34,388 nucleotides of DNA from the IMG/VR virus record IMGVR_UViG_3300043449_000283, positions 1-34,388 of that record; one strand, 5' to 3'. This document shows positions 1 through 34,388 of this stretch, piece by piece; the first letter of the stretch is position 1, and each line of letters begins with the position of its first letter. The position numbers were made by a program, and so were the translations under genes. The notes under the pieces were generated by a model. The model was not told the origin of the DNA, did no database searches, and was given only the letters and a program-made list of their open reading frames with translations. Origin of the DNA: a virus.

Positions 1-2
1 AG

Positions 3-191
3 GCTACACGCATCATGGAAGATGGCAACCAAATCAGCCAAACCTACCATCGTTCAAGCCTGACACCCGCACAAGACCTAACAGGCGTTCCCGCTAATGT
101 CGTTGCAATCTGCAATGCGGCTTGGACGACAGAGGTTATTGCGGCTTATCAAGCGGCACAGGCTGCTGAAGCTGCTCGAAATAATGCTTGA
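3..191 (+). CDS. C-terminal fragment of a small phage protein (5' end outside the window)
   Basis: An open frame enters from the left edge (first full codon at base 3) and ends at the TGA at 189-191, giving 62 residues. Seen: a YHRSSLTP segment, then a Trp-containing segment and an alanine-rich helical tail (VIAAYQAAQAAEAA). From memory, small proteins encoded beside phage tail fibres share the pattern YHR..L.P...(W)TPEVIAAYQA, with about 40 further residues upstream; I could not check this. The next gene starts within 3 nt, so it sits at the head of the lysis cluster. The function is unknown. Confidence 0.6.
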   Translation, partial: ATRIMEDGNQISQTYHRSSLTPAQDLTGVPANVVAICNAAWTTEVIAAYQAAQAAEAARNNA

Positions 192-193
192 TC

Positions 194-391
194 ATGGATG
201 CAGATGTTGACAAAAGGCTTGCCGTGCATGAGGCGATTTGTTTAGAGAGATACAACAATATTGACCGGTCACTGCGCGATGGGGACAAGCGCATGACCAA
301 GATTGAATACTTGCTCTATGCGGTAATCATTGCCGTTTTGTTTGGACCAGGTGTGGCTGCCGAATTCGTCAAGAAAATATTTGGGCTATGA
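194..391 (+). CDS. Small single-TM protein, possible holin or XhlA-like protein
   Basis: 65 residues: a charged N-terminal half (about residues 1-38, likely helical), one membrane span at about residues 39-58 (YLLYAVIIAVLFGPGVAA) and a short basic end (FVKKIFGL). A soluble helix followed by one C-terminal TM is the architecture of XhlA-type haemolysins and some holins, but I see no diagnostic residue. I chose the ATG at 194. An in-frame TTG at 188 overlaps the stop of the previous gene and could also be used. The stop overlaps the next start (ATGA at 388-391), so translation is probably coupled. Confidence 0.7.
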   Translation: MDADVDKRLAVHEAICLERYNNIDRSLRDGDKRMTKIEYLLYAVIIAVLFGPGVAAEFVKKIFGL

Positions 392-480
392 AAGACTGGG
401 CCGTGGCAATCATTGCTGCGGTCTGCATCACTGTCTTTGTGATTTGGGGCAGTTTTGTCATTGTTTTGTTGTGGCCATGA
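388..480 (+). CDS. 30-residue membrane peptide
   Basis: This ORF was translated by hand: MKDWAVAIIAAVCITV then FVIWGSFVIVLLWP, ending at TGA 478-480. Almost the whole peptide after the first four residues is one hydrophobic span with an outside-type Trp-Pro end. It shares ATGA with the gene before (388-391) and the gene after (477-480), the same spacing seen along this cluster, which is the main reason to call it real. It could be a pinholin, antiholin or membrane regulator of lysis; nothing in the sequence decides this. Confidence 0.55.
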   Translation: MKDWAVAIIAAVCITVFVIWGSFVIVLLWP

Positions 481-602
481 TCTATGCTCTGGTCCTATTA
501 GCAGCAGCTGCCGAATACAGATGCACTAGGTGGGCATGGACCGGTGATGTCTACAATCGGAGAGTTGTTTGTCTCAAATGGGAAAAGGTTGAGAAAAGAT
601 GA
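477..602 (+). CDS. 41-residue small protein of the lysis cluster
   Basis: It starts at the ATG at 477, which overlaps the previous stop, and ends at 600-602, overlapping the next ATG (ATGA both sides). The N-terminus (MIYALVLLAAAAEYRC) looks like a short hydrophobic or signal-like segment, followed by a basic, Trp-rich tail with two cysteines. An in-frame ATG at 330 would give 90 residues but would bury the two genes upstream in another frame, so I prefer 477. The function is unknown. Position suggests a membrane or periplasmic accessory of lysis. Confidence 0.5.
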   Translation: MIYALVLLAAAAEYRCTRWAWTGDVYNRRVVCLKWEKVEKR

Positions 603-1096
603 TTGATCCGATGACAGCCCTGGCGGGGATACAAAGCGCCATCAGCATGGTCAAGAAGGCCAGCAAGGTTGCCAATGACTTAGGCTCACTTGCCCCAATG
701 ATTGGCAAGATGTTTGATGCCAAGTCTGTGGCCACCAAGGCACTGATTGAAGCAAAAAAGGGTAAGGGTTCCAACATGGGAACGGCCCTCCAGATCGAGA
801 TGGCATTGGAGCAGGCCAGATCATTTGAGGAAGAGCTGAAAATGCTATTTATGACATCAGGAAAGATTGATGTCTGGAACAAGATCAAAGAGCGCCAGGC
901 TCAAATGGACAGGGATGATGCCAGAGAGCTAAATGCTTTACAAAAAGCAGAGAAGGCGGCCAAGGCTAAAGAAGATGAAATGCAAGAGCTGGCCATCATC
1001 ATTGGCGGGGTGGCTTTTGTCTTGTTTCTGGTTTTTGTAGGCATCAATGAATTGATGGACTTTTGTAACACAACCCGCAGATGCGGTGGCAGATGA
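599..1096 (+). CDS. Helical protein with C-terminal membrane anchor
   Basis: 165 residues. The first 125 are helical and charged, with a Lys/Glu/Ala-rich coiled-coil-like part at about 95-128. One membrane span follows at about 131-152 (LAIIIGGVAFVLFLVFVGI), then a short Cys-containing basic tail (CNTTRRCGGR). This could place a soluble domain in the cytoplasm against the inner membrane. Similar small tail-anchored proteins occur beside phage lysis genes, but I cannot name a family. ATGA overlaps join it to both neighbours. Role in lysis or in superinfection control is inference. Confidence 0.75.
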   Translation: MIDPMTALAGIQSAISMVKKASKVANDLGSLAPMIGKMFDAKSVATKALIEAKKGKGSNMGTALQIEMALEQARSFEEELKMLFMTSGKIDVWNKIKERQAQMDRDDARELNALQKAEKAAKAKEDEMQELAIIIGGVAFVLFLVFVGINELMDFCNTTRRCGGR

Positions 1097-1248
1097 ATGA
1101 GTATCAGAAAACTTTTGACCTGGCACTCAAGATATTCATCTATGGGTGTGTGGCTTTATATTTTCTAGGTTTTCTGAAGTTTCTGCCAGATGATTTATCT
1201 GACAAAATTGTCAATTTACTGCTGGGCAGGATAGGATTAGGCAAATGA
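1093..1248 (+). CDS. 51-residue single-TM protein
   Basis: MNEYQKTFDLALKIF leads into one hydrophobic span (about residues 11-30) and a short amphipathic end (LPDDLSDKIVNLLLGRIGLGK). It begins in the ATGA shared with the preceding gene (1093-1096) and ends in the ATGA shared with the next (1245-1248). Not recognised. In this position, ahead of a two-TM holin candidate and the spanins, a regulator of membrane permeabilisation is plausible. Confidence 0.55.
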   Translation: MNEYQKTFDLALKIFIYGCVALYFLGFLKFLPDDLSDKIVNLLLGRIGLGK

Positions 1249-1448
1249 GATATTTATTGCTTCTTTTATTGCTGACTGGCTGCGAAGATCGGTATCGATA
1301 TAAGTGCCAGAATCCTGACCACTTTCATGCAGCAGAGTGCCAGAAGCCAAAGTGTTTATTCACTCAGCAGTGTCCAGAGTATCTGGTCGCACCCATCTTG
1401 GAGAAACAAATCAATGCAAACCAGCCAGAAGCAAAATCTAACCCCTGA
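1245..1448 (+). CDS. Small lipoprotein, cysteine-rich
   Basis: 67 residues. The N-terminus MRYLLLLLLLTGC is a compact lipoprotein signal with lipobox L-T-G-C, so the mature protein would begin at Cys13 and be lipid anchored. The mature part holds four further cysteines, which could form disulphides in the periplasm. It overlaps the following gene by 35 nt in another frame. It is not the o-spanin, which lies inside the Rz gene further down, but it could be an additional outer-membrane lysis or exclusion lipoprotein. Start chosen at the ATGA overlap with the previous stop. Confidence 0.6.
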   Translation: MRYLLLLLLLTGCEDRYRYKCQNPDHFHAAECQKPKCLFTQQCPEYLVAPILEKQINANQPEAKSNP

Positions 1449-1950
1449 CGAGATCGAGGTCAGAGTCTGGGGCTTTGTGGTCATTGCGGTGACTTGCATT
1501 CTTTGCTTCATTGTTGTGGCGCTTTTGTACTCTGTGACATTTGTCACTCAGCCCATCAAATCTATGGCCCCGATTGACCAGGCATATACCAAGATGCTGA
1601 ACGACATTGTTTTGCTTATTGTTGGCGGCATTGGTGCGGTGATGGGCAAGAAGGCCGTGGGGTCTGCTGCCAAGGCTTTTGGTGGCCAGCAGTCCATGCA
1701 GCCGATGGGCCAGTGCATAGGCCAGCCCATGCAAGGCTATGGCCAGCAATACGGCTACAGCAACAATCACGGATTTAATGCAAAGACCAACGGCATCCCA
1801 AGCCAGCCATTTGGCGCCATGCCCACTTGGACCAATCCAGAACTAGACGAGTCATGGACTCCTGGTCCACCACCAGACACGCCACCGGACCATCTTGAGG
1901 ATGACCATGAGCGCGTGCAATTGGCTGCGGCCAGACAGGAGGCAGAATAA
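1414..1950 (+). CDS. Two-TM holin-like membrane protein
   Basis: 178 residues from the ATG at 1414, which has GGAG at 1400-1403 ten bases upstream. An in-frame ATG at 1327 lacks this support. Two membrane spans are visible, about residues 17-42 (GFVVIAVTCILCFIVVALLY) and 66-84 (DIVLLIVGGIGAVMG), followed by a long Gln/Gly/Pro-rich soluble tail. Two spans close to the spanin and endolysin genes fit a class II holin, but the tail is unusually long for that class. Its stop overlaps the Rz start (TAATG). Confidence 0.65.
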   Translation: MQTSQKQNLTPDEIEVRVWGFVVIAVTCILCFIVVALLYSVTFVTQPIKSMAPIDQAYTKMLNDIVLLIVGGIGAVMGKKAVGSAAKAFGGQQSMQPMGQCIGQPMQGYGQQYGYSNNHGFNAKTNGIPSQPFGAMPTWTNPELDESWTPGPPPDTPPDHLEDDHERVQLAAARQEAE

Positions 1951-2426
1951 TGTTTGGCATCCCACTACCCTATTTGGCTCTGGCCATTTGCATTGCCTTG
2001 TTTGGTTCTTACCGAGGCGGCTATCACTTTGGCTGGGAAGACAGGGACAATGACATGAAGTTGGCCATTGCCAAAAAGAATGATGAAGCCAGAGCCAAAG
2101 AGAAAGAGCTTGGCGAGAAGCTGCAAGATCAGGAAACGAAACTCAGAAAGGCCCAAGATGATATTGTCAAAAAACAGTCTGCTATGCATGAGCTTGCTAG
2201 GACTGGCCGGTTGCGCCTCCCAACCGCAAGTTGTCCACAAGCCAATGCAAGTGCCAGCATTGCCATTGGAAATACACAACCCAGCCAGCCCGATGAAAGC
2301 GAACTTGAGCGACAGACTATTGCAACTCTTATCGACCTCGCAGCCGAAGGAGACAAAGCCATCAACAAGCTCAATGCCTGCGTCAGCGCCTACAACGAAG
2401 TGAGGGTTTTAGTCAATGGTCAATAG
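1950..2426 (+). CDS. Rz: Rz-like i-spanin
   Basis: 158 residues with the layout of inner-membrane spanins: an N-terminal membrane anchor (about residues 6-20), then a charged coiled coil (about 35-85, Lys/Glu/Asp heptads) and a C-terminal helical part with two cysteines. The i-spanin spans the periplasm and, with the outer-membrane o-spanin, fuses the two membranes at the end of lysis. The assignment rests mainly on the embedded Rz1 lipoprotein gene and the adjacent endolysin. It overlaps the endolysin start by 11 nt. Confidence 0.8.
   Translation: MFGIPLPYLALAICIALFGSYRGGYHFGWEDRDNDMKLAIAKKNDEARAKEKELGEKLQDQETKLRKAQDDIVKKQSAMHELARTGRLRLPTASCPQANASASIAIGNTQPSQPDESELERQTIATLIDLAAEGDKAINKLNACVSAYNEVRVLVNGQ
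2158..2403 (+). CDS. Rz1: Rz1-like o-spanin lipoprotein, nested inside Rz
   Basis: 81 residues in the +1 frame, wholly inside the Rz gene. The N-terminus MILSKNSLLCMSLLGLAGC is a textbook lipoprotein signal with lipobox L16-A17-G18 before Cys19. The mature 63 residues are proline-rich at first (QPQVVHKPMQVPALPLE), which is typical of o-spanins. An AGAAAGG-type ribosome site lies 6-12 nt upstream of the ATG. The frame is open further upstream to an ATG at 2068, but only the 2158 start puts the signal sequence at the N-terminus. Embedded Rz1 genes are well known in lambda-like and T7-like phages. Confidence 0.85.
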   Translation: MILSKNSLLCMSLLGLAGCASQPQVVHKPMQVPALPLEIHNPASPMKANLSDRLLQLLSTSQPKETKPSTSSMPASAPTTK

Positions 2427-3009
2427 TGAACAACTGGCCAAACTACACATTGGCCCAGAGTGGGTGGATGCTCTTAATGAGACATTCCAGCGCTTTGACA
2501 TTTCAACGCCATTGCGCCAGGCTGCATTCATTGGCCAGTGTGGCCATGAGTGTGGACAGTTTAAGGTGCTGCAAGAAAATCTCAATTACAGGGCAGAGGC
2601 TTTGCAGAAACTTTGGCCAAAGCGCTTTGATGCGGCCAAGGCCCAAGCCTGCGCCAGAAATCCAAAGCTCATTGCCACGGCTGTCTACAGCAACCGGATG
2701 GGCAACCGAGATGAGGCATCAGGGGATGCCTGGCGTTTTATTGGAAGAGGTTGCATCCAGCTGACTGGCTCTAGCAATTACTATCATGCAGGCAAGGCAC
2801 TGGGTGTGGATTTGATCATGCAGCCTGAGCTGGTGGCCACACCCCAGTATGCTGCGCTGACTGCCGGATGGTTTTGGGACACCCACAAGCTCAACCAGTA
2901 TGCGGATAGTCAAGACTACAAGACCATGACCAAAAAGATCAATGGCGGCTTTATTGGCCTAGATGACCGGATCAAACACATCAACCATGCACTGTCTGTC
3001 CTGACATAA
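2416..3009 (+). CDS. GH19 chitinase-like endolysin
   Basis: 197 residues, about the size of a single-domain GH19 lysozyme that cuts the glycan chain of peptidoglycan. Seen: FIGQCGHECGQF, matching the H-E-x-x-x-F catalytic region with Glu45 as the likely acid; NLNYRAEAL, a second conserved block; and YSNRMGN then AWRFIGRGCIQLTG..NY, the family's strongest signature. There is no signal peptide or N-terminal anchor, so it needs a holin to reach the wall. The ATG at 2416 lies within the end of Rz. It closes the lysis cluster, and the next gene starts 7 nt later. Confidence 0.92.
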   Translation: MVNSEQLAKLHIGPEWVDALNETFQRFDISTPLRQAAFIGQCGHECGQFKVLQENLNYRAEALQKLWPKRFDAAKAQACARNPKLIATAVYSNRMGNRDEASGDAWRFIGRGCIQLTGSSNYYHAGKALGVDLIMQPELVATPQYAALTAGWFWDTHKLNQYADSQDYKTMTKKINGGFIGLDDRIKHINHALSVLT

Positions 3010-3016
3010 TTAGCCC

Positions 3017-3670
3017 ATGGCCAATGTCAAGCAACAATTAGAGTCTCCATCTATACCGAGTCTGGGATATCCACCAGAAGCGTATGAGCGCAGGCACTTG
3101 AATGAAAACTATGGCGCTTTAAACAATTACTTCAGAAAACTGACCACAGCACTAGGTTCATTGTTTGGACCAAGGGGCGGCAAGTTTATGAATATCCCCT
3201 ATGGGGCTTTTCAAGACTCAACTGACCAAGTGGCTGCCAATACCACAACGGCCTATGCGGTCACATTTAACACCACAGACTTTAGCAATGGTGTGACAAT
3301 AGCCAGCAGCAGCCGAATCACTGTGGCCGATGCCGGAATCTGGAACTTGCAGTTTTCCATTCAGTTTACAAATACGACAAATGCCTCTCAAGATGTAGAT
3401 GTCTGGTTTCGGGTCAATGGCACAAATTCGGCTAACTCAAACAGCCGATTTGGCTTTGCACCTAGAAAAGGTGCTGGAGACCCGTATCACACCATTGCAG
3501 CCATGAATTACTTTTTGAGCTTAAATGCCACAGACTATGTTGAGATAATGTGGAGGCCAACCGACACGGGTGTGTCCATTGAACAATACGCTGCTGGAAC
3601 AAGCCCAACAAGGCCGGCAGTCCCATCGGCCATTGTCACAATGAGCTTTGTCTCAAACCTACCAACATAA
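3017..3670 (+). CDS. Virion protein with predicted beta-sandwich (C1q/TNF-like) domain
   Basis: 217 residues. An N-terminal helical part (about 1-55, with YERRHLNENYGALNNYF) is followed by a beta-rich domain starting near FQDSTDQVA and holding TAYAVTFNTTDFSNGVTI and AGIWNLQFSIQF. This strand pattern is common in phage proteins with a jelly-roll or C1q-like fold, often tail- or head-decorating. It sits directly before the large tail protein at 3679. I infer a structural, perhaps receptor- or surface-binding role; no enzyme motif is visible. Confidence 0.7.
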   Translation: MANVKQQLESPSIPSLGYPPEAYERRHLNENYGALNNYFRKLTTALGSLFGPRGGKFMNIPYGAFQDSTDQVAANTTTAYAVTFNTTDFSNGVTIASSSRITVADAGIWNLQFSIQFTNTTNASQDVDVWFRVNGTNSANSNSRFGFAPRKGAGDPYHTIAAMNYFLSLNATDYVEIMWRPTDTGVSIEQYAAGTSPTRPAVPSAIVTMSFVSNLPT

Positions 3671-3678
3671 TTGCCATC

Positions 3679-5157
3679 ATGTATATACCACTTAAACTAC
3701 CACCAGGCATCTACAGAAACGGCACAGAGTACCAGGCAGCAGGCCGATGGTTTGATGCCAATCTGGTGCGCTGGTACGAGAACACTTTGCGGCCCATGGG
3801 TGGCTGGAGAAAACGTGCAACTGGCCAGATGACGGGTTTGTGCCGAGGCTTTATTACTTGGCGCGATAACAGTGCCACACGCTGGATTGCAGCAGGCACT
3901 CAGTCCAAGCTCTATGCCATGAACGAGGCTGGAACACTCAAAGACATTACCCCAACCGGATTTACAACTGGCTTGGCCAGTGCATTGTCAACGACAGGCT
4001 ATGGATACAGTGGTTATGGCACATTGGCCTATGGCACTGCAAGGCCAGACAATGGCGCCAGCCAGCCGGCCACCACATGGTCCATGGACACATGGGGTGA
4101 GTATTTGGTGGCTTGCTCCAATGCAGATGGCAAGCTCTATGAGTGGCAATTGGGTTTCACCACACCCACACTAGCAGCAGCCATTACCAATGCACCGACA
4201 AGCAATAAGGCTTTACTTGTCACTGCCGAGCGCATTTTGATGGCGCTTGGTGCTGGTGGAAATCCCAGAAAAGTGCAGTGGTGCGACCAAGAGAACAATA
4301 CTCTTTGGACACCGGCAGGCGACAACTTGGCAGGCGACTATGAACTGGCCACGCCTGGCACATTGATCGCTGGCAAGCGGGTCAAGGGTGTCAATCTTCT
4401 GTTTACAGATGTGGATGTCCACACGGCCCAGTATGTTGGCGCTCCATTTGTCTATGGCTTTGAGAAGGCCGGCAGCGGCTGCGGTCTCATTTCAGCCCAA
4501 GCGGTGGCGGCCATTGATACTGCTGCCATTTGGATGAGCAAGGCAGGCTTTTGGATGTATGACGGCTATGTCAAGCCACTGCCAAGTGACGTGTCTGACT
4601 ATGTCTTTGGCAATATCAACTTTAACCAGGCATCCAAGGTTTACTCTGTCCACAATAGCAAGTTTGGTGAGATTTGGTGGTATTACCCAAGCAGTGCAAG
4701 CAATGAAAATGACAGCTATGTCACTTTCAACTACAGAGAAAACCACTGGAACATAGGCACATTGGCCAGAACTGCTGGCACTGATGCCGGAGTGTTTACC
4801 AACCCAATGGCCGTGTCCACTGATGGTTACATCTACGAGCATGAGGTCGGCTTTGCCTATGACAGCGCCAGCGTCTATGCCGAGTCTGGACCAGTCCAAT
4901 TGGGCAATGGCGACAACATCATGTCAATTCGCCAAGTTGTGCCAGATGAGCAGACACTGGGTGAGGCGGTGGTCTCATTCAAAACCCGTAATTACCCAAC
5001 TGGCACACAATCGACATTTGGGCCATTTACGGCAGCCAACCCCACAGATGTCCGGTTTGCAGCGCGTCAGGTCAATGTCAAGGTGACTGGTGCGGTATTG
5101 GCTGACTGGCGCATTGGGATAATGAGGCTTGATGCCGTGCCAAGTGGAAAGCGATGA
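3679..5157 (+). CDS. Tail protein, nozzle/stabilisation-protein-like (beta-propeller type)
   Basis: 492 residues. The N-terminus (LKLPPGIYRNGTEYQAAGRW and NLVRWYENTLRPMGGWRK) and C-terminus (RIGIMRLDAVPSGKR) match a widespread podophage protein usually described as a tail tubular/nozzle or P22 gp10-like DNA stabilisation protein. The middle has repeated Trp/Gly beta segments (WGEYLVACSNADGKLYEW, GFWMYDGYVK), consistent with propeller blades. In the virion this would close the short tail. The family link is from memory, and confidence in the exact role is moderate. It overlaps the next start by ATGA. Confidence 0.72.
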   Translation: MYIPLKLPPGIYRNGTEYQAAGRWFDANLVRWYENTLRPMGGWRKRATGQMTGLCRGFITWRDNSATRWIAAGTQSKLYAMNEAGTLKDITPTGFTTGLASALSTTGYGYSGYGTLAYGTARPDNGASQPATTWSMDTWGEYLVACSNADGKLYEWQLGFTTPTLAAAITNAPTSNKALLVTAERILMALGAGGNPRKVQWCDQENNTLWTPAGDNLAGDYELATPGTLIAGKRVKGVNLLFTDVDVHTAQYVGAPFVYGFEKAGSGCGLISAQAVAAIDTAAIWMSKAGFWMYDGYVKPLPSDVSDYVFGNINFNQASKVYSVHNSKFGEIWWYYPSSASNENDSYVTFNYRENHWNIGTLARTAGTDAGVFTNPMAVSTDGYIYEHEVGFAYDSASVYAESGPVQLGNGDNIMSIRQVVPDEQTLGEAVVSFKTRNYPTGTQSTFGPFTAANPTDVRFAARQVNVKVTGAVLADWRIGIMRLDAVPSGKR

Positions 5158-5522
5158 GTGATCAAGAGCATTTGGAAAGGTTACGCCACCATGTGGAGGC
5201 GGCATTAGAATACTCTGGAGGCACACACAATTTTGACGACATTGCCGAGATGGTCCAGCGCAATCAATTGCAGCTGTGGCCAGCCAAAGACTCGGTGGTG
5301 TTAACAGAGATCATTGTCTATCCCAGGCTAAAGAATTTGCATTATTTTCTGGCTGGTGGCGACCTAGATGAACTCTCACGGATGAGACCAATGATCGAAT
5401 CCTGGGGCAAATCACTTGGTTGCACCAGGGTGACTTTGGCAGGCCGAAGAGGCTGGTCAAAGACATTTTTGAAAGACGAAGGCTACAGTCCACAATGGTC
5501 TGTACTTGCAAAGGAACTTTAG
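5154..5522 (+). CDS. Small GNAT-like protein, T7 gp13-type internal protein candidate
   Basis: 122 residues. The C-terminal half (RVTLAGRRGWSKTFLKDEG then WSVLAKEL) resembles the end of a GNAT fold as seen in the short internal protein placed just before the ejection proteins in T7-like phages (gp13-type). Position agrees: it lies between the tail nozzle protein and the first large ejection protein. I do not see a clear acetyl-CoA loop, so enzymatic activity is doubtful and a structural role is likelier. ATGA overlap with the gene before. Confidence 0.6.
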   Translation: MSDQEHLERLRHHVEAALEYSGGTHNFDDIAEMVQRNQLQLWPAKDSVVLTEIIVYPRLKNLHYFLAGGDLDELSRMRPMIESWGKSLGCTRVTLAGRRGWSKTFLKDEGYSPQWSVLAKEL

Positions 5523-5531
5523 GGGATAAAT

Positions 5532-7403
5532 ATGGCATCAATAGCACTCAACTACGCGCTAAACAATGGCATGACGCAAGAGCAATTTGATCAAAGAATC
5601 TTTGATTATGTTGCCCAAAACATTGCCACCAAATCACCGGCAGAATTGCGCATTGAGATGGACCGACTGGGTGTCAGTCCTGACGATGTGGCGCGTGCCA
5701 CTGGCGTGAGTGCTGCTGATGTTAAGGCCCAATATGCTGAAGCCTTGCCACAAACCCAAGCAGAAATGGTTGCCAAGGCTGCGGCTGATGCAGAACTTGC
5801 AGGCCGTGTGGCCAAAGACACTACAGCCACCCAAGCAACCAAAGACATTTACAGTCAAGCAGCTGCTGTCTCCCAAGGCTTACTTGGACCAGATACGGCA
5901 GCACAAGCAGCAGCGACCAAAGCGGCTGCTGATTTGGCAGCGTCACAAAAAGCTGCTGCTGACAAATTGGCTGCTGATAATGCAACGGCAGCGGCTGCTA
6001 CAGCTGCGGCTGCTGCAAAAGCAAAGGCGGCATCTGATAAGGCTGCGGCTGATGCTGCTGCCCTTGCCGCATCTAATGCGACTGCTGCCCAAAAAGCAGC
6101 AGCTGATAAAGCGGCAGCCGATGCCTTGGCCGCATCTAATGCTGCGGCTGCCAAGGCTGCTGCTGATGCAAAAGCTGCTGCTGCTGCACAAGCTGCTACT
6201 GATGCGGGATTGGCTGCTGCGGCTGCGGCTGCAAAGACTGCTGCTGATAAGGCTGCGGCTGACGCTGCGGCCATTGCTGCATCTAATGCAACTGCTGCCC
6301 AAAAGGCTGCAGCAGACAAGGCGGCTGCTGATGCCTTGGCCGCATCTAATGCTGCTGCTGCAAAGGCTGCGGCTGATGCAGCTGCCAAAGCTGCGGCTGC
6401 AAAGACCACCAACACTACCACTGGCACACAATCAGCAGCGCTTGCTTGGGCTTTGGCTAATGGGATGACTCAGCAGCAGTATTACAAAAACATTTTTGAT
6501 TTTTATAGCAAGAATTCTGGTCTTTCTGATTCCATGCTGCGCTCAGAAATGGACCGACTACAAATCAGTCCACAGGATGTGGCGGCTGCAACTGGTTCAA
6601 GTCTTGAAAGTGTTTTGGCACGATATAACAACGCCAAGGCAACAACGCCAGCAGAACTGGCAGCGCAACAAAAAGCCCAAGCTGATCTAGCTGCACGCCA
6701 AGGTCAATGGGCAGAACAACAAAAAGCCAATGAGACTGCATGGGCAGCGCAGCAGGCTAAAAACGCTGCTGACTGGGCTGCCCAGCAGAAGCTGATGCAA
6801 ACTGCGCAGAATGCTTATGGTGCAGCACCATTGACTCTTGGCCAGAAGTTTGGCAGCTATGAGTCAATCCCAATTGGCGCTCAATACAACCCTGCCGTGA
6901 CTCCTGGTGGCGCGTCACCCTACAGCATGGTCATGGGCCAGATGACCCCATTCCAAAACCCTTATGCTAACTTTGTGCCTGGCACGGCACTGGGTGGATA
7001 TAACCCCAATCTATACAGCGACATTGCAACAAACAATGCAGCAGCGGCAGCAGCTAAAGCGGCTGCTGAAAATCAAGCTGCAAACAGTGCATTGCTGATG
7101 AATGGCGCGGCTGGTGGCGCTGATGGTGGCGGCATTGGTGTTGGTGATGGTGATGGCAGTGTTGGTGATAGCGATGGCGGTGGTGCTGGAGATGCTGGCG
7201 ATGGTGTTGGATACGCTATGGGCGGCATGGTTAACAGTTTGCTTGGCCCAAACCCAGCAGGCCCAGACGATGGCATGGCCGCACTTGATCGTGGCGAATA
7301 TGTGATCAAAAAATCAGCAGTCAATAAGTATGGCCGTGGTCTTTTGGACATGATCAATGAAGGCAAAGTGCCAGCCAAGAAAATCAGATCATTGTTAGAT
7401 TAA
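5532..7403 (+). CDS. Ejection/internal virion protein with Ala-rich stalk and duplicated domain
   Basis: 623 residues. A roughly 66-residue helical unit occurs twice, at about 1-67 and 301-367. Both copies carry NGMTQ and then EMDRL.(V/I)SP.DVA.ATG. Between them lies a long Ala/Lys/Asp coil with a near-exact 70-residue duplication. A Gln/Lys/Ala coil, a Gly/Asp-rich stretch (about 530-555) and a C-terminal motif (GPDDGMAALDRGEYVIKKSA) follow. That last motif is common at the end of phage ejection or tail proteins. Start: GGGGATAAAT before the ATG. It is one of four consecutive large proteins likely delivered with the DNA. Exact role inferred. Confidence 0.7.
   Translation: MASIALNYALNNGMTQEQFDQRIFDYVAQNIATKSPAELRIEMDRLGVSPDDVARATGVSAADVKAQYAEALPQTQAEMVAKAAADAELAGRVAKDTTATQATKDIYSQAAAVSQGLLGPDTAAQAAATKAAADLAASQKAAADKLAADNATAAAATAAAAAKAKAASDKAAADAAALAASNATAAQKAAADKAAADALAASNAAAAKAAADAKAAAAAQAATDAGLAAAAAAAKTAADKAAADAAAIAASNATAAQKAAADKAAADALAASNAAAAKAAADAAAKAAAAKTTNTTTGTQSAALAWALANGMTQQQYYKNIFDFYSKNSGLSDSMLRSEMDRLQISPQDVAAATGSSLESVLARYNNAKATTPAELAAQQKAQADLAARQGQWAEQQKANETAWAAQQAKNAADWAAQQKLMQTAQNAYGAAPLTLGQKFGSYESIPIGAQYNPAVTPGGASPYSMVMGQMTPFQNPYANFVPGTALGGYNPNLYSDIATNNAAAAAAKAAAENQAANSALLMNGAAGGADGGGIGVGDGDGSVGDSDGGGAGDAGDGVGYAMGGMVNSLLGPNPAGPDDGMAALDRGEYVIKKSAVNKYGRGLLDMINEGKVPAKKIRSLLD
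6034..6400 (+). repeat. Direct repeat, period 210 bp, in the Ala-rich stalk
   Basis: The stretch beginning near 6034 is repeated 210 bp later (near 6244). The segments from 6069 and 6279, both GCATCTAATGC followed by ACTGCTGCCC, run almost identically for about 100 bp with mostly silent changes. In protein terms a 70-residue block (ADKAAADAA..AASNATAAQK and onward) is duplicated. The silent differences show the copies have been kept for some time rather than being an assembly slip. Length variation of the stalk by recombination would be expected. Confidence 0.8.
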
Positions 7404-7414
7404 GGGGAAAGAAT

Positions 7415-8383
7415 ATGTCTAAAGGTGGCGGAAGCACACAAACAAGCTCAACGTCTATTGATCCACAGATCAAAGAAGCGTTTTTAGCCAATTTTCAGCA
7501 GGCCCAAGGTGTTGCCGGTGCATTGCCGATTCAGCAAATTGCTGGTCTCAATCCAATGTACCAGGCAGGCGAGGAGGCTCTGGTCAATACCGGCCTTGCT
7601 GGCCCAGGCATCACTGGCACTGACATTGCAGCCCAAATGGCCGGCTATGGCGGGTTCTATCAGCCAGCGGAAATCAGAGCGCAGCAGACTAATCTTGGAC
7701 TTGGTCAGGGACCAGGCACGATTGGCTCTTACATGAATCCATACACCAGTGCAGTGCGCACCAACGCATTGGCTGATTTGGAGTCTGCACGCCAAGCGGC
7801 TATCAGGCAGACTGGCCAGCAGGCCATGCAAGCCAAGGCATTTGGTGGATCACGCCAAGGTGTGGCCGAGGCTTTGACTAACCAAGGGTTTGCCAAGCAG
7901 GCTGCCACATTAGGCACAACATTAAACGAGCAGGCATTCAATCAGGCCATGGCGATGCAGCAGGCTGACATTGCACGCCAATCAGCAGCAGACTTGGCCA
8001 ATCAGCAGGCAGGCTTGCAAGGTGCGCAGTTTCGCCTGGGAGCAGCTGGCCAGCTTGGCGGCTTGGCAGCGCAGCAGCAAGCATTGCGTCTTGGTGGCGC
8101 TCAAGCGGTCATGGGCGCTGGCGGTGCGCGTCAGGCTCTGGAGCAGCAACAAATGGATGCAATCCGAAATGTTGGTTTGCAGCGTCTTGGTGTGGTCCAG
8201 TCAAGTTTGGGTGCGCAGCCTGCAAACCTTGGAATGCAGTCGGTCACGCCCCAGTATTCAAACCCAGCAGCTGGCGCTTTAGGTGGCGCTCTGGCTGGGG
8301 CAAAACTTGGAAGTGTTGTGCCAGGCATTGGCACTGCATTTGGCGCAATTGGTGGCGGTTTGCTTGGCCTTTTGGGCGGTTAA
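7415..8383 (+). CDS. Ejection/DNA-transfer protein with glycine-rich C-terminal membrane segment
   Basis: 322 residues. The centre carries YMNPYTSAVRTNALADLESA and AFGGSRQGV, a block found repeatedly in podophage internal or DNA-transfer proteins (Y.NPYT...V then AFGGSR). Long Gln/Ala helices follow. The C-terminus is a Gly/Ala hydrophobic stretch (LGSVVPGIGTAFGAIGGGLL), a possible membrane-inserting or glycine-zipper element that fits passage through the host envelope. A strong ribosome site (AAGGGGAAAG) precedes the ATG. It forms a unit with the proteins at 5532, 8394 and 9946. Confidence 0.72.
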   Translation: MSKGGGSTQTSSTSIDPQIKEAFLANFQQAQGVAGALPIQQIAGLNPMYQAGEEALVNTGLAGPGITGTDIAAQMAGYGGFYQPAEIRAQQTNLGLGQGPGTIGSYMNPYTSAVRTNALADLESARQAAIRQTGQQAMQAKAFGGSRQGVAEALTNQGFAKQAATLGTTLNEQAFNQAMAMQQADIARQSAADLANQQAGLQGAQFRLGAAGQLGGLAAQQQALRLGGAQAVMGAGGARQALEQQQMDAIRNVGLQRLGVVQSSLGAQPANLGMQSVTPQYSNPAAGALGGALAGAKLGSVVPGIGTAFGAIGGGLLGLLGG

Positions 8384-8393
8384 GGGGTAAATA

Positions 8394-9941
8394 ATGGCAA
8401 CTGAATTTGATTTGGCATCGTTTTTCGGTGGTGGTGGTGACAGTGAAATTGAAAAATTACTGTCTCCCAAGCAACGAGAGCAATTGTCTATGCAGGCCAC
8501 ACTGGCTGCTGCTGCCCAATTGCTCCAAGCAGGTGGGCGAAGCTCACAACGCATTGGACTTGGCCAAGCACTTGGTGCAGCTATGCAGGCCGGCCAAGGT
8601 GCTTATGAAAAGGGAACAACCAGTGCCGTTCAAAATTTGCTTTTAGGTGAGAAGTTGAAAGAGGGTCAACGCGCTAGAGACTTGCAAACCAAAGTCGCTG
8701 GTGTTTTGACAGGTCCAGCACCACCTGCATTAAGTCCAGAGATGCAAGCCTTGGCTGCTCCTGGTATGCAGGCCGGCCCAACCATGGCCCGTGCTGAACT
8801 GGCTGCAAGCATTCAACCGCCAAGCGCCAACGAACTAAAGGCTGGTCAGTATCAACAGATTGCAGATATTTATGCAGCCCAAGGCAAGTCTGAAGATGCC
8901 AAGCGTTATCAAGATATAGCCGAGAAACTTAACCCAAGGGCTGAAGTTGTTGGCCAACCATTTGAGGTAACTGACCTTAAAGGCAATGCCATCTTGGTCC
9001 AGCAGTACAAAGATGGCACTGTGAAAACCATGCAAGGTTTTGGTCCAAAGCGCGATGTTGTTTTGCAAAATCTTGGTGGCCAGACTGTGGCCATCGACAA
9101 GTCAAAATTAAAAGGCAATGAGCAATTTGCCCAGACAATGACTCCAGGCGAAGTGGCATCCAATATTGTGGCTCAAGGAAACCTTGCAGTAAATCGTGCC
9201 AATTTGGGTGTTGCACAAGGCGGCTTGGCTTTGCGTCAACAAGAATTTGCCCGTGGTGGATATCAACTCAAAGAAGGCCCAGAAGGTCTGTCTTATGTTC
9301 CAACTGCACCAGGCGGCCCAACCATACCAGTGATGACAGCAGCCGGAACACCATTTGAAGGTGCTGGCGCAAAACCTACTGAAGACCAAAGCAAATCAGC
9401 TGGCTTTGCTTATCGCATGAAGCAGTCAACAAATATCTTTAATCAGCCTGTATTAGATAAATCAGGTCAGCCAATCATTGACCCCAAAACAGATAAACCA
9501 GTCACACTTGAGCAGGCTTATGGAAAGCCTGGTACATATCAGGCCATTATGCGTGCCATTCCAAGCGCTGGATTGACAACTGGATTGGCCAATGTTTCAG
9601 AAGATGTTGGTCGGCAACAGTATCGTCAGGCTCAAGAGAATTGGGTCACTGCTAATTTGCGACCAGAATCTGGTGCAGTTATTGGTGCTGATGAAATGGA
9701 AAAAGAAATTGCTAAATATTTCCCACAGGCCAATGATGCGCAAAAAACCATTGAGCAAAAACAACGTGCCAGACGCGACACTGAACTGGCCATGACTGTA
9801 CGAGCTGGACCAGCTTATAAGCAAATTGAAAAACAAGTGGCTGCACAGAATGCGGCAGCACAAGCTCCAGCTCCCACTGCTGGTGTTCCTCGATTAGTAA
9901 AAGACCCAGCGACTGGTCTCTATCGTTATGTAACGGAGTAA
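8394..9941 (+). CDS. Internal virion (ejection) protein candidate
   Basis: 515 residues. The first 110 are helical with LLSPKQREQLSMQATLAAAA and RIGLGQALGAAMQAGQGAYE, a block I associate with phage internal proteins. A middle part has short beta stretches (PFEVTDLKGNAILVQQYKDG), and the rest is mixed helix with a Lys/Glu/Gln coil near 455-490. There is no catalytic signature. AGGGGTAAATA precedes the ATG; the gaps to both neighbours are 10 nt or less, so it is co-transcribed with the other ejection proteins. The assignment rests on neighbourhood and composition. Confidence 0.65.
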   Translation: MATEFDLASFFGGGGDSEIEKLLSPKQREQLSMQATLAAAAQLLQAGGRSSQRIGLGQALGAAMQAGQGAYEKGTTSAVQNLLLGEKLKEGQRARDLQTKVAGVLTGPAPPALSPEMQALAAPGMQAGPTMARAELAASIQPPSANELKAGQYQQIADIYAAQGKSEDAKRYQDIAEKLNPRAEVVGQPFEVTDLKGNAILVQQYKDGTVKTMQGFGPKRDVVLQNLGGQTVAIDKSKLKGNEQFAQTMTPGEVASNIVAQGNLAVNRANLGVAQGGLALRQQEFARGGYQLKEGPEGLSYVPTAPGGPTIPVMTAAGTPFEGAGAKPTEDQSKSAGFAYRMKQSTNIFNQPVLDKSGQPIIDPKTDKPVTLEQAYGKPGTYQAIMRAIPSAGLTTGLANVSEDVGRQQYRQAQENWVTANLRPESGAVIGADEMEKEIAKYFPQANDAQKTIEQKQRARRDTELAMTVRAGPAYKQIEKQVAAQNAAAQAPAPTAGVPRLVKDPATGLYRYVTE

Positions 9942-9945
9942 AAAG

Positions 9946-11805
9946 ATGGCTGAAAAAATTGTTCAAATCCCAAATATTGGGCCAGTGGCTTTTCCTGAAA
10001 GCATGACTGATGAGCAAATCATCAAGGCCATTCAAGCATTGCAAGCGCCAGCTGCTGCACCAGCACCAAAACCAACTGGTAAAACACCAGAGTCTTTTGA
10101 ATCTAAGATTTTGAATTCACCAGTTGGCGGTGTTATTCGCGGTTTGCGTGATATTCCAGATGCTGGCGCTCAATTGCTCACTCGCGGCCTAGAAGCTATT
10201 TCCCCAGCAGGCTCAAGTCTTGAGCAGTTTGCCCAAGCAGAACGCAGACGAGTCGAAGATATCAATCGTCAGGCCGAATTGGATTACCAGAGAAACTGGC
10301 GACAAGGCCAAATGCAACAAGGTGAAATTGATGTGGGCCGAGTCGGTGGCAATATTGCAGGCACATTGATTCCATCCACTGCTGCCGTGCGCGTACTTGG
10401 CGCGACCACTGCTCCAGTGCGTGCTGGCGCGATTACTGGTGCAGTCGGTGGTGCTTTTCAACCCGTGGCTACACCCCCATCAAGAGACACAACATTGTCT
10501 GATTTGGTCACTGGCCAAAAGCCCCAAGGCATGACAACACCAGAATTCTTTGCCCAAAAAGTCGAACAAATGGGTGCTGGCACTTTATTTGGCGCTGGCG
10601 CTGGATATGGTGCAGACAAATTGTCTAAGTTACTTTTTGGTACTAAACCAGCAGCCATGCCAATGCCTGGTCAACCAGGAGTCGGTGGCGCTCAAGTCAA
10701 TGTCACAACAACTCCAACTGCCACAGTTACTGGTGGTGGCATGACTCCAGGTCTTGTCGGACCAGATGCATCAGCCGGATTGACTGCGGCCCAGCAAGCC
10801 ATTCTTAGCCGTGGCAAAGAAATGGGATTTCGCACAACGCCTGGTCAAGAGACTGGCTCTAGGTCTTTGCAGCAGATGGAAGCTCGAATGGAGTCAAACC
10901 CATTTACTTCTGGACCATTTAACACAATCAAAGATACAAACCAAAAGATTCTTAACCGATCCACAGCGCAGGCCATTGGTGTTGATTCCACAGAATTAAG
11001 CAACCCAGTATTGGCCAAAGCACAGCAGCAAATTAGCAAGGTTTATAACAGTGTTAAATCTCCAGATGTTAAACCCGTTGACGGCATGACAATGCAAACA
11101 GGTATTGAGATTATTGACAAAGCATTTGAGGGTTTGACCACTCAGCCACTCAAGTCAAATATTTTTGTCAAAAACTTGCAAAATTTGGCAGCCAAAGGAG
11201 AGGCCAGCGGTGAGGAGTTAGTTAGCCTATCTACAAAACTTGGAAAACGTGCCAAAAACGAAATGACCACAGTCATGGGTGATCGTGAGCTTGGCAGTGC
11301 TTTGTTTCAGTTAAAAGAAATGGTCGATGATGCCTTGGCCCAAGGTCTGTCAAAAGAACAACAGGCCGCATTCCAGCAGGCCCGTGCCAACTATCGCAAT
11401 TTGATGACCATCAGGTCCAATCAAGGTGTGGTAAATCCATCGACTGGCAATGTGTCAGGATTGAATCTGGCCAGCGCATTAACCCGTAAAGACCCACAAG
11501 GCTTTGTATTTGGATCAAATCAGACACCGATGTATGAGGCGGCCAGATTTGCCCAAGCATTCAAGCCAATTGTTGGTGATTCTGGAACGGCCACAAGGTC
11601 CATGGAAGTCAGCCCATTGAGCATGATGCTGGCCGCGCCAACAAACATTGCAGCCCGTGCCTATACGGCCCAGCCAACTGCTAATCTTGCCTCCAGAATG
11701 CAGACTGGTGTTGCACCAGGCACTGATCTGGCCACTCAAGAACTCTTGAAAAAGATGTTCCCGACCACTGGTGCAGCCGGTTTAATTAGCCTTTTAGGCC
11801 AATAA
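9946..11805 (+). CDS. Large ejection protein
   Basis: 619 residues. It opens with a compact motif (VQIPNIGPVAFPESMTDEQI) that recurs at the N-terminus of many podophage ejection proteins. After it come DAGAQLLTRGLEAISPAGSS and a long helical, glycine-rich region with possible membrane-active stretches (VRAGAITGAVGGAF, GAGTLFGAGAGYGA), then a helical C-terminal half. Proteins of this kind leave the capsid with the DNA and help it cross the envelope. It is the last rightward gene of this block, and its TAA at 11803-11805 abuts the stop of the leftward operon with no gap. Confidence 0.7.
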   Translation: MAEKIVQIPNIGPVAFPESMTDEQIIKAIQALQAPAAAPAPKPTGKTPESFESKILNSPVGGVIRGLRDIPDAGAQLLTRGLEAISPAGSSLEQFAQAERRRVEDINRQAELDYQRNWRQGQMQQGEIDVGRVGGNIAGTLIPSTAAVRVLGATTAPVRAGAITGAVGGAFQPVATPPSRDTTLSDLVTGQKPQGMTTPEFFAQKVEQMGAGTLFGAGAGYGADKLSKLLFGTKPAAMPMPGQPGVGGAQVNVTTTPTATVTGGGMTPGLVGPDASAGLTAAQQAILSRGKEMGFRTTPGQETGSRSLQQMEARMESNPFTSGPFNTIKDTNQKILNRSTAQAIGVDSTELSNPVLAKAQQQISKVYNSVKSPDVKPVDGMTMQTGIEIIDKAFEGLTTQPLKSNIFVKNLQNLAAKGEASGEELVSLSTKLGKRAKNEMTTVMGDRELGSALFQLKEMVDDALAQGLSKEQQAAFQQARANYRNLMTIRSNQGVVNPSTGNVSGLNLASALTRKDPQGFVFGSNQTPMYEAARFAQAFKPIVGDSGTATRSMEVSPLSMMLAAPTNIAARAYTAQPTANLASRMQTGVAPGTDLATQELLKKMFPTTGAAGLISLLGQ

Positions 11806-12192
11806 CTAAGACCCAAAAAACGCGGCCACAAGTGGGTCGCGTTTCACAACCCGTCTTTTTTGTCTACGTCTGGCAGCGTCAAAGTCTTTGTCGTCTGCAC
11901 TCATTTTCTCGCGGTACTTTTTGATGCGCTCTGAGCCTGGCACTGGCCCAGGCGCTTCAGCATCAATGCCATCACCCCATGACCACAGAGGCCGCCACTG
12001 GCCATTGGCGCTCACTCTGGTGTATCCGCTGATGTAGACCAAGTCATGGCGGTGCAGATCAAACAGAATCCTTGCAGCACTGCGCCTGGCACAAAAGCAC
12101 AACTTGGCCAGATCAAGGTCTGAGAGGTTGCCTTTCTTTTGAAGCGCTGCCTCAATGGCAGGCTCTACACGGGGCTTTAAGCCTCTGGCCAT
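11806..12192 (-). CDS. Small basic protein, winged-helix-like
   Basis: 128 residues. The N-terminal 75 look like a winged helix: helices around EAALQKKGNLSDLDLAKLC and RRSAARILFDLHRHDLVYIS, then a strand pair (GYTRVSANGQWRPLWSWG). A charged tail (KKYREKMSA...RRRQKRRVVKRD) is strongly basic and may bind nucleic acid. It overlaps the 59-residue gene upstream by 16 nt. A DNA-binding or regulatory role is inference from fold and charge. It is the last gene of the leftward operon and ends in the terminator. Confidence 0.7.
   Translation of the reverse strand: MARGLKPRVEPAIEAALQKKGNLSDLDLAKLCFCARRSAARILFDLHRHDLVYISGYTRVSANGQWRPLWSWGDGIDAEAPGPVPGSERIKKYREKMSADDKDFDAARRRQKRRVVKRDPLVAAFFGS
11815..11844 (-). 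terminator. Rho-independent terminator of the leftward operon
   Basis: On the minus strand the sequence AAACGCG (11844-11838) pairs with CGCGTTT (11824-11818), enclosing a small inner stem (CCA/TGG) and a CAAG-type loop, and runs straight into six T (11820-11815). It lies inside the last codons of the leftward gene, so coding and termination overlap. Read rightward the same hairpin is followed only by GTTTC and, further on, TCTTTTTTG, so it may also slow rightward transcription from the ejection genes. Confidence 0.65.
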
Positions 12193-12356
12193 GTGCTGGT
12201 CTCCATTCGGGCTTTCAAGCGCTCCAGCATCGTTTTAACAACGAATGCACGGGCTTTGACTTCATTGGGGATTGCATGGCCATAGACTTCTGGGTGGACC
12301 AAGTCATTGACCAAGTCAAGGCAGGCATCTATGGCTGGTGGTAGGTCATTGTTCAC
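12177..12356 (-). CDS. 59-residue hypothetical protein, GTG start
   Basis: Translated by hand on the minus strand: GTG at 12356-12354, stop TAA at 12179-12177. Sequence begins VNNDLPPAIDACLDLVNDLV, then HPEVYGHAIPNEVKARAFVV and a helical end (KTMLERLKARMETSTWPEA). It starts inside the last codons of the methyltransferase gene (11-nt overlap) and ends inside the next gene, exactly filling an otherwise empty gap. All-helical by eye. Function unknown. No ATG alternative gives a frame longer than a few codons. Confidence 0.55.
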   Translation of the reverse strand: MNNDLPPAIDACLDLVNDLVHPEVYGHAIPNEVKARAFVVKTMLERLKARMETSTWPEA

Positions 12357-13155
12357 TTAGGATTCTCCAGGCAGTGGCTGCACAGAGAGGCACTTGGCCG
12401 TTCCCGATTGCCTTAAATCTGTCCACTCGAGCGGCCACCCCATCAACCACTCTTGGAAAGCCGGATTCATATATCCACCAGTCTTTGTTTCCAATGGTTG
12501 CTCTAATTTCGGTTTCCAAGGTTTCATTCTTGGTGGGTTCAATGATGCCTCCAACATTTTCTCTGCCTCCATTTTTGTCAACACTCCCATGTCCACCAGT
12601 TTCCGATACTGCATGATCGATCCCTCGCTGGGCATATGACTCGCAGTTGGTGTCGGAAATGTTATTTGCGAAAATCCAGATTCTGTCCCTTTGGTGTGGT
12701 GCACCAACGTCTGCTGCTCCCAGCACTCCCCATTTCGCATCAAACCCCATTGTGGCCAGGTCTCCAAGAACAACTCCAAGTCCCCTAGAAGTGAGATTTG
12801 GTGAGTTTTCCACAAATACAAACTTGGGTCGTATTTCGTGAATGATCCGCGCCATGTGTTTCCACATTGAGCTTCTTGCCCCTGTAATTCCCTCCCCCCC
12901 CCCCCCTGCGGATGAGATGTCTTGGCAGGGAAACCCTCCCGAAACAACGTCAACAATGCCTCGCCATGGGTGGCCGTCAAAGGTTTGTACGTCATCCCAA
13001 ATCGGGAAAGGCGGGAGAAGGCCGTCATTTTGTCTGGCGCACAATACGCTTGCTGGGTATGGCTCCCACTCGACTGCGCAGACTGTGCGCCATCCGAGAA
13101 GTTTTCCTCCGAGTATTCCTCCACCAGCGCCTGCGAAAAGAGCCAGCTCATTCAT
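12346..13155 (-). CDS. DNA (cytosine-5) methyltransferase
   Basis: 269 residues from the ATG at 13155 (AAGG six bases upstream); the ATG at 13161 would add two. It transfers methyl from SAM to C5 of cytosine in DNA. Numbering from the longer start, motifs are: I, LFAGAGGGILGG (8-19); IV, GGFPCQDIS with catalytic Cys79; VI, VFVENSP (Glu118); VIII, QRDRIWI (157-163); X, RFKAIGNGQVP (248-258). The span between VIII and X is short, so the target-recognition region is small. A run of four glycines after motif IV is encoded by a 13-base G tract. The whole gene overlaps a second same-strand frame. It probably protects phage DNA or alters regulation; its target is unknown. Confidence 0.93.
   Translation of the reverse strand: MNELALFAGAGGGILGGKLLGWRTVCAVEWEPYPASVLCARQNDGLLPPFPIWDDVQTFDGHPWRGIVDVVSGGFPCQDISSAGGGGEGITGARSSMWKHMARIIHEIRPKFVFVENSPNLTSRGLGVVLGDLATMGFDAKWGVLGAADVGAPHQRDRIWIFANNISDTNCESYAQRGIDHAVSETGGHGSVDKNGGRENVGGIIEPTKNETLETEIRATIGNKDWWIYESGFPRVVDGVAARVDRFKAIGNGQVPLCAATAWRILSEQ
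12357..13151 (-). CDS. Overprinted second-frame protein within the methyltransferase gene
   Basis: 264 residues, +1 frame relative to the methyltransferase, spanning nearly its whole length. Its ATG shares ATGA with the stop of the upstream gene (13148-13151), the coupling style used across this genome. Segments I recognise from standalone phage proteins are YDPSLYLWKTHQISLLGDLE with ETWPQWGLMRNGECW (about 108-144), FPTPTAS (165-171) and MNPAFQEWLMGWPLEWTDL (228-246). Proteins with the N-terminus MSWLFSQALVEEYS are familiar to me beside phage cytosine methyltransferases. No enzyme fold is evident; a partner of the methyltransferase is inference. It could still be a long chance frame, because another frame on the opposite strand is also long here. 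Confidence 0.5.
   Translation of the reverse strand: MSWLFSQALVEEYSEENFSDGAQSAQSSGSHTQQAYCAPDKMTAFSRLSRFGMTYKPLTATHGEALLTLFREGFPAKTSHPQGGGGRELQGQEAQCGNTWRGSFTKYDPSLYLWKTHQISLLGDLELFLETWPQWGLMRNGECWEQQTLVHHTKGTESGFSQITFPTPTASHMPSEGSIMQYRKLVDMGVLTKMEAEKMLEASLNPPRMKPWKPKLEQPLETKTGGYMNPAFQEWLMGWPLEWTDLRQSGTAKCLSVQPLPGES
12894..12906. repeat. Homopolymer tract, 13 C (G on the coding strand)
   Basis: Thirteen consecutive C on the plus strand, read as G13 by the leftward genes. It encodes four glycines in each of the two overlapping frames, just after the methyltransferase motif IV. Tracts of this length slip in replication and are hard to sequence. Loss of one G would join the methyltransferase N-terminus to the second-frame C-terminus. 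Gain of one would put the methyltransferase N-terminus into a frame that stops at a TAG about 36 codons on. Confidence 0.95.
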
Positions 13156-13429
13156 CACCATCCTTAAACTTCTCCAGCGCAGTCACCTCAATGTGGTCTA
13201 CCAGGCTTTGCAGAATCATGTGGGCAATGTCCACATCAGTGCCAGCGATGTATGCATTGTTGAGGGTCATGCACTCTTCAATATCAGGCTCATAGGGCGC
13301 ACCATAAGAATCTCTGTAGCCTTTCTCTTCTGGGCTGTATTCTAGGAAGCAGACCAGATCGACATCTTCAATGGCGCAGTCATACTGGAACAAGTCTTTA
13401 GGGCATGGGGGTGTGGGGCCGTAGTTCAT
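13148..13429 (-). CDS. Acidic 93-residue hypothetical protein
   Basis: The start at ATG 13429 is set by a strong GGAGGGG ribosome site (13442-13436) six bases upstream; the frame is open further up but without such a site. The protein is acidic with four cysteines (PCPKD, YDC, LVC, EEC) and two Asp-rich parts (AIEDVDLVCFLEY, GTDVDIAHM). Its stop overlaps the ATG of the second-frame methyltransferase-region protein and lies just past the methyltransferase start. Not recognised. An acidic early protein next to a methyltransferase could be an anti-restriction or DNA-mimic type protein, but nothing in the sequence proves that. Confidence 0.65.
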   Translation of the reverse strand: MNYGPTPPCPKDLFQYDCAIEDVDLVCFLEYSPEEKGYRDSYGAPYEPDIEECMTLNNAYIAGTDVDIAHMILQSLVDHIEVTALEKFKDGDE

Positions 13430-13431
13430 GC

Positions 13432-13524
13432 TCAACCCCTCCAAGCCAACATCACGCCAATGCCACCAAAGATGATGATGGCCAAGACGCATTCGATTAG
13501 GGTGGTAATGATTTTCTGTTTCAT
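13432..13524 (-). CDS. 30-residue membrane peptide, first gene of the leftward operon
   Basis: Hand translation from ATG 13524: MKQKIITTLIECVLAIII then FGGIGVMLAWRG, stop at 13434-13432, two bases before the next start. A basic N-terminus and one span of about 20 residues indicate an inner-membrane peptide with cytoplasmic N-terminus. Only a weak GAAAGAAAA ribosome site is visible. It fills the leader of the operon precisely, which supports it. Function unknown. Confidence 0.5.
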   Translation of the reverse strand: MKQKIITTLIECVLAIIIFGGIGVMLAWRG

Positions 13525-13542
13525 CGTTTTCTTTCGTTTAGG

Positions 13543-13587
13543 TTAGACAGTGGTAACAGTCTAAGACAGAAATGAATTATCTGTAAA
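13543..13587 (-). promoter_or_regulatory. Leftward promoter with overlapping operator-like inverted repeat
   Basis: On the minus strand TTTACA (13587-13582) and TAGACT (13563-13558) are separated by 18 bp, a fair sigma-70 match that would start a transcript about 27 nt before the first leftward gene. A perfect 6-bp inverted repeat, TTAGAC at 13543-13548 and GTCTAA at 13559-13564, covers the -10 and start site. This is a natural place for a repressor, and the divergent HTH gene at 13640 is the obvious candidate. All inferred from sequence. Confidence 0.45.
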
Positions 13588-13639
13588 GAATTATTTTTAT
13601 CTGTTGTTTTTATACATAAAGCGCAATTAGAATGCGCCC

Positions 13640-13840
13640 ATGGAATCAATTCACACAATACGGGCAAGGGCCAAGGCCAACAAGATCACCATGGCTGCCG
13701 TGTGCAATGAGGCTGGCATCCAGCAGTCCCAGGTGAGCCGGTGGCTGTCTGGGACTGTTGAGCCATTGTGGACATCAGTCAATCAATTGCACTTGGCGCT
13801 TGAGAAACTGATCGACCAATCACCAGTCCACTGCGACTGA
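13640..13840 (+). CDS. Small Cro/CI-type helix-turn-helix protein
   Basis: 66 residues, almost entirely one HTH_3/XRE-like domain: helix 2-turn-helix 3 at about residues 15-38 (MAAVCNEAGIQQSQVSRWLS), then a Trp-containing loop and a closing helix (HLALEKLIDQ). No oligomerisation or cleavage domain, so it is closer to Cro in size. It is transcribed away from the leftward operon and its 3' end overlaps the SSB gene by 21 nt on the other strand. A GCGCA...TGCGC inverted repeat (13621-13637) sits just before the ATG with no clear ribosome site, so translation may be weak or controlled. Confidence 0.8.
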   Translation: MESIHTIRARAKANKITMAAVCNEAGIQQSQVSRWLSGTVEPLWTSVNQLHLALEKLIDQSPVHCD

Positions 13841-14392
13841 GGCAGCAGCTGCTGGCGCAGAATCTCTGCCGGCCACCACCCCAAAGTCAGATGCAGCCGA
13901 TGGCTTTGCACCACCAAGCGAGTCACCCTTGGCCAACAACATGATGTTGTTTAGACCATAAGACACACCTTTATTGCCTGCCTGGTCATAAGCATAGGCA
14001 TTCAAAGAAACACGGCCATAGTCGCCAGAGACAATATCTTGTGATCCAAGAATGTCATGGCCATGGGCATCCACTGCACCAGGCTTGGCTGTGGACTTGG
14101 TGTTAAAGAAGTAATGGCCAGCGTACTCTGGACCCAGTGGGCCGCCATCAGATTTCAATTCAGTGTCGCCATCACGCAAGGGATTGCGCACAGTCTTTGG
14201 AATCTTGTCACCAAACTTAGCAGTCAATGCGGCCTTGGCTGCCGCTTTCAATTGGTTCACAGTCTCGGTGTCTGTCTTAGGGACAAGCACCTGAGTTGAG
14301 AACTCTTCTTTGCCGTTCATCTCATTCTTACGAGCAGTTAATGCTGAGAAATAAGAGAAGCGAACTTTACCGGTTACAACGCGTGTAGACAT
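13820..14392 (-). CDS. ssDNA-binding protein, DUF2815-like
   Basis: 190 residues from the ATG at 14392 (AAAGGATC eight bases upstream); an open extension up to 14449 has no ribosome site. The pattern MSTRVVTGKVRFSYFSAL, then STQVLVPKTDTETV, NPLRDGD, YGRVSLNAYAYD..GNKGVS and GLNNIMLLAKGDSLGG matches the DUF2815 family of phage ssDNA-binding proteins with an OB-like fold. The tail is Ala/Ser/Asp-rich, ending VDW, as in SSB tails. It likely protects single strands for the helicase and nuclease genes divergently encoded next door. Confidence 0.85.
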   Translation of the reverse strand: MSTRVVTGKVRFSYFSALTARKNEMNGKEEFSTQVLVPKTDTETVNQLKAAAKAALTAKFGDKIPKTVRNPLRDGDTELKSDGGPLGPEYAGHYFFNTKSTAKPGAVDAHGHDILGSQDIVSGDYGRVSLNAYAYDQAGNKGVSYGLNNIMLLAKGDSLGGAKPSAASDFGVVAGRDSAPAAAASVAVDW

Positions 14393-14443
14393 TTTTGATC
14401 CTTTAAGGTTTGAGGTTTTTACGTTTCTGCGATTAAACAGAAA

Positions 14444-14473
14444 TTGCACTTTAGCACAAATGTCAGTTAAGAT
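14444..14473 (+). promoter_or_regulatory. Rightward promoter candidate of the DNA module
   Basis: TTGCAC (14444-14449) and TAAGAT (14468-14473) are spaced by 18 bp in the 109-bp gap between the divergent SSB and helicase genes. The predicted start would be near 14480, giving a leader of about 20 nt with AAGGA before the helicase ATG. A moderate sigma-70 match; sequence evidence only. Confidence 0.35.
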
Positions 14474-14501
14474 GCCTGCAAGTTAAAACGAAGGAAACGA
14501 T

Positions 14502-15728
14502 ATGCAGCTATTCCCCCACCAGCAAGAGGCCAAGCTCTTTTTGCTGTCCAGGCGCAGGGCCATACTGGCCGACCAGCCCCGTGTTGGCAAGACGCTACCC
14601 ACAGCAGCTGCTGCACTTGAAAACCTACCCGCCCTCATAGTTTGCCCAGCAATTGCCAAGACAGTTTGGGAGGCGGCATTTGCCAAACTAGCCCCCAATG
14701 TCTCGGTCCATGTGGTCAATGGAAAGAAGGGCGCTTCAGAGGTAAACAGTGCCGATGTGACCATCATCAACTATGACGTTTTGCAATATGCACAAACGGA
14801 TTTGGACAGATATAACACGCTAGTGCTTGACGAATGCCACAGGATTAAGAATCCAAAAGCCCAAAGGACCAAGGCGGCCATGCTGGCCATGAAAAAGATC
14901 GACCATGTCTATGCGCTCAGTGGCACACCTATTCCAAACCGGCCAATTGAACTGTGGCCCATCTTGCACGGCCTTGGCATTTACAGAGGCGGCTGGTTTG
15001 ACTTTGCAGTGCGCTACGCAAAGATGTGGAACGCGCCATGGGGCCTAGACACCAGTGGGGCATCTAACCTGGTCGAACTCAAAGAACTGATGCTGCCCCA
15101 TGTACTCAGACGCAAAAAAGAAGACATCTTCAAAGACTACAAAGAGCCACAAGTCAGCCTGATCACCTTTGACTTACCCAATGACAAACGGGAGCAAACC
15201 TTTGATGCCGATGCCTTGATGGCAAACCCCAATGCCTTGCTGGCCTTTGAGGGTTTGGCCGAGATCATGCGCGAGGCCGGCATGAAAAAGGTCAAGGCTG
15301 CCAGTGAATTCATCGATGACTTGCTCCAGGCAAACGAGCCAGTGGTGGTCTTTGCGCACCACAAGGATGTGGTGGCCGAGCTGGAAAAATTGCTCATGGT
15401 CCACAAACCCGTAATCGTGGTGGGTGATACATCACGGGCCAAGCGCGACAAGGCCATTGCAGACTTTCAGTCTGGCCAGACCAAATGCATCATTGGCAAC
15501 ATTGCCGCCATGTCTGAAGGTGTGGACCTATCGGCTGCCGACACCATTGTCTTTGTCGAATGCACTTGGTCCACATCAGCACTGGAGCAGGCCAGCAGCC
15601 GAGTTGAAAATATAAACAAATCAGGCATCCCCCCAATCATTTACATATTGACCATCAAAGCCAGCTTGGACCATACAGTCTTGGCCAAGGTTTTAAAGAA
15701 GCTCAATGTGGTCAGTCAGATCATTTAA
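14502..15728 (+). CDS. SNF2-family (SF2) DNA helicase/translocase
   Basis: 408 residues, two RecA-like lobes without accessory domains. Q-like motif PHQQEAKLFLL; motif I DQPRVGKT (24-31); motif II LDECH (D110-H113, DECH instead of DEAH); motif III SGTPIPNRP (140-148); then LRRKKEDIF, typical of SNF2 linkers. The second lobe has VVFAHHKDVV, a motif V region (MSEGVDLSAADTIVF) and motif VI EQASSRVENIN. Motif VI keeps the first arginine but lacks the second found in QAxxRxxR, which is odd for an active ATPase. Small SNF2 proteins are regular members of phage DUF2800/DUF2815 modules; remodelling of replication or recombination intermediates is likely. Confidence 0.88.
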   Translation: MQLFPHQQEAKLFLLSRRRAILADQPRVGKTLPTAAAALENLPALIVCPAIAKTVWEAAFAKLAPNVSVHVVNGKKGASEVNSADVTIINYDVLQYAQTDLDRYNTLVLDECHRIKNPKAQRTKAAMLAMKKIDHVYALSGTPIPNRPIELWPILHGLGIYRGGWFDFAVRYAKMWNAPWGLDTSGASNLVELKELMLPHVLRRKKEDIFKDYKEPQVSLITFDLPNDKREQTFDADALMANPNALLAFEGLAEIMREAGMKKVKAASEFIDDLLQANEPVVVFAHHKDVVAELEKLLMVHKPVIVVGDTSRAKRDKAIADFQSGQTKCIIGNIAAMSEGVDLSAADTIVFVECTWSTSALEQASSRVENINKSGIPPIIYILTIKASLDHTVLAKVLKKLNVVSQII

Positions 15729-15741
15729 CCCAGGAGAAACC

Positions 15742-16749
15742 ATGCAACATGAAACCCGAAAACACGCCCGACTCTCAGCATCCCGCACGGACAGATTCAT
15801 GTCTTGCCCAGGCTCATACAGGCTTGAATCCCTCATGCCTTATGAGCCGGCAGGCGAGGCCGCTGCCATTGGCACAGCGATCCATGAACTGTCTGAGATC
15901 ATTCTGCGCAATGGTGAAATACCAGCCGGAACTGATCCTGACCATGTGGCCATGGCCCAAGGCTATGCAGACTTTGTCAACACTCTGGTCGAAAATCCGC
16001 GCAAAAAGCTGATCGAAGTTAACCTAGATGAAGGTCTCAAATCCTTGCATCCAGCCCTTGGTGGCACTGCTGATGCCATCCTGGTCGATGGCAATCATCT
16101 TCATGTCATTGATCTGAAGACTGGCCGTGTGGCCGTAGATGCCACAGACAACAAGCAGCTGCTGACCTATGCATTGGGAGCCATGCGCCAGCTCAAGGCG
16201 CCAAACACCATCGAATGCACCATGCACATCTACCAGCCGCGAGTCGGCCACAGCAAGTGGACAGTGTCTGGCCTACGTTTAGAGCTGCACGGCAGGCGCT
16301 TGCAGTCGGCAGCCGAGTTGGCACTGACCAGTGATGCACCCACAAACCCAAGCCCCGATGCCTGCCGGTACTGCAAGGCCAAGACCATTTGCCCCAGTAT
16401 GCGTGAGAAGGCCCAAGAGGTCGCTAGAAACGATTTCAAGCCTGATACGACTGTCACCCCTGAGATGTTGGAAGACGCATCACTGGTGGCCGCATGGGCC
16501 GATGCAGTGCAGTCTGCTGCAAAGGCTCAGATCACTGAAGGCAAAGCAATCACTGGCTGGGCCATGCGTGCAGGCCGTAAGACAAAATTTTGGAAGGATG
16601 AGGCGCTGGTCATGGAAGCATTCAAAGACAACTTAAAGGTGTGGGAACTCAAAAGCCCCAGTGCTGTCTTGAAACTTGGTGTCGAGGTGAGCGAAGACCT
16701 TGTCGGTGAGAAGGTGGCTGCACCAAGTCTTGTGAAGGCGAAAGAATAG
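15742..16749 (+). CDS. PD-(D/E)XK nuclease with Fe-S cysteines, DUF2800-like
   Basis: 335 residues from the ATG at 15742 (AGGAG just upstream). The N-terminus LSASRTDRFMSCPGSYRLE is the usual opening of the family. Core motifs are IGTAIHEL, ALGGTADAILVDG and HVIDLKTGR (the D...DxK nuclease residues). Cys22 with Cys208, Cys211 and Cys217 (C-x2-C-x5-C) form the AddB/Cas4-type four-cysteine iron-sulphur arrangement. Probable exonuclease for recombination or DNA processing. Lies between the SNF2 helicase and the primase and pairs with the DUF2815 SSB as in related phages. Confidence 0.88.
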   Translation: MQHETRKHARLSASRTDRFMSCPGSYRLESLMPYEPAGEAAAIGTAIHELSEIILRNGEIPAGTDPDHVAMAQGYADFVNTLVENPRKKLIEVNLDEGLKSLHPALGGTADAILVDGNHLHVIDLKTGRVAVDATDNKQLLTYALGAMRQLKAPNTIECTMHIYQPRVGHSKWTVSGLRLELHGRRLQSAAELALTSDAPTNPSPDACRYCKAKTICPSMREKAQEVARNDFKPDTTVTPEMLEDASLVAAWADAVQSAAKAQITEGKAITGWAMRAGRKTKFWKDEALVMEAFKDNLKVWELKSPSAVLKLGVEVSEDLVGEKVAAPSLVKAKE

Positions 16750-16774
16750 AATTCACATCCCTGCCAAAAGAAAA

Positions 16775-16804
16775 GACCTGATAGCGCGTAAACGCTACCA
16801 GGTC
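16775..16804. promoter_or_regulatory. Stable hairpin upstream of the primase-helicase gene
   Basis: GACCTG (16775-16780) pairs with CAGGTC (16799-16804), and TAGCG (16782-16786) with CGCTA (16793-16797). One A/C mismatch separates the two stems; the loop is CGTAAA. It lies in the 110-bp gap before the primase gene. It is flanked by A-rich sequence on the left and AAAAATC on the right, so it is not a rightward terminator. It could be an RNA processing or translation-control element, or an initiation structure; purpose unknown. Confidence 0.6.
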
Positions 16805-16859
16805 AAAAATCAACTCTCATGGCAACTAACAAATGAAACCCCTAACTAAAGGAATTTCA

Positions 16860-19004
16860 GTGACCACTATAACTGAAACACCCCTGCCAGATACATTCAG
16901 CCAGTCCCAAGCACTGGCCTGCAAGATAGGCACAGTCGCGCCAGATGCAGTCTTCTGCACCTTTGCCCTGCAAGGCTCTAAGAAAATCCCCTACAAGCGA
17001 TCTGGCCAAGGTGTGGCCCGTGATACAGACCCAAGCGATCTCTACAACGCTGAAGACGTTTGGGCCATGGAGCAAGCCCCTCATGGCCAGTATCTTGGCC
17101 TAGTCCAGCAGCGCCCCATCATCAGCGCATCAGGGAACTATTTGGTTTGCCTTGATGTGGACATGAAGCACGCATCAGGACCGACCAATGTGGCCATTCA
17201 GCGCATGGCCAAGTACGTCAAGGCCAACAAGATGCTGACCGAGGTCTCTGTCTCAGGCCGTGGCCGTCATGTGTTCTTATGGGTCTCACCACCCAAAGAA
17301 GCTGACCAGGTGCTGCCCAAGTACAAACTTGGTGGCGGCCAAGAATTAGAAGTATTTGGCCTTCCAAACAGTGCCGGCAAGTCAGTGCTACTCAGTGGCA
17401 ATCAATTGGTCGGTGAATTCCAAGAGGCAGTCGATCTGCATGAGCTGCTGCAAGACTGGGGCATCATTGAGCAGCACCAGCTGCAAGAGCCAAAGCCAAC
17501 TGCACCAGTGGCCACACAATCATTTGACTTCACCCAATTAGGTTCAAGGCTGGATGACAGCGACCTTGATCGTGCCGTCAAGGCTTTACACCATATTAGC
17601 CCAGACTGCGACTATGACCAGTGGATTGAACTGGGCCAAGCGCTGCACACCGAGTTTGGAGAAGCCGGTCTCGGCCCATGGATGACATGGTCCATGGCTG
17701 GCCAGAAGTTTGCCGGCACAAAAGACATTGAAACCCACTGGAAGAGCTTTCACCAGGGCAAAGGTGTGGGGCTTGGCACACTCTTCAAACACGCCAAAGA
17801 CAATGGCTGGGAAGCACCCACCAAACAGACTGAACGCAAGTCAGCGGTGGAAGACTTTGCAGCGGTGATTGGCCAAGCTCAAGCGCTAGTCATCACAGAC
17901 GCACCAGACCCATCATGGCCAGAGCTTGCTTTAGACCTGACAAAGCTCAATCCCATCGATTACTTAATCGAGGGATTTATGGCCCATTCGTTTTTCATCT
18001 TAGCCGGTCAGCCTGGCGTGGGAAAGACCACAGCAGTGCTGTCAATGTGCATGGTCATGGCAGGGTTTTCAGTTGATGGCTGCGAGATTCACGCTAAAAA
18101 GAAACGCAAGTCAATTATCGTGACTGAAGACAGTGACCAGATAATCCGAACTCTTTTTGCATATTCTAAGCATTACAAGATAAATAATCTAAACGACTGG
18201 TTTGTGGTTATTGATGCTAGAAGGTCTAATGTCAAAGATTTATTAAGGCTTGCACATAATATTGAGCGCCACACTGTTAATGGCATAAAGCCATTATTGG
18301 TGCTAGACACGGCCAATGCCACCATGGATATTGATAATGAGAATGACAACTCAGAAGTCGGAGCCTATATTGCCGCTATCAAGCAGACCATATTTGTCCA
18401 GCAAAAAGCCCCAGTCTGTATCCTGACCCATACAAACAAAACAATTTCCCGCCAAGACTCCGATGCCATGGCCCGTGGAGCTTCTGCCTTTACAGGCGAT
18501 GCAACCCTCACAGGCGTGCTTTTCATGGATGAGGATAACCAGCGCTATCTAAAGCTGACAAAGACTCGCTATGAGCCACAGTTCAGAGAGATCAAATTTG
18601 ACTCAATCACATTTCCAGAACTGGTCACTACCAGCAATGGTGATCTGCAAGAGATCATTTGTCGGGTGGCCATTCCAGCCATGTCGTCAGAACAAGACCG
18701 AATGGCCGCCAAGCAATCAATACAAGACAGTGCCAAAGAGCAGCGCATTCAAGACAAGTGCGATGAGGTCTGCATGGTGGTCCAGTCCATCATCAATACA
18801 CAAGGCAACGTCATCATGCGCAGAGGACCAGGCAGGCCAGTTGTGCCAAAAGAACTCCAAAACGCATACCAACTGGATTGGACTGAAATCTTTTCAAGCG
18901 TCAAAGGCTCAGATGCAGGCTATATCCGAAAGCATATTGGCACGGCCATCTTCACCAGATTTGCACCAAACGAGCCACTGTCAGGCTGGGTGAAACTGAC
19001 ATGA
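16860..19004 (+). CDS. Primase-polymerase/helicase fusion
   Basis: 714 residues from the GTG at 16860, which has AAAGGA six bases upstream; an ATG at 16833 would add nine residues but has no ribosome site. First third: archaeo-eukaryotic prim-pol type, with YLVCLDVDMKH (metal-binding D-x-D) and VSVSGRGRHVFLWV. Middle: a PriCT-2-like helical part (VKALHHISPDCDYDQWIELG, then W..GTKDIETHWKSF). Last half: RecA/RepA-like ATPase with Walker A AGQPGVGKTT (near residue 385), Walker B-like PLLVLDTANA and CILTHTNK. It should unwind DNA and lay primers. No DNA polymerase gene is seen in the window, so it may feed the host polymerase. Confidence 0.88.
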   Translation: MTTITETPLPDTFSQSQALACKIGTVAPDAVFCTFALQGSKKIPYKRSGQGVARDTDPSDLYNAEDVWAMEQAPHGQYLGLVQQRPIISASGNYLVCLDVDMKHASGPTNVAIQRMAKYVKANKMLTEVSVSGRGRHVFLWVSPPKEADQVLPKYKLGGGQELEVFGLPNSAGKSVLLSGNQLVGEFQEAVDLHELLQDWGIIEQHQLQEPKPTAPVATQSFDFTQLGSRLDDSDLDRAVKALHHISPDCDYDQWIELGQALHTEFGEAGLGPWMTWSMAGQKFAGTKDIETHWKSFHQGKGVGLGTLFKHAKDNGWEAPTKQTERKSAVEDFAAVIGQAQALVITDAPDPSWPELALDLTKLNPIDYLIEGFMAHSFFILAGQPGVGKTTAVLSMCMVMAGFSVDGCEIHAKKKRKSIIVTEDSDQIIRTLFAYSKHYKINNLNDWFVVIDARRSNVKDLLRLAHNIERHTVNGIKPLLVLDTANATMDIDNENDNSEVGAYIAAIKQTIFVQQKAPVCILTHTNKTISRQDSDAMARGASAFTGDATLTGVLFMDEDNQRYLKLTKTRYEPQFREIKFDSITFPELVTTSNGDLQEIICRVAIPAMSSEQDRMAAKQSIQDSAKEQRIQDKCDEVCMVVQSIINTQGNVIMRRGPGRPVVPKELQNAYQLDWTEIFSSVKGSDAGYIRKHIGTAIFTRFAPNEPLSGWVKLT

Positions 19005-19009
19005 TCAGT

Positions 19010-19292
19010 CTAATGCGGAAAGGCGGAACTAATGCGGAACTAATGCGGAATTCCGTATTAGACAATGGCAGGGATTGTTGGATTAGTGGGGTCTTTAGAC
19101 CCACTTATCCACAGACCAGTCTCGGCTTGGAAGGTACTTCAGTTTCTAATGCGGAAAGGCGGAAAATTCCTTAAGGGCTTTCCGTATTAGAAACGAGCAT
19201 TTGATGGTCCAACACAAAGGAAAGTTATGCACAAGTTATCCACAATTCAAGAAGATGAGCGCGTTTTCTGCCACAACTGCGCTAATGCGGAA
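19010..19292. repeat. Iteron-like array of CTAATGCGGAA with inverted copies
   Basis: Forward copies of the 11-mer CTAATGCGGAA lie at 19010-19020, 19029-19039, 19040-19050 (exact tandem), 19146-19156 and 19282-19292 (inside the next gene). Inverted copies TTCCGTATTAG lie at 19051-19061 and 19180-19190. Copies 19040 and 19051 abut as a 22-bp palindrome. Copies 19146 and 19180 sit in 16-bp arms (19143-19158, 19178-19193). Both inverted copies carry the same change, which becomes a G-U pair in RNA. A further hairpin (19086-19104) adjoins the DnaA box at 19105. Candidate iterons or operator; no assigned protein. Confidence 0.8.
19105..19244 (+). promoter_or_regulatory. DnaA boxes, first cluster
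   Basis: TTATCCACA occurs at 19105-19113 and 19236-19244, and TTATGCACA at 19225-19233, all fitting the DnaA box consensus TTATNCACA. The last two are 2 bp apart and include the start codon region of the next gene. With the 11-mer array they form a candidate replication initiation region directly behind the primase-helicase gene. Confidence 0.55.
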
Positions 19293-19538
19293 ATGGTAGA
19301 GCAGCGCCAGTCGATGCCAGCCGAGCAGATGGAACGACACCGAAAGGTCAATGCAAAACCATTGCAGTGGATGTTTGACCAGGCAAAGATAAAAGGTGGA
19401 TGGGCAACAGTTACATGGTCCGAACATCAATGCAGCCGAACTGGACTGGCCGCATTCCCAACCGATGTCAAACACCGATGCCATTTGTTCCAGACCAAAG
19501 CCTCGGCAGTAGAATCCGAAGAATGGTGGTTGACTTAA
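19227..19538 (+). CDS. Small cysteine/histidine protein, possible zinc binder
   Basis: 103 residues; AAAGGAAA five bases before the ATG supports the start. It contains FCHNCANAEM (C-x2-C), later EHQCSRTG and HRCHLFQ, so four cysteines and nearby histidines could hold one zinc. The rest is polar with many Gln and Lys. Its first codons carry two DnaA boxes and an 11-mer repeat, so coding and cis-acting DNA overlap. It overlaps the VRR-NUC gene by 16 nt. Not recognised as a named family. Confidence 0.65.
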   Translation: MHKLSTIQEDERVFCHNCANAEMVEQRQSMPAEQMERHRKVNAKPLQWMFDQAKIKGGWATVTWSEHQCSRTGLAAFPTDVKHRCHLFQTKASAVESEEWWLT

Positions 19539-19921
19539 AACGCAAACGAAAAAGCATTGAACACATTGACCAAGTCAAAGTGGTCCAACACTTTCGAGCG
19601 TTCTATCCGAACATCATCATTGCAGCAATACCCAATGGAGGCGATAGAACGGCATCAGAGCGCGTTAGATTGCACAGTGAAGGGGTATTGGCAGGGATGC
19701 CAGACCTTTGCGTTTTAGAGCCTAAAAACGGGTTTCATGCGCTATTTGTGGAAATGAAGACCAAGGCCGGTGTGGTTTCAGACAAGCAAAGCGCAGTAGG
19801 TTTGCAGTTAAATGCAAAAGGGTATCGGTCAGTGGTCGCCAGATCAGCTGCCGAAGCAATCAAAACAATTGAGGATTATCTGAATGGCCAAACCAAAGAA
19901 GAGTGCAAACACATTGAGTGA
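19523..19921 (+). CDS. VRR-NUC domain nuclease
   Basis: 132 residues from ATG 19523 (MVVDLKRKRK); the frame is open up to 19400 but that part resembles no family and overlaps the gene before. VRR-NUC signature: AIPNGGDRTASERVRL, then EGVLAGMPDL (catalytic Asp61), HALFVEMKTKAG (Glu77-x-Lys79) and SDKQ with a Gly-Tyr turn (AKGYRSVVARS). Stand-alone phage VRR-NUC proteins are structure-specific nucleases that resolve branched DNA. It overlaps the small terminase gene by 38 nt, which suggests a link to clearing branches before packaging. Confidence 0.88.
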   Translation: MVVDLKRKRKSIEHIDQVKVVQHFRAFYPNIIIAAIPNGGDRTASERVRLHSEGVLAGMPDLCVLEPKNGFHALFVEMKTKAGVVSDKQSAVGLQLNAKGYRSVVARSAAEAIKTIEDYLNGQTKEECKHIE

Positions 19922-20399
19922 ACTTGCCGACAACATTGTCGAGCGCCAGCTCACACTGCGTGACCAAGCTGCAATCGAGCGCAAAGAGATGAGCAGCATC
20001 AATAAGAAAATTCACGCCTTTGGCGGTGAGGCTATGCTCTTTGACCATATCTCACAAGGGAAAACAACCGATTCAGTGATTAAGTCTTTGGACATAAGCA
20101 TTGGCGGTTTCTACAAATGGATAGAAAAAGATGCCAAGCGGGGGGAACTCCTCGCACGCGCACGCACGCGAGGTGGGAGAAGTTTAGCAGAGCAGACGCT
20201 GGAAATAGCAGATAACGCAAGCCCTCAAGAGGCACAGGTGGCCAAGCTGAGAGTGGATACAAGGCGCTGGCTGGCCTCTAAGCAGGCTCCAGATGAGTAT
20301 GGTGACAAGCAGCAGCCACTGGTCAACATCGACCTTGGAAGCATGGCGCTCGATGCCCTGCGTAAGCGAAGCATCGTATCAGTAGACGATTCTGAGTAA
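19884..20399 (+). CDS. terS: Terminase small subunit
   Basis: 171 residues. An N-terminal helical extension is followed by a helix-turn-helix-like part (GKTTDSVIKSLDISIGGFYK, then W). The Sf6-type block follows: RGGRSLAEQTLEIAD, then AKLRVDTRRWLASKQAPDEY with GDK. The subunit binds the packaging site and recruits the large subunit. Unusually it is separated from the large subunit by a non-coding region and five tiny genes (1.1 kb). Overlaps the VRR-NUC gene. Confidence 0.88.
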   Translation: MAKPKKSANTLSELADNIVERQLTLRDQAAIERKEMSSINKKIHAFGGEAMLFDHISQGKTTDSVIKSLDISIGGFYKWIEKDAKRGELLARARTRGGRSLAEQTLEIADNASPQEAQVAKLRVDTRRWLASKQAPDEYGDKQQPLVNIDLGSMALDALRKRSIVSVDDSE

Positions 20400-20459
20400 A
20401 CGAATACCGAAGCATTCAGCTACTTTATACAATGGCCATTATGTTAAGTGGACAAGTCG

Positions 20460-20660
20460 TTATCCACAGAATTAAGTGCATCAAAGTATTACATCGACAG
20501 TTATGCACAGGAATCTGTGGATAAGGTTGGCCAAAATCCGTGGATAACCCAGCGGTGGCCGGCTGGCGGTCGGTGGCCGCGACCCCCCCCTTGGCCGGCT
20601 TTGGCGGGGCGACTGTGGCGGCACTAAACACCTACAAAAAAAATTTTTTAAAAAAATTTT
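20460..20660. other. Candidate replication origin: DnaA boxes plus AT-rich tract
   Basis: The 328-bp stretch 20400-20727 has no gene. It contains TTATCCACA (20460-20468), TTATGCACA (20501-20509), an inverted TTATCCACA (20516-20524) and an inverted one-mismatch copy (20539-20547). A GC-rich segment with repeated GGCCGG and a C8 run (20583-20590) follows. Then comes 25 nt of pure A/T (20636-20660), suitable for unwinding, and a CACAAATTGTG palindrome (20679-20689). Boxes beside an AT-rich element are how bacterial and some phage and plasmid origins are built. It could instead, or also, contain the packaging site recognised by the small terminase just upstream. Confidence 0.55.
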
Positions 20661-20727
20661 GCACTAGTTAACAAACAACACAAATTGTGCAAAAATGTCA
20701 ACTTCATCAACTCACAACTAACACACT

Positions 20728-20892
20728 ATGCAAACGAAGCAAGCGACAGTCACAATTGATGATCAGGAGTGGATAGTCTTAGACACTGATGAGCCTAAAG
20801 AGAACAAGGTGTTTTGCACACTGACGAAGCCAGACAGCACGATTATCTGGCACACATGGGTGAGTATCAACGACATAGTGGGGATTATATGA
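20728..20892 (+). CDS. 54-residue hypothetical protein
   Basis: Hand translation: MQTKQATVTIDDQEWIVLDT and on to a stop at 20890-20892 that forms ATGA with the next start. The pattern of alternating hydrophobic and polar residues suggests a small beta-sheet protein (VTIDDQEWIVLD, KVFCTLTK, STIIWHTWVSI). First gene after the candidate origin. No recognised family; accepted because of its start/stop coupling with the next gene. Confidence 0.5.
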   Translation: MQTKQATVTIDDQEWIVLDTDEPKENKVFCTLTKPDSTIIWHTWVSINDIVGII

Positions 20893-21050
20893 ATATTGAG
20901 CTATTAACTAAAGTCAGGCAGTTATTCAATGTTGATTATGTGCCAAGGAGTACAAATAGACATAATCAGAAACAATATATTAAGGCATTAAGGATATTGG
21001 GGGATAAATGGTTAATACACCAAAACAACCGAATCCAGAGAATCCAGTGA
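20889..21050 (+). CDS. 53-residue hypothetical protein
   Basis: It starts at the ATGA overlap at 20889 (MNIELLTKVRQLFNVDYVPR). Small, basic, mostly helical, with many Asn/Gln/Arg. The frame is open up to 20814 but that would overlap the gene before without a ribosome site. Its 3' end overlaps the following small Cys gene by 43 nt. A/T-richer than the genes around it. Function unknown. Confidence 0.5.
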   Translation: MNIELLTKVRQLFNVDYVPRSTNRHNQKQYIKALRILGDKWLIHQNNRIQRIQ

Positions 21051-21118
21051 ATCGGAATAAATGTCCACCATGCCATGGAAATTGCAATCAGGGCAGAAAC
21101 TGTCCGGCTAGAAAATGA
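21008..21118 (+). CDS. 36-residue cysteine protein ending NCNQGRNCPARK
   Basis: GGGGGATAA precedes the ATG at 21008. The protein has KCPPCHGNCNQGRNCPARK at its end, four cysteines likely binding one metal. The CNQGRxCPAR(K/R) ending is one I recall from short proteins of many enterobacterial and betaproteobacterial phages. Role unknown; a tiny zinc-knuckle type nucleic-acid or protein adaptor is possible. Its stop forms ATGA with the next gene. Confidence 0.6.
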   Translation: MVNTPKQPNPENPVNRNKCPPCHGNCNQGRNCPARK

Positions 21119-21312
21119 AGAGTAATTTTGTAAATAACCATATAAGACTTAACGGCAATGTGCATGGTCATAAGTTAAGACTGTGCAATAAGTGTGAAGA
21201 GATGAAGCCGCCCGAGGGTGGTGTGCAGATGAGTGCAGCGAGGTGGATATGTGCCTCATGCTGGACCGACAGGGAGACTGGAAGGAATCTAAAGCAAGCG
21301 AGGATGAAATGA
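21115..21312 (+). CDS. 65-residue zinc-ribbon-like protein
   Basis: Starts in ATGA with the previous stop and ends in ATGA with the next start. It carries LCNKCEEMKPPEGGVQMSA and then WICASCWTDRE: two C-x2-C pairs about 20 residues apart, a treble-clef or zinc-ribbon spacing. The PPEGGVQ segment between the pairs is, from memory, typical of a small phage family. Probably a DNA- or protein-binding early protein. Confidence 0.65.
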   Translation: MKSNFVNNHIRLNGNVHGHKLRLCNKCEEMKPPEGGVQMSAARWICASCWTDRETGRNLKQARMK

Positions 21313-21512
21313 CTGATTTATTGACAGCGATGCATTTGTCGGTGATGTTGCTGGACCTAAAGATTCGGATGATGGAGGCCATTGATGAGGAGAGGTTTGA
21401 CTTGGCAATGACGTATCACTTGCTGATACTGGTCAGAACTGATGAGCTAGATGCGCATAAGTGGGCGATGAGTCCCAAGGCTTGGGCCATCTATGAGACC
21501 ATTCACCCATGA
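21309..21512 (+). CDS. 67-residue helical hypothetical protein
   Basis: Starts at ATG 21309 inside the ATGA overlap. Methionine- and leucine-rich helices (LLTAMHLSVMLLDLKIRMME, then RFDLAMTYHLLILVRTDELD). Its stop overlaps the large terminase start at 21509-21512. An upstream in-frame ATG at 21243 would overlap the zinc-ribbon gene and lacks support. No family recognised; position suggests a terminase-associated or early accessory protein. Confidence 0.6.
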   Translation: MTDLLTAMHLSVMLLDLKIRMMEAIDEERFDLAMTYHLLILVRTDELDAHKWAMSPKAWAIYETIHP

Positions 21513-22915
21513 AAGAAAATGTTTTTGCTCAGTGGGTGGACCGGTATCAGCCTGATCCTGTTTTGTTTGTGCGGGAGGTTTTGGGGGTTGACCCTGACCC
21601 ATGGCAAGTGAAGTTTCTGGGGGCAATAGCCCGTGGGGATCGGAAGATTAGTGTCAGGTCTGGCCACGGGGTGGGCAAGAGTACGGCAAGCAGCTGGGCC
21701 ATGCTCTGGTACTTTATGACCAGATCGCCAGTAAAAGTGGTGGTGACTGCACCGACAAGCTCTCAGCTGTATGACGCGATGTTTGCAGAACTGAAGCGCT
21801 GGATCAATGCGATGCCTTTGCCTTTGCAGGGGTTGCTGACTGTCAAGCAAGAGAGGATTGAATTTAATGCTGCACCGACTGAGATGTTTATTTCAGCCAG
21901 GACATCAAGGGCCGAGCAACCGGAGGCTTTGCAGGGGATTCACAGTGAGAATGTGATGCTGGTGGCCGATGAGGCTTCTGGTGTGCCAGAGCAAGTGTTT
22001 GAGGCCGCGGCTGGATCGATGTCTGGCCACAATGCGGTGACGCTGTTACTGGGCAATCCGGTGAGAAGCTCTGGGTTTTTCTACGACACCCACACGCGCC
22101 TGGCCGATGAGTGGACCACATTCCAAGTGGCGTGTACTGACTCGCCAAGGGTCAGTGTCGAGTACGTCAAAGAGATGGCCATGCGCTATGGCGAGGAGAG
22201 CAACGTCTACCGGATCAGGGTGATCGGTGAGTTTCCGAAAGGCGATGATGACACTGTGATTGCCATGGATTTGCTTGAGAGTGCCGTGAATCGGGATGTC
22301 GCGCCAAGTGAGTATGCGCCCATGCTTTGGGGCTTGGATGTGGCGCGGTTTGGGAGTGACCGGTCAGCGCTATGCAAGCGCCAAGGGAATGCGGTCACTG
22401 AGAATATCCGGACATGGAAAAATTTGGACCTGATGCAATTGACTGGCGCGGTGGTGGCCGAGTACCAGGCGCTGCCACCAAGCCAGCAGCCGAAAGAGAT
22501 TCTGGTGGATAGCATTGGCCTTGGGGCAGGGGTGGTGGACCGGCTGCGGGAGCTGGGCCTGCCGGCCAGAGGGATCAATGTCTCAGAATCACCCGCGATG
22601 GGTGGAACGTACAGGAATCTGAAAGCAGAGCTTTGGTACAAGGCAAGGGCATGGCTTGAGGCCAGAGATTGCAAGATGCCAAAGGATGAGGTCTTGATTG
22701 CTGAACTGGCCACAGTGCGGTACTCATTCACCAGCAACGGCAAGATCGCCATCGAGGGGAAAGATGAGATCAAGCGCAGAGGATTGCCAAGTCCTGACAA
22801 GGCTGATGCCTTTGTCCTGACATTTGCGTCTGATGCAATGGCGGGAATGTACGGGTCTGGCGGGAGCAATAAGTGGGCGCAACCATTGCGCAGAAACTTG
22901 TCGCGGGTTGCATAA
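21509..22915 (+). CDS. terL: Terminase large subunit
   Basis: 468 residues: the ATPase-nuclease motor that packages DNA. ATPase: Walker A RSGHGVGKST (50-59), coupling region VVVTAPTSSQ, Walker B MLVADEASG (Asp154-Glu155), motif III-like LLLGNPVRSSG. Nuclease: WGLDVARFGSD (Asp277), ILVDSIGLGAG and the final LPSPDKADAFVL, giving the three acidic metal sites of an RNase H-like fold. Full length. The adaptor line WQVKFL at the N-terminus is typical. Followed by small basic proteins and the head genes. Confidence 0.95.
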   Translation: MKENVFAQWVDRYQPDPVLFVREVLGVDPDPWQVKFLGAIARGDRKISVRSGHGVGKSTASSWAMLWYFMTRSPVKVVVTAPTSSQLYDAMFAELKRWINAMPLPLQGLLTVKQERIEFNAAPTEMFISARTSRAEQPEALQGIHSENVMLVADEASGVPEQVFEAAAGSMSGHNAVTLLLGNPVRSSGFFYDTHTRLADEWTTFQVACTDSPRVSVEYVKEMAMRYGEESNVYRIRVIGEFPKGDDDTVIAMDLLESAVNRDVAPSEYAPMLWGLDVARFGSDRSALCKRQGNAVTENIRTWKNLDLMQLTGAVVAEYQALPPSQQPKEILVDSIGLGAGVVDRLRELGLPARGINVSESPAMGGTYRNLKAELWYKARAWLEARDCKMPKDEVLIAELATVRYSFTSNGKIAIEGKDEIKRRGLPSPDKADAFVLTFASDAMAGMYGSGGSNKWAQPLRRNLSRVA

Positions 22916-22947
22916 TTCGGGTATTGACAAACCAATGGGAGAAACCT

Positions 22948-23136
22948 ATGAAGGCAATGAGTAAAGCGCAAAAGAAGGTTGGCAAGGTGATGGGTGAGTA
23001 CAAGGCCGGCAAACTCCACAGCGGTGGAACTGGCAAGGTTGTGACCAATCCCAAGCAGGCGGTGGCCATTGCCATGTCTGAGGCAAAAATGCCCATGCGC
23101 GGTCAGCGCACGGCAAAGAACAAGGCGAAAAAATAA
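22948..23136 (+). CDS. Small lysine-rich protein, DUF6496-like
   Basis: 62 residues from ATG 22948 with GGGAG at 22937-22941. The sequence AQKKVGKVMGEYKAGKLHSG followed by GTGKVV and KQAVAIAMSEA resembles a short phage family I know as DUF6496. It is very basic (about a quarter Lys/Arg). A role in DNA packaging or as a minor internal protein is possible, judged only from charge and position. Stop overlaps the next start (TAATG). Confidence 0.7.
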   Translation: MKAMSKAQKKVGKVMGEYKAGKLHSGGTGKVVTNPKQAVAIAMSEAKMPMRGQRTAKNKAKK

Positions 23137-23609
23137 TGGCTACTTTAAAACGCACCATGAGCCAGGTCATGGACCGAGAAGAGGGCGAGGACATGAGCGC
23201 AGGCGAGAATTGCCCCATGCCCACGCAAGACATTACCCTCAACCTAAAAAACCGAGCCAAGGCAATCACCAGCGCGGCCTATGGTCCTGAGAATCCCAAA
23301 CTGCCAAACAGCGCGTTTTGGCAAAAGAAGGCTGACCAGTGGGATGTCTCAGCCGAGGATGCCAAGAAAAGCCTATGCGGTAACTGCGCGGCATTCAATG
23401 TGTCTGACAACATCAAAGAATGCATTGCCCAAGGCATTGGCATGGAAGCAGACCCATGGGGAACAATCAAATTGGCCGATTTGGGTTACTGCGAAATCTT
23501 TGATTTCAAGTGCGCAGCCAGTAGAACGTGCGATGCATGGGTGGTCGGTGGCCCAAACACTGGTGAGCAAGATGGTGAAGATGGCGAGGACATGGGAGAT
23601 GAAGAATGA
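23136..23609 (+). CDS. Cysteine-rich protein, possible metal or Fe-S binder
   Basis: 157 residues. The core has SLCGNCAAFNVS (C-x2-C), IKECIAQG, LGYCEIFDFKCAAS and RTCDAW: six cysteines in an ordered series reminiscent of high-potential iron-sulphur proteins. The N-terminus is polar; the C-terminus is a Glu/Asp/Gly tail. Similar proteins recur between terminase and portal in aquatic phages (from memory). Whether it holds Fe-S or zinc cannot be told from sequence. Confidence 0.7.
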   Translation: MATLKRTMSQVMDREEGEDMSAGENCPMPTQDITLNLKNRAKAITSAAYGPENPKLPNSAFWQKKADQWDVSAEDAKKSLCGNCAAFNVSDNIKECIAQGIGMEADPWGTIKLADLGYCEIFDFKCAASRTCDAWVVGGPNTGEQDGEDGEDMGDEE

Positions 23610-23758
23610 AAGGGCTATATGCAAACATTCATGCTAAACGCGAAAGAATTGCTGCTGGAAGCAAAGAGAAGATGCGCAAGCCTGGGGCAAAGGGCGCTCC
23701 AAGCGCTTCAGACTTTAAAGCAGCGGCTAAAACCGCCAAGCCAGTGAAGAAGAAATGA
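23606..23758 (+). CDS. 50-residue lysine-rich protein
   Basis: Hand translation: MKGLYANIHAKRERIAAGSK, then EKMRKPGAKGAPSASDF and a Lys/Ala tail ending KPVKKK. The opening GLYANIHAKR..R and the PG.KGAP segment are, from memory, a conserved phage mini-protein. Highly basic. ATGA overlaps on both sides (23606-23609, 23755-23758). Probably nucleic-acid or capsid interior associated, by charge only. Confidence 0.65.
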   Translation: MKGLYANIHAKRERIAAGSKEKMRKPGAKGAPSASDFKAAAKTAKPVKKK

Positions 23759-24051
23759 AGACTCCAGCTTGGCAGCGTAAAGAGGGCAAAAGCCCGTCTG
23801 GCGGCTTAAATGCCAAGGGCCGTGCCAGCGCAAAGGCGCAGGGCATGGATTTGAAAGCGCCAGTTAAGGCTGGCGACAACCCAAGACGCGCCAGCTTCTT
23901 GGCACGCATGGGTAATATGCCTGGTCCTGAGATGAAGGGTGGTGAGCCAACCAGGCTGCTGCTGTCATTGAAGGCATGGGGTGCAAGCTCCAAGGCTGAT
24001 GCCAAAGCCAAGGCGGCTGCAATCAGTGCCAGGAATAAGGCTAAGAAATGA
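23755..24051 (+). CDS. Small basic protein, DUF6321-like
   Basis: 98 residues. TPAWQRKEGKSPSGGLNAKG, RASFLARMGNMPGPE and LLLSLKAWGASSKADAKAKA closely follow the DUF6321 pattern as I remember it. Basic, with a C-terminal Ala/Lys helix. Third small basic protein in a row between the terminase and the sugar-transfer genes. ATGA overlap before and after. Function not known for the family. Confidence 0.75.
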   Translation: MKTPAWQRKEGKSPSGGLNAKGRASAKAQGMDLKAPVKAGDNPRRASFLARMGNMPGPEMKGGEPTRLLLSLKAWGASSKADAKAKAAAISARNKAKK

Positions 24052-24740
24052 TTTGTCCAATTGTCATTGCCACTGTCAGAGGCCACGGGTTGGCCGTGCT
24101 GCTGGAATCGATCAAGCAATACGCGCCAGAGTGTCCGGTTTATCTCAGAGGCCCTGAGTCGGTGCTTGAGAATTTCCAAGCTGACTACAAAATTTATGGC
24201 CAGCCAAGGAACTTTGGCGAGGACTATAACGAGGTGATTGAGGCAGCGCTCAAGGACTGGTCATCATGCATTGTGGCCAATGACGACATCGTGCTGACAC
24301 CCACCAGCGTGAAGGTGCTGATGGAGGATGTGGCCATTGTCAGGACCATGAACAGCTACAAAGCAGGGTGGGTGGCGGCTCGAAGTGATGCGGCAAGGTC
24401 TGGCCAGAATGTGCGCATTTGCCAGCCTGGTGAGCGACTGAGCTTCTACAAATTCCCGTCTGAGGCCCACATCAAATTGGTCCAAGAGGTTAGCCCAATC
24501 TTTGCATGGATATCAAGTGATGCATTTGAAGAGGCAAAGTTTCCCCCTCTGAATTGGTACAGCGATGATGTGCATTGTATGGACTTAATCCAAAAAGGCT
24601 ACGGCCACTATGTCAGCGCAAGCTATGTCCACCACATTGGCAGCAACACCATTGGCATGAATGCCAAGCAGCTGCATGAGGATGCAATGCCATGGCTCAA
24701 AGAGAATCGACCCGAATATGCGAAGGCATGGTTTGATTGA
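24048..24740 (+). CDS. Glycosyltransferase-like protein (GT-A fold)
   Basis: 230 residues. N-terminal strand and loop ICPIVIATVRGHGL with a following helix (AVLLESIKQYA) fit the nucleotide-sugar site of GT-A enzymes. The acidic metal site is likely IVANDDIVLTP (N-D-D in place of D-x-D). WYSDDVHCMDLIQKGYG and VHHIGSNTIG fit the acceptor side. Donor and acceptor are unknown. It sits in the late region, so a virion protein or host surface glycan may be the target. Confidence 0.7.
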   Translation: MICPIVIATVRGHGLAVLLESIKQYAPECPVYLRGPESVLENFQADYKIYGQPRNFGEDYNEVIEAALKDWSSCIVANDDIVLTPTSVKVLMEDVAIVRTMNSYKAGWVAARSDAARSGQNVRICQPGERLSFYKFPSEAHIKLVQEVSPIFAWISSDAFEEAKFPPLNWYSDDVHCMDLIQKGYGHYVSASYVHHIGSNTIGMNAKQLHEDAMPWLKENRPEYAKAWFD

Positions 24741-25326
24741 TGTATTCGCGGTGGCCTATGAGCGCACCAATGAAATGCGGGTGTTTGTCCAGTCTTGGAT
24801 AAATCAGAGCGCAGACAACTGGCGACTTACAGTCATTCACGATGGGCCAAGCACCGAGTTTGAAAAGGCGATGCGGCCACTGGCCAAACAGATGCCAGAG
24901 AAAATCAAGTATTTTTGCACAGAGTCTAGATTTAACGACTACGGGCATTCTTTAAGACAGATTGGGATTGAGCAGGCCACGGGCGATTATTTGCTGCTAA
25001 CCAATGCAGATAATTACTTTATCCCCAGAGCAGTAGAGATTTTGAACGTGGCCACTGGGCAGCCTGATGTCATTTTGTTTGACATGGTGCATTCCCACAA
25101 CCGACCTGGTGGGCGGGATTTGCCAGCTTATTCCTACTTTGAAACAAGTTATAGGCGCAATTCAATTGACATAAGCGCAGCAATTGTGAAGACAGACAAA
25201 GCTAAAAAGGTTGGATTTCGGGACAAAGGCTATGCTGGGGATGCAAGCTATTTTGAAGATATCTTGTTAGATGACCAAGATATTTTGGTGGTAAAACTGC
25301 CGCACATCCTGTTTGTTCACAATTAA
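24733..25326 (+). CDS. Family 2 glycosyltransferase
   Basis: 197 residues from the TTG at 24733 (AAGG six bases before), which puts the first strand (IDVFAVAYERTNEM) at the N-terminus as in GT2 enzymes; ATG 24718 is an alternative. Seen: WRLTVIHDGPS, EQATGDYLLLTNADNYF (N-A-D in the place of D-x-D) and a late DILLDDQD. It overlaps the previous glycosyltransferase gene by 8 nt. The two probably act on the same acceptor. Target inferred, not shown. Confidence 0.78.
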   Translation: MIDVFAVAYERTNEMRVFVQSWINQSADNWRLTVIHDGPSTEFEKAMRPLAKQMPEKIKYFCTESRFNDYGHSLRQIGIEQATGDYLLLTNADNYFIPRAVEILNVATGQPDVILFDMVHSHNRPGGRDLPAYSYFETSYRRNSIDISAAIVKTDKAKKVGFRDKGYAGDASYFEDILLDDQDILVVKLPHILFVHN

Positions 25327-25358
25327 AATTGATCCGAGCCATATATAAGGATTTTTGC

Positions 25359-25874
25359 ATGAGTCACCAACAGCAGCTTATTTTTGTGGCCAGTGTCAAG
25401 GACCAATTTCCAGAATACTTCAGCCAAACCAAAGTTTTGGAAGTTGGCTCTCTGAACATCAATGGCAGCGTAAGGCAGTTTTTTGAGAATCCAGACAAAT
25501 ACATTGGCTGCGACTTGGGCGATGGGCCAGGTGTGGACATTGTGTGCCGAGGCCATGAGCTGCCATACCCAGACGGGATGTTTGATGTGGTGATCTCATG
25601 TGAGTGCTTTGAGCATGACAAGCACTGGGAAAAGACGTTCCAAAAGATGATTGACTTGGTGCGGGATGATGGTCTGGTGATTTTCTCCTGTGCCACAATA
25701 GGCAGACCGGAACATGGCACGAGTAGATCTTTACCAGCTGACGCGCCATTTACCAACGATTACTACCAAAATTTGAGGGAGGAAGATTTCAATGACTTCA
25801 AGCCTCTCTTCAAACAATACAAATTTGGCCAGTGCCTTAGTGCAAAAGACCTATATTTTTGGGGATTGAAATGA
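25359..25874 (+). CDS. SAM-dependent methyltransferase (class I, type 11-like)
   Basis: 171 residues from ATG 25359 (AAGGA about nine bases before). Rossmann signatures: KVLEVGSLNINGSVRQFF (motif I), YIGCDLGDGPGVD (motif II), MFDVVISCECFEHD (post-II, with the common E-C-F-E-H) and VRDDGLVIFSCAT (motif III). Small-molecule or sugar methylation is more likely than DNA methylation, as no DNA-binding part is present. It directly follows two glycosyltransferases, which suggests a methylated glycan. ATGA overlap with the portal gene. Confidence 0.82.
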   Translation: MSHQQQLIFVASVKDQFPEYFSQTKVLEVGSLNINGSVRQFFENPDKYIGCDLGDGPGVDIVCRGHELPYPDGMFDVVISCECFEHDKHWEKTFQKMIDLVRDDGLVIFSCATIGRPEHGTSRSLPADAPFTNDYYQNLREEDFNDFKPLFKQYKFGQCLSAKDLYFWGLK

Positions 25875-28078
25875 ACGATATTGAAAACCTATCCACCGAC
25901 ATTGCAGCCACCGAGCCAATGGATGAAATGGAACTGCAAGCCATCATCACCCAAGACCTGACTGATGCGGTGAGTTATGTGGACAGTGATCTGTCACCCA
26001 CACGCGCCAAGGGGACTGAATACTATCGCGGTGATTTATTCGGCAATGAGGTCGAAGGCAACAGCAAGGTGGTGGCCATGGAGGTGCGGGACACTGTCTC
26101 GGCCATGCTGCCAAGCCTGATGCGGGTTTTCTTTAATTCTGAGAATGTGGTCGAGTTTTCACCCCGTGGCCCAGAAGATGTGAAGATGGCGCAGCAGGCG
26201 ACAGACTATGCCAACTATGTATTCCAAAACGACAACAACGGATTTTTGACGAGCTATGCGATTTTTAAGGATGCATTGGTTCGCAAATGCGGCATTGCGA
26301 AATTCTGGTGGGAAGATGAAGAGAAGGTCCGGATTGAAGAGTACACCGGCCTAGACGATCAGACCCTAGAAATGCTCATGCAAGAGTCTGGTGCTGAAGT
26401 CAAGATCATCACATCCTACCCAGACCCAGCAATTGATGAGATGCAGATTTCCACAGTTGACCCGATGACTGGCCAGCCGGTTATGGCCCCACCCGCTATG
26501 GTCCATGATGTGCAGATCAAGCGCATCACAAAGGATGGCCGGATCAGGATCATGGCCGTGCCACCCGAAGAGCTGCTCTTGGACAGACGCGCAAGATCGT
26601 TTGACGACTCAACCATCATTGCCCACCGGCAAATGGCCACCATGGCTGACTTGCTCGCCATGGGTTATGACCAGGATGAGATTGAAGAGAATCTGTCAAC
26701 GACTGACCTTGACAGCAATGACGAGTATTTGGCGCGTCAGCCATTGAGTACCACATTTGGTACAAATGACGCTGCAAACCCAATGATGCGCAGAGTGCTG
26801 TACATCGAGGCTTACTCGCGTGTTGACTATGATGGTGATGGCATTGCAGAATTGCGCAAGGTCTGCTGCATGGGTGGTGGCTATAAGGTGGTCAGGAATC
26901 TGCCGGCCAGCTACATTCCCTTTGCTGACTTTCCATGTGACCCAGAGCCACACACAAGTCCCCTTGAGGCAATGTCTATTTTTGACATTACCCGTGACTT
27001 GCAAGAGATCAAGTCGGAAATACTCCGCAACACACTGGACAGTCTGGCCCAGTCGATTCACCCGCGCACTGCGGTGGTCGAAGGCCAAGTCAACATCGAT
27101 GATGTCTTAAACAATGAGACTGGAGCCATCATTCGTATGCGCGCGCCTGGCATGGTCCAGCCCCTGACGACTCCATTTGTCGGTCAGGCCGCATTCCCGA
27201 TGATGGAATACATGGACCAGATCAAAGAAGATCGCACCGGCATGAGCAAGGCGGCCATGGGTCTGAATGCTGATGCATTGCAGTCAAGCACCAAGGCAGC
27301 GGTGAATGCCACCATCAATGCAAGCCAAGGCCGCATTGAGTTGACAGCACGCATTCTGGCTGAAGGCATGAAAAAGCTATTTAAAGGCATTTTGTTCTTG
27401 GCCACAACGCACCAGGACAAAGCCCGAATGGTCAGAATGCGCAATGAGTGGGTGCAGATCGATCCAAGATTCTGGGACACCAGCATGGATGCCAACATCA
27501 ATATTGCCCTGGGCAATGGCGACACCAATGAGCGTTTGCAAGCACTAATGATGATCATGGCCAAGCAAGAGCAAATCTTGCAGCAGCTTGGCCCGACCAA
27601 CCCATTGGTCACGCCCCAGCAGTTCAGTAATACCCTGAGAAAAATCGTAGAGTTATCTGGTTTCAAAGACGCAACGAGCTTTTTCCAGAATATCCCTGCC
27701 GACTATGTGCCACCAGCTCCGCAGCAAAAACCATCACCAGAAGAGGTGCTGGCCCAAGTGCAGGCCGAGTCGATCAAGGCAGATATCCAGAAGAAGGCTG
27801 CCGAACTTGAACTCAAGCGCCAGCAAATGCTTTTGGATGACGATCTGACCCGCGACAAGATGGCCCAAGATTTGTATCTCAAAAAGTATGAAATTGAGTT
27901 AAAGTACAAATCACAGATCAGTACAGCCGAAATTGATGCGGCCCAGAATATTGATCGTGAAGCAATGCGTCAACAGGCATTGTTGGCCCAGCAGCAGGCG
28001 GCACAGTTTGTGTCGCAGCCGCAGCCACCAGCGCCTGAGATGATGCCCCCATCAACCTTTCAAGGAATGGCACAGTAA
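25871..28078 (+). CDS. Portal protein, P22-type
   Basis: 735 residues from ATG 25871. The block DTVSAMLPSLMRVFFNSENV with FLTSYAIFKDALVRKCGIAK is characteristic of P22-type portals, and the length agrees (P22 gp1 is about 725). The wing and stem regions follow, then a Gln/Lys/Glu helical C-terminus (LELKRQQMLLDD) and a Pro/Gln tail. The dodecameric portal is the DNA gate and the seat of the terminase and adaptor. Followed without gap by a GTG-start gene. Confidence 0.9.
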   Translation: MNDIENLSTDIAATEPMDEMELQAIITQDLTDAVSYVDSDLSPTRAKGTEYYRGDLFGNEVEGNSKVVAMEVRDTVSAMLPSLMRVFFNSENVVEFSPRGPEDVKMAQQATDYANYVFQNDNNGFLTSYAIFKDALVRKCGIAKFWWEDEEKVRIEEYTGLDDQTLEMLMQESGAEVKIITSYPDPAIDEMQISTVDPMTGQPVMAPPAMVHDVQIKRITKDGRIRIMAVPPEELLLDRRARSFDDSTIIAHRQMATMADLLAMGYDQDEIEENLSTTDLDSNDEYLARQPLSTTFGTNDAANPMMRRVLYIEAYSRVDYDGDGIAELRKVCCMGGGYKVVRNLPASYIPFADFPCDPEPHTSPLEAMSIFDITRDLQEIKSEILRNTLDSLAQSIHPRTAVVEGQVNIDDVLNNETGAIIRMRAPGMVQPLTTPFVGQAAFPMMEYMDQIKEDRTGMSKAAMGLNADALQSSTKAAVNATINASQGRIELTARILAEGMKKLFKGILFLATTHQDKARMVRMRNEWVQIDPRFWDTSMDANINIALGNGDTNERLQALMMIMAKQEQILQQLGPTNPLVTPQQFSNTLRKIVELSGFKDATSFFQNIPADYVPPAPQQKPSPEEVLAQVQAESIKADIQKKAAELELKRQQMLLDDDLTRDKMAQDLYLKKYEIELKYKSQISTAEIDAAQNIDREAMRQQALLAQQQAAQFVSQPQPPAPEMMPPSTFQGMAQ

Positions 28079-28342
28079 GTGACAAACGAAGACCAAGTAA
28101 GTAAGGGCCGAAAGGCCAAGCAGCTGCTAGAGGATGAAACCCTCAATGCAGCAATTGCGAAATTAGAAGGCGACCAACTTTGGGCATTTCGTTCATCGAA
28201 ACCCGAAGAGTCTGCGAGGCGCGAGACAGCGTGGTGTATGTTGCAGGCCATTGATGGCCTAAGACAAGAGTTGATCAAGATAATGGACAACGGAAAAATT
28301 GCACAGAACGCTATCAGCAAATCACAGAAAACCCTAATTTAA
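28079..28342 (+). CDS. 87-residue hypothetical protein between portal and scaffold
   Basis: It starts with GTG immediately after the portal stop (TAAGTG). It contains AIAKLEGDQLWAFRSSKPEE and SARRETAWCMLQAIDGLRQE, a helical pair reminiscent of small phage proteins encoded next to portals. No enzyme motif. A head-assembly accessory is the simplest reading from position; not proven. Confidence 0.7.
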   Translation: MTNEDQVSKGRKAKQLLEDETLNAAIAKLEGDQLWAFRSSKPEESARRETAWCMLQAIDGLRQELIKIMDNGKIAQNAISKSQKTLI

Positions 28343-28351
28343 GAAATTACT

Positions 28352-29332
28352 ATGGCAGAAACACAAGCAATGAATATGGCCGATGCGACCAGTGCTATCT
28401 CGGCAATGTTAGCCCCCGAAAAGGGACAAGCAGAACTTGACGAGACGCAGCCAGCCGAGGAGTCCGAAGAGGAAACCGAGGCAGCGGCTTCTGAAGATGA
28501 TGACTCTGGTGTGGAAGACGCGCTAGACGAAGAATCTTCAGAGGAACAGTCCGAAGAAGAGGAAGAGCAAGAGGAGCAAGAACAGCCACAGACTTTCACT
28601 GTCAAAGTTGACGGCAAGGAAGTTTCTGTCACGCTAGACGAGCTGCAAAAAGGCTATTCCAGAACTCAGGACTACACTCGGAAAACGCAGCAAATTGCCG
28701 AAGTGCGAAAGCAAGTCGAGCAAGAGACCCATGCAGTCCGAGCCGAGCGTGAGCAATACGCTCAATTGTTGGGAGCATTGCAAGCCCAACTTCAGTCTTC
28801 AGAGCCTCAAGTTGATTTGGAGCGCCTCTACCAAGAGGACCCAATTGAATGGGTTAGGCAAAATGAAATCATGCGACAGCGACAAGAGAAACTAGGTGCT
28901 ATTCAGTCCGAACAGCAACGATTGTCTCAAGTGGCCCAGTATGAGCAGCAGCGTGCCATGGAAGCCCAACTTGCCAGCCAGCAAGAAGCTCTATTGGCAG
29001 CTTTGCCAGAATGGAAAGATTCCAAGAAGGCAAAGGTCGAAAAGGCGCTGGTGATTGAGTCTGCGAAGGCAGCAGGCTTTTCAGATGAAGACTTGAAGAG
29101 TGTTTACGACCACCGGCTGGTTTTACTGCTGCGCAAAGCGGCACTGTTTGACCAGATGGTAAGTAAACGCCAAGGCATTAAGCCTGTGGTGAACAATGGC
29201 CCACGAACAGCCAAGCCTGGTGCAGCTGGTCGGGTTTCGACAACAACTGAGAGTACGCGAGCAAAGCAGCGTCTTGCAAAAACTGGCCGTGTCGATGACG
29301 CGGCTTCTGCAATTGAACTTTTATTGAAATGA
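28352..29332 (+). CDS. Scaffolding protein
   Basis: 326 residues. A very acidic first third (Glu/Asp/Ser runs, about 28-78) leads to TFTVKVDGKEVSVTLDELQK with GYSRTQDYTRKTQQIAE, a segment I associate with podophage scaffolds. A long Gln/Glu coiled coil (about 125-220) and a basic C-terminus (RAKQRLAKTGRVDDAASA) follow; basic ends of scaffolds bind the coat. Directly precedes the capsid gene, the usual order. Confidence 0.85.
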   Translation: MAETQAMNMADATSAISAMLAPEKGQAELDETQPAEESEEETEAAASEDDDSGVEDALDEESSEEQSEEEEEQEEQEQPQTFTVKVDGKEVSVTLDELQKGYSRTQDYTRKTQQIAEVRKQVEQETHAVRAEREQYAQLLGALQAQLQSSEPQVDLERLYQEDPIEWVRQNEIMRQRQEKLGAIQSEQQRLSQVAQYEQQRAMEAQLASQQEALLAALPEWKDSKKAKVEKALVIESAKAAGFSDEDLKSVYDHRLVLLLRKAALFDQMVSKRQGIKPVVNNGPRTAKPGAAGRVSTTTESTRAKQRLAKTGRVDDAASAIELLLK

Positions 29333-29339
29333 GGAAATT

Positions 29340-29673
29340 ATGGCTATTGTTAGCAACACATTCCTGACTTACTCCGCAAAGGGTATTCGGGAAGATTTAA
29401 GCAATGTGATCACAAACATTGCGCCCGAAGAAACCCCTTACATGAGCAACATTGGCCGTGAGAACGTGTCCAACAGCTTATATGAGTGGCAGACCGATAC
29501 ATTGGCCGCAGCTGCTGCCAATGCCCAGTTAGAGGGTGATGACGTTGGTACGTTTGACTCTGTGACTGCTACTGTGCGTTTGCAAAACTACGCACAGATT
29601 TCACGCAAGACAATCATCTTGTCAGCTACTGAAGAAGTGGTGAACAAGGCTGGTCGTCGCAGCGAATTGGCGT
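29340..29673 (+). CDS. Major capsid protein, exon 1
   Basis: GAGGAAATT precedes the ATG. Exon 1 codes 111 residues plus the first base of codon 112: NTFLTYSAKGIREDLSNVIT, IAPEETPYMSNIG and LQNYAQISRKTIILSATEEV, which match DUF5309-type major capsid proteins. Without splicing the frame runs into the intron and stops at 29685-29687 after 115 residues. The predicted 5' splice point follows T29673. Joining to A29994 gives codon TAC and the continuous reading SELAYQIAKRGAEMKRDQE across the junction, which suits the family. Spliced total 320 residues. Confidence 0.88.
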
Positions 29674-29993
29674 TAACTTTGCATTGATAAGCGCCCGTAT
29701 TCGGTAACGAATATTGAAAAACTAGGTGAATTGCTGGAAACCCTTTAGAGCCTGATACACCACAACATAGCCCGAAAGAGCAAGTGTGATGGTCCAAAAA
29801 GAATCAGGATTAGGCAATCAGCAGCCAAGCACCGCATAAGGTGAAGGTTCAACGACTAGGGAGTAATCCCGTAGGACCAAGTGGTCCGAAGTGCCTAGCC
29901 CCAGAGATGGGTGAAGATATAGTCTGATCTTGTATGAGAGTACAAGCCTCGAAAGAGGGTCAGGAAAGTAACGAGTCCTGGCAAACAAAAATG
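29674..29993 (+). ncRNA. Group I self-splicing intron in the capsid gene
   Basis: Core elements in order: P AATTGCTGGAAACCC (29729-29743), Q AATCAGCAGCCAAGC (29816-29830), R GTTCAACGACTAG (29847-29859), S AAGATATAGTCT (29924-29935). P4 pairs GCTG of P with CAGC of Q, a covarying form of the usual GCGG/CCGC. P7 pairs GACTA of R with TAGTC of S. P1 is exon GGCGT with intron GCGCC (29691-29695), giving the required U-G at the splice site; the intron ends in G29993. Extra hairpins between R and S (e.g. GGACCA/TGGTCC) suggest subgroup IA; 3' hairpins include one with a GAAA loop. 320 nt, no endonuclease frame. Confidence 0.95.
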
Positions 29994-30622
29994 ACCAAAT
30001 CGCAAAGCGTGGCGCTGAAATGAAGCGTGATCAAGAATTCTCTATGCTGAATGGCGCAGTGGCCGCAGCTGGTGATTCTACGACTGCTCGCACGACGGCT
30101 TCTTTGGGCGCGTTTGTGAAAACAAACACCGACAAAGGAACTAATGGTGCTGACCCATCCTACACAACATTGCCAAACAATGCCCGTAGTGATGGCACAG
30201 TGCGCACATTTACTGAAACCATTTTGAAAAATGTGATTCAGAAAGTGTGGACAGCTGGTGGTACACCTAAGATTTTGATGTGCGGTCCTGTTAACAAGCA
30301 GCGCGTATCAGGCTTCTCTGGTATCGCTTCCAGCCGCTTCAACATTGATGGAGGCGCAAAGCCTGCCACATTGGTCGGTGCAGTTGACATTTATGTCTCT
30401 GACTTTGGCAATGTGCAAGTGATTGCAAACCGCTTCCAGCGTGAGCGTGATGCATGGGTAATCGATCCTGACTACGCCAAGATGACAGTGCTGCGCCCTT
30501 ACAGCCAAGTCGAATTGGCCAAGACTGGCGATGCTGAAAAGCGTATGCTGATCGCAGAATGGGGTCACAAAGTTACGGCTGAAAATGCCCATGGTCTGGC
30601 AGCAGACCTGATTACTTCCTAA
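29994..30622 (+). CDS. Major capsid protein, exon 2
   Basis: Exon 2 begins ACCAAATCGC; after joining it reads YQIAKRGAEMKRDQEFSMLN. The rest includes GAFVKTNTDKGTNGADPSYT, VWTAGGTPKILMCGP and DIYVSDFGNVQVIANRF with RERDAWVIDPDYAK, the conserved second half of DUF5309-type capsid proteins (HK97-like fold). An internal ATG at 30020 begins an apparent separate gene, but this is an artefact of the intron. Followed by a strong terminator. Confidence 0.88.
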
Positions 30623-30637
30623 TCGGAAGGTCAACGG

Positions 30638-30667
30638 AAAGGGCCGAGGAAACTTGGCCCTTTTTTT
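30638..30667 (+). terminator. Rho-independent terminator after the capsid gene
   Basis: AAAGGGCC (30638-30645) pairs with GGCCCTTT (30656-30663). The stem extends through G-U, A-U and G-C pairs to a GAAA tetraloop (30649-30652) and is followed by a run of T (to 30667). The only strong terminator seen in the late region; it would set capsid mRNA apart from the genes downstream. Confidence 0.85.
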
Positions 30668-30670
30668 AAC

Positions 30671-30988
30671 ATGATTCACAAAAGACTACTCAGCGAAAAC
30701 AGAGATCAAGGCATCAAGCGCTACTGGCATGAAAACCCAGAAACTGGCGATGTGACGATCCAAACAGAACAAGATGTCACAGCGGTGATTGAGGCCAACA
30801 AGGCCATCTATAACGCTGTGGATGAGAAAGCCAACTGGACTGGTGAGTGGCACTTGGTCGCATCCATCCCCGAATCCCTTTATTACAAGATGAAGGCCGA
30901 GGGCAAAATCGATGACCAAGAATATATGAAGCGTTGGCTCAACGACTCCGACAACCAATTTTTTAGAACTAGACCTGGGAAAGTATGA
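30671..30988 (+). CDS. Conserved head-region protein
   Basis: 105 residues. It contains KRYWHENPETGDVTIQTEQD and a helix with NAVDEKANWTGEWHLVASIP, then YYKMKAEGKIDDQEYMKRWL and NDSDNQFFRTRPGKV. This pattern is familiar between capsid and adaptor genes of podophages, where it is unnamed. The ATG directly follows the terminator's T run, with no ribosome site, so it may be read from readthrough transcripts or by unusual initiation. ATGA overlap with the next gene. Confidence 0.7.
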   Translation: MIHKRLLSENRDQGIKRYWHENPETGDVTIQTEQDVTAVIEANKAIYNAVDEKANWTGEWHLVASIPESLYYKMKAEGKIDDQEYMKRWLNDSDNQFFRTRPGKV

Positions 30989-31647
30989 GCAATTACATTG
31001 CAGTTTGCACCCCTGCCCGTGACCAAGTCCACACCAACTATTGCTATTGCATGGTTAACCTTGTGGCTTATCACACACTCAACACCGAAGACGCTATCAG
31101 TCTGAAATTGATGCAAGGCACGATCATCCAAAACCAAAGGGCTGACCTTTGTTTGGATGCCATGAAAGAGGGATGCACCCATATCCTTTTCATTGACAGC
31201 GATATGACCTTTCCACAGGATATGGTGGAAAGACTCTTAAAGCACGACAAAGAGATTGTGGCGGCCAACTGTGCCAAGCGCAGAATGCCGACTGGCCCAA
31301 CTGCCCAGAACTATGATGAGAACGGCAAACGAATTCCTGTCTACACCATGCCAGATTCCACTGGATTGGAAGAGGTGGGAAGCATTGGAACGGGCATAAT
31401 GCTGATCAAGCGAGAGGTGTTTGAGGGTATGTCTGAGCCATGGTTTGATATGCCATGGCAGACCACCAGAGGCTACATGGGTGAAGATGTGTTCTTTTGT
31501 AAGAAAGCTCAAGAGCTAGGCTACAAGGTTTACATCGACCACGATGTCTCTCAAGAGATTGGCCACATTGGCTCTTTTGAGTTTGGCCACCCTCACACTT
31601 GGGTTGTGAAAGAAGAGATGGACAAAGAGGCGAAAAATGGCACTTAG
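30985..31647 (+). CDS. Glycosyltransferase (GT-A fold), third copy
   Basis: 220 residues. THILFIDSDMTFPQDMVERL carries a D-x-D metal motif; VAANCAKRRMP, GSIGTGIMLIKREVFEG and GYMGEDVFFCKKAQELGYKV (the acidic E-D acceptor-side motif) follow GT2-like enzymes of phages. HDVSQEIGHIG ends the fold. It lies between the capsid-region protein and the adaptor, so co-expression with virion genes is likely. Substrate unknown. Confidence 0.8.
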   Translation: MSNYIAVCTPARDQVHTNYCYCMVNLVAYHTLNTEDAISLKLMQGTIIQNQRADLCLDAMKEGCTHILFIDSDMTFPQDMVERLLKHDKEIVAANCAKRRMPTGPTAQNYDENGKRIPVYTMPDSTGLEEVGSIGTGIMLIKREVFEGMSEPWFDMPWQTTRGYMGEDVFFCKKAQELGYKVYIDHDVSQEIGHIGSFEFGHPHTWVVKEEMDKEAKNGT

Positions 31648-32260
31648 CACCTATGCAGAACTGAAGACATCCATTGGTGACTGGCTCAACCGGTCGGACC
31701 TGACTTCTGTCATTCCTGACTTTATCTCTCTGGCCGAGGCGCAAGTGGAACGTACACTGCGCACCAGGCAGATGATTGTCAGGGCCAATGCGTCTTTTGA
31801 TGCGCAATATGGCGCAGTGCCTGCTGACTTTTTAGAGACCAAATCCCTCAAGCTCACAAGCACAAACCCCCAGACACCATTGGAGTTTTTGAGCATTGAT
31901 GCCTTGGATAATAAGGCTTCAGAATACACCGGCAGTGGCAAGCCAAGATTCTTTGGCATTGTTGGTGGCCAATTCCGAATTGTCCCAACACCAGACGCAA
32001 CGTACACCACCGAGTTGACCTATTACGCCAAGTTGTCAAAGTTATCAACTAGCAACACTACAAATTGGCTTTTGACATCAAACCCCGACATTTATCTGTA
32101 TGGTGCGCTATTGCAGGCTGCACCATATCTGCAAGATGATGCGAGAATCCCAACATGGGCAACGCTGTATGAGCGAGCCTTGAACGATTCACAAACTGCC
32201 GATGATCGCAGTGCATCTTCTGGTGGTGCATTGCTTACCCGTGCAAAGACTTTTGGATAA
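31637..32260 (+). CDS. Head-to-tail adaptor protein
   Basis: 207 residues. Opening LSTYAELKTSIGDWLNRSDL and IPDFISLAEAQVERTLRTRQ, then a mixed strand region (FRIVPTPDATYTTELTYYAK) and YLYGALLQAAPYLQDDARIP with a last helix (WATLYERALNDSQTADDR). This is the usual make-up of adaptor or tail-tubular-A type proteins that form the ring under the portal. 11-nt overlap with the glycosyltransferase gene. Confidence 0.82.
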   Translation: MALSTYAELKTSIGDWLNRSDLTSVIPDFISLAEAQVERTLRTRQMIVRANASFDAQYGAVPADFLETKSLKLTSTNPQTPLEFLSIDALDNKASEYTGSGKPRFFGIVGGQFRIVPTPDATYTTELTYYAKLSKLSTSNTTNWLLTSNPDIYLYGALLQAAPYLQDDARIPTWATLYERALNDSQTADDRSASSGGALLTRAKTFG

Positions 32261-32268
32261 GGACTGAT

Positions 32269-32667
32269 ATGTCATCTTTTACCGACTACACCGAAAACCT
32301 AGTTTTAACCTGGCTGCTGACCACAGGCTCGGCCACACGCCCCACGGCTTGGTATGTTGGCCTCTTCACGGCTGCACCCAGTGACACTGGTGGCGGCACT
32401 GAAGTGTCTGGCAGCGCCTATGCGCGAGTTGTGACCGGCACGATCACTGTCTCTGGCACAAGCCCCACAAACGCAACAAACGCAGCGGCCATCGAGTTTG
32501 CAGCTGCCAGCGGTGGAAACTGGGGATCAATTGGCTGGGCCGGCATCTTTGACGCATCTACTGGTGGCAATCTATTAGCCTGGGCAGCGCTGAGTACAGC
32601 ACGCACCATCAATGATGGCGATGTGCTGCGCATTCCAGCTGGCGACCTTGATGTCACATTGACATGA
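32269..32667 (+). CDS. Small tail/fibre-associated beta protein
   Basis: 132 residues. SFTDYTENLVLTWLLTTGSA, PTAWYVGLFTAAPSDTGGGT, SAYARV and WAGIFDASTGGNLLAWAALS then IPAGDLDVTLT match a widespread phage protein close to tail fibre genes. Entirely beta by eye. AAGGA precedes the ATG by about nine bases. Probably part of the tail tip or capsid surface; no enzymatic residues seen. Confidence 0.8.
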   Translation: MSSFTDYTENLVLTWLLTTGSATRPTAWYVGLFTAAPSDTGGGTEVSGSAYARVVTGTITVSGTSPTNATNAAAIEFAAASGGNWGSIGWAGIFDASTGGNLLAWAALSTARTINDGDVLRIPAGDLDVTLT

Positions 32668-32668
32668 C

Positions 32669-33430
32669 ATGGCAGCTTACGGCTCTGGCCCATACGGACA
32701 AGGGAAGTATTCCTATGGCGTAAGCCTTGGGGCGGTTACTTTCGCGGCCACCAGCACGGCTGCAATCAATGGTCAACGCATCTGCAAAGGTGCGTTTTCT
32801 GTTTCAGCTTCTAGCACAGAGACAGTCGCGGCCAATGTCGTCAAGACGGCATCATTCTCGGTTTCAGCGTCTAGCAGCGCATCAGCTGCTGCGCAACGGG
32901 TGGCCAATGCCTCGGCCACGGCCACAAGCGCCAGCACCATGTCAATCAGCGCTTTGCGCTTTACAGTGGCAGCAGCAACATTTGCAGCAAGCTCTAGCGC
33001 CAGTCTGGCAGCCACCAGAGTGGCCATTGGGGCATTCACATCAGTAGATGAAAGCGCCATGTCTGTGGCGGCTGTCAGAGTCCCACTGATTCAGATTCTG
33101 ATTGAAGACTTTGCCGTGATGACTGTCGGCACTAGCGTGATCGTTAGCCAGGCGGTGACGATTACGGCTGAATCTGGCATGAGCGTCAACGCGACCAGAC
33201 GACAAAGCAGTGCAATTGATTTCACTTGCCAGTCATCCATGACGATTGCTGGCAATCTAAAATGGGTGGCAGAGTCTGACACGGCAGAAACTTGGAATGA
33301 AATCTCTGACAATGCAGAGACTTGGACACCGATCACAGACACATCAGAAACATGGGATGCAATTGCTGACAGCAGTGAAACTTGGTCATCAATTGCGGAT
33401 AATAGCGAAACTTGGCAAATAGCCGCATAG
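32669..33430 (+). CDS. Repeat protein: nine 20-residue and five 10-residue repeats
   Basis: 253 residues dividing exactly: a 21-residue leader (GSGPYGQGKYSYG), nine 20-residue units (22-201, e.g. AVTFAATSTAAINGQRICKG), two residues, then five decapeptides (204-253) of form D-x-(A/S)-E-T-W-x-x-I-x that end at the stop codon. The 20-mer has alternating small/polar and hydrophobic residues with a conserved SxSxx(M/A)SxxAxR core, as in stacked beta structures. A fibre, spike or surface decoration is likely from repeats and position. Not recognised as a known family. Confidence 0.78.
   Translation: MAAYGSGPYGQGKYSYGVSLGAVTFAATSTAAINGQRICKGAFSVSASSTETVAANVVKTASFSVSASSSASAAAQRVANASATATSASTMSISALRFTVAAATFAASSSASLAATRVAIGAFTSVDESAMSVAAVRVPLIQILIEDFAVMTVGTSVIVSQAVTITAESGMSVNATRRQSSAIDFTCQSSMTIAGNLKWVAESDTAETWNEISDNAETWTPITDTSETWDAIADSSETWSSIADNSETWQIAA
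33278..33427 (+). repeat. Five tandem 30-bp repeats coding a Trp decapeptide
   Basis: Five in-frame 30-bp units, each coding D-x-(A/S)-E-T-W-x-x-I-x, fill the last 150 bp before the TAG at 33428-33430. Units share (A/G)AAACTTGG- or GAGACTTGG-like cores but differ at other positions, so they are diverged rather than fresh copies. Unit number could vary among relatives. Confidence 0.85.
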
Positions 33431-33439
33431 GGGTAAAAA

Positions 33440-34388
33440 ATGGCAGATACAACTACCAGCAATTTGTTGCTGACAAAACCAGAAGTCGGTGCATCCACAG
33501 ATACATGGGGTACTAAGATCAATACTGATCTGGACACCATTGACGCATTGTTTGATGCTGGCCCATTGCTCAAGGTCACAAAGGGTGGCACGGGTGTTGG
33601 CACAAGCACTGGCTCTGGCAACAATGTGTTGTCAACAAGCCCAACTCTGGTAACTCCTATTCTTGGCACGCCAACCTCTGCAACATTGACAAATGCAACA
33701 GGCTTGCCACTAAGCACAGGCGTAACAGGAAACCTGCCAGTTACAAACTTAAACTCAGGAACATCTGCTAGTGCTTCAACATTCTGGCGTGGTGATGGAA
33801 CATGGGCGACTGCTGGTGCTACTCCTGCTGGTTCAAACACTCAAGTTCAATACAACAATGCAGGTGCATTTGGCGGTATTACTGGTGCTACTACTAACGG
33901 GACAGCGTTAACTCTTGTTGCCCCTGTTCTTGGCACACCCGCAAGTGCTACTTTAACAAATGCCACAGGTCTGCCAATTGCAACTGGTGTCTCAGGTTTA
34001 GGCACTGGTGTTGCCACTGCTTTAGCAGTTAATGTTGGGTCTGCTGGCGCACCAGTAGTTAATGGCGGGGCATTAGGAACTCCATCTAGCGGTACTGTAA
34101 CAAACTTAACAGGTACAGCAAGTATTAACATTAACGGGACTGTTGGTGCTACTACAGCAACCACTGGTGCTTTTACTAGTATAACAAGTACAACCGCAAC
34201 TGCATCGGGTGTTGTTTTAGATACAAGTACAGCGGGTAAGGCAAACATTGCATTAAAAAGTGTTGGAACACAAAAAGGAATAATTGGACTTTCGGGTGCA
34301 ATATTAGGTACAACCGCAACAGACCTTGCTCTGTTTGCAGAAACTGGTGGCGCAATTAAGTTGTATGCCAATGGCGTAACAACAAACT
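33440..34388 (+). CDS. Tail fibre protein, N-terminal part (runs off the window)
   Basis: 316 codons from ATG 33440 (AGGGGTAAAAA before it), open to the right edge. The N-terminus [11 protein letters not shown]-type (here [20 protein letters not shown], then [12 protein letters not shown]) is the usual start of phage fibres with a KGGTG segment after it. Repeats with the core [15 protein letters not shown] occur twice and a shorter [14 protein letters not shown] once. FWRGDGTWA and [14 protein letters not shown] are further standard fibre motifs. The receptor-binding end and any chaperone are missing. Codons become A/T-richer beyond about 33850. Confidence 0.85.

Follow-up and report, generated by a model that had tools for sequence, protein, structure and literature searches.

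Probable self-splicing group I introns at three sites of one phage major capsid gene

The window, as the whole analysed stretch is called here, is a virus record of 34,388 bases (IMG/VR IMGVR_UViG_3300043449_000283, positions 1 to 34,388). At positions 29674-29993, its major capsid gene is very probably (about 94%) interrupted by a complete self-splicing group I intron, splicing being predicted from the anatomy of the insert and from comparison with relatives. The intron itself is of a known type. Its setting is what stands out: one capsid gene, three intron sites, a mosaic occupancy and no internal endonuclease.

The head module of the window consists of the small and large terminase subunits, the portal, the scaffold and then the major capsid gene, which is split into a piece at 29340-29687 and a second reading frame whose end is at 30622. 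Genes resembling a glycosyltransferase and a methyltransferase are also present inside the head and tail module (24661-25874 and 30985-31647). A cmscan search against Rfam returned a single gathering-level RNA match in the window, RF00028 (Intron_gpI) at 29664-29946 on the plus strand, with 80.5 bits (gathering 50, E = 4e-19) over the complete model (1-253). The model stops in P9; P9.1, P9.2 and the terminal G29993 lie beyond it and are backed by relatives. The boundaries given in a preliminary description of this DNA, which had proposed a group I intron here, are confirmed to the base.

Excision of the 320 nt joins U29673 to A29994 (GAA TTG GCG T + AC CAA ATC) and, as that description had also foreseen, leaves the frame intact and yields one uninterrupted protein of 320 amino acids. 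The 5' exon (29340-29673, plus strand) spans codons 1-111 plus the first base of the Tyr112 codon, and the 3' exon covers 29994-30622 on the same strand. The product is an SU10-type major capsid protein: it matches PF17236 (SU10_MCP, DUF5309) over residues 5-317 with 309.6 bits, compared with 102.4 and 179.3 bits for the two halves. An intein, or any in-frame translated insert at 29674-29993, was considered and excluded, since stops occur in all frames and the segment is absent from relatives. The exon frame entering the insert is closed by TGA (29685-29687) and TAA (29688-29690). Relatives with the insert translated as protein, which according to that description would speak against an intron, did not turn up: no frame reads through, and in IMG/VR the 80 capsid proteins nearest to the window's (identity up to 97%) are all uninterrupted at this site, which is filled in other contigs. 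In the annotated phage collection, the best capsid identity is 68%, and the gene is uninterrupted among the matches listed. The nearest capsid relatives in bacterial genomes, many of them in Bradyrhizobium, are 39-50% identical.

Intron-bearing capsid genes were found through portal-based relatives and DNA pattern scans, and their inserts occupy exactly three positions, A, B and C. Site B, the one filled in the window, lies inside codon 112 (ELA-Y-QIA) and harbours introns of 317-320 nt, as well as a 301-nt variant. The other two sites are empty in the window. Site A follows codon 29 (codons 29/30, IAP / EET; between 29426 and 29427, plus strand) and is filled in relatives by a group I intron of 259-260 nt; site C lies inside codon 246 (IY-V-SDF; between 30396 and 30397, plus strand) and is filled in relatives by one of 264-267 nt. 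A preference of the introns for the best-conserved stretches of the protein was considered and rejected, since site C alone clearly falls in such a stretch (joint P = 0.058).

Of the distinct, complete capsid genes (140 in total), 88 carry no intron, 14 have A alone, 15 C and 9 B, six combine A and C, five B and C, one A and B, and two have all three; this set is enriched for carriers, because some genes were fetched by intron patterns. The two genes with three introns at once belong to records L107 and L164. When capsid genes were gathered through portal similarity alone, at least one intron was present in 18 of 64 (A in 9, B in 8, C in 7). Across 49 whole related records, 35 introns were detected in 26 records, and 35/35 are located at the capsid-gene sites. 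The initial description had offered as an alternative that the intron is now fixed. This does not hold, because site B is filled in just 8 of the 64 portal-sample genes, and alleles with and without the intron lie dispersed across the capsid tree.

The covariation in the introns of sites A, B and C indicates that their group I fold is under selection. Base pairing was tested on 38 distinct introns, drawn from all three sites, for 58 pairs belonging to the standard group I structure (2193 cells), P6 being excluded from the count, as its alignment shifts between sites, and P10 being inspected by eye. In total, 98.4% of the cells are paired, and 35 of the 58 pairs show changes on both sides; in controls with the partners slid by 1-3 bases, only 31-47% of the cells are paired. 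The relatives' introns score 74-90 bits with RF00028.

P1 is formed by exon GCGU (29670-29673) and guide GCGC (29691-29694), with U29673.G29691 at the splice site. It is 100% paired (n = 38), and two of its four pairs change on both sides among the sites, the exon-guide pairs being GCGU/GCGC at B, GCCU/GGGC at A and ACGU/GCGU at C. The U.G pair at the 5' splice site is present in 38/38 introns, and the last base is G in the introns of all three sites. The P2 hairpin (29697-29703/29708-29714) has both-side changes in seven of seven pairs. P3 (29722-29726/29894-29898) and P4 both covary: P3 is 100% paired, with both-side changes in two pairs, and four of the six P4 pairs are exchanged between sites B and C (GCUG/CAGC vs. 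CGGU/ACCG). The 5' strands of P4 (29732-29737) and P5 (29742-29745) make up the P element region (29732-29745), and the 3' strands of P5 (29811-29814) and P4 (29818-29823) the Q element. In P5, 88% of the cells are paired, and the pair U29745/U29811 is a U-U mismatch in the window. The P5 loop extension (29746-29810) is specific to site-B introns and contains no ORF. The 5' strand of P7 (R element, 29854-29858) pairs with 29920-29924; P7 and the three core P8 pairs (29900-29902/29909-29911) are invariant and paired in 38/38 introns. The S element (29894-29924) comprises the P3 3' strand, P8 and the P7 3' strand. At the 3' end, P9 (29930-29934/29941-29945), P9.1 (29947-29950/29955-29958) and P9.2 (29960-29965/29976-29981) change on both sides in 12 of 15 pairs. 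The U-G splice pair in P1, the P4 covariation, the P7 pairing and the terminal G, all pointed out previously, were thus verified on the relatives' introns.

Hairpins P7.1 and P7.2 between the P7 5' strand and the P3 3' strand are a mark of subgroup IA. The window's intron possesses this typical domain (P7.1, 29859-29861/29868-29870; P7.2, 29874-29878/29883-29887; both-side changes in six of eight pairs), an assignment that spans IA1, IA2 and IA3 alike. Just ahead of the P1 guide strand, the in-frame TGA TAA (29685-29690) may halt ribosomes before they reach the ribozyme core. The site-A introns all have an in-frame stop ahead of the guide, as do 23 of 25 introns at site B and most of those at site C; such stops are thought to allow the ribozyme to fold without an incoming ribosome (PMC3984707).

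In the proposed reaction, the capsid transcript would be made and the intron would fold, after which a guanosine bound at P7 would attack the phosphate following U29673, held in the U.G pair of P1. The freed 5' exon would then attack after G29993, so that GCG-U and AC-CAA restore the Ala-Tyr-Gln of the capsid protein. It is highly improbable that the intron is instead inactive or an assembly artefact, with the capsid protein made as two polypeptides or absent. The U-U mismatch in the window's P5 could be read in that direction, but the core helices are all intact and covarying, the site is filled with conserved boundaries in many independently assembled contigs, and both exons are under coding constraint and spliced in frame; the assembly of half a capsid protein also seems unlikely. 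Each of 139 capsid genes, of which about 50 bear introns, gives a whole protein when spliced; a single further gene, cut by a contig end, was rejected. A 28-base pattern covering the 5' exon-intron junction was encountered in 11 stretches among 2.9 million viral contigs; all 11 are capsid loci known from the 3'-anchored scan, so these matches are not due to chance.

The introns of the three sites are related to each other, though distantly. In L107, which carries all three, they are 63-68% alike, compared with 57-69% between these and the introns of unrelated phages (the values for Vibrio phage 1.232.O being approximate, as its start was set 65 nt early). As the three differ among themselves about as much as they differ from other phages' introns, separate arrivals are indicated, not recent copies. 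That one intron was recently duplicated inside the gene was therefore rejected. The window's intron would accordingly be one of three related but long-separated introns at three sites across the lineage. Variation was also observed within site B: the introns of L182 (L182:4380-4680, 301 nt) and L203 belong to another lineage, 73-74% identical to the common site-B intron, and their guide is changed to fit a different Ala codon in the exon (in L182, GCC and not GCG).

Presence of the introns follows descent poorly. On the capsid tree, site A requires 19 changes for 23 carriers, site B 15 for 17 and site C 17 for 27, while random placement requires 21.8, 16.3 and 25.1 changes, respectively. For site B, the distribution is indistinguishable from random; presence is thus nearly (B) or partly (A and C) unpredictable from descent. 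The introns resemble each other much more than their host genes do. Identical introns are found in genes that are 8-11% diverged, like the site-B introns of L159 and L160, whose genes are 8.7% apart, and in L119 and L127, with capsid genes 24% apart, the site-B introns differ by 1.6%. Intron and exon distances nevertheless correlate (Mantel r 0.41-0.83), and inheritance is therefore partly vertical.

The exon bases around the sites are also shared. At site C, the flank reads GTC AGT GAY in 27/27 carriers, while this Ser is mostly encoded by TCN in the non-carriers listed, two base changes away from AGT. At site A, carriers have CCT GAA GAA ACG; in most non-carriers, CCC or CCA precedes GAA GAA ACC. 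In a permutation test in which carriers were permuted and ancestry was partly corrected, divergence among carriers is lowered at 9-60 nt from the site, upstream of B (P = 0.003), downstream of C (P = 0.001) and upstream of A (P = 0.018); the flanking bases nearest to the site are, in addition, under constraint from pairing in P1 and P10. The effect is gone at 60-120 nt, except upstream of A. Co-conversion during homing leaves shared exon flanks (PMC3984707), and the silent flanks common to carriers suggest a footprint of gene conversion, from which ancestry and pairing constraints have been only partly removed.

With introns at up to three places, in this gene alone, patchily distributed and lacking an internal homing enzyme, the capsid gene has the appearance of an intron hotspot in the phage lineage. 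As had been noticed for the window's intron, no homing endonuclease is present inside any site A, B or C intron (259-320 nt). A longer, endonuclease-bearing form did not appear in the 5'-anchored scans for B and C, whose loci are those of the 3' scans; site A was scanned from the 3' side. Genes of the HNH_3 type were detected in 5 of the 33 records selected for their introns; among the 48 other related records, most of which were checked to be intronless, 7 have them. None is present in the window. A linked HNH endonuclease as the driver was rejected, given these equal frequencies. GIY-YIG and HNH (PF01844) gave zero matches in the related records.

The DNA data directly display the fold, the precise positions of the sites, their patchy occupancy, the likeness of introns in diverged genes and the sharing of flanks; the driver of the movement is a further step. 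The introns may have spread horizontally by gene conversion that copied some 30-60 exon bases as well, and they would also have been lost. Because no intron carries an endonuclease, the DNA break would be supplied in trans, and the chances that an unlinked endonuclease or a co-infecting phage provides it are about even. Such a trans supply, known as collaborative homing, is our best guess for the driver, with passive recombination as the main rival. According to the latter, the intron is spliced but has spread as a passenger of ordinary homologous recombination, combined with frequent precise loss and without endonuclease-driven homing. This is a serious contender, if below even chances: no endonuclease gene lies within the introns of A (259-260 nt), B (301-320 nt) or C (264-267 nt), none is consistently linked, and the correlation of intron and exon distances also fits. 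However, passive recombination would yield tracts of any length, while the shared flanks fade within about 60-120 bases, depending on the side, at three sites, and the near-random distribution on the tree demands many events. A more elaborate form of the trans-supply reading, in which the capsid gene is a hotspot for three ORF-less introns mobilised in trans, perhaps in phage-phage competition, with intronless alleles being cut and intron-bearing ones immune, is tentative and rather unlikely.

The introns might also have been retained as regulators of capsid expression, for example, by delaying it to late infection or by coupling it to the GTP level or to translation. Their restriction to the gene whose structural product is in greatest demand, with up to three per gene, would suit such a role, as would the stops ahead of the guide, which couple splicing to translation, and a comparable switch has been discussed for Bastillevirinae introns (PMC11878797). 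This is improbable nonetheless, as 46 of the 64 capsid genes of the portal sample are intronless, near neighbours of carriers included, and a general requirement for introns in the capsid gene therefore does not exist.

Most reports of phage introns concern polymerase, terminase or nucleotide-reductase genes, and a homing endonuclease often accompanies them. That capsid genes are rarer hosts, as stated beforehand, is upheld by the literature comparison. The mycobacteriophage LittleE has an intron in its major capsid gene, for which splicing was proven by RT-PCR and N-terminal sequencing (PMC3706429). Like the window's intron, it is of the group I type, with a 5' exon ending in U and an intron ending in G (PMC3706429); in contrast, it measures 819 bp, encodes a LAGLIDADG-like endonuclease and occupies a single site, whereas the introns described here are ORF-less, 259-320 nt long and distributed over three sites. 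A capsid intron is also known in the lactococcal phage Tuc2009, as cited in PMC3706429. Three group I introns within one phage structural gene are known from orf142 of Staphylococcus phage Twort (Landthaler and Shub 1999, as cited in PMC11878797). As far as it is described in that citation, orf142 is a tail-tube gene, unlike the capsid gene of the present lineage of ~35-kb phages, in which internal endonuclease genes are lacking and presence is mosaic.

The Bastillevirinae survey asks why introns in those phages colonise only genes of nucleotide and DNA metabolism (PMC11878797). In Jug phages, short group I introns of about 206 nt are numerous, the endonuclease genes mostly stand alone and splicing has metatranscriptome support (PMC12363816). 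Short group I introns are thus common to Jug phages and the present lineage, but Jug phages have genomes of 360-402 kb and about 18 introns over many genes (PMC12363816), while here only the capsid gene is concerned. In collaborative homing, ORF-less introns are moved by free-standing endonucleases (reviewed in PMC3984707). The introns of this lineage share with those cases the ORF-less group I type, and their signs of mobility and probably co-converted flanks point the same way; a partner endonuclease, however, did not turn up in the related records searched. No report of more than one ORF-less intron restricted to a capsid gene came up in the open-access literature that was searched (subscription papers being outside it).

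Among annotated phages, the top-ranked DNA match of the window's intron is located in Vibrio phage 1.232.O (MG592596.1), with 74.7% identity over 219 nt. The match (L258:1465-1777) lies between the annotated capsid gene and an HNH gene and corresponds to an unannotated, ORF-less group I intron of 313 nt in the major capsid gene (RF00028, 83.1 bits). The annotated capsid protein is truncated by this intron; the joined protein has an unsplit counterpart in other Vibrio phages (96.8%), and 27 records match it at 95-99%, the gene being in one piece in those listed. The Vibrio phage thus resembles the window in having an ORF-less group I intron in its major capsid gene, but its annotated capsid gives no SU10_MCP match, and an HNH_3 gene adjoins directly downstream of the capsid stop.

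Elsewhere in the window, on the minus strand at 12346-13161, an ORF of 264 amino acids (12357-13151 with its stop) is fully contained in an ORF of 271 amino acids for a cytosine methyltransferase, on the same strand and in another frame. The pair is conserved: in MW202462 (Manatee Spring phage), 240 codons are open in both frames, the second frame being 47% identical, and in Acinetobacter phage ABMM1 the doubly open stretch is 298 codons; in each of these two, the second frame begins 4 bases after the methyltransferase start. The inner ORF looks like a conserved overprinted gene, as judged from the reading frames. A literature search for an ORF overprinted in a cytosine methyltransferase gene returned nothing.

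For capsid surveys, the present case implies that genes can be missed or truncated, because intron-split ones are annotated as fragments, as in Vibrio phage 1.232.O. For the biology of these phages, the picture is that of a small-genome lineage in which introns are present only in the gene of the main shell protein and would be gained and lost frequently. The natural series of zero, one, two and three introns in nearly one gene may serve to test the cost of splicing, exon skipping and mobility in trans.

Follow-up and report, generated by a model that had tools for sequence, protein, structure and literature searches.

A tryptophan-ladder repeat protein of a short-tailed phage as a possible dock for the tail fibre

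In the closest described system, that of the Kuravirus SU10, the tail fibre (gp16) is held by a dock loop of the nozzle protein gp17. Trp839, Trp847 and Trp857 of this loop form a quasi-threefold star; each dock Trp touches Ile24 of one fibre protomer, and the fibre residues Tyr23-Ile24-Tyr25 clamp the segment preceding each Trp (PMC9509320). The loop reads ERGPIW-SDFQEITW-DDPSIKELVW, each Trp being preceded by Ile, Thr or Val. Among the GP4/Bcep22-type phages, gp80, a repeat-like protein and fibre parts follow the adaptor region (JC1 gp53-gp56; BcepIL02 gp55-gp58). In the Zobellviridae, MEP402 (gp62/gp61) and CRP-4 (gp54) have, after gp80, a protein ending in three Trp, and then a fibre gene.

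The locus described here shares its arrangement with both of the latter groups. It lies in a window, the whole stretch of DNA that was analysed, which is an entire IMG/VR virus record of 34,388 bases from a freshwater phage. The structural genes of the window encode a portal (PF23899), a scaffold, a major capsid protein (PF17236), an adaptor (PF24175) and gp80 (PF23140), and the order in the tail cluster is adaptor, fibre-I (gp80), repeat gene, tail fibre. On these profile matches the cluster is that of an SU10/GP4-type short-tailed podophage, the adaptors of SU10 and the window phage belonging to one Pfam family and the two phages sharing the same tail type. One base separates the gp80 stop from the start of the repeat gene, and nine bases separate the stop of the latter from the start of the fibre gene. 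The features needed below are as follows.

3679..5157, plus strand: candidate nozzle protein, 492 aa, the name being provisional (phrog_3287 virion structural protein, E 2.9e-84)
31637..32260, plus strand: tail adaptor (PF24175 SU10_adaptor, E 1.1e-39)
32269..32667, plus strand: fibre-I protein of the GP4 gp80 family (PF23140, E 4.9e-39; PDB 8jou chain a, E 1.1e-9)
32669..33430, stop included, plus strand: repeat protein gene, ATG start, 253 aa (P0001)
32669..32719, plus strand: N-terminal Gly/Tyr peptide, residues 1-17, a putative attachment end (11 of 17 positions invariant in 48 sequences)
32729..33268, plus strand: nine 20-residue units, residues 21-200, a putative beta-solenoid rod
33263..33415, plus strand: Trp ladder, Trp 199 to 249 with spacing 10, a putative fibre dock
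33413..33427, plus strand: C-terminal WQIAA end, invariant or nearly so across 53 close relatives
33440..34388, plus strand: tail fibre gene, cut by the record end; residues 1-38 are of anchor type A (14-residue motif)

Two minus-strand ORFs that overlap the repeat gene (33091-33840 and 32773-33060) are regarded as its mirror frames.

A preliminary description of this DNA had reported an exact 20-residue period over nine units, changing to a period of 10 over five Trp-containing decapeptides that end precisely at the stop. The first of these observations was confirmed: self-comparison of residues 18-199 gave maxima at lag 20 (z 8.8) and lag 40. The change of period also stood (residues 199-253, maximum at lag 10, z 10.5), with the amendment that unit 9 already contains the first ladder Trp, at its position 19, such that the two arrays overlap by two residues in a common register. 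The array does not end at the stop; five more residues (WQIAA) intervene after the fifth decapeptide. For the whole protein, the values were z = 11.8 at lag 20 and z = 8.1 at lag 10, and in each of the three tests the top lag value was reached by 0 of 5000 shuffles. The ladder comprises six Trp, at positions 199, 209, 219, 229, 239 and 249, and its five spacings of 10 were obtained in 0 of 200,000 shuffles of residues 199-253.

The 20-residue units have large hydrophobic residues at positions 3, 5, 11, 13 and 18 and small residues at positions 1, 2 and 15; of the 48 x 9 units, 92% have Ser at position 9, unit 7 of the window protein (residues 141-160) lacking the Ser that the other units hold constant. 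The family consensus of the ladder decapeptide is T-[AP]-[IV]-S-D-[TN]-S-E-T-W. Within the window protein the units have diverged (mean inter-unit identity 26%, best 60%), and the repeat is seen at the protein level only; since Tandem Repeats Finder reported no tandem array in the DNA of the gene, a recent expansion at the DNA level was ruled out. In comparisons between homologues, identity is 51% for a unit and its own counterpart and 25% for a unit and a different one. This twofold difference, coupled with the lack of a DNA array, argues that the repeat array is, as judged from sequence, an old and fixed architecture.

Relatives were collected from IMG/VR, where tblastn confirmed 186 stretches with one set of patterns and 240 with another, while two more distant queries yielded 87 and 119. 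At most 80 were kept from each set: 80 of the 186, 80 of the 240, 79 distinct ones of the 87 and 80 of the 119, together with all 3 of a further set. Contigs were often repeated between the sets of 186 and 240, and the length-variation and next-gene counts given below include such repeats, whereas the ladder counts refer to 209 unique proteins. The expectation that the repeats would be kept in homologues was borne out: they are conserved in hundreds of IMG/VR loci. All of 48 diverse members with 35-91% identity have Ser at residues 29, 49, 69, 89, 109 and 129, and at least 90% of them have it at residues 169 and 189; dN/dS values of 0.15-0.29 between the window protein and 12 homologues indicate purifying selection. 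The window family keeps its nine 20-mers constant and varies in the ladder, giving proteins of 253, 233 or 223 aa. A second family has a different N-terminal domain in place of the Gly/Tyr peptide and lengths of 196, 216, 276 and 295-296 aa, in steps of about 20, 60 or 80. The repeat and ladder module is common to both families (hhalign probability 99.2, E 1.4e-19, 212 columns), 20-mers pairing with 20-mers and decapeptides with decapeptides. Ladders of six Trp were found in 185 of the 209 unique proteins, of four in 20 and of three in four, with fewer in none, and 992 of 993 spacings are exactly 10. Of 1202 residues immediately preceding a ladder Trp, 56% are Thr and 16% Ser; Glu accounts for 52% at position -2. 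The WQIAA end differs in other types of ladder.

As the preliminary description had supposed, the protein lies outside any recognised family: the window protein matched no family in Pfam-A, PHROGs (phrog_19041 of the JC1 protein included) or NCBIfam, and no PDB chain by sequence. A family without known function, phrog_31951, partially matched 25 of the 48 relatives at E<=1 (best 1.9e-4). In public phage records, ladder proteins are misnamed ribonuclease E, serine-rich adhesin or E3 ubiquitin-protein ligase HERC6 (L083 2642-4168; L089 16423-17199; L090 13531-14247; L144 7389-8219), probably through chance similarity. Among the open-licence PMC papers listed in the literature searches, none has a title or opening abstract describing such repeat-ladder proteins; the JBD30 and phiYeO3-12 papers, in the parts available, are unrelated to them.

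The genes next to the ladder differ between the two families. At loci closely related to that of the window, the next ORF encodes a fibre in 72 of 77 cases. The first 38 residues of these fibres are nearly constant (median 92% identity to those of the window fibre), whereas the last 120 are divergent, being BLAST-similar in only 433 of 2278 pairs. In the other five loci (L016, L035, L045, L046 and L074) an HNH-like ORF lies between the repeat and fibre genes, a placement that would suit a homing element directed at this junction. In the second family, the repeat gene lies between gp80 and a nozzle-like gene, away from the fibre, the nozzle-like gene being next in 66 of 81 loci (repeated contigs included). 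One named phage of this arrangement, MW202462, has a ladder gene followed by a nozzle-like gene, and its sole A- or B-anchored fibre, encoded elsewhere, is of anchor type B. From this followed a prediction for metagenomic contigs of the second type, and of the 15 such contigs of at least 30 kb among L150-L228, all 15 carry exactly one anchor B and none carries anchor A; the anchor B pattern had been written after its sighting in three named phage regions. Conversely, 15 window-type contigs of at least 30 kb (of at least 18) each carry exactly one anchor A and no anchor B. The anchor A half of this result was already expected from gene adjacency, and the anchor B half is what tests the prediction.

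Of 17 regions from named phages, all 10 with a ladder have one A or B fibre, as do two of the seven without (Fisher p 0.0034, uncorrected for descent), MJing1 being counted as a ladder despite its degenerate Trp spacings of 10 and 22. These regions, most of which were covered only around the tail genes, were chosen from adaptor, gp80 or repeat-protein matches and not sampled from all 177 adaptor-bearing records, and the co-segregation of ladder and anchor may have its basis in few lineages or ancestral events. Pelagibacter phage HTVC106P (L088 9299-11170) and Microcystis phage Mvi-Yong1342-1 (L087 8612) have an anchor-B fibre and no ladder in the region fetched; in both, a nozzle-like gene comes straight after the adaptor. 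Anchor B, for which the comparison covered 14 of the 15 fetched pieces (all but L325), contains Ile24-x-Glu26-Gly27, with the same residue numbers as in SU10 gp16, and anchor A lacks the Ile-x-Glu-Gly motif. Profile comparison with SU10 gp16 was not significant for either (anchor B, E 0.51; anchor A, E 0.79). Where the ladder ends in W-x-x-AA, the residue before KPEVG is Val in 1 of 117 cases, and with other ends in 8 of 24, a difference that lineage alone could explain.

Given the SU10 precedent, the Trp decapeptides would best be read as a fibre dock. We put at about even chances the proposal that the repeat protein is the tail part on which the receptor-binding fibre is mounted, as a rod whose Trp ladder docks the fibre trimer. 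Its conserved N-terminal peptide would attach it to the tail hub, presumably at the adaptor or gp80, and the nine 20-residue units would form a single-chain beta-solenoid rod, a fold predicted at low confidence. At the C-terminus, where the period becomes 10, an extended strand would offer one Trp site three times to three identical fibre chains, each site consisting of a Trp and the short segment preceding it and being received by the trimeric fibre N-terminus, as in the SU10 nozzle loop. The partner would be the fibre of the next-door gene (anchor A) or, with the second family, a fibre encoded elsewhere (anchor B). That one chain must repeat its site three times for a homotrimer would account for the short C-terminal period. 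A simple trimer rule fails to explain ladders of four and six, or the absence of ladders of five. The repeats, their conservation, the modular changes of length, the order of the genes and the co-segregation of ladder and anchor types are observations; docking, location in the virion and the number of trimers per ladder are our inference.

The likeness to SU10 is that one chain presents at least three Trp about 8-10 residues apart (8 and 10 in SU10; six Trp with spacing 10 in the window), the decapeptide supplying both the spacing and the short pre-Trp segment that an SU10-like star would need. The differences concern where the Trp are placed. In SU10 they lie within a loop of the nozzle beta-propeller, whereas in the window they form the C-terminus of a separate 20-residue-repeat protein, the nozzle candidate being a different ORF (3679-5157) of about half the size of SU10 gp17; ladders have three, four or six Trp with a spacing of exactly 10, compared with three Trp in SU10. 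The ladder on a stand-alone arm thus appears to be the known device of SU10 in a new setting. The other two groups are less close: JC1 gp54 and BcepIL02 gp56 (phrog_19041) lack a Trp ladder, their sequences show no similarity to that of the window protein at a detectable level, and tblastn with JC1 gp54 in the phage collection matched only eight Burkholderia phage records. The three proteins of MEP402 and CRP-4 (MEP402, L142 3256-4071 and 4074-4379; CRP-4, L143 2447-3208) end in exactly three Trp, set in another motif at intervals of 13-15, and the N-terminus of the fibre is of a third kind, neither anchor A nor anchor B.

The reading that competes best, though we regard it as unlikely, is that a beta-solenoid or homotrimeric shaft makes up the entire protein, which holds no other fibre, with the decapeptides as half-rungs and the Trp stacked. 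The preliminary description had likewise envisaged a beta-solenoid or stacked-sheet fibre in which the Trp form a ladder, and had named monomer structure prediction and a profile repeat search among its checks. AlphaFold was run twice, on alignments of 53 and 48 sequences, and gave all-beta models that place two strands in every 20 residues, strictly in register (e.g. 38-45, 50-55, 58-65 and 70-75), in agreement with the solenoid; their mean pLDDT values of 55.5 and 51.5, respectively, are low, the more diverse alignment not having raised confidence. Foldseek found no match in the PDB at E<=0.001; against BFVD, each of two runs gave four matches at this threshold, all to viral proteins without described function. 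When Foldseek candidates were aligned with VIA, beta-helix proteins came first (Z up to 13.6 and 14.0 for the two models), although a high VIA Z for repeat models may reflect only a common arrangement. The profile search gave as its best match the passenger of the Hap autotransporter, a weak one (E 0.015); NDUFS4 chains (E>=0.088) were taken as chance. The beta-helix passengers Hap (3syj) and HxuA (4i84; VIA Z 12.6 and 13.8 against the two models) resemble the window protein in that their rungs are some 20 residues long and contain alternating hydrophobics in pairs, and in the Hap alignment a Ser precedes the second hydrophobic pair; given the profile E value and the Foldseek result, this likeness is one of arrangement only. 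The unit itself follows the pattern of a solenoid rung in its constant length of 20 and the in/out alternation of its hydrophobics, and the 20-residue units are, on these models, probably a single-chain beta-solenoid.

These findings would favour a plain shaft, as would the lack of an adjacent fibre gene in most second-type loci. Against it, in addition to the low pLDDT, residues 196-253 contain no strand in either model, and the type of ladder co-segregates with the fibre anchor even when the genes lie apart. A stacked Trp ladder within a fibre is the less supported part of the preliminary description; in the solved SU10 precedent the Trp form a star gripping a trimeric fibre and not a stack.

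Less probable again is that the protein aids the folding or trimerisation of the neighbouring fibre and is then not kept in the virion. It adjoins the fibre gene, and virion proteomics, another of the checks named in the preliminary description, gave no support for a structural part: two possible counterparts, phiM5_18 and JC1 gp54, are not reported in virion mass spectrometry in the portions of the sources consulted. Unlike its neighbours 17 and 19, phiM5_18 is recorded without the note "detected in phage particle proteome"; for JC1, Table 6 of PMC9144972 lists gp53, gp55 and gp56 and omits gp54. This absence is weak but real evidence against docking, weak because phiM5_18 yields only two tryptic peptides of 7-30 residues and because JC1 gp54, a counterpart by position only, has no ladder and no homology found to the window protein. 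Its homologue BcepIL02 gp56 is, conversely, annotated as virion-associated. A role confined to assembly is also at odds with the position of the second-type gene, which is flanked by gp80 and the nozzle-like gene and lies apart from that of the fibre, and with the strictly modular changes of length, which suit a structural part.

Exposed aromatic repeats are common in carbohydrate binding, and the Trp decapeptides might bind directly to glycans of the host or to other surfaces; the C-terminal part is slow to change, whereas the adjoining fibre tips vary strongly, and we consider such binding quite improbable. Least credible is a low-complexity spacer without defined structure, which the low pLDDT and a composition of 122 Ala, Ser and Thr among 253 residues would allow, whereas Ser invariant every 20 residues and alternating hydrophobics across 35-91% identity, the low dN/dS and the exact spacing of the Trp speak against it.

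The fibre dock, if real, would explain how such phages swap fibre tips on a constant mount. A basic problem of phage tail assembly is the binding of a threefold fibre by a single chain that itself has no such symmetry, and it is the socket that determines the range of exchangeable fibres. The dock reading predicts a minimum of three Trp and that the ladder, not the hub, selects the type of fibre anchor. More tentatively, and at well under even chances, the ladder proteins, which are common in freshwater viromes and mostly unnamed or misnamed, could be an entire class of uncatalogued phage arms with a tandem Trp code that resolves the mismatch between one chain and a trimer. Each 10-residue repeat would serve one fibre protomer, such that six would hold two fibres and three or four would hold one. 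As arm type tracks anchor type while fibre tips vary, the ladder would then be a standard socket for fibre exchange in abundant freshwater podophages.

A search of genome contigs with the family patterns gave no match, and hence no host or prophage was found. The window begins with the end of a small ORF (3-191), followed by lysis and structural genes, and its other end falls inside the fibre gene (33440-34388); the record may therefore be a nearly complete, circularly permuted genome cut within that gene. A Group I intron (RF00028, 80.5 bits; 29664-29946), whose DNA has similar sequences in many unrelated phages, interrupts the major capsid gene, of which ORF 29340-29687 would carry exon 1 and ORF 30020-30622 matches SU10_MCP from profile position 116. 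Directly before the adaptor lies a glycosyltransferase-like gene (30985-31647; Anp1 PF03452, E 2.7e-9), and annotated glycosyltransferase genes occupy the same place in MW202711 and MW202496.
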